A DNA stretch of 64,000 nucleotides, taken from NCBI RefSeq assembly GCF_900119915.1, contig NZ_LT635455.1, positions 1,426,001-1,490,000 on the forward strand, written 5' to 3'. The translations under genes and the position numbers were made by a program. Below the pieces are notes generated by a model, which was not told the origin of the DNA, made no database searches, and was given only the letters and a program-made list of their open reading frames with translations. This DNA comes from Olsenella timonensis. Lineage in GTDB: Bacteria > Actinomycetota > Coriobacteriia > Coriobacteriales > Atopobiaceae. This document shows positions 1 through 64,000 of the stretch, piece after piece. Every line of letters starts with the position of its first letter. The first letter of the stretch is position 1.

Positions 1-1366
1 CAGGCCGCGAGAGGTCCAGCACCAGCTGGTCGCGACCGAGCACGGGCTCCTTGCCAGGAACGGTGAGCGCCCAGTCGGGGTGCGCGCGGAAGAGGTCAGA
101 GTCCTCGTTCACCATCTCGGGCTCCACCCAGATGCCAAAGCCCAGGCCCACCTCGTTCACGCGGCGGGCGAGGTCGGCAACCGTGCCGCCGAGCTTGGCC
201 ATGTTGGGCTGCCAGTCACCGAGGCCACGGTGGTCGTCGTTGCGCGCGCCAAACCAGCCGTCGTCCATGACGAGCATGTCCAGTCCCAGCTCCGCGGCCT
301 TCTTCGCGAGCTCCACGAGCTTGTCGCCCGTGAAGTCGAAGTAGCAGGCCTCCCAGCTGTTGATGAGGATGGGGCGCGGGGCGTCGCGCCAGGGGCCGCG
401 GCAGACGTTGCGGCGGATGCAGCGGTGCAGGTTGTGGGAGATCCTCTCCAGGCCCGCGTCAGAGTACGTCATGATGACCTCGGGCGCCACGATCTTCTCG
501 CCCGGCTCGAGCGGATAGGAGAAGAGGTCGGAGTCCAGGCCCATCTGCATGCGGGCCTGCTCGTACTGGTCGCGCTCGGCCTCGGCGAGAAACCCGCCGC
601 TGTAGACGAAGCTCATGGACCAGCAGCGGCCGGCCGTCTCGGTGGCTTCGCGGTCACAGAGGATCATGACGGGGTTGTACTGGTTGGAGGACATGCCGCG
701 GCGGCTTCCCACCGAGAGCGCGCCGTTCTTGAGCTGGCGGCGCGTGGGGCGGCGCTCCATGGCGTGACGCCCGTCGAAGGTGATGACGTCGAAGTCCCCG
801 GTCACGAAGTCGAGACAGGCGGTCTGCGCCTTCTCCACCGTCACGCGGGCCTCGCCGCCGTTGCGGATGACGGCGGCGCGGGTGATGACGTCCAGGTGCG
901 GCAGGACGCCGTAAAGCAGCTCGACCTCGAGGCCGAGGCGCTCGTCGGCGAGCGTCACCGAGAGGGTCTCGGCGTCGTCGTCGGCCCCCTCGTCGTAGGC
1001 GGCGGGCAGCCCCGGCAGGCCGTACTTGCCCGGACGGATCTCGTGGCACTTGTAGCGCAGGTCGCAACCAAAGGTGCCCTCGGCGTCGCGCACGATGAGC
1101 AGTGGGCTTCTCATGTCCCCGGAGCCCTGGAACGGGAACTCCTGCGGCAGGACGTCGAGCGAATAGGTGCGGTCCGCAACATCGTGCGGGCAGCCGCACA
1201 TGCCGCTGCGGTCGCAGTACGTGAGGAGGTAGGACAGATCCCCCTCCGCGCGTGCGCCATAGTAGAGATGGAGCAGGTAGCCGTACTCGTCAACCTTCAT
1301 CTGATAGGTGGAGTTATCCGTTGAGATGGTGAGGAGGCGCGCGGGGGCGTCGTACGACAGGGGCAT
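1..1366 (-). CDS. Alpha-galactosidase (GH36), C-terminus beyond window edge
   Basis: Hydrolyses terminal alpha-1,6-galactose from raffinose or melibiose-type sugars, presumably in the cytoplasm since no signal peptide is seen. Translation of the minus strand begins MPLSYDAPARLLTIS and contains the GH36 strand LVMDDGWFGARNDD followed by LGDWQPN and WVEPEMVNEDS, the family's nucleophile-side region. About 455 codons are visible and the catalytic acid end lies off the left edge. The start has a GAGG sequence about 6 bases upstream. It is the last gene after the sugar ABC transporter genes, which supports a role in using the imported alpha-galactoside. Family assignment is firm; the exact substrate is inferred. 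Confidence 0.9.
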   Translation of the reverse strand, partial: MPLSYDAPARLLTISTDNSTYQMKVDEYGYLLHLYYGARAEGDLSYLLTYCDRSGMCGCPHDVADRTYSLDVLPQEFPFQGSGDMRSPLLIVRDAEGTFGCDLRYKCHEIRPGKYGLPGLPAAYDEGADDDAETLSVTLADERLGLEVELLYGVLPHLDVITRAAVIRNGGEARVTVEKAQTACLDFVTGDFDVITFDGRHAMERRPTRRQLKNGALSVGSRRGMSSNQYNPVMILCDREATETAGRCWSMSFVYSGGFLAEAERDQYEQARMQMGLDSDLFSYPLEPGEKIVAPEVIMTYSDAGLERISHNLHRCIRRNVCRGPWRDAPRPILINSWEACYFDFTGDKLVELAKKAAELGLDMLVMDDGWFGARNDDHRGLGDWQPNMAKLGGTVADLARRVNEVGLGFGIWVEPEMVNEDSDLFRAHPDWALTVPGKEPVLGRDQLVLDLSRP

Positions 1367-1424
1367 GGTTCCTCGGTTTCTCTCGTATGCCTGAAGGTGC
1401 AGAGGCGAATGTAGCGCATTTGGG

Positions 1425-1462
1425 GGCGCCCGGAACCCGTCAGGGAACGGATTCCGGGCGCC
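1425..1462 (-). terminator. Intercistronic hairpin without U tract
   Basis: Perfect 11-bp stem (GGCGCCCGGAA / TTCCGGGCGCC) between the distal permease gene and the alpha-galactosidase gene. There is no T run on either strand, so it may be a partial terminator or an RNA-processing or stability hairpin setting different expression of transporter and hydrolase. Confidence 0.6.
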
Positions 1463-1502
1463 AGGGGGAATCTTTACAGATACCCTACGTTCTCGGCCGC
1501 GC

Positions 1503-2360
1503 CTACTTCACGGCACCGTTGGTGACGCCGCCGATGATCTGCTTCTGCGCCACGATGTAGAAGATGATCATCGGGAGCATGGCAAGCAGGTAGGAGGCAA
1601 ACGCCAGGTTGTAGTTCGTGCCGAACTGCGTCTGGAAGCTCATCTGCGCGAGCGGCAGGGTGTTGACGCCGGAGCCGCCCATGATGACGAGCGGGGTCAT
1701 GACGTCGTTCCACACGGCCAGGCCGGTGATGACGGCAACGGTGGCGTGCATGGGCTTCATGAGCGGGAAGATGACCTTCCAGTAGGTAGTCCAGGTGGAC
1801 GCGCCGTCTACGCGGGCCGCCTCCTCGAGGGCGGTGGGGATGTTCCTCAGGTAGCCTGTGTAGAGCATCATGTTCATGGGCATGTAGAACACGACGTAGA
1901 GGATCATGACGCCGAACATGTTGTCAAGGTGCATCATGGCCGTCTGCTTGACGAGCGGCATCATCAGGATCGCGAAGGGCACGTACATGCCGGCGACGAT
2001 GAAGTAGTAGGAGCCCTTGAAAAGCTTCTTCTTGTCCATGTTGCGCCCGATGGCATACGCCGCGAGGCTGTGGATGAGGATGGAGACGACCACGGCAACG
2101 ACGGTGATGATGAGCGAGTTCAGGAACGAGTGGAAGAAGTCGGTGACCTGGATGGCCTCGATGAAGTTGTCGAGAGACCATGTGGCGGGCAGGGAGAGGA
2201 TGCCCGCGATGTCGTTGGTCATCTCGGAGGGGTCCTTGAACGCGATGACCACAGCCATGTAGAGCGGGAAGAGGACCGTGAGGGTGCCGATCATGAGCAG
2301 GATCGTGACGGGCCAGTTCACCCGCTCCTTGACCTTGGTAGGAACAGTGTTGTTAGCCAT
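1503..2360 (-). CDS. Sugar ABC transporter permease (CUT1, MalG/MsmG type)
   Basis: One of two inner-membrane permeases of a carbohydrate importer. The 285-residue protein has about six hydrophobic segments and the EAA loop typical of this family (ALEEAARVDGASTWTTYWKV). Its ATG overlaps the stop of the preceding permease gene (TAATG), so the two are translationally coupled. It lies in an operon running ATPase, binding protein, permease, permease, alpha-galactosidase, which points to raffinose or melibiose-like substrates. The substrate itself cannot be read from the permease. Confidence 0.92.
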   Translation of the reverse strand: MANNTVPTKVKERVNWPVTILLMIGTLTVLFPLYMAVVIAFKDPSEMTNDIAGILSLPATWSLDNFIEAIQVTDFFHSFLNSLIITVVAVVVSILIHSLAAYAIGRNMDKKKLFKGSYYFIVAGMYVPFAILMMPLVKQTAMMHLDNMFGVMILYVVFYMPMNMMLYTGYLRNIPTALEEAARVDGASTWTTYWKVIFPLMKPMHATVAVITGLAVWNDVMTPLVIMGGSGVNTLPLAQMSFQTQFGTNYNLAFASYLLAMLPMIIFYIVAQKQIIGGVTNGAVK

Positions 2361-3229
2361 TAGAGCTGCTCCTCCTTACTGTTCAGGAACTTCGTCTGCG
2401 CAATGGAGACCACGGCGATGAGGATGAAGAAAATCACCGCGTTTGCGCACTGGAAGCCAAACTGACTGTTGTTGAGACCGTTCTCGTAGATGAGATACGA
2501 GATGGACTCGGTGGAGTTGGCGGGGCCGCCGCCCGTCATTGCCACGATCTGGTCGAAGACCATGAGCATGTCCTTCATGACGAGGACCATGTTCGTGGTG
2601 ATGGAGGGCATGATGAGCGGGAACGTGAGGTAGCGGAACTTGTCCCAGCCGGTAGCGCCGTCGAGGGCACCGGCCTCGTAGACGTCCTCGGGGACCGAGG
2701 AGAGACCGGTGATGTAGATGATCGTGGTCTGGGCGCACGCCTGCCACACGAGCACGACCACGATTCCGATCCACGCCCAGTCGGCGCTTGCGAGGATCGA
2801 GTCGGTACCCGTCACCGCTGGGACGATGTAGGTGAAGAAGTACGTGAAAACGTAGCCTACGACGAGGGCGCCGAGGATGCGCGGGACAAAGTAGAGGCCG
2901 CGCAGAGCGCTCTTGAACTTGATCTTGCTCGAGAGGCCGATGGCCAGGATGAGCGAGAGCACGTTCACGAGGATCGTGGAGACCACGGCGAGCTTGAAGG
3001 TGAACAGGTACGAGTTACCAACGCGGGCGTCCTGGAACAGGTCGATGTAGTTCTGGAACCCGATGATCTCGAAGGGACCATAGCCCTTGGAGTTGGTGAA
3101 GCTGTAGAAGAAGCCCGTGAGCAGCGGGATCGTGTTGAAGGCTACAAACAGGACGAGCACCGGAATCAGAATCATGAGGAAGGTGCGGTTCCTGTCAGAC
3201 CCCGCCTTGGACGTTGCGAGATTTGCCAT
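2360..3229 (-). CDS. Sugar ABC transporter permease (CUT1, MalF/MsmF type)
   Basis: The partner permease of the importer, 289 residues with about six membrane segments. The EAA motif is visible as YEAGALDGATGWDKFRYLT. The short N-terminal cytoplasmic stretch followed directly by a membrane segment is usual for MsmF/UgpA-like proteins. The start codon lies about 12 bases after the binding-protein stop, and the stop overlaps the next permease start. Family assignment is firm; substrate specificity follows only from the adjacent alpha-galactosidase. Confidence 0.92.
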   Translation of the reverse strand: MANLATSKAGSDRNRTFLMILIPVLVLFVAFNTIPLLTGFFYSFTNSKGYGPFEIIGFQNYIDLFQDARVGNSYLFTFKLAVVSTILVNVLSLILAIGLSSKIKFKSALRGLYFVPRILGALVVGYVFTYFFTYIVPAVTGTDSILASADWAWIGIVVVLVWQACAQTTIIYITGLSSVPEDVYEAGALDGATGWDKFRYLTFPLIMPSITTNMVLVMKDMLMVFDQIVAMTGGGPANSTESISYLIYENGLNNSQFGFQCANAVIFFILIAVVSIAQTKFLNSKEEQL

Positions 3230-3241
3230 CAGTTTCCCTCC

Positions 3242-4531
3242 TTATCCCTGATTCGCTTCGTATTCCTGGACCGTGCGCATGACGGTCTTGTTGTAGCGCT
3301 GCCAGTCCGAGTCCCACTTGGCGAGGAACGCGTCGACGTCCTGGTCGTTGATGAGACCCTGGAGGACGGTGTCGCAGGCCATGGCCGACGGGTAGGAGTG
3401 GTCGGGGTAGTCGATAAGCCTGCCCTCGTCAATGAAGTCAAGGATGTCGTCGAAGAGCGGATCGAGCGTGAAGTCGCCCTCGGTGCAGGGGATGGCCTTC
3501 TGGTCGTCGATGTAGGCTTGGAGGTTCTCCTGGTCCGCAAGGAAGTCGACGACCTTGTAGATGGAGTCCTTCTTGTCCGACTTCGCCTGGCAGATGTTCC
3601 AGCAGAGGTCAACGCCGGAGACCACGATGCGGTCATCGGGGTCGTCTGCCGCGGGCATCGCGAACAGGCCGACGTTCATCTCGGGGTTCACCTGCAGGAT
3701 CTGCGGAACTGCAAACGAGCCGCAGGGATACATCGCGCTCTGGCCGCGCGCGAAGGCGGTGCAGGCGTCGTTGTAGCTGTAGGCGAGCGGGCCGGGCTCG
3801 GCGTAGTCGAGGAGCTTCAGGAGCTTCTCGGCGGGCGCGCGGTAGTAGTCGGAGAACTTGGCATTGCCGGCGTTCACCTGACGCGTGAGGTCCTCGGGAA
3901 CGAGTTGGACGAGCATGGAGTTCCACGGGGAGAGGATGGTCCAGGTGTCGCGATAGCCCAGATAGAGCGGAAGGACCTCGCCCTCGGCCTTGATGGTCTC
4001 GCAGAGCTCGATGAACTCGTCCCACGTGGTGGGAATCTGCCAGCCCTTCTCGGCGAACATATCCCTGTTGTAGAGCATACCGGCGGCGTTTGCCACGTAG
4101 GGGACGCCGTAGATGCCGTCCATGGGAACGTAGGTGAGGCTCTTCATGATCTCCTGGTAGGCGGGAGACACGTTGGCCATGCCCGGATAGTCGGAGACGT
4201 CGGCGAGCATTTCAGAGTCAACAAAGTCCGCGTAGGTGGCGTCGCCGCCGATGGCAACGACCTCGGGATAGTCGTCACGGACGAAGCGCGTCTTCATGAT
4301 CGTGACGGCGTCGTTGGGGCTGTCAAAGTTGAGGAAGACGTCGTCGCTCTGCTCGTTGAACTGGGCCTCGAGGTCCTCGAAGTAGGAGGCCGCCTCCATC
4401 TTGTAGTTGATGATCTCCACCTCGGCCTTGCCGTCGGCGCGCTCGCCCTCGCAGCCCGTGAGCGCGAGACCTGCGGCGGCAGCGGCGGAGAGCCCGAGGA
4501 AGGAGCGACGTGTCAGTGCTCTTTTCAGCAT
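3242..4531 (-). CDS. Extracellular sugar-binding lipoprotein (family 1)
   Basis: Captures the sugar outside the cell and delivers it to the two permeases. The 429-residue protein begins with a twin-arginine signal (TRRSFLGLSAAAAAG) followed by a lipobox (LTGC), so it is probably exported folded through Tat and then lipidated. The mature part is a typical type-1 solute-binding fold with many aromatic residues. A GGAGG ribosome-binding site lies about 10 bases before the ATG. Combining a Tat signal with a lipobox is common for binding proteins in actinobacteria. Confidence 0.9.
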   Translation of the reverse strand: MLKRALTRRSFLGLSAAAAAGLALTGCEGERADGKAEVEIINYKMEAASYFEDLEAQFNEQSDDVFLNFDSPNDAVTIMKTRFVRDDYPEVVAIGGDATYADFVDSEMLADVSDYPGMANVSPAYQEIMKSLTYVPMDGIYGVPYVANAAGMLYNRDMFAEKGWQIPTTWDEFIELCETIKAEGEVLPLYLGYRDTWTILSPWNSMLVQLVPEDLTRQVNAGNAKFSDYYRAPAEKLLKLLDYAEPGPLAYSYNDACTAFARGQSAMYPCGSFAVPQILQVNPEMNVGLFAMPAADDPDDRIVVSGVDLCWNICQAKSDKKDSIYKVVDFLADQENLQAYIDDQKAIPCTEGDFTLDPLFDDILDFIDEGRLIDYPDHSYPSAMACDTVLQGLINDQDVDAFLAKWDSDWQRYNKTVMRTVQEYEANQG

Positions 4532-4549
4532 AAGGTGTGCCCTCCTTCC

Positions 4550-5665
<1,116 letters not shown>

Positions 5666-6069
5666 CTGCGCAACCTTTCTCCCTGCCCGACTGGCGTGCG
5701 CCCGCCATGTCGAGGCCCCACCTTACGTTGTCTTAATTTTAGAATGACGTTTTTACGCGCTTTTCTCATTGTATAGGTATATTTTATAGATAAATTCTTG
5801 TTTTCGCTGGTATGAGGCTATTTTAAAACCTACGCACTGATGGGCTCATTCGATGAGTGGACATTTTTTGAAGGCGAGTGGTTCAGCCCGTTTTTATAAC
5901 CGCAGGTAGATGAGCTGACTGGTTTCTCGCCAAACGGTAATCGATTCCACAAATGGCTGTCATCTAGTTACCTAAATGCGTTCTATCGTTGTTTCTCGTA
6001 TGCCCGCAAAGTGTTAAAATATACAAAATGCGTCATACGGTCTTGACCGCATCGGGCGAGAGGAGCCCC
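5666..6069. promoter_or_regulatory. AT-rich divergent promoter region
   Basis: About 400 bases without a gene between the ABC operon and the AraC-type regulator. It is much richer in A+T than its surroundings. It holds several TATA-like boxes around 5780-5800, a palindrome CTCATTCGATGAG at 5845-5857 and the over-represented 8-mer TTCTCGCC at 5924-5931. No good -35 is seen for the operon, which fits dependence on an activator. The exact operator cannot be assigned by eye. Confidence 0.55.
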
Positions 6070-6924
6070 ATGCCCACCGGCGAGCTCGAGTTCTCCACGT
6101 TCTCCCACGGACACTACGTCGACCTCATGCCCTACCAGTACGGACGCGAGCAGTGCGCGCCGGGGCACGCCTTCGGCCCGGCGCGGCGCGACCACTACCT
6201 CTTCCACTACATCATCTCGGGCCGCGGCCTGCTCATGACCACGGACGAGGGCGGGACCAAGACCGACCATCGCCTCCAGGGCGGCGAGGGCTTCCTCATC
6301 TTCCCCGGGCAGGTGAACACCTACGTTGCCGACCTCGACGACCCGTGGGAGTACATCTGGGTCGAGTTCGACGGCATCCGCGTGGCAGACGACCTGGAGG
6401 CCGTGGGGCTCACGAGCGCCGCGCCCATCTACCGGACCCAGTCCAGCGAGCTGCGCGCCCTCATGGTGGAGGAGATGCGCTACCTCATCTCCAACCGCGG
6501 CGCCTCCGCCCTGCACCTCGTGGGACACACCTACCTCTTCCTCGACTACCTGCTGCGCTCCGCCTCGCACCCCGCCGAGCGGCAGACGGGGCGGCTCCAG
6601 GCCTTCTACATCCGCGAGGCCATCGACTTCGTCAAGGAGAACTACCAGGCGGACATCACGGTCGAGGACATCGCGCGGCGCACCGGGCTCAACCGCAGCT
6701 ACTTCGGCAAGGTCTTCAAGGCGGCGACGGGCAAGTCCCCGCAGCAGTACCTGATCGGGTACCGCATGGGCAAGGCCAGCGAGCTGCTCAAGCTCACGGC
6801 CCTCCCGGTGGCCGAGGTCGGCCGCGCCGTGGGCTACCCCAACCAGCTGCACTTCTCGCGCGCGTTCAAGGGCGCCTTCGGCGTGTCCCCGCGCGAGTGG
6901 CGCCGCGAGAACGCCCTCGGGTAG
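6070..6924 (+). CDS. AraC-family sugar-responsive regulator (MsmR/RafR type)
   Basis: Likely transcriptional activator of the divergent alpha-galactoside operon. The protein has an N-terminal cupin-like ligand-binding half (HYIISGRGLL, GEGFLIFPGQ) and a C-terminal AraC DNA-binding domain with two helix-turn-helix motifs (ITVEDIARRTGLNRSYFGKV and the conserved end LHFSRAFKGAFGVSPREWR). I chose the ATG at 6070 because GAGAGGAG lies just before it; an upstream in-frame ATG at 6028 has no comparable site. Divergent placement and domain type together make the regulatory assignment likely. Confidence 0.88.
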   Translation: MPTGELEFSTFSHGHYVDLMPYQYGREQCAPGHAFGPARRDHYLFHYIISGRGLLMTTDEGGTKTDHRLQGGEGFLIFPGQVNTYVADLDDPWEYIWVEFDGIRVADDLEAVGLTSAAPIYRTQSSELRALMVEEMRYLISNRGASALHLVGHTYLFLDYLLRSASHPAERQTGRLQAFYIREAIDFVKENYQADITVEDIARRTGLNRSYFGKVFKAATGKSPQQYLIGYRMGKASELLKLTALPVAEVGRAVGYPNQLHFSRAFKGAFGVSPREWRRENALG

Positions 6925-6937
6925 GGGCGGGCGAGAG

Positions 6938-6984
6938 GTTCTTCTCGGCGCGGGCGTCCGGGCGTGGCCCCGGGCGAGAAGAAC
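6938..6984 (+). terminator. Hairpin after the AraC-type gene
   Basis: Perfect 10-bp outer stem (GTTCTTCTCG / CGAGAAGAAC) with a further G/C-rich inner pairing. It has no T tract. The right arm contains the over-represented GGCGAGAAG sequence. Confidence 0.5.
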
Positions 6985-7049
6985 GTCCGGCTTTGGCCGT
7001 GCGGGCGCGCGGGCGGCTACCCTGGGGTAGACCGACGAAAGGGGCCACC

Positions 7050-7886
7050 ATGCTCGCCGACTACCACGTTCACACCGGCTACTCCGGCGACTCCTCCTAC
7101 CCGCTGCGCCAGGTGGCGCTCGACGCGCTGAGGCTCAACCTCGACGAGGTCTGCTTCACCGAGCACGTCGACTACGGGGTGAAGCCCGAGTGGGACGAGC
7201 CGGCGGGAGCGCGCCTCGAGGGCGGGCGCCCGGTCACCAACTGCCCCTATGAGCCCTACCTCGACGAGGTCGAGGCGACGCGCGACGAGCTCGGCGGTGA
7301 CATCCGACTGCGAGCCGGCCTCGAGCTGGGCGTGCAGTCGCACACGATCGGAAGGAGCCACGAGCTCGTGACCCGCCTGGGCGAGCGGCTCGACTTCGTG
7401 ATCTGCTCGATCCATCAGGTGGGAGACCGCGAGTTCTGGAACGGCGACTTCCAGGAGGGACGCACCCAGGATGAGATCCACGGCGCCTACTACGAGGAGA
7501 TGCTCGCCGTGGTGGAGGGCTTCCACGACTACAGCGTCCTCGGCCACCTGAACCTCATCAACCGCTACGACCCCTTTGGGCCCTACCCATTCGAGCGCGT
7601 GCGCGACGTCGTGGCAGAGATCCTGCGCCGGGTCATCTCGGACGACAGGGGCATCGAGGTCAACACGTCCGGCATCCGCTACGGGCTAGGGGACTTCCAG
7701 CCCTCGCGCGAGGTGCTCGAGCTCTACCGCGACCTCGGCGGGACGGTGGTGACGGTGGGCTCCGACTCGCACAGGCCGGAGCATCTGGGCTCGTACCTGC
7801 GCCTGGCCTACCGCGAGCTCGCCGAGCTGGGGTTTGAGGGCGTCTGGACGTTCGAGCGGGGCGAGGGGGAGCTCGTCCGGTTCTAG
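7050..7886 (+). CDS. hisJ: PHP-domain histidinol-phosphatase (HisJ type)
   Basis: Predicted to dephosphorylate histidinol phosphate, the eighth step of histidine biosynthesis. The 278-residue protein shows the PHP metal-binding motifs DYHVHTGYSGDS, FTEHVDY, the glutamate in LRAGLELGVQ, SIHQVGD, GHLNLI and the terminal SDSHRP. An ATG at 7050 follows GAAAGGGG. No other his gene except hisS is nearby, and PHP phosphoesterases of this group may act on other phosphate esters, so the substrate is inferred from family resemblance. Confidence 0.8.
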   Translation: MLADYHVHTGYSGDSSYPLRQVALDALRLNLDEVCFTEHVDYGVKPEWDEPAGARLEGGRPVTNCPYEPYLDEVEATRDELGGDIRLRAGLELGVQSHTIGRSHELVTRLGERLDFVICSIHQVGDREFWNGDFQEGRTQDEIHGAYYEEMLAVVEGFHDYSVLGHLNLINRYDPFGPYPFERVRDVVAEILRRVISDDRGIEVNTSGIRYGLGDFQPSREVLELYRDLGGTVVTVGSDSHRPEHLGSYLRLAYRELAELGFEGVWTFERGEGELVRF

Positions 7887-7895
7887 GGGCGCCGC

Positions 7896-11291
<3,396 letters not shown>

Positions 11292-12500
11292 TCAGCCCTC
11301 GAGGCGCGCGAGCCTTGCGAGGGCGCGGCCGCCGAGCACCAGCTGTGCCAGGAGCAGCGCGGCCGCCGCGAGCCATAGGGCGTCGTAGCCGCCGAGCGCG
11401 ACGAGCTGGCCGCCGAATGCCGAGCCCACGCCGCCCCCAGCAAAGACGCCGAGCCCGATGAGGCCGGTGCAGAGGCCCGCCTGAGCCGGGTCGGCGTCCA
11501 TGGAGAGCGAGACGAGCGTGGGCTGCGTGAGGATGTAGCCAAAGCCGAGCGCGCCCGCGGCGAGAAGCGCCGGCACCCAGGAGCCCGTTGCCGTCACGAC
11601 GACGAGCGACGCTATGGCGAGGAGCCCGGCGGACTCCCCCACATAGATCACGGCGCGCGGCCCGCGGGCGGCGCCGACGCGCCCGGAGACCGTGCCGCCC
11701 ACGAGGCACAGCACCCCGTAGAACATCATGATGAGGCCCGCCTGCGTGGGGGCGAGCCCGCAGCGCTCGGCGAGAAAGGTGCCCATGAAGCCGTAGACGC
11801 CGAGGAACACGACTCCCGTGGTGCACGCCACGAGGAAGATCGCCCGATGGCTGCCGAAGAAGATGCGTCCCGCGCGCACGAGGAAGCTGTCGTGCGGCGG
11901 CTCCACGACGTCCTCCGCGCCACGCGCGGACGCCGGGACGGTCGCATGGGGCAGACGCCACAGCAGCGCCAGGGCAACCAGGGCGAGCGCCCCGAAGCAC
12001 GCGAAGGCCGCGCGCCAGCTCATGAGGTCGGTGAGGATGCCGCCAAGACCGGAGGAGAGCCCTTGGCCGGCGAAGGTGATGCCCATCAGGATGCCCACCG
12101 CGCCCCCGCGGAGCTCGGGGCCGACGACGTCTCCGACGTGCGCCTGCGAGACGGCGATGATGCCCGCGGCGAAGCAGCCGGTCACCGCGCGCGCCACGAC
12201 AAGCAGCTCGAGCGTCGGAGCCAGCGCGCACAGGAACGTCCCCGCCGCGAGCCCCGCCACGATCACGCGGAGCACGCGCAGCCGCCCGAACCGATCCCCG
12301 AGCGTGCCGCACACGGGCTGGAGCATGCCGTAGGGGAGCAGGTATGCGGTGAGGACGACGGCAGCCGCCGAGGCGGCGACGCCGAGCCCGTTTGCGATGG
12401 CGGGCAGCGCCGGCGAGACGAACCAGTTGTCGGCGGCGGAGACGAGGCCGCAGAAGCCCAGCGTGCAAACGACGCGTCTCTGCTCGGGGGTGAGGTTCAT
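11292..12500 (-). CDS. MFS transporter (drug:H+ antiporter-like)
   Basis: A 402-residue integral membrane protein with about twelve hydrophobic segments, probably an exporter or small-molecule permease of the major facilitator superfamily. The loop 2-3 signature GTLGDRFGRLRVL and an RVGAARGPRAV-type second-half equivalent are visible. A GGAAGGG site precedes the ATG. Upstream lies the copper ATPase operon on the same strand with only about 90 bases between, so readthrough is possible. The substrate cannot be inferred. Confidence 0.82.
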   Translation of the reverse strand: MNLTPEQRRVVCTLGFCGLVSAADNWFVSPALPAIANGLGVAASAAAVVLTAYLLPYGMLQPVCGTLGDRFGRLRVLRVIVAGLAAGTFLCALAPTLELLVVARAVTGCFAAGIIAVSQAHVGDVVGPELRGGAVGILMGITFAGQGLSSGLGGILTDLMSWRAAFACFGALALVALALLWRLPHATVPASARGAEDVVEPPHDSFLVRAGRIFFGSHRAIFLVACTTGVVFLGVYGFMGTFLAERCGLAPTQAGLIMMFYGVLCLVGGTVSGRVGAARGPRAVIYVGESAGLLAIASLVVVTATGSWVPALLAAGALGFGYILTQPTLVSLSMDADPAQAGLCTGLIGLGVFAGGGVGSAFGGQLVALGGYDALWLAAAALLLAQLVLGGRALARLARLEG

Positions 12501-12588
12501 GGGTGGCCCTTCCGACGTGCGATGCGCAGCCGGGTCATTGTAGTACCACCCGCCGTCGCCCGTCCCGGGGCCGTCCGTCGGCGAGGCG

Positions 12589-15144
<2,556 letters not shown>

Positions 15145-15195
15145 CGAGTCGCTCCTCTTCTCGGCTGGTCCGACTTGGCCCCGAGCCGACCTGAA

Positions 15196-15507
15196 TCACA
15201 TGAACTTGCGGAAGAGGTCCATGACCTCGGCCGTGACCTCGGTGTCGCCGCCCTGGATGCGCTCGACCACGCAGGTCTCCAGATGGTCGCGCATGACCTC
15301 TCGCGAGATGGCCTTCACGGCAGACTCCACGGCAGCCAGCTGCGTGAGGACGTCTCCGCAGTAGCGATCCTCCTCCACCATCGCGCGGATGCCGTTGAGC
15401 TGGCCGACGGCCCGGTTGATTCGACGTGTCACGTCGGCCTTGAGCTCGGGCGAGCGCGGGGTGTGCTTGAGCGCGCCACAGGACGGGCAGGCGTTCTTCT
15501 CGGCCAT
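15196..15507 (-). CDS. csoR: Copper-sensing repressor CsoR
   Basis: A 103-residue all-helical repressor that releases DNA on binding Cu+. The ligand set of the family is present: a Cys in EDRYCGDVL, then His and Cys in DHLETCV. A CPSC pair at the N-terminus adds an extra thiol pair seen in some members. Two CCCC-GGGG operators lie just upstream of the start, consistent with autoregulation, and copA follows after about 50 bases in the same direction. Confidence 0.92.
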   Translation of the reverse strand: MAEKNACPSCGALKHTPRSPELKADVTRRINRAVGQLNGIRAMVEEDRYCGDVLTQLAAVESAVKAISREVMRDHLETCVVERIQGGDTEVTAEVMDLFRKFM

Positions 15508-15530
15508 CTCGGCCTCCTCCCTCGCATCTA

Positions 15531-15577
15531 TACCCCCATGGGGTTTCTGCGATGAAGTCTATACCCCTACGGGGTAC
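15531..15577 (-). promoter_or_regulatory. Two CsoR-type operators
   Basis: TACCCCCATGGGGT at 15531-15544 and ATACCCCTACGGGGTA at 15561-15576 match the known CsoR operator form TACCCC(N)GGGGTA. They lie 24-70 bases before csoR, where they would block transcription of csoR-copA in low copper. Confidence 0.85.
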
Positions 15578-15604
15578 CTGTCAAACAATCAAACAGATGG
15601 GCAA

Positions 15605-15657
15605 AATACGCGATTACCAACGTTTTAACCCTCGATTTCGTAGGAAACCGCATAATA
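15605..15657. repeat. Inverted pair of ATACGCGATTTCCAACG-type elements
   Basis: A unit AATACGCGATTACCAACG (from 15605) faces a diverged inverted copy at 15635-15657. The family recurs four times at 51395-51507. It sits between the copper operon and the acetyltransferase gene. Function unknown. Confidence 0.6.
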
Positions 15658-15691
15658 CGACGCACCGGTCGTCAGAGATGAGGAGCATGCC

Positions 15692-16255
15692 ATGACCACC
15701 CGGCTCGAGACGGAACGTCTCATGCTGCGGCCCTGGACAACGAGCGACGCGCCCGCGCTCTTCCGCGCGGCGTCAGACCCGGAGGTGGGGCCCCGCGCCG
15801 GATGGGACCCGCACCGCAGCGTCGAGGAGAGCGCCCGCATCATCCGCGAGGTGCTCGCCGTGCCGGAGACCTATGCAATCGTGATCAGGGGCGCCGTGCC
15901 CGCCGACGAGCCGGTCGGGGCCGTCGGTCTCAAGTTCGGGGCGGCCTCCGACCTGGCGAGGGACGCGAGCGAGGCCGAGCTCGGATACTGGATCGCCCGG
16001 CCTCAGTGGGGGCGGGGCTACGTCCCCGAGGCATGTCGCGCGCTTCTCGACCACGCCTTCGACGACCTGCGCCTCAAGGTCGTGTGGGCGGGCCATTACG
16101 ATGAGAACGCACAGAGTCGGCGCGTGATGGAGAAGCTCGGGCTCTCGGAGGTGGGCGCGCGCGAGGCGCAGGGTCGCCCCGAGCGCATCCTGCGAATCAC
16201 GCAGGCGGAGTGGAAGACCCTCTCTTCCGCCGGAGGGAGGGAGCCGCGGCCCTAG
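15692..16255 (+). CDS. GNAT-family N-acetyltransferase (RimJ/RimL type)
   Basis: A 187-residue acetyl-CoA-dependent acetyltransferase. It starts with the RimJ-like TTRLETERLMLRPW and keeps the acetyl-CoA-binding region LGYWIARPQWGRGYVPEACRA (P-loop-like GRGY) and the late NAQSRRVMEKLGL motif. Targets of such proteins include ribosomal-protein N-termini, amino acids and antibiotics, and none can be picked from context. GAGGAG precedes the ATG. Its last codons overlap the convergent small membrane protein gene by 4 bases. Confidence 0.88.
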   Translation: MTTRLETERLMLRPWTTSDAPALFRAASDPEVGPRAGWDPHRSVEESARIIREVLAVPETYAIVIRGAVPADEPVGAVGLKFGAASDLARDASEAELGYWIARPQWGRGYVPEACRALLDHAFDDLRLKVVWAGHYDENAQSRRVMEKLGLSEVGAREAQGRPERILRITQAEWKTLSSAGGREPRP

Positions 16256-16449
16256 TTGCCGCGGGCGACAACCGTGCCTGCCGCGGCAAGCCCCGCGCAG
16301 GCGAGCAGCGCGATCACGTTGTCGAGGGAGGGCTGCATCGCGACGAGCGCCACGCCGAGAAGCGCCGCGGAGCCGCAGAGCATGCCGCTCAGGGCGCCCA
16401 GGCGACGCAGGTACGAGACGTCGCGTCCCAGGGTCGTGTCGTCCAGCAC
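16252..16449 (-). CDS. Small two-helix membrane protein, unknown function
   Basis: A 65-residue protein with two hydrophobic stretches separated by the short polar turn QPSLDN. It resembles no family I recognise. A very strong ribosome-binding site (AAGGAGGTG) ends a few bases before the GTG start, which is why I accept it as a real gene. It overlaps the acetyltransferase gene tail to tail and lies downstream of the EIIA gene, separated by about 110 bases. Confidence 0.6.
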   Translation of the reverse strand: MLDDTTLGRDVSYLRRLGALSGMLCGSAALLGVALVAMQPSLDNVIALLACAGLAAAGTVVARGN

Positions 16450-16560
16450 GACGCACCTCCTTGCAAGGGGCCACTACGAGGTCAGCGTAGCCCGCGAACA
16501 TCAGGGGTGCGTAAGCGGCAGGACAGGGCGTCGCAAGCATGCCCGCCAGAGAAGCCCCAG

Positions 16561-17073
16561 TCAGCCCTCGACCCGTCCGATGACGCACACGCGCTCGCCG
16601 TGCGCAATCTCGCCAGGTTCGCGCAGGTCGTCGAGACGCCGGCCCTCCAAGGTCCCCGGGAAAACCGTCACGACGATGTCTGGATGGCCGGCATCGCGGA
16701 TCGCGCCACGGTCAAACGAGAGGAGCCTCTGACCCACGCGCACCTCGTCCCCGACACGCACAAGATAGGAGAAGCCGACACCGCGCATCTCAACCGTATC
16801 TATGCCGACGTGGACGATCAGCTCGGTGCCGTCGGCGGCGGTGAGCCCGATCGCATGGCGTGACTCGATGACGGCGGTCACGCGTCCGGAGACGGGCGCG
16901 CGCACGCAGTCGTCATCGGGCCAGATGCCAAAGCCATCACCCATGACCCCCTCGACGAACATGGGATCCGGCACGCTTGCCAAGGGAACGAGCCTACCCG
17001 AGACGGGGGCAGACACGGCGATGCCGCCCCCATCGTCATCGATCAGCTCTCGAAGTCTGGAAAACAGGCCCAT
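16561..17073 (-). CDS. PTS glucose-family EIIA protein
   Basis: A soluble 170-residue phosphocarrier that passes phosphate from HPr to an EIIB domain. It has the Crr-type start APVSGRLVPLASVPDPMF, the active-site histidine in LIVHVGIDTVEM and the partner histidine in the region SRHAIGL. The EIIBC of this cluster lacks its own EIIA domain, so this gene probably completes that transporter. It is the last gene of the run, about 75 bases after psuG and beyond a hairpin. Confidence 0.9.
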   Translation of the reverse strand: MGLFSRLRELIDDDGGGIAVSAPVSGRLVPLASVPDPMFVEGVMGDGFGIWPDDDCVRAPVSGRVTAVIESRHAIGLTAADGTELIVHVGIDTVEMRGVGFSYLVRVGDEVRVGQRLLSFDRGAIRDAGHPDIVVTVFPGTLEGRRLDDLREPGEIAHGERVCVIGRVEG

Positions 17074-17112
17074 GGCACCTCAACCCTCCGTCGTCCCCAT
17101 GCATGCTAGCAG

Positions 17113-17139
17113 GGTCCGGACGGCGTCACCGTCCGGACC
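17113..17139 (-). terminator. Perfect hairpin between psuG and the EIIA gene
   Basis: Perfect 11-bp stem (GGTCCGGACGG / CCGTCCGGACC) with a 5-base loop and no T tract. It may attenuate or stabilise the message at the psuG end rather than fully terminate. Confidence 0.55.
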
Positions 17140-17149
17140 CCGCACTCGT

Positions 17150-18064
17150 CTAGAGTCCCGCGTAGGCGCGCGCGATAGCGGCGCCGACGCGCGCGTTGTT
17201 GTAGACCAGCTGGATGTTGGCGTCCAGCGAGTCGCCCCCCGTGATCTCCTTGACCTTGGCAAGCAGGAACGGCGTGCACTCCTTGCCGTGGACGCCGGCA
17301 GCGTCCATCTCGGCGAGCGCCTCCTCGATCGCGGCGTTGATCACCCCCGGCTCCATCGACCACTGCTCGGGAATGGGATTGGCGACAAGGACGCCCCCGT
17401 CAAGGCCGAGCTCGCGCTTGGCGCGCACGATTCGCGCCACCTCCTCGGCGTCGTCGACTCTGCGGTCGACCGAGAGTCCGCTCGTGCGCGTATAGAACGC
17501 CGGCAGCTCTTCCGTGCCAAACCCCAGCACCGGCACGCCCTTGGTCTCCAGCACCTCGAGGGTCTTCGGGAGGTCGAGAATCGCCTTGGCCCCCGCGCAG
17601 ATGACGGTCACGTTGGTGCGCCCGAGCTCCTCGAGGTCGGCGGAGACGTCAAAGGTGTTCTCGGCACCGCGGTGTACGCCACCGATGCCGCCGGTGACAA
17701 AGAACTCGACGCCCGCCTTGGCGGCGAGGATCATCGTGGTCGCAACGGTCGTGGCACCCCACGAGCCCTCGGCCATGACCACCGGGAGGTCACGTCGCGA
17801 GACCTTGGGCACCCCGCTCCCGCGCCGTCCAAGCTCCTCGATTTCCGCCTCGGAGAGCCCGACCACGCCCTCGCCGTCGACGATGCCCACCGTGGCGGGG
17901 ACGACACCCTCCTCACGCAGGATTCTCTCCACGCTCATGGCCGTCTCCACGTTCTGCGGATAGGGCATGCCGTGCGAGATGATCGTAGACTCGAGGGCAA
18001 CGACGGGCCTTCCCTCGCCGAGCGCCTCACGGACCTCCTCGTTCGCACGTACCTTCATGCTCAC
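17150..18064 (-). CDS. psuG: Pseudouridine-5'-phosphate glycosidase
   Basis: Splits the C-C glycosidic bond of pseudouridine 5'-phosphate to uracil and ribose 5-phosphate. The 304-residue protein carries the PsuG (indigoidine-synthase-A-like) hallmarks VALESTIISHGMPYPQN, the lysine-bearing VSRRDLP region, FVTGGIGGVHRG and the late NPIPEQ. Its GTG start overlaps the stop of the eIF2B-like gene (GTGA). No PsuK kinase gene is present; instead the operon encodes PTS components, which could deliver an already phosphorylated substrate. Family assignment is firm, the true substrate here is inference. Confidence 0.93.
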   Translation of the reverse strand: MSMKVRANEEVREALGEGRPVVALESTIISHGMPYPQNVETAMSVERILREEGVVPATVGIVDGEGVVGLSEAEIEELGRRGSGVPKVSRRDLPVVMAEGSWGATTVATTMILAAKAGVEFFVTGGIGGVHRGAENTFDVSADLEELGRTNVTVICAGAKAILDLPKTLEVLETKGVPVLGFGTEELPAFYTRTSGLSVDRRVDDAEEVARIVRAKRELGLDGGVLVANPIPEQWSMEPGVINAAIEEALAEMDAAGVHGKECTPFLLAKVKEITGGDSLDANIQLVYNNARVGAAIARAYAGL

Positions 18065-19017
18065 ATAACCCCCTTCATCAGTTCGTCCTTCAGCTGCTCC
18101 CAGTGCAAGCTGACGCTTGCCGGCGCGATGAACCCGTGCTCGCAGACGATCGCGGTCACGTCAGCCGCGGGCGTCACGTCAAAGAACTGGTTGATTACCT
18201 CGGGCTCGCCGAGCCTGAAGTCTCCCTCGGAGACAATCTCGGAGGCGTCCCTGCGCTCCAGCTCGATCGCGCGGCCGCGCAGCGTGCGCTCGTCATACTT
18301 GTAGAGCTCGCTCGCGATGTAGACGGGAATCCCCATCGAGCGGGCCAGCCGTGCGATCATGGCGGTGCCCATCTTGTTTGCAACGCCTCCGTCGGAGGCC
18401 AGGCTGTCCGCGCCCATGATCACGAGGTCAGCATGGCGCATGAACTCGTAGACCTCCGCATCGGTGATGTAGACCACATGCTGGCCGAGCCGGTGCAGAA
18501 CGTCCACCGCAAGACGCGACTCGCGCAGCGGGCGGGACTCCGTGCAGATGACCGTGAAGCGCTTGCCCGACGCGGCCGCCGCCTCGAAGCAGCCCATAAG
18601 CGAGCTGCTGTAGCTGTGCATGAGCACCGTGCCCCCATCCGGGATGCGCTCCCCGCCAAAGGAGCCAAGGCGTTCCACGGCAGCGAGCGAGCTCTCGATG
18701 ATGTTGCCGCAGAGCCGCACCACGCCTGCCGCCACCGTCTCGACGTCACGCTCGGGATGGGCGCGCACGTACTCGCACACGAGGCTCGAGGAGTTGTTGA
18801 TTGTCGCCATCGTGGGCTTGAGCTCGTGCATCTGTGAGGCCAGGTCCTCGCATCGGGCGAGAAGGGCCTCGACGGACGGGAAGCGCTCCTGCTCGCACGC
18901 AAGTCGATATGCCCACGCCGCCGCGCGACCAAAGGGGCTCCCGCCCTTGACGTTCATGTCGCGAATCTCCTGCAAGACGTGATCGGCGCTCTTGAACTCG
19001 ATATCTGATACCTGCAT
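18061..19017 (-). CDS. eIF2B/MtnA-superfamily sugar-phosphate isomerase-like protein
   Basis: A 318-residue member of the superfamily holding 5-methylthioribose-1-phosphate isomerase and ribose-1,5-bisphosphate isomerase. The catalytic pair of those enzymes looks intact: the cysteine in VICTESRPLRESR and the aspartate in MGADSLASDGG followed by NKMGT. An aldose-phosphate to ketose-phosphate isomerisation of a ribose derivative is therefore plausible, which fits its place between psuG and the PTS permease. A bacterial translation role is unlikely. Substrate unknown. AGGAGGAG precedes the ATG. Confidence 0.75.
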   Translation of the reverse strand: MQVSDIEFKSADHVLQEIRDMNVKGGSPFGRAAAWAYRLACEQERFPSVEALLARCEDLASQMHELKPTMATINNSSSLVCEYVRAHPERDVETVAAGVVRLCGNIIESSLAAVERLGSFGGERIPDGGTVLMHSYSSSLMGCFEAAAASGKRFTVICTESRPLRESRLAVDVLHRLGQHVVYITDAEVYEFMRHADLVIMGADSLASDGGVANKMGTAMIARLARSMGIPVYIASELYKYDERTLRGRAIELERRDASEIVSEGDFRLGEPEVINQFFDVTPAADVTAIVCEHGFIAPASVSLHWEQLKDELMKGVM

Positions 19018-19025
19018 CTCTCCTC

Positions 19026-20426
19026 CTAGTTTTCCTTGCCGATGCTCTCATCGATGCCCATGATCCAGGTGAGCGCAAAGGTGACGAGGGCGCCCGCGGC
19101 ACAGCCGAGCATGAGCCCGCCAAAGCCCTCACCCAGATACACCGGAATCGTGTAGAGCGACAGCGCCACCGCTGCGGTGGTGCCGGCGTGGAACGCACCC
19201 GTGATCGCACCGCCCACGGCACCGCCGATGCAGACGGCGAGGAACGGCTTCTTGTACTTGAGGTTGACGCCGTACATGACCGGCTCGATGACGCTTCCCG
19301 CAAAGAACGACGTGACGGCGAGCGAGAAGGCGTTGCGCTTGATTGCCTTGTCCTTGGCCTTCAGGGCGACCGCGAGGCCAGCCGCCACCTGACACATGAG
19401 CGAGGGCGCGTGGGTCATGATCACGGTATCGCGACCGTACATCGCAATGTTCGGCGTGGAGACGAGGCCGAGGATCGCAATGTGCATGCCAAAGATGATC
19501 AGAATCTGCCAGGTGCCACCGATGACGGCGCCGGCGAGAATCGGGTTGATCGCATAGAGGCCGGTGAAGATGCCCGCGAAGAGGTCGCCGCCCCATGCCC
19601 CGATCGGGCCGATGACGGTGATGAGGATCGGCACGCAGACGAGCAGGCAAAGGAACGGCACGAAGATCGCACGCAGGGCCGCAGGGAGCAGCCTCCGCAG
19701 CAGCTTCTCGAGCTTTGAGAGCAGGTAGACCGAGATGATCGCCGGAAGAATCGAGGACCCGTAGTAGACGTTGGTCACCGGGATGCCCGCAAAGGTAACG
19801 ACCTCGTGCGACTCGAAGATGCCCGTGAAGTTGGGGCTTACGAGAATGCTGCACATGACCAGGGCAACTGCCGTGTTGGCACCAAAGCGCTTGGCAGCCG
19901 ACCAGCCGATGATGATCGGGAAGAATCCGTAGAGCGTGTCGGAGACGGCGTTCAGAATGAGCACCGTGGTGTTGTCCGCAGGCACGTGGAAGACCTGCTG
20001 GAGGATCACGGACACGACCTGCACCATTCCGCAGCCGAGAAGGGCGGAGAGCACCGGGGCGACGATGCCCGAAACGGTATCGATCAGCGTCCCGATCACG
20101 CCGGAACGCTTCTGGCCGCTCTGGGGAATGAGTCCGTCATCGAGGTTCTCGTCGATGACGTCGCTCTCGACCGTGGCCGTGTCGGCACAGAGCTCGGTGA
20201 CCGCGTCGAAGACGTCATCGACGACCCCGCCCAGCACAATCTGGTACTGGCCGCCAACCTTGAGGACCTTGAAGACGCCCTCCAGCTTGGAGATTGCCGC
20301 CTCGTCCACCTTCGACTCATCGCGCGGCGTGATGCGCAGACGCGTCATGCAGTGCGCCACCCGCGAGACGTTCTCGGCAGATCCCGCGTACTCGACGATT
20401 TTCTCCGCCAACGTCCGGCTGTCCAT
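19026..20426 (-). CDS. PTS EIIBC permease (glucose/beta-glucoside superfamily)
   Basis: Imports and phosphorylates a sugar or glycoside at the membrane. The 466-residue protein has an N-terminal EIIB domain with the phospho-cysteine in VAHCMTRLRITP, a linker ending near residue 105 and an EIIC domain of about ten membrane segments. There is no C-terminal EIIA domain, which is supplied by the separate gene at 16561. Downstream of a BglG antiterminator and upstream of psuG and an eIF2B-like isomerase, its substrate may be a riboside; that is inference. Confidence 0.9.
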   Translation of the reverse strand: MDSRTLAEKIVEYAGSAENVSRVAHCMTRLRITPRDESKVDEAAISKLEGVFKVLKVGGQYQIVLGGVVDDVFDAVTELCADTATVESDVIDENLDDGLIPQSGQKRSGVIGTLIDTVSGIVAPVLSALLGCGMVQVVSVILQQVFHVPADNTTVLILNAVSDTLYGFFPIIIGWSAAKRFGANTAVALVMCSILVSPNFTGIFESHEVVTFAGIPVTNVYYGSSILPAIISVYLLSKLEKLLRRLLPAALRAIFVPFLCLLVCVPILITVIGPIGAWGGDLFAGIFTGLYAINPILAGAVIGGTWQILIIFGMHIAILGLVSTPNIAMYGRDTVIMTHAPSLMCQVAAGLAVALKAKDKAIKRNAFSLAVTSFFAGSVIEPVMYGVNLKYKKPFLAVCIGGAVGGAITGAFHAGTTAAVALSLYTIPVYLGEGFGGLMLGCAAGALVTFALTWIMGIDESIGKEN

Positions 20427-20427
20427 C

Positions 20428-21300
20428 CTAGCTCCTTTCCTCGTGTCCCAACATCAACGCAATGTGCAGGGCAAGATATGCCGTCTCCTCCTCGGAGACG
20501 TGAATCCCGTACTCGCGCTCGAGTCGAGCTCCGACCGAGCTGGCGCAGGCCCATGCCCGAGGGTCCTGGTCCCTCACGGAAAGCAGGACCGCTCCGGCCG
20601 TGCTCTCGCCCTTCTCGCCGGCATGCCCCCCTCTCTCGGCAAAGACCCGGCTGAGGAAGAACTTGAGGTGCGTGATGAACCTCGTGTAATAGGAGGACGA
20701 GCGGTTGAGGCGCGCCCCGTAGAAGCCCTCAACGGCGGCAACGCACTCTCCGAGCGCCCCCATGACCCGCTTCATGACACCCTGTGAGACACTGGACATC
20801 GCATTTATGTAATGGAGCGCGATAAAGGCGACCTCGTTCGAGTCGAAGTGCGTTCCGAGCTGCTCGTTCAAACGCCTGACCGACGCGCTGGCAACGCGGT
20901 ACTCCTTGGGGTAGAACAGGCGAATCTCGTCGAGGAGCGGATTGGGCAGCGTCTCCCCCACCTCGTCTCGATCGCGCGCGATGACGATGTGGTCGAGCAG
21001 CGTGAGCGTGAGACGGTTCTGGAAGTCAAAGCCGAGGCAACGTCCCGCCTCGGCGATGACGTCCTCGACGAGCTGTACGAGCTCGAGGGGCAGGCCCGCG
21101 ACGAGCTGGCCGTAGTAGACGGGATCCCCGCCGCGCTCCAAGGTGAAGACGCGCTCGATCAGGTCGTCGCGCACCGTGGAGAAGCGCCCGCGAGAGCAGT
21201 GCAGGGCGATGCCGCGACCGAGAAGGATGGCCTCCTCGCCCGTCTCGTCGACGGCGACGATGGCGTTGTTGTTCAGAGTCCTCTCGTAGCGATACGCCAT
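20428..21300 (-). CDS. licT: BglG/LicT-family transcriptional antiterminator
   Basis: RNA-binding antiterminator controlled by PTS phosphorylation. The 290-residue protein starts with a CAT RNA-binding domain (RYERTLNNNAIVAVDETGEE, GRGIALHCSRG) followed by two PRD domains whose histidines are seen in LLDHIVIAR, FIALHYINAM, FITHLKFFLSRV and LALHIALML. I chose the ATG at 21300, preceded by GGGAGG, because the CAT domain begins there. The leader carries a matching RNA target and terminator, so it should regulate its own operon. Confidence 0.93.
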   Translation of the reverse strand: MAYRYERTLNNNAIVAVDETGEEAILLGRGIALHCSRGRFSTVRDDLIERVFTLERGGDPVYYGQLVAGLPLELVQLVEDVIAEAGRCLGFDFQNRLTLTLLDHIVIARDRDEVGETLPNPLLDEIRLFYPKEYRVASASVRRLNEQLGTHFDSNEVAFIALHYINAMSSVSQGVMKRVMGALGECVAAVEGFYGARLNRSSSYYTRFITHLKFFLSRVFAERGGHAGEKGESTAGAVLLSVRDQDPRAWACASSVGARLEREYGIHVSEEETAYLALHIALMLGHEERS

Positions 21301-21318
21301 GCCTGCCTCCCATCCGCA

Positions 21319-21356
21319 CAAAAAAAGGCGCAGGGCCCCTTCGGGACCTTGCGCCT
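21319..21356 (-). terminator. Leader terminator of the licT operon
   Basis: Stem of about 15 bp with one mismatch and a GAA-containing loop, followed by seven U on the minus strand, just before licT. Its 5' arm overlaps the RNA target site at 21351-21380, the layout expected for antitermination control. Confidence 0.85.
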
Positions 21357-21380
21357 TGCGTCTCTCGACTAACAAGCGCC
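21351..21380 (-). promoter_or_regulatory. RAT-like ribonucleic antiterminator site
   Basis: A 30-base element on the minus strand that fits the LicT/BglG RNA target layout. It begins GGCGCTTGTTAGTC, ends GACGCAAGGCGC, and its ends pair (GCGC-TTG with CAA-GGCGC). The 3' part is shared with the terminator stem, so folding of one excludes the other. Assignment rests on layout and the TTGTTA core. Confidence 0.75.
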
Positions 21381-21407
21381 GGACGAATCCGTGGTATGTA
21401 TGGACAA

Positions 21408-21436
21408 ATGGTATGGCCTACACCATACCTCGTCAA
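21408..21436 (-). promoter_or_regulatory. Promoter and operator of the licT operon
   Basis: Minus-strand -35 TTGACG (21431-21436), a 17-base spacer and -10 TACCAT (21408-21413). A perfect inverted repeat GGTATGG-N6-CCATACC (21410-21429) covers the spacer and -10, so a repressor probably acts here in addition to antitermination. Confidence 0.7.
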
Positions 21437-21576
21437 CCTCGATTCGCCGTTCCCGCCGTTCGCAGCCTCATTCGGCCCGGTGGGCGGACGGACGTCCCAC
21501 CTTGGGGCCACGTCGATACAATTCGGTGCTTCACAAGCCACCTCTGTGATACCCGGCCCTACGAAAGGAGCGCCTC

Positions 21577-22614
21577 ATGTCCAGAAATCTTCATGACCGC
21601 GTGCTCGGCAGCCTCTTGGGAGCTGGAATCGGTGACGCCCTCGGGGCGCCCACGGAAGGGATGAGCGCAGAGGAAATCGCCGATCGCTTCGGGTCTCGCG
21701 TCGTCGACTTCGAGGACGGCAGCGACAACTACTACGCGCTGGGCAACGACGTTGCCGAGGTGACCGACGACGCCTCGCAGACCTACGAGATGGCCCGGGC
21801 CGTCGCAGAGTGCAAAGGTCGTCTCACCGTCGATGCCGCCGCCCAGGCGCTCGTGCGCTGGAGTGAGAGTTATCCCAAGTACTATCCGCGCAACGCCGGG
21901 CCGACGACCTCCCAGGTCATCGAGGCGCTGCGCGCGGGGGGCGATCCCGTGGAACTCGGCATGCTCGGCAGGCGCTTTGAGCGCGGCACCTCGGACGGCG
22001 CCGCCATGCGTGTCGCGGCGGCCGGGTTGACCAGGCCCGGTGACCTCGAGCGCGCCGTGGAGAACGCCGTGGCGATGTGCCGCCCCTCGCACGGGACCCA
22101 GCACGCGTTCTCGGGTGCCTGCGCGATTGCCTGCGCCGTCGCGGAGGCGCTGCGCGAGGACTCCACGACGGTCTCCGTCATACAGGCGAGCGTCTATGGT
22201 GCGAGGCGCGGAGAGGAGGTCGGCCTTGCGACCGCGCGGCGTGCCGAGGGGCGGCGCGTGCTGCCCGTGCTGCGCACGGCACTGGCCGAGGCCCTGCTCG
22301 CCGAGAGCATGACCGACGCCGAGCGGCGCCTCGAGGACATGGTCGGGGCGGGCGGATCGATCCAGGAGGCCGTCTGCGTCGCTCTGGGCCTCTTCCTCGC
22401 CGCCGACGGCGACTTCGAAAAGACCGTGGTCAGTTGTGCCAACATCGGAGGGGACACTGACACGATCGCCTGCATCGCCGGCTCGGTCGCTGGGGCGTTC
22501 TGCGGCGCGTCGGCGATTCGGCGAGACTGGGTGGAGCGCTGGACCGCCGCCAACCCCATGCTCGACCTCGAGCCGGTTGCTCGCGAGCTCGCGGACATCT
22601 GCCTTGACGCATAG
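21577..22614 (+). CDS. ADP-ribosylglycohydrolase-family protein
   Basis: A 345-residue protein of the DraG/ARH fold. Metal-binding motifs are visible at the start (GAGIGDALGAPTEG) and end (IGGDTDTIACIAGSVAGAF), with an SYPKYYPRNAGPTTSQ loop. Family members cleave N- or O-glycosidic bonds of ADP-ribose, and homologues such as E. coli YegU sit beside nucleoside transporters and kinases. It is divergent from the licT-PTS-psuG operon and shares its control region, so it may hydrolyse a ribosyl compound taken up by that system. GAAAGGAG precedes the ATG. Confidence 0.85.
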   Translation: MSRNLHDRVLGSLLGAGIGDALGAPTEGMSAEEIADRFGSRVVDFEDGSDNYYALGNDVAEVTDDASQTYEMARAVAECKGRLTVDAAAQALVRWSESYPKYYPRNAGPTTSQVIEALRAGGDPVELGMLGRRFERGTSDGAAMRVAAAGLTRPGDLERAVENAVAMCRPSHGTQHAFSGACAIACAVAEALREDSTTVSVIQASVYGARRGEEVGLATARRAEGRRVLPVLRTALAEALLAESMTDAERRLEDMVGAGGSIQEAVCVALGLFLAADGDFEKTVVSCANIGGDTDTIACIAGSVAGAFCGASAIRRDWVERWTAANPMLDLEPVARELADICLDA

Positions 22615-22690
22615 CGGCGCCGGACGCCGACGGACGAACGCGGCGGACAAGCGCTAAGCTCTTCTCGTCAATCTCGCGAAGGGAGCCCCC

Positions 22691-23926
22691 GTGAACGACT
22701 TCACGTTCTTCTCGCCCACCCGCTTCGTCTTTGGCCGCGGCGTCACGGACCGCATCGGCGCCGAGCTCGCCGCGTCCGGGCACACGCGCGCGCTCGTCGT
22801 CTACGGCCAGGGCTCCGCGCGGCGCACGGGCACGCTCGACCGCGTGCTCGCCTCCCTCGACGCGGCAGGCATCGCTCACGAGGAGTTTGGCGGCGCGCGC
22901 CCCAACCCGAGCGTCGCGCACGTCCGCGAGGGGATCGACGCCGCGCGTTCCGCGTGCTCCGACGTCATCCTCGCCGTGGGAGGCGGCTCCGCGATCGACA
23001 CCGCCAAGGCAGTCTCGCTCGGAGTGCCCTACGAGGGCGACGTCTGGGACCTCTTCGCCAAGAGGGCGGCGCCCGTCGCCGAGGACAAGCCCGCCGTGGC
23101 CTGCGTGCTCACGATCCCCGCCGCCGGCTCGGAGGCGAGCGACTCCTGCGTCATCTCGAACGACGAGCTCTGCCTCAAGCGCGGCCTCTCCACCGACCTC
23201 AACCGCCCCGAGCTCGCCCTCATGGATCCAGAGCTCACCTTCACCCTCCCCGCCTACCAGACCGCGGCGGGCGTGACCGACATGTGCGCCCACGTCATGG
23301 AGCGCTACTTCTCCAGCGAGGGCCCCGTGCCCGTGACCGACAGCATCGCCTGCGGCATCGTCCGCTCGCTCGTGGAGGAGGCGCCGCGCGCGCTCGCGGA
23401 CCCCGAGGACTACGACGCGCGCGCCAACATCATGTGGGCGGGCATGCTCGCGCACAACGGCCTCGCCGGCCTGGGACGCAACGCCAAGCCGTTCACGCGC
23501 GCGGGCGGCTGGGAGAGCCACGCCCTCGAGCACGAGCTCTCCGCCCATGACCCCAAGATCGCGCACGGCGCCGGCCTCGCAGTGATCTTCCCCGCGTGGA
23601 TGCGCTACGTCTGGCGCGCCAACGCCGAGCGGTTCCTCTCCTTCGGCCGCGACGTCTTTGGGATCGAGCCGGTCGACCCCGAGGCGGACGCGGTGGACGT
23701 GACGCCCGAGCAGGCAGTCGCCGACGCCGTCGCCGCCACGATCGACGAGCTGCAGGACTTCTTCGTCTCGATGGGCATGCCGCGCACACTCGGCGAGCTG
23801 GGCGTCACGGCGGACCAGATCCCGGCGCTGCTCGCGACGCTCGAGCAGAACAAGGGGCGGGAGATAGGGGACCTCATGCGCCTCTCGCTCGACGACGTCC
23901 GCGCGATCTACGAGTCTGCGCTGTAG
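22691..23926 (+). CDS. Iron-containing alcohol dehydrogenase (butanol dehydrogenase/YqhD-like)
   Basis: Reduces aldehydes with NAD(P)H in fermentation. The 411-residue protein has the cofactor loop VGGGSAIDTAKA and metal ligands Asp, His, His and His in the usual places (VTDMCAHVME, ESHALEHELSA, IAHGAGLAVIFPAWMRY). GTG at 22691 follows GAAGGGAG. It lies about 75 bases after the ADP-ribosylglycohydrolase gene in the same direction but there is no metabolic link I can see. Family is certain, substrate is not. Confidence 0.92.
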   Translation: MNDFTFFSPTRFVFGRGVTDRIGAELAASGHTRALVVYGQGSARRTGTLDRVLASLDAAGIAHEEFGGARPNPSVAHVREGIDAARSACSDVILAVGGGSAIDTAKAVSLGVPYEGDVWDLFAKRAAPVAEDKPAVACVLTIPAAGSEASDSCVISNDELCLKRGLSTDLNRPELALMDPELTFTLPAYQTAAGVTDMCAHVMERYFSSEGPVPVTDSIACGIVRSLVEEAPRALADPEDYDARANIMWAGMLAHNGLAGLGRNAKPFTRAGGWESHALEHELSAHDPKIAHGAGLAVIFPAWMRYVWRANAERFLSFGRDVFGIEPVDPEADAVDVTPEQAVADAVAATIDELQDFFVSMGMPRTLGELGVTADQIPALLATLEQNKGREIGDLMRLSLDDVRAIYESAL

Positions 23927-24037
23927 CCGCGCCGAGGGGACGACGGCGCGCGACTTCTGTGCAATCGTTGATTTTTCTCGGTGCGCGGCCCCGGCTGCGA
24001 TAATGGGAGCGTTGTGCCAACCGGACAAAGGAGTCCC

Positions 24038-24676
24038 ATGGAGGACGTCTTCACCAACCTCATCAGCCAGTTCGGCTACATCGGCGTGTGGTTCCTCATC
24101 TTCTTCGAGAACGTGTTCCCGCCGATCCCCTCCGAGCTGATCCTGCCGCTCTCGGGCTTCTTCACCACCACGACCGAGCTCACGCTCCCGGGCGTAATCA
24201 TCGCCGCGACCATCGGCTCGGTCACCGGCGCCTACATCCTCTACGGCGTGGGGCGCATCCTGTCGCGCGAGCGCCTGATGACGTTCTTCGGCACGCGTCC
24301 GATGCGCCTTCTGGGCTTCAAGCCCGACGACATCGCAAGCGCCGTGGACTGGTTCGACCGCAAGGGCCAGGCGACGGTCCTCATCTGCCGCTGCGTGCCC
24401 ATCGTCCGCAGCCTCATCTCCATCCCCGCCGGCACCGCCAAGATGAGCGTCGTGCGCTTCTCGCTGTACACGCTGCTCGGCTCCGCGGTGTGGAACACGA
24501 TCCTCTGCTCGCTCGGCGCCGCCGCCGGCAGCGCCTGGGAGACGGTCACCGCGCAGGCCGAGTGGGTCTCCGACGTGGTGAAGTACGTCATCATCGCGCT
24601 CGTGGCCGTGGCCGTCGTCTGGTGGGTCGTCAAGCGCATCCTCCCCGCCGTCCGCGAGCGTCGCGAGCAGGGATAG
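24038..24676 (+). CDS. DedA-family membrane protein
   Basis: A 212-residue inner-membrane protein of the DedA/SNARE-associated family, some of whose members act as polyprenyl-phosphate or phospholipid transporters. The family start FENVFPPIPSELILPLSG, the G-rich first re-entrant segment and the RCVPIVRSLISIPAGTAKM motif are all seen. Its ATG at 24038 follows AAAGGAG. A strong intrinsic terminator lies about 35 bases after the stop. Confidence 0.92.
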   Translation: MEDVFTNLISQFGYIGVWFLIFFENVFPPIPSELILPLSGFFTTTTELTLPGVIIAATIGSVTGAYILYGVGRILSRERLMTFFGTRPMRLLGFKPDDIASAVDWFDRKGQATVLICRCVPIVRSLISIPAGTAKMSVVRFSLYTLLGSAVWNTILCSLGAAAGSAWETVTAQAEWVSDVVKYVIIALVAVAVVWWVVKRILPAVRERREQG

Positions 24677-24710
24677 CCCCTTCGCGCACATCCGACCTTC
24701 TCGTCTGCTG

Positions 24711-24765
24711 GCTCGCTCAGAGCTCCGCCCTGGCTCCCGGGACGGAGGCTCTGAGCGAGCTTTTT
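24711..24765 (+). terminator. Intrinsic terminator of the DedA gene
   Basis: Stem of about 17 bp with one bulge (GCTCGCTCAGAGC ... GCTCTGAGCGAGC) followed by TTTTT. One of the few terminators here with a clear T tract. Confidence 0.9.
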
Positions 24766-24798
24766 CTCGGCCGGGCACGGCGCCCGTCGTGTCAACTC

Positions 24799-24920
24799 CC
24801 CGCTGAGTGTACGAAACCCCATTCTCCCGGCGTCTCTGTGTTAACTCACAACATGTTGTAATTCAATTCTAACATTATGCATTGACTTCAACCGGGAGGG
24901 AGTTTCGTACACTCGGCGGC
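24799..24920. repeat. Inverted repeat around a palindrome upstream of pfl
   Basis: Left arm 24799-24830 (CGCTGAGTGTACGAAAC...) and right arm 24892-24920 (GTTTCGTACACTCGGCGG) pair over about 28 bases with few mismatches, leaving about 60 AT-rich bases that hold the palindrome ACAACATGTTGT. It lies in the 486-base gene-free region before the pyruvate formate-lyase genes. Confidence 0.7.
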
Positions 24921-25038
24921 GGGCGAGAAGAACCTCGGCCCGCCCGCCCTTCTCGGCGCCCGTCGTCCGGCGGTCGTACTATACTGTGAGACCCCACAAG
25001 TTGGCGATAGGCCTCCGTTGCCACACAACATGTTGTGT
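24848..25038. promoter_or_regulatory. Two ACAACATGTTGT palindromes upstream of pfl
   Basis: ACAACATGTTGT at 24848-24859 and the longer 16-base palindrome ACACAACATGTTGTGT at 25023-25038. The second differs from the published NrdR-box form at two positions. TATACT at 24980-24985, between them, could be a -10. They are probably operators for the pfl operon; the regulator is unknown. Confidence 0.5.
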
Positions 25039-25162
25039 CTGCTGCAATGTTTTAACCGTAGGTAACTTTCTCGCCCACACGGGGGACAAACTCTGGTAGG
25101 TTGGAGCGTGTCGTTATCCACACGGCGACGCAACGACCGTCCGATCACGAGGAGCGTGAGCA

Positions 25163-27244
25163 GTGAGTCAGGAAGCATGGCAGGGGTTCGTTGGCGGAAA
25201 CTGGGAGCACGAGATCGACGTCCGTGACTTCATCCAGCGCAACTACACCCCCTACGACGGCGACGAGTCCTTCCTCGCCGGCCCCACCGAGGCCACGACC
25301 AAGCTCTGGGGCGAGGTCATGGACCTCTTCCAGCAGGAGCGCGAGGCCGGCGGCGTCCTGGACATGGACACCAAGGTCGTCTCGACCATCACCTCGCACG
25401 AGGCCGGCTACATAGACGAGCCGCTCGAGAAGATCGTGGGCCTGCAGACCGAGAAGCCGCTCAAGCGCGCGCTCATGGTCAACGGCGGCATCCGGATGGC
25501 CGTGGCGGCCTGCAAGCAGAACGGCTACGAGGTCGACCCCGAGATCGTCAACATCTACACCAACTACCGCAAGACGCACAACGCCGGCGTCTTTGACGTC
25601 TACACGCCCGAGATGCGCGCCTGCCGCCACAGCCACATCATCACGGGCCTGCCCGACGCCTACGGCCGCGGCCGCATCATCGGCGACTACCGCCGCGTCG
25701 CGCTCTACGGCGTCGACCGCCTCATCGAGGAGAAGCGCGCCGAGCACGCGGGCACCCAGAAGCACATGCGCGAGGAGGTCATCCGTCACCGCGAGGAGCT
25801 CGCGGAGCAGATCCGCGCGCTCCAGGAGCTGGCTCAGCTCGGCAAGATCTACGGCTTTGACATCTCCCGCCCCGCCAGGAACTTCCAGGAGGCCGTGCAG
25901 TGGCTCTACTTCGGCTACCTCGCCGCGGTCAAGGAGCAGAACGGCGCCGCCATGTCGATCGGCCGCAACTCCACGTTCCTGGACATCTACGCCGAGCGCG
26001 ACCTGCGCGCCGGCACGCTCACCGAGGCCGAGGTGCAGGAGATCATCGACCACCTCGTCATGAAGCTGCGCATGGTCAAGTTCGCGCGCACCCCCGAGTA
26101 CAACGAGCTCTTCTCCGGCGATCCGCAGTGGGTCACGGAGTCCCTCGGCGGCATGGGCGTCGACGGCCGCTCGATGGTCACCAAGACCGCCTTCCGCTAC
26201 CTGCACACCCTCGAGAACATGGGCACCAGCCCCGAGCCCAACCTCACGGTGCTGTGGTCCACGCGCCTGCCCGAGGCGTTCAAGCGCTACTGCGCCAAGA
26301 TCTCCATCGCCACGAGCTCCATCCAGTACGAGAACGACGACCTCATGCGCGTCTACCATGGCGACGACTACGCGATCGCCTGCTGCGTGTCCTCGATGCG
26401 CATCGGCAAGGAGATGCAGTTCTTCGGAGCCCGCGCCAACCTCGCCAAGTGCCTGCTCTATGCCATCAACGGCGGCCGCGACGAGAAGACGGGCGAGCAG
26501 GTGGGGCCGAGGTTCCGTCCCGTCGAGGGCGACTACCTCGACTACGATGACGTCGTCTCCAAGTTCCGCGACATGATGGCGTGGCTCGCCGGCGTCTACG
26601 TCAACTCCCTCAACATCATCCACTACATGCACGACAAGTACTGCTACGAGCGGCTCCAGATGGCCCTGCACGACGAGCACGTCCATCGCTGGTTCGCCAC
26701 GGGCATCGCCGGCCTCTCCGTCGTGGCGGACTCCCTCTCCGCGATCAAGTACGCCAAGGTCAAGGTCGTCCGCGACGAGACCGGCCTCGTGACCGACTAC
26801 GTGGTCGAGGGCGACTTCCCCAAGTACGGCAACGACGACGACCGCGTGGACCAGATCGCCCACGACGTGGTCGAGGTCTTCATGAAGTACGTCCGCGAGA
26901 CCGACACCTACCGCAACGCCGTGCCCACGACCTCGATCCTCACGATCACCTCGAACGTGGTCTACGGCAACGCCACCGGCAACACGCCCGACGGCCGCCG
27001 TGCCGGCGAGCCCTTCGCCCCGGGCGCCAACCCCATGCACCGTCGCGACACGCACGGCGCCGTGGCGTCGCTGGCGTCCGTCGCCAAGCTGCCGTTCAAG
27101 GACGCGCAGGACGGCATCTCCAACACGTTCTCGATCATCCCCAACGCCCTCGGCAAGGACACGCAGGTCTTCTTCGGCGACATCGACCTCGACGGGGCGG
27201 ACATCCAGATCGAGAACCCCGCCCCCGACTGCGGTTGCTGCTGA
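25163..27244 (+). CDS. pflB: Pyruvate formate-lyase catalytic core, lacking the glycyl-radical domain
   Basis: Converts pyruvate and CoA to acetyl-CoA and formate in anaerobic metabolism. The 693-residue protein aligns with PflB throughout and keeps the catalytic cysteine pair (Cys407-Cys408 in [12 protein letters not shown]) and the substrate region [11 protein letters not shown]. It ends abruptly after [11 protein letters not shown] with a different acidic tail finishing in PAPDCGCC. The C-terminal radical domain of normal PflB (about 740-760 residues) is missing and is encoded by the next gene. The start is GTG, with GAGGAG about 8 bases before. Confidence 0.93.
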
Positions 27245-27246
27245 CC

Positions 27247-27279
27247 TGATTCGATTTGACTCCGAGCGGCTTCGAATCA
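27247..27279 (+). other. Hairpin between pflB core and radical subunit genes
   Basis: TGATTCGA (27247-27254) can pair perfectly with TCGAATCA (27272-27279) in the 54-base gap. No T tract follows. It may protect or process the message so the small downstream subunit is made in a different amount. Confidence 0.45.
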
Positions 27280-27298
27280 CACGAGAAAGGATAGGGAC

Positions 27299-27550
27299 AT
27301 GACCACTGCAAGCGTTGCTCCCGAGCAGGTAGACAACCTCGTCAGCATGATCGACGGCTATGTCGAGGAGGGCGGCCACCACCTCAACGTCAACGTCTTT
27401 ACCAAGGAGACCCTGCTCGACGCCCAGGCCCACCCCGAGAAGTACCCGCAGCTCACCATCCGCGTCTCCGGCTACGCGGTGAAGTTCAACTCCCTCACCA
27501 AGCAGCAGCAGGACGACGTCATCAGCCGCACCTTCCACGAGTCGATGTAG
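27299..27550 (+). CDS. grcA: Separate glycyl-radical subunit of pyruvate formate-lyase (GrcA-like)
   Basis: An 83-residue protein equal to the C-terminal domain of PflB. It carries [27 protein letters not shown] with the radical glycine at Gly58, and the family's last residues RTFHESM. In E. coli the comparable YfiD/GrcA only rescues damaged PflB; here the partner has no radical domain, so this subunit should be essential for activity. AAAGGATAGGG precedes the ATG. It lies between pflB and pflA in one operon. Confidence 0.93.
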
Positions 27551-27553
27551 GAC

Positions 27554-28354
27554 GTGGGCGCACCTCTCGACATGCGTGACGCCGTGGACCCGCTCGCCGT
27601 GTGCGGGCGGGTCCATTCGGTCGAGACGTTTGGCACGGTGGACGGGCCCGGCACGAGGCTCGTGGTGTTCTGCCAAGGCTGCCCGATGCGCTGCCAGTAC
27701 TGCCACAACCCTGACACCTGGGAGTTTGGCATCGGGACCGAGAAGACCGTGGGCGAGGTCATCGAGGCGTTCGAGCGCAACCGACCCTTCTACCGGCGGG
27801 GCGGCATCACCGTGACCGGAGGGGAGCCGATGGCTCAGCCCGACTTCGTTGCCGCCCTCTTCCGCGCCGCGCACGCCGCGCCCGCCGGGCGCATCCACAC
27901 GTGCCTCGACACGAGCGGCGCCACGTTCTCGGCAACGGGATCGGAGCGCTTCTCGGACCTCCTGGACGAGACCGACCTGGTCCTCCTTGACATCAAGACG
28001 TCGGACGCCGCGAGCCACGAGCGGCTGTGCGGACTCCCGGCGAGCCATGCGTTGGAGCTCGGCGAGGAGCTCGCGCGCCGCGGCGTGCCCACCGTGATCC
28101 GCCACGTGCTCGTCCCCGGCATCACCGACTCCGAGGAGGAGGTTGCCGGCGTGGGGCGCATCATCGGCGACTGGGACAACGTGGTCGGGCTGGACCTGCT
28201 CCCCTACCACACCATGGGTAGGTCCAAGTACGAGAAGCTCGGCATCGCCTATCCGCTCGAGGGCGTGCCCGCGATGGAGCCGGCGCGCGCCAAGGGATTG
28301 CGCGCGGTGGCCCTGCGGGCCCGGGCCGAGCGTCGTGCCGAGCGCGGGAGGTAG
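27554..28354 (+). CDS. pflA: Pyruvate formate-lyase-activating enzyme (radical SAM)
   Basis: Installs the glycyl radical on the small subunit using S-adenosylmethionine and a [4Fe-4S] cluster. The 266-residue protein shows the cluster motif CxxxCxxC (CPMRCQYCHNPDTW), preceded by VHSVETFGTVDGPGTR as in PflA, and the GGEP motif. It begins with GTG 3 bases after the radical-subunit stop, so the two are probably translated together. Family is certain. Confidence 0.95.
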   Translation: MGAPLDMRDAVDPLAVCGRVHSVETFGTVDGPGTRLVVFCQGCPMRCQYCHNPDTWEFGIGTEKTVGEVIEAFERNRPFYRRGGITVTGGEPMAQPDFVAALFRAAHAAPAGRIHTCLDTSGATFSATGSERFSDLLDETDLVLLDIKTSDAASHERLCGLPASHALELGEELARRGVPTVIRHVLVPGITDSEEEVAGVGRIIGDWDNVVGLDLLPYHTMGRSKYEKLGIAYPLEGVPAMEPARAKGLRAVALRARAERRAERGR

Positions 28355-28372
28355 TGCGTCAGAGGAAATGTC

Positions 28373-28407
28373 AGCCGGCCGGCCCGCGAGACGCGAGCCG
28401 GCCGGCT
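28373..28407. terminator. Bidirectional hairpin between pflA and the Zn-dehydrogenase
   Basis: Perfect 11-bp stem AGCCGGCCGGC / GCCGGCCGGCT with a 13-base loop between convergent genes. No T tract on either side. Confidence 0.65.
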
Positions 28408-28438
28408 GCTCACGGCCTCTTGCCCCGACGTGCCGGCG

Positions 28439-29524
28439 CTACGCCTCGAGCTCCTCGGGGTTCGCGCTCACGAGAACCTTGACCTGCTGCTTCTTCTCGG
28501 GACCGGTCAGGGTCTCGAAGCCCTCGCGCACGATGTCGTCGAGCGCGATCTTCTTGGTGATGAAGCCCTCGGCAGGGACCTTGCCGGAGTCGAGCAGCTC
28601 GATGACGTTGTCGAAGTCGTCGCCGCAGTAGCAGATCGAGCCCACGACGCGCTTCTCAGGAATGCACACGTCGTTGAGGTTGACCGTGACGGGCTTCTCC
28701 CAGATGGAGGTGACCACCACCGTGCCGCCGGCGTGGACGCCCTCGAGCAGCTGGTGGAAGCACGTCTCAGCGCCCGTGCACTCAAAGGCGACGTCAGCCC
28801 CGTAGCCGTCGGTCAGGCGCTTGATCTCCGCCACGACGTCGCACTCGGAGGGGTCCAGGACGACGTCGGCGCCCGACGCCTTGGCGTACTCCTGGCGGAC
28901 GGACTTGCGCTGGACGACGATGACCTGCTTTGCGCCGAGGGCCTTCAGGCACTCGATGGTTGCCAGCCCGATGGTGCCCGCGCCGGCGACGACGGCGTTC
29001 ATGCCCGCCTCGAAGCCTCCGACCTCGAGGGAGTGGTAGCCCACCGAGATGGGCTCGACGAGAGCCGCCTTGTCATAGGGGAGCGTGTCGGGAATCTTGT
29101 GAACGAACTGGTGACGGAAGGTGGTGTACTCGGCAAAGCCGCCGCCCTTGCCGGCAAGCCCGTGGAAGCCCAGGTTCACGCACTGGTTGGTGCGTCCGTC
29201 CTTGCACGACGGGCACGTGTCGTCGACGACGAGCGGCTCAACGACCACGCGGTCGCCGGGCTTGACGTTGGTCACACCCGGACCGACCTCAACGACCTCG
29301 CCGGAGAACTCGTGGCCCATGATGACCGGAGCGGCCTCGCCCGTGACGGGGTGCGGGGTGCCCGACGGGATGAAGATCGGACCGGCAAGATACTCGTGCA
29401 GGTCGGAGCCGCAGATGCCGCACCAGTGCAGCTTTACCTTGACGTCGTAGCTCTCGTCAATCTGGGGCTCCGGAACGTCCTCGACGCGAATGTCCCCTGC
29501 CTTGTACCAACGCGCTGCCTTCAT
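28439..29524 (-). CDS. Zinc-dependent alcohol/2,3-butanediol dehydrogenase
   Basis: A 361-residue medium-chain dehydrogenase acting on a secondary alcohol or diol with NAD(H). Catalytic zinc ligands are seen in WCGICGSDLHEY and GHEFSGEVVEVG, and the Rossmann motif is GAGTIGLATIE. The structural-zinc lobe has CPSCKDG...C. The YLAGPIFIP stretch is characteristic of 2,3-butanediol dehydrogenases. ATG at 29524 has GGAG at about 8 bases. Convergent with pflA, which fits mixed-acid and diol fermentation. Confidence 0.88.
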   Translation of the reverse strand: MKAARWYKAGDIRVEDVPEPQIDESYDVKVKLHWCGICGSDLHEYLAGPIFIPSGTPHPVTGEAAPVIMGHEFSGEVVEVGPGVTNVKPGDRVVVEPLVVDDTCPSCKDGRTNQCVNLGFHGLAGKGGGFAEYTTFRHQFVHKIPDTLPYDKAALVEPISVGYHSLEVGGFEAGMNAVVAGAGTIGLATIECLKALGAKQVIVVQRKSVRQEYAKASGADVVLDPSECDVVAEIKRLTDGYGADVAFECTGAETCFHQLLEGVHAGGTVVVTSIWEKPVTVNLNDVCIPEKRVVGSICYCGDDFDNVIELLDSGKVPAEGFITKKIALDDIVREGFETLTGPEKKQQVKVLVSANPEELEA

Positions 29525-29668
29525 GCAAACCACTCCTTCGCATGTTGTCCCGCGGGCGTGCGCCCGTCATCGCACAATCTACCCATTCTGGAAATGGCCA
29601 TGCGCGCTTCTTGGAAAGGCGTCACAATCTTTACGGCAGGTTGTCTCTCGACCTCCGCGCGCGGGGCG

Positions 29669-30697
29669 CTATGCGCGCTCGGCGATCTCCTTCACGAGAC
29701 GCTCGGTCTTGTCCCAGCCGAGGCAGGCGTCGGTGATGGACTGACCGTAGGTGGTGCCTCCCACGGGCTGGTTGCCGTCGACGAGGTAAGACTCCACCAT
29801 GAAGCCGCGCACGAGGCCGCGGATCGTATCCGAGCGACTCATCGAGTCGAGCACCTCGTGACAGATGCGAATCTGCTGGAACGGGCGCTTACCGGAGTTG
29901 TCGTGGTTGCAGTCGATGATCGCGGCGGGGTTGCCAAAGCTCGCAGAGGTATACTTCTCGGCCAGGCGCTCGAGGTACTCGTAGTGGTAGTTGGGGTAGT
30001 TGATGCCGTCGAGGCCCACGTAGCCGCGCAGCACCGCGTGCGCGAGCGGGTTGCCGGTGGTGGAGACCTCCCAGTTGCGGAAGATGAAGGTCTGCGGCTG
30101 CTGGGCGGCGTAAATCGAGTTGAGCATCACGTCGGTGGAGCCGCCCGTGGGGTTCTTCATTCCCACGGGCATGGGCACGCCCGAGGCCACGAGACGATGC
30201 TCCTGGTTCTCGACCGAGCGCGCGCCCACCGCGATGTAGGCGAGCACGTCGATGAGATACTGGTAGTTCGTGGGATAGAGCATCTCGTCGGCGGTGAAGA
30301 GCCCCGTCTCCTCCACCACGCGCAGGTGCATGCGGCGGATGGCCTTGACGCCCTCGAGCAGGTCGTCGGCGGCCTCGGGGTTGGGGTTGTGGAGCAGGCC
30401 CTTGTAGCCGGTGCCCTTGGTGCGCGGCTTGTTGGTGTAGACGCGCGGGATCACGACGAGGCGGTCGCTCACCTGCTCGGCGAGCCCTGCCAGGCGGACG
30501 GCATAGTCGAGCACGGAGTCCTCTCGATCCGCCGAGCACGGGCCGATGATGAGCAGCAGGCGATCGTCCTCGCCGCGCAGCACGCTGGCCACCTCAGCGT
30601 CGAAGGCCGCCTTGCGCTGCGCCATCTCCTCGGAGAGCGGCATCTCGGCTCGGATGTCCTTGGGAATGGGCAGGAGACGCTTGAACTTCATCGACAT
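29669..30697 (-). CDS. aroG: 3-deoxy-D-arabino-heptulosonate-7-phosphate synthase (class I)
   Basis: Condenses phosphoenolpyruvate and erythrose 4-phosphate, the entry to aromatic amino acid synthesis. The 342-residue protein has LLIIGPCSADRED, PRVYTNKPRTKGTGYKGLL, the metal and substrate motif DCNHDNSGK and the end SITDACLGWD, all typical of the AroF/G/H group. Which amino acid inhibits it cannot be read. The ATG at 30697 follows AAAGG by 9 bases and a good promoter lies about 35 bases upstream. No other shikimate gene is close. Confidence 0.93.
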   Translation of the reverse strand: MSMKFKRLLPIPKDIRAEMPLSEEMAQRKAAFDAEVASVLRGEDDRLLLIIGPCSADREDSVLDYAVRLAGLAEQVSDRLVVIPRVYTNKPRTKGTGYKGLLHNPNPEAADDLLEGVKAIRRMHLRVVEETGLFTADEMLYPTNYQYLIDVLAYIAVGARSVENQEHRLVASGVPMPVGMKNPTGGSTDVMLNSIYAAQQPQTFIFRNWEVSTTGNPLAHAVLRGYVGLDGINYPNYHYEYLERLAEKYTSASFGNPAAIIDCNHDNSGKRPFQQIRICHEVLDSMSRSDTIRGLVRGFMVESYLVDGNQPVGGTTYGQSITDACLGWDKTERLVKEIAERA

Positions 30698-30733
30698 GCG
30701 GGACAGCCTTTCGACACGCGGTATGACCGGCGT

Positions 30734-30763
30734 ATTATCGCGCGACAGCCGTCTGTGACGCAA
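30734..30763 (-). promoter_or_regulatory. Promoter of the DAHP synthase gene
   Basis: Minus-strand -35 TTGCGT (30758-30763), 18-base spacer and -10 GATAAT (30734-30739). The leader to the ATG is only about 30 bases, leaving no room for an attenuator. Confidence 0.65.
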
Positions 30764-30783
30764 CGCAGCCGCGCGAGGTTTGC

Positions 30784-31009
30784 ACAAAAGCAACGTTCGT
30801 GTGATGGTGCGCCGCCTCAGAAGACAAAAAGTCGCTTCGTGTGATGGAAAAACGCCCCCGGTTCTGCATTTGATTCCAAAAAATATGTCATTACCTGGGA
30901 AAACGCGCCTCGGCCAGACGGACGCCCGTGTTCGGGGCGATTCTCTCATCACACGAACGTCGGCTTTGCCCCAAAAGCGCCGAGATCATCACACGAGCGA
31001 CTCTTTTGC
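30784..31009. repeat. Four copies of the GCTCGTGTGATG element
   Basis: Within the 395-base gap between the DAHP synthase and C69 dipeptidase genes are two direct units (30784-30806, 30823-30847) and two inverted units (30947-30969, 30987-31009) of the element also found at 11032-11258. The shared form is CAAAAG, a few bases, then CGTGTGATG. Units point inward, as two pairs. The core between them is AT-rich. Confidence 0.8.
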
Positions 31010-31092
31010 GGCCCATGAGGCACGCTAAGATGATGCCCGGCACGTTTCGCGGCGCGCCGGCAGACGGCCGCCGCATGACAGAAGGAGGCGCC

Positions 31093-32577
31093 ATGCCCTG
31101 CACTACCATTCTCGTCGGCAAGAAGGCCAGCTACGACGGTTCCACCATCGTCGCCCGCAACGAGGATGCCCCCGGTGGCAAGTTCGAGCCCAAGCGCTTC
31201 GTCGCGCGCGAGGCCCCCAAGGCCGGCGACGTCTACAGGAGCGTGATCTCCCATCTCGAGATCGAGCTCCCCGAGGGCGGCGTCCGCTACACCGCCATGC
31301 CCAACGCCGACCTCCGCGAGGGCCTGTGGGAGGCAGCCGGCTTCAACGCGCGCAACGTGGGCATGAGCGCCACCGAGACGCTCACCTCCAACGAGCGCGT
31401 ACTCGCGGCCGATCCGCTCGTGGAGTACCGGGCGGCATGCGGCGCCGAGGGCGAGTCCGGATATCAGCCCGAGATCCTTGGAGGCATCGGCGAGGAGGAC
31501 ATGGTCACGCTCGTCCTGCCGTATGCCACGAGCGCCCGCGACGGCGTGGAGCGCCTCGGCGCCCTGCTCGAGCGCTACGGCACCTACGAGATGAACGGCA
31601 TCGCCTTCTCGGACGCCGACGAGATCTGGTGGCTCGAGACCGTGGGAGGCCATCACTGGATCGCGCGCCGCGTGCCGGACGACTCCTACGTCACGATGCC
31701 CAACCAGCTCGGCATCGACGACTTTGACCTGACCGACGCGTTCGGCGAGAAGGCGGACCACCTCTGCTCCGCGGACCTGCGCGAGTGGATGGACGCCAAC
31801 CACCTCGACCTCACGGTCGGGGTAAAGGGCGGCCACTTCAACCCGCGCGACGCCTTCGGCAGCCGCTCCGACGCCGACCACGTCTACAACACGCCGCGCG
31901 CCTGGGACATGCAGCGCTTCCTCAGCCCGCACGCCGGCCCCTGGGAGACGGCGGCGCCGGGCGCCGACTTTGGCCCCGAGAGCGACAGCATCCCCTGGAG
32001 CCGAGAGCCGGAGCGCAAGGTCACGATCGAGGACGTCAAGTACGTGCTCTCCCTGCACTACCAGGGCACGCCCTACGACCCCTATGGGAACGGCCCGAGC
32101 GGCGCGCGAGGGATCTACCGTCCCATCGGCATCAACCGCAACTGCCAGCTCGCGGTGCTCCAGCTGCGTCCCCACGTCGACGCGAGCCGCGCGGCGCTGC
32201 AGTGGGTCTCCCTCGGCAGCAACGTCTTCAACGCGCTCGTGCCGTTCTACGCCAACGTGACCGAGACGCCCGCCTACCTCGCGGACACCGCGACGCGGGT
32301 CACGACCGACAGCTTCTACTGGGCGAACCGCCTCGTCGCGGCCCTCGCAGACGCCGCGTACGCCGCATGCCTGCCGCACGTCGAGCGCTACCAGGAGAGG
32401 CTCACGAGCCGCTGCGCCGCGATGGTGCTCTCCTGCGACGCCAAGGGGGGCGACCTCGCGTCCTGCAACCAGGCCATCGCCGACGAGTGCCGCCGCGAGA
32501 CGGATGACCTGCTCGACAAGGTGCTCTACGAGGCCAGCATGCGGATGCGCAACGGGTTCTCCCGCAGCGACAACTAA
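31093..32577 (+). CDS. pepD: C69-family dipeptidase (PepD type)
   Basis: Hydrolyses dipeptides; an N-terminal-nucleophile hydrolase. The 494-residue protein opens MPCTTILVGKKASYDGSTIV, in which the cysteine is the expected nucleophile, and contains the family's NGIAFSDADEIWWLETVGG and the late NRNCQLAVLQL region. There is no signal peptide, so it acts in the cytoplasm. A strong AAGGAGG precedes the ATG. A perfect hairpin lies ten bases after the stop. Confidence 0.92.
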   Translation: MPCTTILVGKKASYDGSTIVARNEDAPGGKFEPKRFVAREAPKAGDVYRSVISHLEIELPEGGVRYTAMPNADLREGLWEAAGFNARNVGMSATETLTSNERVLAADPLVEYRAACGAEGESGYQPEILGGIGEEDMVTLVLPYATSARDGVERLGALLERYGTYEMNGIAFSDADEIWWLETVGGHHWIARRVPDDSYVTMPNQLGIDDFDLTDAFGEKADHLCSADLREWMDANHLDLTVGVKGGHFNPRDAFGSRSDADHVYNTPRAWDMQRFLSPHAGPWETAAPGADFGPESDSIPWSREPERKVTIEDVKYVLSLHYQGTPYDPYGNGPSGARGIYRPIGINRNCQLAVLQLRPHVDASRAALQWVSLGSNVFNALVPFYANVTETPAYLADTATRVTTDSFYWANRLVAALADAAYAACLPHVERYQERLTSRCAAMVLSCDAKGGDLASCNQAIADECRRETDDLLDKVLYEASMRMRNGFSRSDN

Positions 32578-32586
32578 CGCCACGGA

Positions 32587-32624
32587 GGCGGCGGGCGGAA
32601 GCCGCGGGACCTCCGCCCGCCGCC
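32587..32624. terminator. Perfect hairpin after pepD
   Basis: 13-bp perfect stem (GGCGGCGGGCGGA / TCCGCCCGCCGCC) with a 12-base loop between convergent genes, without a T tract. Confidence 0.65.
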
Positions 32625-32655
32625 CGTCCCCTGGGCCCGCGCTCCGGGCGCGCCG

Positions 32656-33402
32656 TCACCCTCTCTCTGCGACGCCCAGCGCGCGCAGTGTCTCCACCAC
32701 GTCGGGAGAGAAGACCGGGAAGAGCGTCACAGCGATGTCCTCGTCGTCGCGCGGCATCCCCAGGAACTGCTCCGGCGTGCGCCCGGCATGCAGGTGCGTC
32801 CGCAGCACTCCGGAGGATGCCAGGTCCTCCTCGGTGGCAAAGCGACGGGTGCGCACGGCGCCCGGGCACGCGGGCTCTATCGCCAGCTCGCGATACTCCT
32901 CGACCATGCGGAAGGTGCAGCCGGGCAGATAGGCCACGCTCGCGCGCACGTTCCCCGGACCGGACCCGCGCCCCCAGTAGTAGTCTCCGTTCCCGGTGCT
33001 CACGAGGTCTCGCTCGTCGCGACACGAGAAGACGAGGTAGCCCTCACGGTCGATGACGAGGCGCTCCCCCGAGGTGTAGGTCCTGGCGACGCTCTCGTAG
33101 CGGCGGACCCCCAGGAAGAACAGCAGCGCCACGAGCAGGCAGCCGACCGCGCCCACCGCCAGGAGGACAAGGTGCGCGAGCGCGACGCCCGTCCCCGTGG
33201 GCTCGGCGAGCTCGCGCGACACCGCCCCGAAGTCGGTCGTCATGAGCGCCAGCACGACGAAGAAGGCCCCGCCCGCGACTCCGGCGACCATGAAGCCCCG
33301 CGCAACGCGCCCGCTCTTGCTGGTCCTGCCCCAGCCGTCGAGCCAGTGCTCCTTGAGCTGCGGGTCGAGCTCGAAGACGATGTCTTGGTCGGGCAGGTCC
33401 AT
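32656..33402 (-). CDS. Two-helix membrane protein of unknown function
   Basis: A 248-residue protein I do not recognise. Residues about 37-60 and 80-105 form two hydrophobic helices, and the remainder is a soluble domain with YTSGERLVIDREGYLVFSC, resembling a PH-like or membrane-anchored beta domain. I chose the ATG at 33402 (MDLPDQDIVFELD) because AAAGGGG lies just upstream. It is convergent with pepD and divergent from the adhesin gene. No function can be proposed. Confidence 0.65.
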   Translation of the reverse strand: MDLPDQDIVFELDPQLKEHWLDGWGRTSKSGRVARGFMVAGVAGGAFFVVLALMTTDFGAVSRELAEPTGTGVALAHLVLLAVGAVGCLLVALLFFLGVRRYESVARTYTSGERLVIDREGYLVFSCRDERDLVSTGNGDYYWGRGSGPGNVRASVAYLPGCTFRMVEEYRELAIEPACPGAVRTRRFATEEDLASSGVLRTHLHAGRTPEQFLGMPRDDEDIAVTLFPVFSPDVVETLRALGVAERG

Positions 33403-33731
33403 CGGGCCCCTTTCCAGCGACGGTGCCACCACACCCGCGAGTATAGCGCGCGCATGCGACGGGCGCGCAAGCGAAGCTTCGGCGCCTCGGAGTCGCCCGG
33501 TACGCCGCCGACGCTCGGCGCGTCGTCCGCGCCACGTCGGGTCTCCCTCCCGCCCGGTCGTCCCGCGCTCGCGGGTCGGAGACGACCGCCCGCCGACATC
33601 CGAGCGGACGACCCGCGCCCCTCTCCCCCTCCGACCTGCGCGCGCAGCCTCGTGATAGCCAACGCGCGAATGGCGTCAGCACCCGCATGCTAGGCTCTCC
33701 GCCCACCCCAGACAGCGGACAAGGAGGCCTC
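33403..33731. other. GC-rich gap with no gene
   Basis: About 330 bases between the divergent membrane protein and adhesin genes. It is very G+C rich with several short imperfect palindromes, and AAGGAGG (ribosome-binding site of the adhesin) at its right end. I see no RNA gene or clear promoter. Confidence 0.5.
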
Positions 33732-36700
33732 ATGACGCAGTTACGACACATCCCACCCGAGGGGGAGCCGGAAGGGCGGCCAAGAAGGACGAGGCATATG
33801 GGGAGGGGTCGGCCCCTGGCGCGCGTCGCTGCGCTCGTACTGACGGTGGCGCTCGCCCTCCAGGGCGCACTCGGCGGCGGGACGCGCGCCGGGGCGGCGC
33901 AGACGCAGACCGGCGACTCCATCTACCTGACGGTCGGCGAGCGCATCTGGTACGGAGGCCAGGGGGACATGGGCACCGCGCGCATGAGCGCCAACGGCGA
34001 GGTGGCCTACTGCGCCGACCCGGAGAACAACCCGCCGAAGTCTGGCTACTACACGCGCGAGCCCGTCAAGACGGCGGAGGGGGACGGCTGGCACTGGCCC
34101 GTCGAGAGCGTCGAGCGCGTGCTGTACTACGGCTATGGGGGCCCGGGGTTTGACGCCGAGCTCTGGCGAGGCTGCATAGGCGGGACGGACGGCAGGGGGC
34201 GCCACTTCGCCGCCGGTCGGGACTGGGACGGCTCGGACATCACCGAGGACGAGTTCTACGCCTACACGCACGTCCTGCTCTCGGACCGGGTGACGAACGA
34301 CGGCAGCGTGGCGCTCGCGGGCACCTCCGAGTCCTTCAGGGCATGGTTCTGCTGGAACGTCCTCGGCTACACCTACGGCAACGCCGGGGGCAACGAGAAC
34401 CAGGGCTCCGTCGGCCTGACGATCGACCGGATGAGCGTGCCGGACGGGTTCGAGGCCTACCAGCTGGACACCGGATATAACTCGATGTGGGTCGAGGGCG
34501 CACGCTCGCAGATCGTGGTCACGTTCGAGTACAACCCCAGCGTGGAGGTCCGGTTCGACAAGGTCTCGGCAGACGCCGAGCTCACGAGCGGCAACTCCGA
34601 GTACGCCTATGCCGGGGCGACCTATGACGTCTACGAGGCCGACGGCGACGTCAAGGTCGCGTCCATAACCACCGACGAGCGCGGCCGGGCGAGCTGTACC
34701 CTCAAGCCGAACACGAGCTACTACGCAGTGGAGACCGCGGCGCCCCAAGGCTTTGTCAGAAGCGACGAGCGAGTTGCGTTTGACACGGGAACGTCAGAGA
34801 AGACGGTCAGTCTCGAGGACGCCCCCGGCACGGTCGAGCTCCGGATCGTCAAGCGCGACTCGGCCACACTCGGGGAAGCGCAGCCTGGCGTCTCGCTCGC
34901 GGGTGCCGAGTATCGTGCCGTCGATGCCAACGGTGACGCGCATACCGCCACGACCGACGAGTCCGGGCGCGCGGTCTTCTCGGGCCTCCCCCTCGGCGGG
35001 CTCAGCGTGACCGAGACCAAGGCCCCGGAGGGCTATCTCCCCGACACGTCGGTTCACGAGTACCAGGCCAGCGCCTCCATGCTGCCCGAGTCCGGCGTCA
35101 TCGAGCTCGAGCCGACGGGAGACTTCGACGAGCACGTCGTCGCGTTCGACTTCGACCTCGTCAAGTACCGGGACGGCGGCACGGAGGGGTCGGGGCTGCA
35201 GCAGCCGGCCGCCGGGGTGCGCTTCGAGGTCGTCTCGGGCACCACGGGCGAGGTGGTGGCAACGCTCGCCACCGACGAGCATGGCTTCGCGACCACGGAG
35301 GGAGGGTGGTTCGGCGCGGGGGAGCGCCCCGAGGGCGTCCATGGCGCGATTCCCTACGACCGCGAGGGCTACACGGTCCGCGAGGTGGCCTCGACCACCC
35401 CGGAGGGATACCAGAGCGCGCCGGACTGGCATGTGACCCCCGAGCAGATGCTTGACGGCGTGACGCTCCACTACATCGTCGACAACGACTTCGTGGCGTC
35501 GCGCATCCAGGTGGTGAAGGTCGACGCCGCGAGCGGGCGTGCCGTGCCGCTCGCCGGCTTCACCTTCCAGCTCCTCGACGCCGACGGCAACGAGCTGGAG
35601 CAGGACGTGTGGTACCCCAACCACGAGCAGCTCAGCGAGTTCACCACAGACGAGACGGGATGCGTGACGTTCCCCGGCCGGCTCAGGCCAGGAACCTATC
35701 GCATCCGCGAGACGGCTGCCGTCGCACCCTATCTTTCGGCCGGCGGCGACCTCTCCGTCACCATAGGGAACGCGGCCGACACGCCGCCGGTCAGCGTCGT
35801 CAGCTTCGCCGACGACCAGGCGCGCGGCGCGGCGACCATCGTCAAGCGCTGCTCCGCCGACGAGGCGGCGGATGCGGGCCACGTCTGCGACCCGGGATGC
35901 GACGGGCTTCTCGCCGGCGCGGAGTTCGACGTCGTGGCACGTCAGGACGTCGTGTCGCCCGACGGCACCACGCAGGCCGTGGAGGGCGAGGTCGTCGCCC
36001 ACGTGACGACAGACGAGAGCGGCAGCGCCACGGTGCGCGGGCTGCCGCTCGGGCAGGGCAGCGCGACGTACGCCTTTGTCGAGACCAGGCCGGCGACCGG
36101 GCACGCGCTCGACGCGACGCCGCACGAGTTCACGCTCGCCTATGCCGACGACGACACCCCCGTGGTCACCGCCGCGGTCGAGGCCAGCAACGAGCCGACG
36201 GTCGTCGCGCTCGACAAGACCGTCCTCGGCACCGGCGAGCCGCTCTCCGGCGCCACCTTCGCCCTCTGGATCGAGGAGCCGGGCGGCGGGGACGGCGACG
36301 GCGGGACCACGGGCGAGCGCACGCTCGTCACCACCGACGACGGCGGCACGATCACGCTGCGTCACCTGCGCCCAGGGACCTACTGCCTGGCGGAGGTCGA
36401 TCCCCCCGAGGGCTACCTCGCAGACGGCGTCACGCGAACCTTCACCGTCGACGAGACGGGGCTTGTGGAGGGCTCGCCCTCGCTCGCGCTCTCGGCCGAG
36501 GACGACTTCACCAAGGTCGAGCTCTCCAAGCGTGACATCACGAACGAGGCGGAGGTCCCGGGCGCGCGTCTCAGCGTCCTCGACGCCGAGGGCAACGTAG
36601 TGGAGAGCTGGGTCTCGACCGAGGGTCCCCACCTCATCGAGGCGCTGCCCGTCGGCACCTACACGCTCGTCGAGGAGATGACGCCCCACGACTATGACGA

Positions 36701-37646
36701 GGCGACGGCCGTCGAGTTCTCGGTCGCGGAGACCGGTGAGGTCCAGACCGTCGTCATGTACGACCGCCCGATCGACGTCTCCGGCGAGCTCGACAAGCGG
36801 CAGGAGGTCGCGGGGGGCGCGGGCACGGGCTTCGACTACTCGGTCGACGCGCGCAGCACGAGCTCGACCTGGGTGGACGAGTTCACCGTGACCGACGAAC
36901 TCGACGCGGTGAGCGACGGTCTCGCCGTGCTCGACGGCATCACCACGCCCGTCGCGAGCGGCGACTATGACGGCACGCTCAACGTGTGGTATCGAACCGA
37001 CCTCGCCGAGGCGGGCCACGTCGACGAGAGCGGCGCCAACGCCACGCTCTCGGACGGCCACGCGAACCCCTGGCTCCAGGCCGAGGAGACCGGCGAACAG
37101 CTGGGGGACGACGGCCGCGTCCTCTCCTACGAAGGCTGGCGACTCTGGGCGCAGGACGTGAGCGCCACGGAGGCGACCGCGCTCTCCGTCTCAGACCTCG
37201 GGCTCGCGGAGGGCGAGAAGGTCGTGGCGGTGCGCCTCGAGTACGGACGCGTGGACCCCGGCTTCACGACGCGCTCGGGAGACTGGGAGCGCGACGGCCT
37301 CAAGGACGCTCGTGACGACGTCTCCGACGTGACGGCGACGCACGGGGGCGACCTCACCGACGAGGGCACCGAGCGCGCGCCGCTCGTCGTGCACATGACC
37401 ACGACCGACGCCTACCGAGACGGCGCCAGCCTCCTCAACCGCGCTCAGGTCGACCTCTATCGCAACGGGGGCGGCGAGGGCCTGGAGGGCCATGACGACG
37501 ACCTCGTCGAGCAGGGGGCACCGAGCCCGGCGCCCTCCATGCCGACGCCGCTCGCCAGGACCGGGGAGGCCACGCTTCCCGTCGCCGGGGTGGCGACCCT
37601 CGGGTTTGCCGCGGTTCTTCTCAGCCTGCGGAGAAGGCGTCGCTGA
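33732..37646 (+). CDS. Large sortase-anchored Cna-B adhesin/pilin-like surface protein
   Basis: A 1304-residue cell-wall protein likely to bind host tissue. In order: a positively charged start and signal segment (about 30-55), a thioester-like N-terminal domain with a YC pair at Cys94, then about eight SpaA/Cna-B repeats (each with a VxxxK-type strand and closing GTYxxxE), a distinct domain near residues 1020-1220, and the sorting signal LARTGEATLPVAG, hydrophobic segment and RRRRR tail. LARTG departs from LPXTG. At the expected thioester Gln there is His180 (YAYTHVLL). ATG chosen for its AAGGAGG site. Confidence 0.9.
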   Translation: MTQLRHIPPEGEPEGRPRRTRHMGRGRPLARVAALVLTVALALQGALGGGTRAGAAQTQTGDSIYLTVGERIWYGGQGDMGTARMSANGEVAYCADPENNPPKSGYYTREPVKTAEGDGWHWPVESVERVLYYGYGGPGFDAELWRGCIGGTDGRGRHFAAGRDWDGSDITEDEFYAYTHVLLSDRVTNDGSVALAGTSESFRAWFCWNVLGYTYGNAGGNENQGSVGLTIDRMSVPDGFEAYQLDTGYNSMWVEGARSQIVVTFEYNPSVEVRFDKVSADAELTSGNSEYAYAGATYDVYEADGDVKVASITTDERGRASCTLKPNTSYYAVETAAPQGFVRSDERVAFDTGTSEKTVSLEDAPGTVELRIVKRDSATLGEAQPGVSLAGAEYRAVDANGDAHTATTDESGRAVFSGLPLGGLSVTETKAPEGYLPDTSVHEYQASASMLPESGVIELEPTGDFDEHVVAFDFDLVKYRDGGTEGSGLQQPAAGVRFEVVSGTTGEVVATLATDEHGFATTEGGWFGAGERPEGVHGAIPYDREGYTVREVASTTPEGYQSAPDWHVTPEQMLDGVTLHYIVDNDFVASRIQVVKVDAASGRAVPLAGFTFQLLDADGNELEQDVWYPNHEQLSEFTTDETGCVTFPGRLRPGTYRIRETAAVAPYLSAGGDLSVTIGNAADTPPVSVVSFADDQARGAATIVKRCSADEAADAGHVCDPGCDGLLAGAEFDVVARQDVVSPDGTTQAVEGEVVAHVTTDESGSATVRGLPLGQGSATYAFVETRPATGHALDATPHEFTLAYADDDTPVVTAAVEASNEPTVVALDKTVLGTGEPLSGATFALWIEEPGGGDGDGGTTGERTLVTTDDGGTITLRHLRPGTYCLAEVDPPEGYLADGVTRTFTVDETGLVEGSPSLALSAEDDFTKVELSKRDITNEAEVPGARLSVLDAEGNVVESWVSTEGPHLIEALPVGTYTLVEEMTPHDYDEATAVEFSVAETGEVQTVVMYDRPIDVSGELDKRQEVAGGAGTGFDYSVDARSTSSTWVDEFTVTDELDAVSDGLAVLDGITTPVASGDYDGTLNVWYRTDLAEAGHVDESGANATLSDGHANPWLQAEETGEQLGDDGRVLSYEGWRLWAQDVSATEATALSVSDLGLAEGEKVVAVRLEYGRVDPGFTTRSGDWERDGLKDARDDVSDVTATHGGDLTDEGTERAPLVVHMTTTDAYRDGASLLNRAQVDLYRNGGGEGLEGHDDDLVEQGAPSPAPSMPTPLARTGEATLPVAGVATLGFAAVLLSLRRRRR

Positions 37647-37660
37647 CGATGAGCAGAGAG

Positions 37661-37700
37661 GCGGGGTGGGACGGAGTCGTGTGGCTTCGTCCCACCCCGC
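37661..37700. terminator. Perfect hairpin after the adhesin gene
   Basis: 13-bp perfect stem GCGGGGTGGGACG / CGTCCCACCCCGC with a 14-base loop between convergent genes, no T tract. Confidence 0.7.
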
Positions 37701-37741
37701 AGAATCAGCTGGGTCGCGCCGGCGGTTGCGGGCGCCCCGCC

Positions 37742-38581
37742 CTAGAACGCGGGCTGGACCGCGTCGCCGAAGGTCTCGGCGAGATAGGCCTTGAAGTCGT
37801 CGGTCGTGAGCGCGGCCACGAGCGCGGCGATCCTCTCGTCCTCAGCCTTGTCGGGCGTGGTCACGATGACGTTGGCGTACTCGTTCTTGATGGCCTCGGA
37901 GTCCGCGCTCTCGTGCGCCACCGAGTCGTCGAGGGTGAGGCCGGCGTCGATGAAGTAGTTGCCGTTGATCACCGAGAAGTCGGCGTCGGCCAGCGTGGAG
38001 GGCAGCATCGCCGCCTCCTGCTCGATGAACTCGACGTTGTGCGGGTTGTCGACGATGTCGTTGGGCGTGGCGGTGACGCCGGCGTCCTCGGCGAGCGTGA
38101 TGACGCCCTGCTCCTGGAGCAGCAGCAGCGCGCGGCCCTCGTTGGTGGCGTCGTTGGGGACGGTGATCGTAGCGCCGTCGGGGATGGCGGCGAGGTCGCT
38201 CGACTTGCCGGGGAAGACGGCCATCGGCTCGAAGTGGATCTTGCCGACGCTCACGAGGTCGGTGCCGTTCTCCTCGTTGTAGTTGTTGAGGTAGTTGAGG
38301 TGCTGGAAGTAGTTGCAGTCGACCTCGCCGGAGGAGGTGTCCTGGTTGGGAAGGATGTAGTCGGTGTACTCCTTGACCTCGAGCGTGATGCCCTGCTCGG
38401 CCAGAAGCGGCGCGGCGAAGTCGTTCAGGATCTCGGCGTGGGGGCTGGGGCTGGCCGCCACGGTGAGGGTGTCGGCGGCCTCGGACGTCTCCTCGGCCGA
38501 CCCGCCGCAGGCGACGAGCGCCGTGGAGGCGAGAAGGGCAGTGGAGGCCAGCAGGGTGCGACGGGTGATGCTCTGGGACAT
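37742..38581 (-). CDS. metQ: Methionine ABC transporter substrate-binding lipoprotein
   Basis: Binds methionine outside the cell. The 279-residue protein has a signal with twin arginine (ITRRTLLASTALLA) and a lipobox (LVACGG), then the NlpA/MetQ fold with SPSPHAEILND, YILPNQDTSSGEVDCNYFQH and VPNDATNEGRALLLLQ, which are family signatures. It is the last gene of metN-metI-metQ, about 55 bases after metI. The operon follows a Met-rich leader peptide, which supports methionine as the substrate. Confidence 0.93.
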   Translation of the reverse strand: MSQSITRRTLLASTALLASTALVACGGSAEETSEAADTLTVAASPSPHAEILNDFAAPLLAEQGITLEVKEYTDYILPNQDTSSGEVDCNYFQHLNYLNNYNEENGTDLVSVGKIHFEPMAVFPGKSSDLAAIPDGATITVPNDATNEGRALLLLQEQGVITLAEDAGVTATPNDIVDNPHNVEFIEQEAAMLPSTLADADFSVINGNYFIDAGLTLDDSVAHESADSEAIKNEYANVIVTTPDKAEDERIAALVAALTTDDFKAYLAETFGDAVQPAF

Positions 38582-38635
38582 GGCTTTCTCCTTTGGGAGT
38601 CGAAGGGACGCGGGACGAGAGGCTCCTCTCGCCCG

Positions 38636-39319
38636 CTAGCTCTGGGTACGGTGGTCGACGCGGCGCGCCGCGAGGTCGCAGACGCTCTGGATGACCTGGA
38701 CGATCACCACGAGCACGACGACGGCCACGACCATGACCTCGTCGACGCGGCGGTAGTAGCCGTAGCGCACGGCGATGTCGCCGAGGCCGCCCGCGCCGAT
38801 GGCGCCCGCCATGGCGGTGTAGCCGAGCACGGCGATCAGCACGACGGCGACGCCGCGCACGATCGAGGGCAGCGCCTCGGGCAGCAGCGCCGAGAACACG
38901 ATGCGCGGCACGCTGGCGCCGCAGGCCTCCACGGCCTCGACGCTCTCGCGCGGGACCTCGGCGAGCGACTGCTCCACCATGCGGGCGATAAAGGGCGTGG
39001 TCGCCAGCACGAGCGGCGGGATGATGCCCGCGAGGCCCGACGCCGTCCCCATGATCACGCGGGTGAACGGGATGATGAACACCATCAGCACGATGAACGG
39101 GAAGGAGCGCAGGATGTTGACGACCCACCCGAGCACGGCGGAGAGCACGGGCATCGGGCGCAGCGACCCCGGCGCGGTGAGATAGAGCACCACGCCGAGC
39201 GCAAGGCCAAAGACATAGGAGATGGCAGTGGGCACGAGCACCATCACGATCGTGGAGAGCGTGCCCTCGGCCAGCAGCTCGCCGTACTCGGCGAGAAAGG
39301 CGTTCACGAAATCAGGCAT
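38636..39319 (-). CDS. metI: Methionine ABC transporter permease
   Basis: Membrane channel of the methionine importer, 227 residues with five to six helices. The coupling loop ESVEAVEACGASVPRIVF, and the GAIGAGGLGDIAVRYGYYR segment near the end, are typical of MetI. I place the start at the ATG 39319, whose first codons overlap the metN stop by 8 bases, rather than at an upstream TTG. GAGAGGG precedes it. Confidence 0.93.
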   Translation of the reverse strand: MPDFVNAFLAEYGELLAEGTLSTIVMVLVPTAISYVFGLALGVVLYLTAPGSLRPMPVLSAVLGWVVNILRSFPFIVLMVFIIPFTRVIMGTASGLAGIIPPLVLATTPFIARMVEQSLAEVPRESVEAVEACGASVPRIVFSALLPEALPSIVRGVAVVLIAVLGYTAMAGAIGAGGLGDIAVRYGYYRRVDEVMVVAVVVLVVIVQVIQSVCDLAARRVDHRTQS

Positions 39320-40061
39320 CCCAATCAACCCTCTCGAGAAGTACCCTGGCGGCCTGGGAGCGGGGCTCGGCGAAGACGTCCGCCACGCTCCCCCGCTCCA
39401 CGACGTGCCCGTGCTCCAGCACCACCACGTTGCGGCAGATCTTCTCGACCACGCCCATGGAGTGCGTGATCACGATGATCGTCACCCCGGTCTCGCGGTT
39501 GATCTGGCGCAGCAGCTTGAGCACCGTGTTGGTGCTCGCCGGGTCCAGGGCGCTCGTCGCCTCGTCGCACAGGATGTACTCCGGCTCGCACGCCAGGGCG
39601 CGAGCGATGGCGACGCGCTGCTGCTGGCCACCGGAGAGCTGGCTCGGGTAGGAGTCGGCGCGGTCGCGCAGACCCACCATATCGAGCAGCTCGAGCGCGC
39701 GCTGGCGGTTGGCGGCCGTGACGCGGCCGGTCGCGGCCTTGTACGGGAAGCACACGTTGGCGAGCACCGTCTTCTGGGCGAGAAGCCCAAAGTTCTGGAA
39801 GATCATCGCCACGCGGCGGCGGTACGCGCGCAGCGCGGCGCCCGTGAGGCCGGTGACGTCCTGGCCGTCCACGAGGATCTGGCCGGAGTCCGGGCGCTCG
39901 AGCAGGTTGATGCAGCGCACGAGCGTGGACTTGCCGGCGCCGCTCATGCCGATGATGCCCATGATGTCCCCGTCGGCGATGTCGACGGAGACGTCGTCGA
40001 GGGCATGCGGCGCATCCGGCGCGCTGCCGTAGGTCTTGGTGAGGTTCTTGATCTGAATCAT
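39312..40061 (-). CDS. metN: Methionine ABC transporter ATPase without the C-terminal NIL domain
   Basis: Energises methionine uptake. The 249-residue protein has Walker A (GMSGAGKST), signature (LSGGQQQRV), Walker B (YILCDEATSALDP) and the switch His. Usual MetN proteins are about 340 residues and end in a NIL/ACT-like domain that binds methionine and shuts the transporter; here the protein stops right after the ATPase domain (EPRSQAARVLLERVDWDA). Feedback by internal methionine is therefore probably absent. The stop overlaps metI. Confidence 0.92.
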   Translation of the reverse strand: MIQIKNLTKTYGSAPDAPHALDDVSVDIADGDIMGIIGMSGAGKSTLVRCINLLERPDSGQILVDGQDVTGLTGAALRAYRRRVAMIFQNFGLLAQKTVLANVCFPYKAATGRVTAANRQRALELLDMVGLRDRADSYPSQLSGGQQQRVAIARALACEPEYILCDEATSALDPASTNTVLKLLRQINRETGVTIIVITHSMGVVEKICRNVVVLEHGHVVERGSVADVFAEPRSQAARVLLERVDWDA

Positions 40062-40095
40062 GCGCGAGGCTCCACTCGATGACGTGAACTGGGAG

Positions 40096-40142
40096 GGCTG
40101 CCTCCCGCCGGAGACAGCCTAGCGAAGGCGCCCGGTCTCCCC
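40096..40142 (-). promoter_or_regulatory. Mutually exclusive hairpins of the metNIQ leader
   Basis: On the transcript GGCTGTCTCC (40110-40119) pairs with GGGAGGCAGCC (40096-40106) in a 10-bp stem after the leader stop. The same GTCTCC can pair instead with GGGGAGAC inside the leader gene (40135-40142). A ribosome at the Met codons leaves GGGGAGAC free, one at the stop covers it. There is no T tract, so control might be of Rho or translation type. Confidence 0.6.
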
Positions 40143-40235
40143 GACCGTGCGAGGTGCGCACGGCACGGCAGAGTGCCCGGGCTTGGGCATCTCCATGACC
40201 ATCATCATCGTGATATGTGCGACAGCGCTCTTCAT
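40119..40235 (-). CDS. Methionine-rich leader peptide of metNIQ
   Basis: A 38-residue peptide starting MKSAVAHITMMMVMEMPKPG, with six of its first sixteen residues methionine, including three in a row. It lies 58 bases before metN on the same strand and ends within the hairpin region. There is no ribosome-binding site, but a promoter (TTGCGT at 40267-40272, 17 bases, TAACGT at 40244-40249) is placed so that transcription would start at or next to the ATG, suggesting a leaderless message. The likely role is sensing charged Met-tRNA to control the transporter. Confidence 0.65.
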   Translation of the reverse strand: MKSAVAHITMMMVMEMPKPGHSAVPCAPRTVGETGRLR

Positions 40236-40243
40236 GAGACGCT

Positions 40244-40272
40244 ACGTTAGCAGTGCCGCGCGGGCGACGCAA
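40244..40272 (-). promoter_or_regulatory. Promoter of the metNIQ leader
   Basis: -35 TTGCGT and -10 TAACGT separated by 17 bases, 8 bases before the leader ATG, consistent with a leaderless start. Confidence 0.5.
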
Positions 40273-40321
40273 GCCGCGTTACACGCGCGTGACAAAGGGC
40301 GGGCGGCAGGGTCAGCGGCTC

Positions 40322-40933
40322 CTAGCCCTTCTGGCGCGCCTGCACCACAACCCCGACGACGGCGAGCACGACCGTGCCCGCGAGGATCGCGGTCCCGTGC
40401 GCGGCGGAGAGGTCACCGGCGATGTAGGCGGAGAGCGCCTCGAAGGTCGCCGTGGGGTCGCCGGGCGCCGCGAGCGCGACAAGCTCCGGGAGGGCGAGCG
40501 CCGCGGCGACGGCGTTGGGCACCACGAACGTCGCCCCCGTCCAGGCGGTGCCCACGCGCACCGCGAGGTCGGACCAGCGCACGGCGGCGAGGCCCAGCAG
40601 CAGGCCGGCGACCAGCATGATCGCGCCGAGGAAGCCCGAGGCCTCCGCGGGCAGCAGCATCGTGACCACAAAGCCGAGCGCGGCGCCGGCGGCAAACCCC
40701 ACGAGAAACACGCCCGCCCTGTAGGCGCGCCGGGACAGCAGCGCCGCCGCCACGCCGAGCGCGGCGGCGATCGCCAGCGACAGCGGCGCGCCGTCCGTGC
40801 TCGCGAGCGCCACGTTGAACACCCCGAGAAACACCAGGACACCCAGCACCGCATAGAACAGGCGCCTGCCGAAGAGGCAGGCGACGAGTCCGGCGACGAT
40901 GTTCACGGCCAGATAGGCGATCACGAGCTCCAA
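40322..40933 (-). CDS. Seven-helix membrane protein of unknown function (DUF4203-like)
   Basis: A 203-residue, very hydrophobic protein with about seven membrane segments and few charged residues. The repeated G/A-rich helices (FFLGVFNVAL, LVGFAAGAALGFVV, AIMLVAGLLLGLAAV) recall the TMEM198/DUF4203 family, but I am not sure. I prefer the TTG at 40933, preceded by AGGGGGAG just after the stop of the upstream gene; a GTG a few codons on is possible. Probably co-transcribed with the next membrane protein gene. Confidence 0.6.
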   Translation of the reverse strand: MELVIAYLAVNIVAGLVACLFGRRLFYAVLGVLVFLGVFNVALASTDGAPLSLAIAAALGVAAALLSRRAYRAGVFLVGFAAGAALGFVVTMLLPAEASGFLGAIMLVAGLLLGLAAVRWSDLAVRVGTAWTGATFVVPNAVAAALALPELVALAAPGDPTATFEALSAYIAGDLSAAHGTAILAGTVVLAVVGVVVQARQKG

Positions 40934-40943
40934 GGCGCTCCCC

Positions 40944-41420
40944 CTAGTTCTCGAAGTGGTCCTCGGGCAGGTACCTGGCGAAGGGCCCGCGACGGCTCGC
41001 GTCCACGCCGGCGCACCCGACCGCATAGACGAAGCCGAGCATCATGACGAGGAGCGGCGCCACCATCGTGACGTAGACCACCACAAAGCCGACCCCAACG
41101 AGCGCCTCCCCCGCGCTCGGCACGATTGCCGGTAGGCCCGCGAGCAGCATGAGGGCGAGGGCGAGGATGCCCACCACGCGGCACGCACGCTTGGTAACGC
41201 GGCCGACCAGGATCTTCTTGAACCACATCAGCGCCAGGCCGACGAGCGCGCCCATCGCGTAGAGCAGGAGCGGCGCGGCCAGCACCACGCCGAGCTGGAC
41301 CATCGGGTCCGAGATGTTGGGCGTGCCGTTGCCGAGGTGCCACCAGGCGAGAAAGGCGCAGCACAGGGCCGCGACCACGATCCACGCCACAAGGTTTCCG
41401 ATGAACGTCGATTTCTTCAC
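40944..41420 (-). CDS. Four-helix membrane protein of unknown function
   Basis: A 158-residue protein with four hydrophobic segments and a short charged C-terminus (RYLPEDHFEN). It matches no family I know. GTG at 41420 is chosen because GGGAGGCC lies upstream and the protein then begins with KKSTFIGNLVAW, a normal membrane-protein start. The downstream membrane gene begins 10 bases after its stop, so the two form an operon. Divergent from the hemolysin III gene. Confidence 0.6.
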   Translation of the reverse strand: MKKSTFIGNLVAWIVVAALCCAFLAWWHLGNGTPNISDPMVQLGVVLAAPLLLYAMGALVGLALMWFKKILVGRVTKRACRVVGILALALMLLAGLPAIVPSAGEALVGVGFVVVYVTMVAPLLVMMLGFVYAVGCAGVDASRRGPFARYLPEDHFEN

Positions 41421-41517
41421 GGCGGCCTCCCGTGCGGACCTGAGGGGTATGCTCTCCCCAGACGGACAATCCGGGCCATTATACCCCGGCCCCGACCCCC
41501 GTCCCAAAGGAGGGACC

Positions 41518-42198
41518 ATGGTTGAAGCCACCGACGCCACCGACGACGGGCGGCGTCCCCTACACAAGCGGCTCTACTCGCTCGGCGAGGAGATCGCCAA
41601 CTCGGTGAGCCACGGGGTGGGCGTCCTTCTCGGCATTGCGGCGCTCGTCCTGCTCATCGTGGTGGCGGTCTCGCACGGCGGCGGAGTGCGGCTCGCCGCG
41701 GCCATCGTCATGGGCGTCTCGCTCATCGTGGAGTACCTCTTCTCGACGCTCTATCACGCGATCGCCGCGCCGCGCGGCAAGGCCGTCTTCCGCGTGCTCG
41801 ACCACTGCGGCATATACCTGCTCATCGCCGGGAGCTACGCGCCCTTCTCGCTCGTCACGCTGGCGGAGCGCGGCGGGCTCATGCTGTGCTGCGCGGTGTG
41901 GGCCGTCGCCGTGGTGGGCATCGTCGCCGAGTGCCTGCTGCGCGAGCGCCAGCCGGCATGGCTCACTGCCGTCATCTACGTGCTCATGGGCTGGCTCGTG
42001 GTCTTTCACGTGGGAGACCTCTGGCAGCTCCTGCCGCCCCCTGCGTTCTGGCTGCTTCTGGCCGGCGGCCTCAGCTACACCGTGGGCGCGGTCCTCTATG
42101 CGATCAAGAAGGTCCCCTACCTGCACTTTGTCTTCCACCTGTTCACGCTCGCGGGCAGCGTGTGCATCACGCTCTCCGCGCTGCTGTTCGTGGTGTAG
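41518..42198 (+). CDS. Hemolysin III/PAQR-family membrane protein
   Basis: A 226-residue protein with seven membrane helices. It carries the conserved residues of the family: EEIANSVSHGVG, FSTLYHA, DHCGIYLLIAGSYAP and the final HFVFHLF, which build a putative zinc-dependent hydrolase site. The true biological role in bacteria is unsettled, despite the name. The ATG follows AAAGGAGGG. Confidence 0.88.
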   Translation: MVEATDATDDGRRPLHKRLYSLGEEIANSVSHGVGVLLGIAALVLLIVVAVSHGGGVRLAAAIVMGVSLIVEYLFSTLYHAIAAPRGKAVFRVLDHCGIYLLIAGSYAPFSLVTLAERGGLMLCCAVWAVAVVGIVAECLLRERQPAWLTAVIYVLMGWLVVFHVGDLWQLLPPPAFWLLLAGGLSYTVGAVLYAIKKVPYLHFVFHLFTLAGSVCITLSALLFVV

Positions 42199-42223
42199 GC
42201 CATCGCGCTCCGGCCCTCCCGAC

Positions 42224-42337
42224 GGGTTTGGGTCCCCGTTTCCCCGCCGGAGCGCCGTTTCCATCAAACTGTAAATCCCTTATCTGCGGCTTCCCGGCAA
42301 CGGTCCGCCACGGCCCCCGACTTCCGGACCCAAACCC
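42224..42337. repeat. Inverted repeat GGGTTTGGGTCC in a gene-free gap
   Basis: GGGTTTGGGTCC (42224-42235) and its perfect inverse GGACCCAAACCC (42326-42337) are 90 bases apart, with an AT-rich centre (CTGTAAATCCCTTATC). It lies between the hemolysin III and M20 dipeptidase genes. The layout resembles the other paired elements of this window. Confidence 0.6.
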
Positions 42338-42411
42338 TCGGCGCGCGAGCCGCCGGGGGGCGTTGGCGCTAATATGGTCGGCGAGAAGAACCCACGACCC
42401 GGGAGGGACAT

Positions 42412-43830
42412 ATGACCGACGAGCAGCTCAGGAGTAACGTTGACGCCTTCGTTGACGAGGTCTGGGAGGACGTCGTCAGAGACATCGACCTCCTGGTGCG
42501 CCACGACTCCGTCGAGGACCTCGCGCACGCCGAGCCCGGCAGGCCCTGGGGGCCGGCGGCCAACGACGCGCTCGTCGAGGCGGAGCGCATGGCCGAGCGC
42601 CTGGGCCTCGAGGTCACCGACCTCGACGGCTACCTGGGCTTTGCCGACGTGCCCGGCGCCTCCGGACCCGAGCGCTACCTCGCCACGATCGCGCACACCG
42701 ACATCGTGCCGACCGGCGAGGGCTGGCACTTCCCGCCGCTCGAGGTCACGCGCAAGGACGGCATGCTGATCGGCCGCGGCGTGGCAGACGACAAGGGCCC
42801 CTTCGTGCTCTCGCTCTACGCGGCGGCCTACTTCGCGCGGCGCGCGGCCGCCGGCGAGGAGCTGCCCTACACCCTGCGCTGCATCATCGGCAACAACGAG
42901 GAGACGGGCATGGGCGACGTGCCGTACTACCTCGAGCGCTATCCCGAGCCGCTCTTCTGCTTCTCCCCCGACGCCGAGTTCCCGCTGATCTGCGGCGAGA
43001 AGGGCCTCTACGGCGGAGAGTTCACGTCGGGTCCCGTCGCGGGCGAGAGGATCGTGGAGCTCGCCGGCGGCACCGTCTCCAACGCCATCCCCGGCAGGGC
43101 CTCCGCGCTCGTGCGCGCCGACGCCGCCGCGCTGCCCGCGGCGGAGCGTATCGCGGTCGAGGACGCCGGCGAGGGCCTCGCGCGCGTCACCGCCACCGGC
43201 ATCGGCGGCCACGCCTCGATGCCGGCCGGCACCGTCAACGCCATCGGCGTGCTCGCCCGCTACCTGCTCGCGAACGACCTCGCCGGAGACGGCGAGCGCC
43301 CCTTCCTCGAGCTGCTCGCGACCCTCACCGAGGACGCCTACGGTCGCGCTGCCGGCGTCGCCGCGACCGACGACAAGTTCGGCGACCTCACGCTCGTCGC
43401 GGGCGTCGTCCGCACCGAGGGCGGCCGCTTCGTGCAGACCGTCGACTCCCGCTTCCCCACCTCCACGACCGCCGAGGACATCACCGCGCGTCTCGGCGAG
43501 CTGGCCCGCGCGCACGGCTGCGCCTACGAGGCGTCCCGCGGCGAGAGTCCCTTCTACGTCAGCCCCGACAGCCCCGAGGTCCACGCCCTTCTCGACACCT
43601 ACGCCGAGTACACGGGGCGCGAGGGCCGCGCGTTCACGATCGGCGGCGGCACCTACGCGCGCCACTTCCGGCGCGCCTGCGCCTTTGGCCCGCAGGACCC
43701 CGCCGACGAGCTGCCCGGGTGGGTCGGCGGCGAGCACGGCCCCGACGAGGGCGTCTCCGAGGAGGCGATGCGCCGCGCGCTCAAGATCTACATCGTCTCG
43801 ATCGCCCGCCTGATGGAGCTCGAGCTGTAA
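42412..43830 (+). CDS. pepV: M20-family dipeptidase (PepV/Sapep type)
   Basis: A 472-residue zinc metallopeptidase that cleaves dipeptides in the cytoplasm. Metal and catalytic motifs are visible: IAHTDIVPTGEGW, GRGVADDKGPF (bridging Asp), the general-base pair NNEETGMGD, CFSPDAEFPL and the late GGTYARHF. A lid domain lies between about residues 195 and 330. GGGAGGG precedes the ATG. The gene ends just before a long hairpin shared with the convergent amylase gene. Confidence 0.92.
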   Translation: MTDEQLRSNVDAFVDEVWEDVVRDIDLLVRHDSVEDLAHAEPGRPWGPAANDALVEAERMAERLGLEVTDLDGYLGFADVPGASGPERYLATIAHTDIVPTGEGWHFPPLEVTRKDGMLIGRGVADDKGPFVLSLYAAAYFARRAAAGEELPYTLRCIIGNNEETGMGDVPYYLERYPEPLFCFSPDAEFPLICGEKGLYGGEFTSGPVAGERIVELAGGTVSNAIPGRASALVRADAAALPAAERIAVEDAGEGLARVTATGIGGHASMPAGTVNAIGVLARYLLANDLAGDGERPFLELLATLTEDAYGRAAGVAATDDKFGDLTLVAGVVRTEGGRFVQTVDSRFPTSTTAEDITARLGELARAHGCAYEASRGESPFYVSPDSPEVHALLDTYAEYTGREGRAFTIGGGTYARHFRRACAFGPQDPADELPGWVGGEHGPDEGVSEEAMRRALKIYIVSIARLMELEL

Positions 43831-43846
43831 ATCATACGCACCCCAT

Positions 43847-43934
43847 GGCCAGGGGCGGCGAAGGTCCGGCGCTCAGACAGCTTGCCGCAGAGAACGCGGC
43901 AAGAACTCGCGGCGGACCTTCGCCGCCCCTGGCC
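43847..43934. terminator. Long two-part hairpin between convergent genes
   Basis: A perfect 21-bp outer stem (43847-43867 with 43914-43934) encloses a second perfect 8-bp hairpin CTTGCCGC / GCGGCAAG (43881-43888 with 43896-43903). It is far larger than needed for a terminator, is symmetrical for both strands and lacks a T tract. Confidence 0.75.
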
Positions 43935-43944
43935 TTATCGCTGC

Positions 43945-45468
43945 CTACGCGCGCATCTCCTCGGTGTCCGCGGAGATCTCGCGGGCGATGCGGTGGAGCT
44001 GGGGGTCGTGCTCCAGGGCGTCGGCCGTCCTCTCCGGCAGGTAGACCGAGAGGCGTCCGCCGAGCGTGCGGAACGTCGCCCAGCCGTCGGCGTCCACGAC
44101 GACGTCGTCCTGCTCGCCGATGACGCAGCCCCAGCGCTCGCCCGCGTGGCGCGCGCCCACGAGCATGCGCTTCTCGCCCCCGTCGCGGTCGGTGAGGACC
44201 ACGGCGACGCCGCTCCCCTCGTGCTCGTCGTCACCCTCGCGCGTCCAGCCGATCACGTCCGGCGCGTCCAGGAAGTCGTGCTGCGGGCCGTAGGCGAAGC
44301 GCCGGCGGATCTCCATCAGCAGCGGGAGCTCCCCGACCGCGGGTATGTTGCCGTCGTTGGGCATCCCGTAGAGGTCTCCGTAGAAGACGCAGGGGTAGCC
44401 GGCCTCGCGCAGGAGGATCAGCGCGTAGGCAGCGGGCTTGAACCACGTCTGGACGAAGGACTGCAGCGCCTGGCCGGGCTGGGTGTCATGGTTCTCGGCA
44501 AAGGTCACGGCATGCACCGGGTCGCGCTCCACGAGCGTGCCCGAGAAGATCTTTGAGAGGTCGACGTCACCGTTGGAGCAGCTCGCGCGATAGAGGTTGT
44601 AGTGCAGCGGCACGTCGAAGAGCGACATCGCGCGCTCGTCGCCGAGATAGGCGGCGAGCTCGTCCGCCGTGCGGGCCCAGTACTCGCCCACGGTGAAGAG
44701 CTCCCTGCCGGCGTGCGCCCGCACGGCATCGAGCCAGCGCAGGTAGAACCCGCGGTCGATGTGCTTGAGCGCGTCCAGCCGGAAGCCGTCGAGCCCGCAG
44801 GCGTCCACGTACCAGCAGCCCCAGCGCACGAGCTCCTCGAAGACGCGCGGGTCGTTCACGTCCACGTCCGCGCCCATGAGGTAGTCGTAGTTGGCGTTCT
44901 CGCTGCGGTCCACGGCGTCGTCCCAGTGCTTGCCGTCAAAGAGGAAGATCGCCCTGCGCTTGGCGCGGTCGTCCCAGTCGACGCCGTGGAAGCACGTCCA
45001 GTCCCAGGTGAAGTCCGAGTAGGCCCCGGCGCGACCGGGGAACGAGAAGCGCGTCCACGCCGAGATGGTCTGCGGCGCGCCGACCATCTCGCCGCGGTTG
45101 CCCGCCTGCACCTCCTGCGCGAGGACGTCCTCGCAGCCGTCCGCGCCGAGGCGCTGGTTGAGCACGACGTCCGCCAGGGCCTGGATGCCGCTGCCCTGCA
45201 GCGCGCGCACCGCGGCCTCGTACTCCGCGCGCGTGCCGTACTTGGTGCGCACGCTCCCCTTCTGGTCGAACTCACCGAGGTCGTAGGTGTCGTAGACGCC
45301 GTAGCCGACGTCCTCGGCGCCCTTCTCGCCCTTGTAGGCGGGAGGGAGCCAGACGGCCGTGATGCCCTCGTAGGCAAAGGCGGGGGCCTGCTCCGCCAGG
45401 CGGCGCCAGTGCGAGCCGTCGGGGGGCAGGTACCAGGAGAAGCCCTGGAGCATGGTTCCGTTCGTCAC
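43945..45468 (-). CDS. Cytoplasmic alpha-amylase (GH13)
   Basis: Hydrolyses internal alpha-1,4 bonds of maltodextrins or glycogen. The 507-residue protein begins MLQGFSWYLPPDG, as do bacterial cytoplasmic AmyA-type enzymes, and has no signal peptide. Catalytic residues are in GFRLDALKHI (nucleophile Asp), LFTVGEYW (acid Glu) and TFAENHDTQ (Asp). The GTG start is preceded by GGAGG and its GTGA overlaps the stop of the upstream membrane protein gene, so they are coupled. Confidence 0.93.
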   Translation of the reverse strand: MTNGTMLQGFSWYLPPDGSHWRRLAEQAPAFAYEGITAVWLPPAYKGEKGAEDVGYGVYDTYDLGEFDQKGSVRTKYGTRAEYEAAVRALQGSGIQALADVVLNQRLGADGCEDVLAQEVQAGNRGEMVGAPQTISAWTRFSFPGRAGAYSDFTWDWTCFHGVDWDDRAKRRAIFLFDGKHWDDAVDRSENANYDYLMGADVDVNDPRVFEELVRWGCWYVDACGLDGFRLDALKHIDRGFYLRWLDAVRAHAGRELFTVGEYWARTADELAAYLGDERAMSLFDVPLHYNLYRASCSNGDVDLSKIFSGTLVERDPVHAVTFAENHDTQPGQALQSFVQTWFKPAAYALILLREAGYPCVFYGDLYGMPNDGNIPAVGELPLLMEIRRRFAYGPQHDFLDAPDVIGWTREGDDEHEGSGVAVVLTDRDGGEKRMLVGARHAGERWGCVIGEQDDVVVDADGWATFRTLGGRLSVYLPERTADALEHDPQLHRIAREISADTEEMRA

Positions 45469-46406
45469 GATTCCTCCGTGATCTCCTGCCCGGACACGAG
45501 GGCCATGCCCGCCGCTGCGGAGAGCTCCTCGGGCGTGGGCTGTCGGTCTATGCGAACGGCCAGGTAGACGCAGGCAGCCATGAAGACGATGTCGAGCACG
45601 AGGTCAAACGAGAGGCCAAAGACGCCACGCTCCGCCACGCGTCCGGCCGCCTGGACGACGTCGAGCGCGAGCGAGATCGACGCCACCACCAGAAACGGCT
45701 TGATCTTCTGCGGGCGGTTGGACCCCCAGATGCCGAGCGCGCCCACGCCGATGCTCAGGCCGGCGGCAACACCACCCGCGATGACCAGCGCATAGAGCGT
45801 GCCCGTCACCGTGACCGGCACGCCCGAGATGACCGCGCGCTCCCCCTCGCCGTAGACGACGAGCGCGGCGCCGAGCACGCAGACCACCACGAGGGTGAGC
45901 GCGCCCTTGAGGATGACCAGCTCGGAGAGCAGGTGCAGCACGCGCTGGTGGCGCGAGCGTAGGAACGTCTCGCCCGAGACGCCCTTGTCGTGCTCCTCCT
46001 TGACCTTGTCGGCCAGGCGCGAGCAGATGAGCACGTAGACAATCGTGGTGGTGAGGACGATGGGGTTGAACAGGATGAAGGTCCCCATGCCCCATCCCCA
46101 CACGATGGCCACGAGCACGGCGAGTCCCACGAGGTAGCACAGGAACCGGTACGGCCCCACGCGCGCGGAGTTGTTTGACGCGGCGAGGCCGAGCACGGCC
46201 GTGAGGATGAGCAGCCCGGCGACCACGAGGATCATCACGCCAAAGGTGACCGACGCCCACAGGTCCGCGCCGCCGATCACGCCCGGGACGAGCACGAGCA
46301 GGCCGCCGACAAGGACGAGCAGGCCGATGCCGCCCATGAGTATCGACACCATGCGCAGGACTGCCTGCGTGGGCGTACGCGGGACCGAGGGCTCGAGGTC
46401 CTCCAT
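45465..46406 (-). CDS. Multi-pass membrane protein of unknown function
   Basis: A 313-residue protein with about eight hydrophobic segments and a basic cytoplasmic loop (SRLADKVKEEHDKG ... RSRHQRVLHL). I recognise no family. The ATG at 46406 has GGGAGC nearby and begins MEDLEPSVPRTPTQAVL. Its stop overlaps the start of the amylase gene by 4 bases, an arrangement that usually means a joint function, but none is evident. Confidence 0.65.
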   Translation of the reverse strand: MEDLEPSVPRTPTQAVLRMVSILMGGIGLLVLVGGLLVLVPGVIGGADLWASVTFGVMILVVAGLLILTAVLGLAASNNSARVGPYRFLCYLVGLAVLVAIVWGWGMGTFILFNPIVLTTTIVYVLICSRLADKVKEEHDKGVSGETFLRSRHQRVLHLLSELVILKGALTLVVVCVLGAALVVYGEGERAVISGVPVTVTGTLYALVIAGGVAAGLSIGVGALGIWGSNRPQKIKPFLVVASISLALDVVQAAGRVAERGVFGLSFDLVLDIVFMAACVYLAVRIDRQPTPEELSAAAGMALVSGQEITEES

Positions 46407-46614
46407 GCGGCTCCCTTCGAACGCGCTTCCGGACGTAGGGAGTATACCCGAGCGCCGCGTTCTTCTCGCTGGCATGGGCAGGGCGGCGCGAGCCCGAGGG
46501 TCATGCGCCCTTGCCGGGGCGTCCCGGAATGGGCGAGAACTGTCGTAGCTCCGCTGCCCCAGGCGAGACAGGGGCGAGAGCTCCCGGACGTAGAACCGGG
46601 GAGCCGCGGGCCCG

Positions 46615-47751
46615 CTACGACAGCGCGATGCCGCCGAGCCAGCCGCACAGCGGCGTGGCGAGCGCGCTGTAGTAGCTCGTCCAGTACGAGAGGCTCGTCG
46701 AGCGGACGTAGCCAACGTTGTCCATGACCGTGCCGTTGCCGATGTAGATGCCGATGTGGCCGTAGATGCGGCCCGCGGCGCTCGCCGGGGAGCAGTTGAC
46801 GGCGATGATCATGCCCGGCTGGATGTTCGACGGCAGGGTGTGGCACCAGGAGTAGTACATGTCGTCGGCATTGCCCCAGAACGAGCCCACGCCGGCGCGA
46901 ATGAAGACGTTGGTGACCCAGGCGGCGCACAGGCCGGAGCCCGGCGAGGGCGTGGAGTAGCAGGCGTTGATCACGGAGGAGAGCGAGCCGCTGCCGGTGA
47001 CCGGCGGGGTGTCGGTCACGGTGTTGGAGCCGCCCTGGTTCTGCATCTGCTCGGCGAGCTGCTGCGCGGCGAGCAGCTCGGCGTCGCGCTGCTCCATGAG
47101 GTCCTGGACCTCGGCGGAGAGGCTGTCGACGAGCTCCTGCGACTCCTGCTGCTTGGCGCGGGCCTCCTCGAGCTGGGCCTCCTGCTGCGCCTGGAGCTCC
47201 TCGAGCTGGGCCTTCTGCTCCTCGAGCTGGGCGCGCTCCTCCTCGAGCTGGGCCTTGAGGTCGCGGACCTCCTGGATCATCTCGCTGTCCGCCTCGGTGA
47301 TCTTGTCGAGGTAGTAGATGTTGCTCGTGAGCTCCTCGAAGGTCGCCGAGGAGAGCAGGAGGTCGATCGTCGAGGACGGGCCCGCCTTGTAGCTCGAGCT
47401 CATGCGCTGGCCCAGGATCTCCTGCTTCTCGTCGATCTGGGCCTGCGTCTCGTCGATCTGGGCCTGCTTCTCGTCGATCTGCGCGGTGACCTCGGCGACC
47501 TGTGCGGTCGTCTCGGAGAGCTGGGTGGCGATGGTCTCGTACTCGGCGGAGATGCGGTCGAGCTCGGCCTGCGCCTCCTCGTAGCTCAGCTGAGCCGCGT
47601 CGAGCTTCTCCTGGGTGGTCTCCGCGCGCGCGACGCCGGGGAGCGCGGTCGCGCAGATGCCGGCGCCGATCAACAGGCGCAGGGCGTCGCGCCGCGTGAC
47701 GCAGCGCGCCGTGATGCCGGCGTCTGTCGCAGGGGTGTTCAAACGGGGCAT
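46615..47751 (-). CDS. Exported coiled-coil cell-wall hydrolase (NlpC/P60- or CHAP-like)
   Basis: A 378-residue protein that probably cuts peptidoglycan peptides at division. It has a Tat-type signal (VTRRDALRLLIGAGIC ... GVARA), then a coiled coil of about 180 residues rich in Glu, Gln and Ala with repeats such as AQIDE, as in PcsB and CwlO, and a C-terminal cysteine-peptidase-like domain with GLCAAWVTNVF (Cys) and YGHIGIYIGNG (His). AAGGAG precedes the ATG at 47751. Coiled-coil hydrolases of this plan are usually activated by FtsEX, which is not in the window. Confidence 0.82.
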   Translation of the reverse strand: MPRLNTPATDAGITARCVTRRDALRLLIGAGICATALPGVARAETTQEKLDAAQLSYEEAQAELDRISAEYETIATQLSETTAQVAEVTAQIDEKQAQIDETQAQIDEKQEILGQRMSSSYKAGPSSTIDLLLSSATFEELTSNIYYLDKITEADSEMIQEVRDLKAQLEEERAQLEEQKAQLEELQAQQEAQLEEARAKQQESQELVDSLSAEVQDLMEQRDAELLAAQQLAEQMQNQGGSNTVTDTPPVTGSGSLSSVINACYSTPSPGSGLCAAWVTNVFIRAGVGSFWGNADDMYYSWCHTLPSNIQPGMIIAVNCSPASAAGRIYGHIGIYIGNGTVMDNVGYVRSTSLSYWTSYYSALATPLCGWLGGIALS

Positions 47752-47862
47752 GGAGTCTCCTTGGTGCGTCTCAGGTGGGTTTTCGTGAAACTCTGCGCAC
47801 CATTCTAGCGACAAACGCGCGCCATCACGAGAGGCACACGCGTCGCCGGCTCCCGCCCCCGC

Positions 47863-48894
47863 TCAGCGGTTCTCGATCCTGGCGACGTTGCCGACCGTGA
47901 TCGTGATGCGGCCCTCGGCGTCGGTCGAGAAGTCCAGGTAGCCCGGTCGCTCCGCGAGCTCGGACGGAAAGGTGATCTCCACGCCGGTGTCGGTGCGGAT
48001 CCGGTGGCTGCGGGTGAGCCGCCCGGCAACCCCGCGGCGGACGGGCGCCTCCTCGGGCAGGGCGGCCTCGCGGACGCGCTGCTCGAAGCGCTCCGCGACC
48101 TCCGGGCGCTCGGCAAAGACCGCGCGCCCGACCTCGGCGGGCGAGAAGGACTCCTCCACGTCGGCGCTTCTCGCCACCGCCGCCTTGGCGCGCCCGACCT
48201 CGACGGCCGGCTCGAGGCCGAACTCCTCGGCCACGTCGCGCACGATGACGCTCACCTCGTCGATCACCTCGTGGCTCGACGCCTCGCTCGAGCACCGCAG
48301 GAACCGCTCGGGGATGATGCTCACGCGCTCGCCGCCGACGGCCCGCTCCTTGTCGTGGAAGTCTATCGCGCCGGTCTCGGCGTCCACGAGCACGTAGGAC
48401 GCCACCTTCTGCGAGGGGTTGGGCAGCGTCGCGTCCACGCGCGCGATGTCGTTGGCGTCCCCGGCGACCTCGTGCACGAACGCCTGTCGGCGCGGGAGCA
48501 GCATGACCGAGAAGAACCTCCTCCCGGCGGGCCCGTCGAACTCCGCGTCCTTCTCGCCCGCGCCGTCCGTGTCGGTGAAGTCCGCCACGAGCAGGTCGCA
48601 CTGCTCGAGGTCCTCCGTGCGGCGCAGCTCCTCCCAGAACCACTGCGCGATCTCGACCGAGAACTCCACAAACTCCCGGTCGCCCGCGAGGTAGCGCCGG
48701 AGCTCCCCGGCAAAGCCGGAGTCCGGCGCGAACGCGCCGTGGCGGCTCTCCGCGCATGACGAGATCTTGCGCAGGTGGCGCTGGACGAAGGAGCGCGTGG
48801 CGCGCACCGTGAGGTCGAGCGGCCGCTCCGAGAGGTAGGTCGAGCCGGAGTCGAAGTCAAAGACGTGCAGGATCGCGCGGTCTACCTTGAGCAT
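47863..48894 (-). CDS. Nucleoid-associated protein (NdpA/YejK, NA37 family)
   Basis: A 343-residue protein of the 37-kDa nucleoid-associated family. The start LKVDRAILHVFDFDSG, the middle FFSVMLLPRRQAFVHEV and the last strand TGVEITFPSELAERPGYLDF are characteristic. E. coli YejK binds the nucleoid, but the role elsewhere is not clear. It stands alone between the cell-wall hydrolase and the hydrogenase gene. Confidence 0.82.
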   Translation of the reverse strand: MLKVDRAILHVFDFDSGSTYLSERPLDLTVRATRSFVQRHLRKISSCAESRHGAFAPDSGFAGELRRYLAGDREFVEFSVEIAQWFWEELRRTEDLEQCDLLVADFTDTDGAGEKDAEFDGPAGRRFFSVMLLPRRQAFVHEVAGDANDIARVDATLPNPSQKVASYVLVDAETGAIDFHDKERAVGGERVSIIPERFLRCSSEASSHEVIDEVSVIVRDVAEEFGLEPAVEVGRAKAAVARSADVEESFSPAEVGRAVFAERPEVAERFEQRVREAALPEEAPVRRGVAGRLTRSHRIRTDTGVEITFPSELAERPGYLDFSTDAEGRITITVGNVARIENR

Positions 48895-49008
48895 GGGGCT
48901 CCCTTGCTGCTGCGGTGTTCGTCGTGCGGCGGACTGCCGCGGCCCCCCATGATAGCGCTCCCCGCGGTCGGGCGGACCCCCGGCGCGAGCGCCCCGCTCC
49001 CCCTCGGG

Positions 49009-50571
49009 CTACTTGCCGTCCTCCTCGCGCTCGAGCGAGGGAAGCTGGTCGCGGAACGTGTTCTCCGTGGCGTTGGCGTGCGGGGACTTCTTGGCGTAGC
49101 GGCGCACCGCAGCGGCCGTCTTGTTGATCGACTGCAGCGTGCCCGCGCCGGCGACGCAGCCGCCCGGGCAGGCCATGCCCTCGATCAGGTAGCCGGGGTA
49201 CTTGCCCTTGACGGCGTCCTTCATCATCTTGCGGCAGTTCTCCAGGCCCTCGGCGTTGACGACGCTGACCTCGCGCTCGGGGTCCATGACCTTGATCGCG
49301 TTGACGACTGCGCTGGCGACGCCACCCGCCACCGCAAAGCCGCGGCCGTCGGCGGAGGCCACCTCAAAGTCGGAGCTGCCCTCGCCCTCGAGCTTGGTGT
49401 ACTCGTCGATGCCGCGCGCCTTCATCATGCCGGCCATCTCCTCGAAGGTGAGGACAAAGTCCACCTCGGAGCGCACGGATTTGCGCATGGCCTCGAGCTT
49501 CTTGGCCGAGCAGGGTCCCACAAAGACGATCTTGGCGTTGGGGTGCTGCTGGCGCAGCAGACGCGCGGTCAGCGTCATGGGCGTGAGGGCCATCGAGATG
49601 CACTCCGCGTGCTCCGGGAACTCGGTCTTGGCCATGACCGACCAGGCCGGACAGCAGGACGTGCCCATGAACGGGATCTTCTCGGGCACCTCCTCCATGA
49701 AGTCCTCGGCCTCCTGGACGGTGCAGAGGTCGGCGCCCACGGCGACCTCCTCCATGCCGGAGAAGCCGAGCATCGTGAAGGCCTGGCGCAGCTTGTCCAC
49801 GTTGCCCTTGCCGCCGAACTGGCCCACAAAGGCCGGCGCCACCTCGGCGATGACCTCGTCACCTCGGTTGATGGCCTGAATGACCTGGAAGATCTGGCTC
49901 TTGTCGGCAATGGCGCCAAACGGGCAGTTGATCAGGCACTGCCCGCACGAGACGCACTTCTCGTAGTCAATCTGGGCGCGGCCGTGCTCGTCGGAGCCAA
50001 TCGCGTGCATACCGCAGGCGTCCGCGCACGGGCGCACGTGGTGCTGGATCGCGTGGTAGGGGCAGGCGTTGAAGCACATGCCGCAGTGAATGCACTTCTC
50101 CTGGTCGATGTAGGCCTTCTTGTGGCGGAAGGAGATGGCGCCCTTGGGGCAGATCTCGCGGCAGGGGTGCGCCAGGCAGCTCTGGCAGGCGTTGGTCACG
50201 CGGTAGACGTTGTCGTCGCACGCGTTGCAGGCAAACTTGATGACGTTGATCAGGGGCGGCTCGTAGTAGGTCTCGGGCACGGCGGCGTCGGCGATGCCGT
50301 CGGTGACGCTCGAGCGCTTGTCGACGTCCTGCAGCGGCAGGCCCATCGCCAGGCGGATGCGCTGCTCCACGATCGCGCGCTCGAGGAAGACCGACTCGCG
50401 GTAGGTGGCAACGTCGCCGGGGATGATCTCGTACGGGAGGTCGCGCAGCTTGCGGCGGGTGGTCTTCTCGTCGTCCTCGGCCATGTCGTAGGCGATCTTG
50501 GCCACGTTGGAGAACACGTTGCGGCGGATCTCGGTCAGGTTGGTGTAGACGCCGCGCATGGTATCGGCCAT
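49009..50571 (-). CDS. Monomeric [FeFe] hydrogenase with ferredoxin-like domains (group B type)
   Basis: A 520-residue iron-sulfur enzyme that probably evolves or senses H2. Several cysteine clusters fill residues about 110-240, including two CxxCxxCxxxCP motifs (CIHCGMCFNACP and CVSCGQCLINCP). The H-cluster motifs follow: TSCCPAW, GPCSAKK and GMACPGGCVAGAG, the forms seen in group B enzymes. The maturases HydE, HydF and HydG are not in the window. It fits with the neighbouring fermentation genes as an electron sink. Confidence 0.9.
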   Translation of the reverse strand: MADTMRGVYTNLTEIRRNVFSNVAKIAYDMAEDDEKTTRRKLRDLPYEIIPGDVATYRESVFLERAIVEQRIRLAMGLPLQDVDKRSSVTDGIADAAVPETYYEPPLINVIKFACNACDDNVYRVTNACQSCLAHPCREICPKGAISFRHKKAYIDQEKCIHCGMCFNACPYHAIQHHVRPCADACGMHAIGSDEHGRAQIDYEKCVSCGQCLINCPFGAIADKSQIFQVIQAINRGDEVIAEVAPAFVGQFGGKGNVDKLRQAFTMLGFSGMEEVAVGADLCTVQEAEDFMEEVPEKIPFMGTSCCPAWSVMAKTEFPEHAECISMALTPMTLTARLLRQQHPNAKIVFVGPCSAKKLEAMRKSVRSEVDFVLTFEEMAGMMKARGIDEYTKLEGEGSSDFEVASADGRGFAVAGGVASAVVNAIKVMDPEREVSVVNAEGLENCRKMMKDAVKGKYPGYLIEGMACPGGCVAGAGTLQSINKTAAAVRRYAKKSPHANATENTFRDQLPSLEREEDGK

Positions 50572-50702
50572 GGTTGCCCCTCTCCCGGGTGTCTCGTCGT
50601 ACGTGGGCGCGTCTCCCCTCGAGGCGCTCCCTCAACCGTCCAGTATCGCACAGGTCGGGGGGTTTCGTGGGGCGCGCCGCCGCCGGAGCGGCGGGCGGCT
50701 CG

Positions 50703-51368
50703 TCACAGGCCCTCCGGGCGCGCGGGCGAGAGGCGCGTCGGCCAGGCCGTCTCCAGGCGCAGGCGCTCGCCGGTGACGGGATGGTCGAGCTCCTCGCGCC
50801 AGGCATGGAGCATGAGGCCCGCCGCGCTTCTCGGCCCGCCGTAGAGCGCGTCGCCGACGATCGGGTGGCCGAGCTCGGCGAGGTGCACGCGGATCTGGTG
50901 GCGCCGGCCGGTCACGAGCGTGACGACGAGCAGCGTGCGGCCGTCGGCCTCGGCAACGCGGCGGAGGCGGGTCTCGGCCGGCCTTCCCTGCCCCGGACGG
51001 CAGACGCGCATGCGGCGTGCGTCATGGCGGTCGCGGCCGACGGGCGAGCGGACGACCCTCTCGGCCCAGGGGACGCGCCCCGCCGCCACGGCGAGGTAGG
51101 TCTTGTTCATGGCATGCCCCGCGACCTGCGCGTCCAGGGCGGGCTGCGTGGCAGCGTCGAGCGAGAAGAGCACGAGCCCCGTGGTCTCGCGGTCGAGGCG
51201 CTGCACCGCCTGCGGGCGCACGCCGCCGCGGCCCTCGGCGGCAAGGTGGTCGGCGACGACGTCGGTGAGCGTGCGGGCGCCCGTGCCGTCGCCGTGCACG
51301 ATGATCCCGGCCGGCTTGTCCCAGGCGAGAAGCACCTCGTCCTCGTAGATCACCGCGCCCTCGTTCAT
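50703..51368 (-). CDS. RluA-family RNA pseudouridine synthase
   Basis: Converts uridine to pseudouridine in rRNA or tRNA. The 221-residue protein is at the short end of the family; it shows the catalytic motif QRLDRETTGLVLF (with Gln where His is common), DKPAGIIVHG, and HQIRVHLAELGHPIVGDALYGG. There is no S4 domain. I place the start at the ATG 51368, where the family alignment starts. The target base cannot be known from the sequence. Confidence 0.9.
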   Translation of the reverse strand: MNEGAVIYEDEVLLAWDKPAGIIVHGDGTGARTLTDVVADHLAAEGRGGVRPQAVQRLDRETTGLVLFSLDAATQPALDAQVAGHAMNKTYLAVAAGRVPWAERVVRSPVGRDRHDARRMRVCRPGQGRPAETRLRRVAEADGRTLLVVTLVTGRRHQIRVHLAELGHPIVGDALYGGPRSAAGLMLHAWREELDHPVTGERLRLETAWPTRLSPARPEGL

Positions 51369-51394
51369 GCCGCCCCTCTCCCCGGCTGTTCTCA

Positions 51395-51507
51395 GTACGC
51401 GACTTCCAACGTTTTGGCCACGCATTCCGTCGGAAATCGCGTATTGCCGCACCGCGATACGCGATTTCCAACGGAATTGGCCGCAGAAACGTTGGAAGCC
51501 GCGTATC
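51395..51507. repeat. Four alternating ATACGCGATTTCCAACG elements
   Basis: Units at 51395-51417 (+), 51424-51445 (-), 51456-51480 (+) and 51487-51507 (-) of the sequence TACGCGATTTCCAACG with flanking TTTTGG. They fill the gap between hisS and the pseudouridine synthase gene. The pair at 15605-15657 belongs to the same family. Confidence 0.8.
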
Positions 51508-51524
51508 GACGACCGTCGAAGCTC

Positions 51525-52841
51525 CTATGCGAGACGGGCGAGAACCTCGTCGGCCAGACGCTCCATGGGCACCTGCGCCTGCTCGTGCGTCGACATGTCG
51601 CGCAGTGTGGCCGCGCCGGCGGTCACCTCGTCGCCGCCGAGCACCACGCAGAGCGCCGCACCGAGCTTGTCGGCCTGCTTGAACTGCGACTTGAGCGAGC
51701 GGCCCTGGTAGTCGGCCTCGGTTCGCACGCCCGCGGCGCGCAGGGCCAGGCATGCCTCGAAGGCCGCCCGCCGCTCCGCCTCGCCGCCCGTGCAGGCCAC
51801 GTAGACGCAGCTCGGCTCCTCGCCGCCCAGCTCCACGCCCTGGGCGGCCAGCGCGAGCGCGATGCGCTCGAAGCCCACCGCAAAGCCGAGGCCCGGCGTG
51901 GGCTTGCCGCCCTCCAGCTCCACGAGGCCGTCGTAGCGCCCGCCGCCGCCGATGGCGCCCACGCCCGCGCCCGCGACCTCCACCTCGAAGACCGTGCGCG
52001 TGTAGTAGTCGAGGCCGCGCACGAGCGTCGGGTCCTCGACGTACGCCACGCCGGCTGCATCGAGGTAGCGCTTGACGGCGGCGTAGTGGGCGGAGCACTC
52101 GTCGCAGAGGTTGTCCGGGGCGAGCGGCGCGCCCGCCATGACCTCGCGGCAGTGGTCGTTCTTGCAGTCGAAGGCGCGCAGCGGGTTGATCTGCGCGCGC
52201 TCGAGGCAGTCGTCGCACATCTCGTCCGCGTGGTCGAGGATGAACGCGCGGACCTTCTCGCGGTAGGCGGGGCGGCACGCGGCGTCTCCCATCGAGTTGA
52301 CGGTCAGGCGCAGCGAGTCCGGCGAGAAGCCCAGGCGCTCGAAGTACTGCATGAGCATGATGATGCACTCGGCGTCCGCGGCGGGGTCCGGGGCGCCGAG
52401 CCACTCGACGCCCACCTGGTGGAACTGGCGCAGGCGCCCCTTCTGCGGTCGCTCGCCGCGGAACATCGCCTCCGCGTACCAGAGCTTGGCCGGGGCGGCG
52501 CCCTGCGGCACGAGGTTGTTCTCGACCACCGAGCGCACCACGCCGGCCGTGCCCTCGGGGCGCAGGGCCATGCGCTGGCGCGGCTTGAGGTGGCTCTCGC
52601 TGCCGCGCGCGAGCACGTCGGGCAGCAGCGCGCCCGAGAACACGCGGAACATCTCCTTGCGCACCACGTCGGTGGACTCGCCGATGCCGTGGACGAAGGT
52701 GTCCTGCTGCTCGATGGCCGGCGTCTCGATCTGGTCGAACCCGTACGCGCCGAAGAGCTCGCGCGCCACGTCGACCATGCGCTGCCAGGCGCGCATGTAG
52801 CCGCCGTAGAGGTCCTCGGTCCCCTGCACCTTCTGAGCCAT
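51525..52841 (-). CDS. hisS: Histidyl-tRNA synthetase
   Basis: Charges tRNA-His. The 438-residue protein has class II motifs (motif 2 in AMFRGERPQKGRLRQFHQVG, motif 3 in GFAVGFERI), the histidine-binding LVRGLDYYTRTVFEV and the C-terminal anticodon domain. A region with four Cys pairs (CDDC ... CKNDHC ... CDEC) lies between motif 2 and the histidine loop. ATG at 52841 follows AAGGGA. It is next to the pseudouridine synthase gene but separated by the repeat cluster. Confidence 0.96.
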   Translation of the reverse strand: MAQKVQGTEDLYGGYMRAWQRMVDVARELFGAYGFDQIETPAIEQQDTFVHGIGESTDVVRKEMFRVFSGALLPDVLARGSESHLKPRQRMALRPEGTAGVVRSVVENNLVPQGAAPAKLWYAEAMFRGERPQKGRLRQFHQVGVEWLGAPDPAADAECIIMLMQYFERLGFSPDSLRLTVNSMGDAACRPAYREKVRAFILDHADEMCDDCLERAQINPLRAFDCKNDHCREVMAGAPLAPDNLCDECSAHYAAVKRYLDAAGVAYVEDPTLVRGLDYYTRTVFEVEVAGAGVGAIGGGGRYDGLVELEGGKPTPGLGFAVGFERIALALAAQGVELGGEEPSCVYVACTGGEAERRAAFEACLALRAAGVRTEADYQGRSLKSQFKQADKLGAALCVVLGGDEVTAGAATLRDMSTHEQAQVPMERLADEVLARLA

Positions 52842-52959
52842 CGGGAGTCCCTTCTCGCTGTGCGCTTCTCGCGGTTTCACAGCCGTCCAGTATAGCGCGA
52901 GCGGGACGGGCGGCGCGGCCCCGATGCGCCGCACGGCGGCGCCCCGCCCAAAACGCAGA

Positions 52960-52993
52960 GGCGGGCCGCCCGAGTCTCCCCGGACGGCCCGCC
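52960..52993 (-). terminator. Hairpin at the end of the GH1-PTS operon
   Basis: 9-bp stem GGCGGGCCG / CGGCCCGCC with further partial pairing, about 15 bases after the GH1 stop. On the minus strand a TTTT occurs eight bases downstream of the stem. Confidence 0.6.
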
Positions 52994-53007
52994 CCCTGCG
53001 CGGCCTG

Positions 53008-54856
<1,849 letters not shown>

Positions 54857-54883
54857 GATGGGCTCCTATCTCTCTTTGGGTCG

Positions 54884-54909
54884 GTCCCGGCGCGACGGCG
54901 CCGGGACCT
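54884..54909 (-). terminator. Intercistronic hairpin between EIIC and EIIA genes
   Basis: Perfect 11-bp stem GGTCCCGGCGC / GCGCCGGGACC with a 4-base loop. With no T tract, it probably affects message stability rather than ending transcription, as the EIIA and GH1 genes follow. Confidence 0.55.
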
Positions 54910-54926
54910 TGGGTACGGGCGAGGGG

Positions 54927-56228
54927 CTACTCCTCGTCCTCGTCTTCGTAGGCGGCCTCCTGCTCGACGAGCTGCTTGTCATAGACGCGAAGGAACGGCA
55001 TCCAGATGACGAAGGACAGCGCGAAGATGGCGAGCATGAGGACGATGCCCATGACCGAGCCGGTGGTGAGCCACGTGGCAATGGGGAACGGGCAGTACCA
55101 CATGTTGAAGAGCATGTCGGGAATCGGCGCGAGCGGGATGATCTTGGTGAAGACGAAGCTCACGAGCAGCAGGATGATGCCGTTGAGCCACATCGGCAGC
55201 ATCATGATGGGGTTCCAGGCCACGACGCCAAAGACGACGGGCTCGTTGATGTTGAAGATCGAGGGCACGATGCAGGCGCGACCGAGACCCCTGAGCTGCC
55301 CGGACTTGCACATGAAGGCCATCATGAGCACGAGGGACATGGTGCAGCCGATGCCGCCGATCCACAGGTAGCCGGAGTAGACGAAGGCGTCGGTGAGCGG
55401 CGCGAGCGTCGCGGCGCCGGCCTCGCCGGCCTGGACGAGGGCGATGTTGGCCTCAGCGTTGGCGAGGAAGATCGGGGTGATGACCGGGGTGAGCACCCAC
55501 GAGGAGATGCCCATCGAGTACAGGAAGCAGAAGAGGAACAGGATGAAGACGAAGCCGAACGGCGTGTTGGCGATGTTCTGCAGCGGCATGAACAGGTCGA
55601 CGATCATCTGGTAGAGGTTGAGGCCCAGGAAGGCGGAGTCGGTGAGCAGCCACGCCGCGACGACGAGGATGCCGATCGGCAGCATGGAATCGAACCACGC
55701 CTTCACGAAGTCGGGCATCACGGAGTCCTCTTTGAAGAACGAGAACTTGCCGAAGGCGCTCATCACCAGCGCGGCGACCACGCCCATGACGATGGCCACG
55801 AACATGCCGCCCGCGCCCATGCCGCCGATCGCGGAGATGCGCGCGAAGGCGATGGCGTCGGTGCCGAGCGCGGCCGTCTGGTCGGCCACGAACTGCGTGT
55901 TGAGGGACATCAGGAACAGGATGACGCCCGCGATGCCGCCGTTGATGCGGGACTTGTGCAGGCCCTTGGCCTCGAGCACGTTGAACGGGACGAGGAACGC
56001 CACGAACAGCGACACCATGCCGAACGTCCAGCCCTGGGGCGTCCAGAAGTTGGGCCAGCCCTCGACGAAGTTCTCCGGGATCGTCAGGAGCGAGAAGATC
56101 GAGCCCAAGAAGATCAGGGGCAGGACGTTCATGACGGAGTTCTTGATCGAGGAGATGTAGGCGTTCTGGACCAGCTTGTTCATCTTGGGGGCGAAGCTGC
56201 CCTCGAGCCACGAAATGAGCTTGTTCAT
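54927..56228 (-). CDS. celB: PTS EIIC permease, lactose/cellobiose family
   Basis: The membrane channel that imports a beta-glucoside, 433 residues with about ten helices. The opening MNKLISWLEGSFAPKMNKL and the signature NINEPVVFGVVAWNP are typical of CelB/LacE-type EIIC proteins. A highly acidic C-terminal tail ends in EDEDEE. It lies between the EIIB and EIIA genes. Actual substrate unknown; the adjacent GH1 points to a beta-glucoside. Confidence 0.93.
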   Translation of the reverse strand: MNKLISWLEGSFAPKMNKLVQNAYISSIKNSVMNVLPLIFLGSIFSLLTIPENFVEGWPNFWTPQGWTFGMVSLFVAFLVPFNVLEAKGLHKSRINGGIAGVILFLMSLNTQFVADQTAALGTDAIAFARISAIGGMGAGGMFVAIVMGVVAALVMSAFGKFSFFKEDSVMPDFVKAWFDSMLPIGILVVAAWLLTDSAFLGLNLYQMIVDLFMPLQNIANTPFGFVFILFLFCFLYSMGISSWVLTPVITPIFLANAEANIALVQAGEAGAATLAPLTDAFVYSGYLWIGGIGCTMSLVLMMAFMCKSGQLRGLGRACIVPSIFNINEPVVFGVVAWNPIMMLPMWLNGIILLLVSFVFTKIIPLAPIPDMLFNMWYCPFPIATWLTTGSVMGIVLMLAIFALSFVIWMPFLRVYDKQLVEQEAAYEDEDEE

Positions 56229-56240
56229 GAGATGCCTCCC

Positions 56241-56552
56241 TTACTCGCCCAGGTGCTTGAGCAGGTCGTCGAGAGCCGCCTCGCCGTTGAGCATGGAGTA
56301 GTAGGACGGCTTCATGAGGAACACGTTGACGTTCTTGTCGGCATACTTGCTCTTGATCTCGTCGACGAGGTACTTGAGGTGCGGTCCCACCATGATGGTG
56401 TCGACGTCGTCGATGTAGTTGGGGATCTCGGCCTCGCTGCGGGCGGTGACGGTCATGTCGATGCCGCGCTTCTTTGCCGCCTTGCGGATGTTGACGGCCA
56501 TGAACCCGCTGCTCGCACCCGATCCGCAGACGAGAAGGACGTTGTGAGCCAT
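56241..56552 (-). CDS. celA: PTS EIIB, lactose/cellobiose family
   Basis: A 103-residue phosphocarrier with its active-site cysteine in VLLVCGSGASSGFMA. It accepts phosphate from the EIIA protein and passes it to the sugar bound by EIIC. It is the first gene of the operon, 12 bases before the EIIC gene, and is divergent from the PRD regulator gene. Confidence 0.94.
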   Translation of the reverse strand: MAHNVLLVCGSGASSGFMAVNIRKAAKKRGIDMTVTARSEAEIPNYIDDVDTIMVGPHLKYLVDEIKSKYADKNVNVFLMKPSYYSMLNGEAALDDLLKHLGE

Positions 56553-56720
56553 AAGGACGCTCCTTTCGCTCGCGACGGACGAGCCGTCGCTCCGACGCTC
56601 CCCTCAGGCGGGGGCCCTCCGACCCGCGGGGCTTCTGTGATGGCTCCGTTTTCCCACTCCGCGGGCGCGCGGGCCAGTCAGCCTCGTTCCGCCCCGCGGA
56701 AAGGCCGGGCGCGGGGGCGT

Positions 56721-56737
56721 GTTCCTCCGATAGGAAC
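56721..56737. promoter_or_regulatory. Palindrome GTTCCT-N5-AGGAAC in the PTS control region
   Basis: A perfect inverted repeat about 65 bases before the PRD regulator gene and 170 bases before the EIIB gene; TTGACT at 56742-56747 lies just to its right. A candidate binding site of the regulator. Confidence 0.45.
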
Positions 56738-56801
56738 GAAGTTGACTTGGAACCGTCCCTCGGACCCCATATCATCCGATTGATTCGGAGGTGAGCGACA
56801 G

Positions 56802-58736
56802 ATGACCGAGAACGAGCGGCGCCTCATCGGCGTGCTGTCGACCGACGCGTGGACGCCAGCGGCGGACGTGGCGCGCGTGCTCGGCGTCACGACGCGCACG
56901 GTGCGCAACTACGCCTCGCGCCTCAACCGGCAGTCGCCCGCGGGCGACCCGGTGGTCGAGTCGTCGCCCCGGGGCTACCGCCTCGCGCGCAGCTCGTCGC
57001 TCCCCCTGTCACGCGGCCGCGCCGACGACCTCTCGACGCTGCTCATCGGCCGCCTCGTGGCCGCGCGGGAGCCCGTCGGCACCTACGACCTCGCCGACGA
57101 GCTCCACGTCTCCGACTCGACGCTCGCGCGCGCCCTGCGCGAGGCCCGCGCCGTGGTGGCCCCGTTCAACCTTGCGATCGACGCGCGGCGCGGGAGGCTC
57201 TCGCTCGCCGGCGCCGAGCTTGACAAGCGCCACCTCATGTCGCACCTGCTCTCGACCGAGAGCTCCCAGAACTTCCTCGAGTTCACCCGGGGCAGCCTGC
57301 TCAGCAGGCCATACGACTCCGCCGCCGCGGCGCGCCTCGTGGAGCGCGCCCTGACCGAGCAGGGGCGCACGTTCAACGACTACGGCCTCGGCAACATCGT
57401 CATGCACGTGATCATCATGGCGGAGCGCTCCGGCGACGAGGGGCTCCTCGACGTCGGCGTCGACGCCGGAGAGATGCGCGGGACCTCCGCCTGGCGCACC
57501 TCGGAGGCGATCTGCCGAGCCCTGGACGAGCTCGACGGGGGCACGGGCGCCGCGTCGCTCGCCGCATGCGACGCCGAGGTCTACTACCTCTCGCTCGTCG
57601 TCGCGTCCAACAGCGTCTCGCCGAGCGGCTGGATGGTCGAGAAGGACAACATCGCCGAGTTCATCGAGGCCGAGGTCGTGAACCTGTCACGGGAGACCGT
57701 CGCCGCCCTCGAGCGGGCATACGGGCTCGAGCCCTTTGACGAGGGGTTCCAGGTGCGCCTGGCCGTGCACCTGCACGGGCTCCTGCAGCGCTCGCGCTCG
57801 GGGAGCTTTGTGCGCAACCCCCTCGCCGCCGAGACGAAGCAGTCGTACCCGCTCTACTACGACATGGCGGTCTTCGTGGCGAGCGAGATTACGCGGCGGA
57901 CGGGCCTTGCCGTCAACGAGGACGAGATCGCCTTCCTCTCGTTTCACATCGGGGGCTACTTCGAGATCCGCCCTCCCGACGCCCTGCGCGTGACCTGCGC
58001 CTTCCTCTACATCGGCTACCACGACATGCAGGCGAACGCCCTCGAGCGGATCAGGCGCCGCTTCGGGGACGCGATCTCCGTCACGACCGAGGCGTCGGCG
58101 CTGACCGTCGACGCGGCGGCGCTGACCGTCGACGCGGCGGCGCTGGCCTGCGACGTCGTGATCTCCCCGATGCCGATTGACGCGCCCCAGTCCGGCGCCG
58201 TCGTCATCGTGGACCCCTTCGTGTCAGACGCGAGCCTCGATGCCATCGACGAGCAGGTGCGTCTGGCCCATGCGCGCCGACGCAGCGCGGAGCTCTCGAG
58301 CGCCCTGCACCGCTTCCTGCGCCCCGAGCTCTTCCATCGCAACCTCTACGCCGACGGCACCGAGGAGATGGTGAGGCGGCTGGTCGACGAGTGCGTCGCG
58401 CTCGGCCTCTGCGCGCCGTCGTTCGCCGACGAGGTGCTCGAGCGCGAGGCGCTCTCGTCGACGGCCTTCTTCAACCAGATCGCCATCCCCCACTCCATGT
58501 CGCCCTCGGCCCATCGGTCGTTCCTCGCGATCGTGGTCAACGACCGGCCGATGCCCTGGGGCGGCCAGGAGGTCCGCATGGTGATGCTGCTCGGCCTCGG
58601 CGAGACCGACCGGCGCTCGTTCCGCCTGCTCTTCGACAGCCTGCTCGAGGCCCTGAGCGAGAGCGCCAACGTCGCCGCGCTTCTCGACAGCACTGACTAC
58701 GCCGACTTCGTCGAGCGCCTGCTCGGCCTGATCTGA
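56802..58736 (+). CDS. PRD-containing PTS-regulated transcriptional activator (MtlR/LicR type)
   Basis: Likely activator of the divergent cellobiose-type operon. The 644-residue protein has two N-terminal HTH domains (PAADVARVLGVTTRTVRNYA, LADELHVSDSTLARALREAR), two PRD domains with histidines (IVMHVIIMAE, LAVHLHGLLQ, AFLSFHIGGYF), an EIIB-like segment whose usual Cys region reads CDVVISPMP, and a C-terminal EIIA-fructose/mannitol domain with the phospho-His in QIAIPHSMS. A 7-residue tandem duplication (ALTVDAA twice) lies before the EIIB-like core. GGAGGTGA precedes the ATG. Confidence 0.9.
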   Translation: MTENERRLIGVLSTDAWTPAADVARVLGVTTRTVRNYASRLNRQSPAGDPVVESSPRGYRLARSSSLPLSRGRADDLSTLLIGRLVAAREPVGTYDLADELHVSDSTLARALREARAVVAPFNLAIDARRGRLSLAGAELDKRHLMSHLLSTESSQNFLEFTRGSLLSRPYDSAAAARLVERALTEQGRTFNDYGLGNIVMHVIIMAERSGDEGLLDVGVDAGEMRGTSAWRTSEAICRALDELDGGTGAASLAACDAEVYYLSLVVASNSVSPSGWMVEKDNIAEFIEAEVVNLSRETVAALERAYGLEPFDEGFQVRLAVHLHGLLQRSRSGSFVRNPLAAETKQSYPLYYDMAVFVASEITRRTGLAVNEDEIAFLSFHIGGYFEIRPPDALRVTCAFLYIGYHDMQANALERIRRRFGDAISVTTEASALTVDAAALTVDAAALACDVVISPMPIDAPQSGAVVIVDPFVSDASLDAIDEQVRLAHARRRSAELSSALHRFLRPELFHRNLYADGTEEMVRRLVDECVALGLCAPSFADEVLEREALSSTAFFNQIAIPHSMSPSAHRSFLAIVVNDRPMPWGGQEVRMVMLLGLGETDRRSFRLLFDSLLEALSESANVAALLDSTDYADFVERLLGLI

Positions 58737-58774
58737 CGCCCGCCGCCGTCCTTCTCGCCCGGCACCCTTCTCGC

Positions 58775-59815
58775 CTAGCAGATCTTGACGACCCAGCCCT
58801 CGGGACCCTCGATCTCACCGGCCTGGATGCCGGTGAGCGTCTCGCGGAGCTTTGCCATGACGGGGCCCACGTGCTCCATGCCGCCGTCGCCGAAGACGAC
58901 CTCGGCGTCGCCGTTGACGACCTTGCCCACGGGCGAGATCACGGCCGCGGTGCCGCACATGCCGCACTCGACGAACGCACCGCTCGCGACCTCCTCGAAC
59001 TTGACCGGGCGCTCCACCACGGTCATGCCGAGCATGTCCGTCGCAACCTGCACGAGGCTGCGACGCGTGATGGACGGCAGGATGGAGTCAGTCGCGGACT
59101 GCGGCACCACGAGCGTGCCCTCGCGGTCCACGAACAGGAAGTTGGCACCGCCGGACTCCTCCACGAAGGTGTGGGTCTGTGGGTCGAGATACATGTTGTC
59201 CGCGAAGCCCTCGGCGTGTGCCTGGACGCTCGGGTAGAGCGACATCGCGTAGTTGAGGCCGGCCTTGATGGCGCCGGTGCCGTGGGGCGCGGCGCGGTCG
59301 TACTCGGGGACCTTCACGGCCACGGGCTTGACGCCGCCCGAGTAGTACGGGCCCACCGGGGTCACGAGGATGCGGAACTGGTACTCGGTCGCCGGGGCGA
59401 CGCCAATGACCTCGCCGGTGGCCACCATGAACGGGCGCACGTAGAGCGTGGCACCGGAGCCGAAGGGCGGCACCCAGGCCTCGTTGGCACGCACGACCAT
59501 CTTGACGGCCTCGACGAACTTGTCCTCCGGGAAGGGCGGCATCACGATGCGGCGTGCGGAGTCCGCCATGCGGGAGGCGTTGAGGTCCGGGCGGAAGCAG
59601 ACGATGTCGCCGTCCTTGGTGGTGTAGGCCTTGAGGCCCTCGAAGACCTCCTGGCAGTAGTGGAAGATGCCCGCGCACTCGGAGAGCGTGAGGGTGTGGT
59701 CGGTGGTGAGGCCGCCCTCCTCCCAGGCGCCGTCCTTATAGTTGCAGACGTAGCTGTAGTCGGTGGGCTGGTAGGCAAAGCCGAGGCTGCCCCAGTCGAT
59801 GTCCTTCTTCTCCAT
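58775..59815 (-). CDS. ilvE: Branched-chain amino acid aminotransferase
   Basis: A PLP enzyme interconverting Val, Leu and Ile with their keto acids. The 346-residue protein has the type-2 BCAT features: YQPTDYSYVCNYKDG, FEGLKAYTTKDG, RPFMVATGEVIGVAP, the lysine region GAIKAGLNYAMSL and the CXXC pair VECGMCGTAAV. ATG at 59815 follows AGGAGGG. The reading frame is open far upstream, but the family alignment begins here. Divergent from the threonine-aldolase gene. Confidence 0.93.
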   Translation of the reverse strand: MEKKDIDWGSLGFAYQPTDYSYVCNYKDGAWEEGGLTTDHTLTLSECAGIFHYCQEVFEGLKAYTTKDGDIVCFRPDLNASRMADSARRIVMPPFPEDKFVEAVKMVVRANEAWVPPFGSGATLYVRPFMVATGEVIGVAPATEYQFRILVTPVGPYYSGGVKPVAVKVPEYDRAAPHGTGAIKAGLNYAMSLYPSVQAHAEGFADNMYLDPQTHTFVEESGGANFLFVDREGTLVVPQSATDSILPSITRRSLVQVATDMLGMTVVERPVKFEEVASGAFVECGMCGTAAVISPVGKVVNGDAEVVFGDGGMEHVGPVMAKLRETLTGIQAGEIEGPEGWVVKIC

Positions 59816-59947
59816 GTGAGATGCCCTCCTGCCGGGTTTGCGTGCTGCGCAAACGATAAACCCATTCAGGGCGAGAAGAACGACGGGTTGCGGAGGTTGT
59901 AACATTGCGGGGATGCTAGCACATTGCCGAGAGAACCGAGGCACACC

Positions 59948-61003
59948 ATGCGCATGTTCCGCAACGACTACTCCGAGGGCGCCGCGCCCGAGATCCTGGC
60001 CGCGCTCACCGCCACCAACGACGAGCAGACCGTAGGCTACACGGAGGGCGACCCCCACTGCGAGCGCGCCCGCGAGCTCATCCGCGCCGCGTGCGGCCGC
60101 GACGACGTGGACGTGGAGTTCTGCATCGGCGGGACGTCGGCCAACGTGATCGGCGTGACCGGCCTTCTGCGCGACTGGGAGGGCGCCGTCTGCACGCGCG
60201 ACGCGCACATCAACGTGCACGAGACCGGCGCCGTGGCAGCGTGCGGGCGCACCGTGCTGCCCACCGACGACGCCGACGGCTTCCTCTCCCCCGAGGCGGC
60301 CGAGCGCGTGTGGCACTTCCAGAACTCGTGCGGGCGCCACATGACGCGCCCCGGCTGCGTCTACATCTCCGACACCACCGAGCTCGGCGGCGTGTGGGAC
60401 CTCGAGCGCTTCGACGCCATCTGCGACTGGGCCGACTCCCACGACCTGCCCGTCTTTCTCGACGGCGCGCGCCTGGGCAGCGCCCTCACCTCCCCCGCCG
60501 CGGGCGGCCTCACGCTGGAGCACATCGCCCGCCGCTGCGGAGCCTTCTACATCGGCGGCACCAAGAACGGCCTGCTCTTCGGCGAGGCCATGGTCATATC
60601 CAACCCGCGCCTGCGCGAGTCGTTCCCGTTCCTCCAGAAGGAGCGCGGCGGCCTCATGGCAAAGGGGCGCCTGCTCGGCGTGCAGTTCGAGGCCGCCTTC
60701 GAGGCCCCGGCCGACGGCGGCGAGGCGCCCTACTGGCGCCTGGCAAGGGGCGCCAACGAGTGCGCGCTGCGGCTGCGCGCGGGGTTCGTGGAGCTTGGCT
60801 TCAAGCCCTACGGTGACTCCGCCTCCAACCAGCAGTTCTTTGTCGTGACGCCCGCCCAGCGCGACGCCCTCGAGGCGGCCTGCGGCTGCGAGACCTTCTA
60901 CGAGCTCAGCGACGAGCAGGTGGTCGTGCGCTTTGTGTGCTCCTGGGCCGCCGGCGAGAAGGACGTGGACGAGCTGATTGCCCTGGCCGGCACGCTCGCG
61001 TAG
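59948..61003 (+). CDS. Threonine aldolase/beta-eliminating lyase-family PLP enzyme
   Basis: A fold-type I PLP enzyme that probably splits threonine to glycine and acetaldehyde. The 351-residue protein starts MFRNDYSEGAAPEIL, with TVGYTEGDPHCERA, the HINVHETGAV active-site loop, FLDGARLGSAL (PLP-binding Asp) and the Schiff-base lysine in IGGTKNGLLFGEA. Related members of the family act on other beta-hydroxy amino acids, so substrate is provisional. ATG at 59948 has GAGG about 7 bases before. Confidence 0.88.
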   Translation: MRMFRNDYSEGAAPEILAALTATNDEQTVGYTEGDPHCERARELIRAACGRDDVDVEFCIGGTSANVIGVTGLLRDWEGAVCTRDAHINVHETGAVAACGRTVLPTDDADGFLSPEAAERVWHFQNSCGRHMTRPGCVYISDTTELGGVWDLERFDAICDWADSHDLPVFLDGARLGSALTSPAAGGLTLEHIARRCGAFYIGGTKNGLLFGEAMVISNPRLRESFPFLQKERGGLMAKGRLLGVQFEAAFEAPADGGEAPYWRLARGANECALRLRAGFVELGFKPYGDSASNQQFFVVTPAQRDALEAACGCETFYELSDEQVVVRFVCSWAAGEKDVDELIALAGTLA

Positions 61004-61109
61004 GCCACGCCCGGCCCACACCCGCCTCACGAAGGGCCCCGCCGCGACTCTGAACTGCCTCCCATTTCTTGGACATGGAAATTGAAGTCCGAGGAATGGG
61101 AGGCTTTTT

Positions 61110-61625
61110 ATGGCATTGGATCTGAGATGCAGGCACGACGAGTCGCTCCGCCTCGAGGCCGCCCGGCTCCACGACGCGGGCCTCGGCCGCCGCGCGATCG
61201 GCGCCGCGCTTGGCGTGCCCCACGAGGCCGTGAGAAGATGGCTGGAGAAGTACAGGGCCGGCGGGACGGAGCTGCTCCTCAAGATGGGCGGGAAACAGGC
61301 GAGGTACGACTACGAGACCAAGGTCGCCGCGGCGCGCGCCGTGGTCGACGGCGGGATGGCCGGGCCCGAGGCGATGGAGCGCTTCGGCATCGCGAGCGCG
61401 ACGCCGCTGAGGCAGTGGTGCAGGCTGTACCGCGAGGGCGGCGCCGAGGCGCTCAGGCCGAGGCCCAGGGGCAGGCCGAGGGGGTCCGGCGCGACGGGCG
61501 CGCCGAGGACCCGCGAGCAGGAGCTCGAGGAGCGCGTCCGCAAGCTCGAGGCGCAGGTGGCGTACCTAAAAAAATCGATAGCCCTGAAGGCGGAGCTGCG
61601 CTCCCGAGGCGGGAGAAGGCCCTAG
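61110..61625 (+). CDS. IS3-family transposase OrfA
   Basis: A 171-residue DNA-binding protein with two helix-turn-helix regions (GRRAIGAALGVPHEAVRRWL; GPEAMERFGIASATPLRQW) and a terminal leucine-zipper-like coil (EQELEERVRKLEAQVAYL). The frame contains the A7 slippery sequence at 61568-61574 (A AAA AAA in frame), where ribosomes can slip back one base to make the OrfAB transposase. GGAGG precedes the ATG closely. Confidence 0.9.
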   Translation: MALDLRCRHDESLRLEAARLHDAGLGRRAIGAALGVPHEAVRRWLEKYRAGGTELLLKMGGKQARYDYETKVAAARAVVDGGMAGPEAMERFGIASATPLRQWCRLYREGGAEALRPRPRGRPRGSGATGAPRTREQELEERVRKLEAQVAYLKKSIALKAELRSRGGRRP

Positions 61626-62485
61626 CGGTCGCCGAGCTTTCAGGGCTGGGGCACGACCTGGCCGACCTGCTGGAGGCCGCCGGCCTCGCCAGGTCCACGT
61701 GCTATTACGCGCTCGCGCACCCCAAGGCCCCGACCAGGCCGGAGCTCCGGGACAGGGTCGCCGAGATCTTCGGGAGGCTCCCGAACGGCGTCGGCCACCG
61801 CCAGGTCGCGATGGAGCTGCGGGCCGTGGACGGCGCCCGCGTAGCCGACAAGACCGTCCTCAAGATGATGCGCGAGATGGGCCTGCGCTGCGGCATCCGC
61901 CGCGAGACCGACTACCACAGGTACAACTCGTACAGGGGCGTCGTCGGCGAGACCTTCGAGAACGTGCTCGGGCGCGACTTCTCCGCGGACGGCCCGTGGC
62001 AGAAGATGGGCACCGACGTCACCGAGTTCAGGCTCTCCTTCGGCAAGGCCTACCTCGCGCCGGTGTACGACTTCGGGAGCAAGGAGATCGTGGCGCACTC
62101 GATCTCGGAGCACCCCGACCTCGAGCAGCAGCGCGAGATGCTCTCCATGCTCGCGGAGGCCAAGCCCGGGTGGGCCAGCCCGGTCATGCAGACGGACATG
62201 GGCTGGCAGTACCAGCACGCCGAGTTCGTCGCCGCGCTCGAGGGGATGGGGATCGCCCAGAGCATGTCGCGCAAGGGCAACTGCATCGACAACGGCGCCA
62301 CCGAGCAGGTGTTCGGGCACATCAAGGACGAGTTCCTCCGCGGGCGCGACTGGGACACGTTCGAGGAGTTCAAGGCGGACCTCGAGGCCTACATCCACCA
62401 CTGGAACCACGTGAGGCGCCAGGTCAGGCTGAAGGGCCTGACCCCGGTGGAGTTCCGGGAGCAGGCCCTTCGGGAGGCCGCCTAG
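61574..62485 (+). CDS. IS3-family transposase OrfB (DDE domain), reached by -1 frameshift
   Basis: Catalytic part of the transposase. It follows the A7 site in the -1 frame (KKIDSPEGG). An HTH_21-like segment (GHRQVAMELR, KTVLKMMREMGLRCG) precedes the rve domain with its acidic triad in GTDVTEFRL, QTDMGWQYQH and NGATEQVFGHIKDE, and the sequence closes with HHWNHVRRQVRLKGLTPVEF. No stop or deletion interrupts it. Confidence 0.9.
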   Translation: MDSPEGGAALPRREKALAVAELSGLGHDLADLLEAAGLARSTCYYALAHPKAPTRPELRDRVAEIFGRLPNGVGHRQVAMELRAVDGARVADKTVLKMMREMGLRCGIRRETDYHRYNSYRGVVGETFENVLGRDFSADGPWQKMGTDVTEFRLSFGKAYLAPVYDFGSKEIVAHSISEHPDLEQQREMLSMLAEAKPGWASPVMQTDMGWQYQHAEFVAALEGMGIAQSMSRKGNCIDNGATEQVFGHIKDEFLRGRDWDTFEEFKADLEAYIHHWNHVRRQVRLKGLTPVEFREQALREAA

Positions 62486-62584
62486 CGGTTATGATTTATC
62501 GCGTCCAAGTTTTGGGGCGCAGTTCACTCGTCCGCGACGGGGCCCCTTTCCTACCCTATGCGCTGGTCCTCGTTCCAGCCCGCG

Positions 62585-64000
62585 CTACCTCGCTGCGCGA
62601 CGCCTGGAGAGGAGGACGAGCCCCGCGCCCGCGACGGCAGCGGCGGCGATGGCGAGCGCGGGCGCGGTGGAGTCCCCGCTCGCCGGGAGCTCGTCGGCCG
62701 ACGCCTTCTCGGCCTTCGGGGCCTCCTCGACCCTTGCGGCCTCCGCGACGGTGAGGGACGCGCGCACCGTGCCGGACCCGGACACTATGAGGAGCTCGTG
62801 GTCGCCGGCCTTGAGGCCCTCGAGGAGCTTCGCGGGAAGCGTCACGACCGTGCTGCCCTCGCGGACGACATACTCGGAGGCGGAGAGGACCCGCCCGTCC
62901 AGGCGCACCTCCACGAGATCGGCGAAGGCCGCGCTCGAGACGAACGTCAGCCCCTTGCTGGAGCCCTTGGTCCACTTGGCGCCGTCACCAGAGACAAGCG
63001 CCGGCGAGAAGGACGTGTCGCGCGCACCGCAGACGGAGCAGAGCCCGCCCTCGAACTCGTGGCCGGTTGCCGGGATGTCCGCCACGTCCTTGGTGGACGT
63101 GTAGGTCTTGCCGTTGAACTCGACGGTGGCCGTGTAGGTGGTCACGCCGGCCTCGGTGCAGGTGGCGGGCGTCTTCACGGCCGAGGTGACGGCCGCGTCC
63201 TCGGTGGCCTGGTGGCTCCCGTCGTTCTTGCAGGTGAACGTGGCGGTTGCCGTCTTGCCGTCCTCCGACCAGCTCCAGACGGGCTCGCCCCACGCGTGTA
63301 CATGAACTGTCAGGGTGGCGGCGTCGCTGGTGGCTCTGCCCGCGCTGTTGCTGGCCACGCAGCGGTACTGATAGCCGTTCATGCTGGTAGTGGTGGCCTC
63401 TGTGGTATAGGTAGCATCGGTGGCACCATCAATATTCGTCCAGCTTTGGCCGCTGTCAGTGCTTTGCTGCCACTGATAAGACAACGGCTCGGTGCCGCTG
63501 GTCACAACGGTAAAGGTGGCGGTTCCGCCCTCGGTTACAGTCTGGCTTGTAGGCTGGGTGGTGATGGTGGGGGCATATTTCACCGTACCTGTTATTCTCT
63601 CCCCGCCGGTGAGTGTGCCGCCATTTACAATCACTTCATGGCTGCCTGTATTCAAGCTGGCGGCATTTCCGATGATCAGGCTCTCGCCCTCGCCAATGGT
63701 GATGTTCTCCTGCAAGGTCACATCGCCGTACACGGTGCCATTCTTGCCGTCAAAGACGATGCCGCCGCTGCTTGCGCTGCTGTCCGCGCCGATCTGAATG
63801 TCAGTGCTGGAATCATCGCTGATCCCGCCATTGGCTCGCACGATGGCATTGCCGCTGACAGTCACTGTGGGTGTGCCGTCGCCGGTCCCGCTACTGCCAA
63901 AAACATATTTAATTCCAGCATCGCTTCCGCTGGCGGTCAATTTCCCGTCGTTTACGGTAAGGGAAGCCGTGGAACTTCCGCCAGACCGCAGTATGATGCC
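62585..64000 (-). CDS. Sortase-anchored surface protein, N-terminus beyond window edge, mosaic composition
   Basis: The last 471 codons of a cell-wall protein. From the visible N-side: a low-complexity beta-helix-like stretch (GNAIVRANGGISDD ... GTVYGDVTLQEN), an Ig-like domain with SYQWQQSTDSGQSWT and YQYRCVASNSAG, a Cys-containing HAWGEPVWSWSEDG module, a unit with HEFEGGLCSVCGA, and the sorting signal LPASG, hydrophobic segment and RRRAAR tail. Codon use changes near 63300: the distal half is less G+C rich and unlike the genome, suggesting acquisition of the N-terminal modules by transfer. Confidence 0.85.
   Translation of the reverse strand, partial: GIILRSGGSSTASLTVNDGKLTASGSDAGIKYVFGSSGTGDGTPTVTVSGNAIVRANGGISDDSSTDIQIGADSSASSGGIVFDGKNGTVYGDVTLQENITIGEGESLIIGNAASLNTGSHEVIVNGGTLTGGERITGTVKYAPTITTQPTSQTVTEGGTATFTVVTSGTEPLSYQWQQSTDSGQSWTNIDGATDATYTTEATTTSMNGYQYRCVASNSAGRATSDAATLTVHVHAWGEPVWSWSEDGKTATATFTCKNDGSHQATEDAAVTSAVKTPATCTEAGVTTYTATVEFNGKTYTSTKDVADIPATGHEFEGGLCSVCGARDTSFSPALVSGDGAKWTKGSSKGLTFVSSAAFADLVEVRLDGRVLSASEYVVREGSTVVTLPAKLLEGLKAGDHELLIVSGSGTVRASLTVAEAARVEEAPKAEKASADELPASGDSTAPALAIAAAAVAGAGLVLLSRRRAAR

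Follow-up and report, generated by a model that had tools for sequence, protein, structure and literature searches.

The metNIQ operon in the window, the 64,000-nucleotide stretch of Olsenella timonensis DNA analysed here, is preceded by a leader that very likely works as a ribosome-mediated attenuator sensing charged tRNA-Met, as judged from comparative sequence analysis. Methionine genes are usually described as being under the control of SAM riboswitches, T-boxes or repressors. A preliminary description of the locus had proposed ribosome-mediated attenuation for methionine, and this proposal is now supported by the conservation of the Met codon run, the reading frame and the stems, and by a change of the run from Met to Cys before cysK. 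What was an observation at one locus is a class-wide family: Coriobacteriia probably possess an undescribed type of attenuator in which one RNA scaffold acquires its specificity from the codon run alone, with Met codons upstream of metN and metY and Cys codons upstream of cysK, and which includes a leaderless variant with a motif of its own, element Z.

The leader and the operon are located on the reverse strand. The operon comprises metN, the methionine ABC transporter ATPase gene (39312–40061, start at 40061), metI, the methionine ABC transporter permease gene (38636–39328), and metQ, the methionine-binding lipoprotein gene (37742–38581). Their best NCBIfam matches are TIGR02314 for metN and NF008049 for metI, and NF008285 and TIGR00363 for metQ, with the metI match falling slightly under, and the others under, the curated cut-off. 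The closest MetN relatives are found in Olsenella and Thermophilibacter genomes and display up to 96% identity, which places the window in an Atopobiaceae-type representative of the Coriobacteriia. Just downstream of metQ, the other strand encodes a 1319-aa predicted surface protein (33687–37646) in which repeated SpaA/Cna-B-like segments were recognized by eye.

Exactly as first described, a Met-rich frame of 38 codons lies just before metN (40235–40119, with the stop codon TAG at 40121–40119). Its product, MKSAVAHITMMMVMEMPKPGHSAVPCAPRTVGETGRLR, opens with MKSAVAHITMMMVMEMPK. The putative promoter (40272–40244) is composed of a −35 element TTGCGT (40272–40267), a 17-nt spacer and a −10 element TAACGT (40249–40244), which is separated by 8 nt from the leader ATG at 40235. 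A simple sigma-70 scan left this promoter unscored, and its assignment is based on its sequence and on the spacing in relatives. Element Z (ACATAT, 40218–40213) is positioned about 17 nt past the start codon, and the Met codon run ATG ATG ATG GTC ATG GAG ATG (40208–40188), which has homologous runs in relatives, follows it.

The same leader is found in genome collections upstream of metN in Olsenella, Thermophilibacter, Collinsella, Enorma and related genera. The distance from the ATG to the conserved RNA element A takes ten different lengths among 82 metN leaders, every one of them in frame. The ATGs of these leaders are distributed as 365 in frame to 7 out of frame, a count that is partly a product of leader collection, as the frame was read backward from A. 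The promoter spacing of the same ATGs serves as an independent check: among 79 distinct homologous leaders, 78 have a TANNNT motif 6–9 nt 5′ of the ATG, 61 of them at a distance of 7 nt. This conserved spacing agrees with the earlier suggestion of a leaderless start and fits a start at or next to the ATG; the leader is thus probably leaderless.

Met accounts for 28% across 63 distinct leader starts. In Tractidigestivibacter-like and some other Atopobiaceae the Met run is down to one to three codons, and the AUG abutting segment A1 is retained in the metN leaders of the set even where the run is short. Some Atopobiaceae leaders contain no more than one or two internal Met codons, and the position of the stop codon varies among clades; both features count against attenuation by Met codons. 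Element Z, ACATA(T/C), is present in most leaderless leaders, including those of metY and cysK. It is conserved at the nucleotide level and its position is unchanged when the reading frame over it shifts; it was not seen in the Shine-Dalgarno-led leaders of other orders. Our guess is that it may have a role in leaderless initiation. Several Atopobiaceae relatives (loci L124, L132, L138, L142 and L144) carry metN with no recognizable element, and at L138 metN itself seems leaderless.

Element A has the form GAUGCCC-NN-GCCCGGGC, and segment B (CCGGGC, 40135–40130) is located about 50 nt further on. As the preliminary description had claimed, two mutually exclusive stems overlap the frame. Segment A1 (GCCC, 40188–40185) can pair with A3 (40178–40175), which is part of the A2/A3 segment (GCCCGGGC, 40182–40175), or the GCCCGG of A2/A3 (40182–40177) can pair with B. 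The A2/A3:B helix is present in the minimum free energy fold of the whole leader (z −2.5) and encloses P2 (40173–40137), a variable stem-loop supported by covariation and by a chimera test. Hairpin C (GGCUGUCUCC-GGCG-GGAGGCAGCC, 40119–40096) begins at the leader stop codon and displays covariation on all 10 of its pairs. For P2 and C together, 136 cells are changed on both sides, compared to 47.7 ± 7.2 after shuffling.

The A:B and A1:A3 pairings are nearly unvarying in most members and give no covariation proof there. Where they do change, the pattern is informative. The A1/A3/B segments read GCUC/GAGC/CUUGGGC and GCUU/AAGC/UUUGGGC in two AT-richer relatives (genomes G033 and G032, respectively), and as all three segments change together, both exclusive pairings survive. 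This compensatory change of A1:A3 comes mainly from these two related genomes and from the other orders, in which A1:A3 takes the form GACCC/GGGUC. Eggerthellaceae-like leaders pair A2 with B as GCCUGGG with CUCAGGC. A search for the best helix found at least 6 A2:B pairs in 139 of 142 sequences, a figure that overstates specificity because the search picks the best helix, which is not so for the compensatory pairs. Two loop bases inside A are free to vary; the near-invariance of the rest is explained by the need of A2/A3 to pair with two partners, and A covaries where it is changed. The relatives thus display what the preliminary description led us to look for, a conserved Met run and conserved stems with covarying helices.

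The best evidence that a ribosome reads the codons, rather than that the RNA binds a ligand, is the swap of Met for Cys before cysK. Within a single genus of the same family, eight genomes carry a cysteine run, FRCCCTCAVPGS, in the same architecture upstream of cysteine synthase A (cysK), the downstream gene scoring above the curated cut-off (loci L296–L303 in genomes G139, G135, G131, G126, G133, G129, G125 and G132). These leaders still have the leaderless promoter and the ACATA motif along with A2 and B, and the runs read RCCCTCAVPGS, RHCCTCAVPEP, QCCCTCFVPGP, ECCCTCVVPGS and RCCTCSLPGS. In G133 the pairing is preserved through GCCCGAGCC with GGCUCGGGC. As only metN and metY leaders had gone into the model that found two of the cysK leaders, there was no selection for a Cys run. 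Occurring in one genus, the swap may represent a single evolutionary event.

The spread of the family was established with two covariance models. The first, R1, gave strong matches in about 90 genomes of the order. The second, R2, which takes in the 5′ part and is biased toward Met leaders, had matches at E ≤ 0.02 in 128 of the 397 genomes from the order and in 136 of 398 sampled across the class, the two sets overlapping. R2 also recovered the Eggerthellaceae-like forms that a regular expression for A and B had missed. Among 60 diverse matches, 38 precede metY (O-acetylhomoserine sulfhydrylase), 17 metN and 2 cysK, and 3 are unclassified. In other orders, the metY leaders have an ordinary Shine-Dalgarno site and encode the peptide MMMDMMMTQPG. 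Weak R1 matches within coding genes (for example L218, L221–L224 and L226–L234) were judged by inspection to be due to chance, and the R2 matches L292 and L295 are unclassified and chance-like. The metY leaders at L254, L255, L256, L261 and L263 encode a strongly conserved peptide, MKKKHxYNxLICxGLFM, with few Met codons. At L265 (G123), a leader MKTTTDNTLLCWGRMMRRPGLSYGRVSSWLESRH with A/B-like RNA is found upstream of a binding-protein-like gene.

Known regulators of methionine genes were searched for in parallel. Under both strict and permissive settings, Rfam yielded no family match anywhere in the window, the sole match being a chance snoRNA, nor did the element itself match any Rfam family. 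The statement that the region contains neither a SAM riboswitch nor a T-box therefore stands. The SAM riboswitch (RF00162) is absent from both the window and the whole genome, and the same search detects it before metN in Actinomycetaceae (L106, L107), which serves as a control. The T-box (RF00230) has no match at the leader locus. Elsewhere in the genome, a weak partial T-box match of 31 bits, under the cut-off, is found at G000:C1:898312-898406 (L215).

A metabolite-binding riboswitch of another kind, in which a Z-A-B core forms an aptamer for SAM or methionine and the short ORF plays an accessory part or none, would account for the near-invariance of A and B within families f1 and f3, for the conservation of Z independently of the frame, and for the Atopobiaceae metY leaders, which carry about one internal Met. 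We nevertheless consider it unlikely: the loop bases of A vary, the pairing of A with two partners explains its near-invariance, the codon runs follow the pathway, the leader frame is always retained, and Z was not seen in the Shine-Dalgarno-led leaders of other orders. Stalling by an ErmCL- or TnaC-type arrest peptide, with a nascent M-P-x-P-G-H sequence responding to Met or SAM, is suggested by an in-frame Pro-Gly pair that lies over A in most leaders, but the peptide varies widely (MPKPGH, LEPGL, TQPGS, VPGS, and PE and PK in G033 and G032), several leaders end inside A before reaching Pro-Gly, and what stays constant is the RNA pairing, which makes this reading very improbable. Short Met-rich frames can also occur by chance, and the finding started from one locus; a coincidental frame beside metN is, however, refuted by the class-wide conservation, the in-frame indels and the covariation, and its probability is negligible.

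Comparison among genomes establishes the leader ORF, its frame, the Met run, the exclusive pairings, P2, hairpin C, the target genes and the Cys switch. For the codon-sensing attenuator we propose the following model. Transcription would begin at the ATG or immediately beside it, and the leader would be translated after what is presumably leaderless initiation. When Met-tRNA is plentiful, the ribosome would pass the Met codons and reach the stop codon, where it would shield A or B; in most clades it would mask the 5′ arm of hairpin C as well. With A2/A3:B blocked, the A1:A3 hairpin could form, and transcription would be ended, or metNIQ otherwise silenced, by a hairpin that overlaps C in its 3′ arm. 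Under a shortage of Met-tRNA, the ribosome would be expected to stall within the Met run, leaving the long A2/A3:B helix and hairpin C free to form, and metNIQ would be expressed. In a long run, a ribosome halted at the first Met codons would fall short of A1. Three points of the model are inferred: that the ribosome stalls, which way the response runs, and that the output is termination and not translation control. Folding with a ribosome footprint masked near A1 gave A:B together with C or the overlapping hairpin in most sequences tried, and masking at the stop codon gave A1:A3 with C blocked in most sequences tried; both are single-structure predictions with assumed footprints. As initiation itself needs Met-tRNA, a leaderless ORF that senses Met must separate failed initiation from an elongation stall, which is a testable question.

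Hairpin C competes with a hairpin that overlaps its 3′ arm. In the window, this is the alternative hairpin GGGAGG-CAGC-CCUCCC (40106–40091), a candidate terminator position with weak support from the family. Neither candidate terminator in the window is followed by a U-tract; the tail reads AGUUCACG. A terminator scan found none at the leader locus, and a test over 20 kb showed no enrichment of U-tailed terminators (4 found, 7.0 expected). A simple trp-like chain, in which B would pair with the 5′ arm of C, received no support from co-evolution (p = 0.42), and B with C3 or D was likewise null. The loop/C3 segment and D display a modest co-evolution (p = 0.001, uncorrected for relatedness). In Collinsella-type genomes, the alternative hairpin GGCGGG/CCCGCC is directly followed by a U-rich stretch (CCCGCC-UUCUUU); the tails of the AT-richer G033 and G032, UGGUUUGUUGU and CUCUUUUGUUUGUU, are U-rich as well. 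These tails in relatives make transcription termination the likelier output for the family; for the window genome it is a candidate reading. An appreciable, though lesser, possibility is that the same codon-sensing leader acts through translation control by occlusion of the Shine-Dalgarno site or through Rho-dependent rather than intrinsic termination. The missing U-tract in the window would agree with this, as would the conservation of AUCGAGCGGAGC around the metN Shine-Dalgarno-like GTGGAG (40075–40070, within conserved AUCGAGYGGAGC) and the translation attenuation described for cysteine biosynthetic genes in Mycobacterium tuberculosis (PMC13236596), whereas the U-rich tails and the loop/C3–D co-evolution speak against it.

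The proposed attenuator resembles those of the trp/his/ilv type (for example M. tuberculosis ilvB1, PMC13236596) in that an ORF rich in cognate codons precedes cognate genes and overlaps exclusive hairpins, and in that a ribosome at the stop codon is expected to block the antiterminator. It differs in sensing Met, in being probably leaderless in this order, in having one scaffold common to the Met and Cys versions, and in the weak or absent U-tract of its GC-rich members. The leaderless polycysteine attenuators of mycobacteria (PMC4633059; Canestrari 2020, as cited in PMC13236596) likewise place a leaderless ORF with a Cys run before sulfur amino-acid genes; the likeness is seen in the architecture, and what the Coriobacteriia leaders add is a version for Met and an A/B scaffold that covaries. 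The LEU element of Actinobacteria precedes leuA and concerns leucine rather than methionine (PMC1262725); for the Actinobacteria examined there, the same work reported that methionine operons lack conserved upstream RNA structures. The SAM riboswitch controls metN-type genes elsewhere but is absent here, and the T-box monitors tRNA charging, whereas here the sensing would be performed by codons of a translated frame.

Word searches of the open-access literature found no earlier methionine leader-peptide attenuation, and PMC2965389, PMC8632094 and PMC11109978 contain neither metN nor any of the related genera searched for. Methionine sensing via a leader ribosome thus appears unreported within the open-access literature searched. 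The Met and Cys versions on one scaffold represent a natural codon-swap experiment and suggest that gut bacteria, among them Collinsella and relatives of Eggerthella, have a simple sensor of sulfur amino acids.
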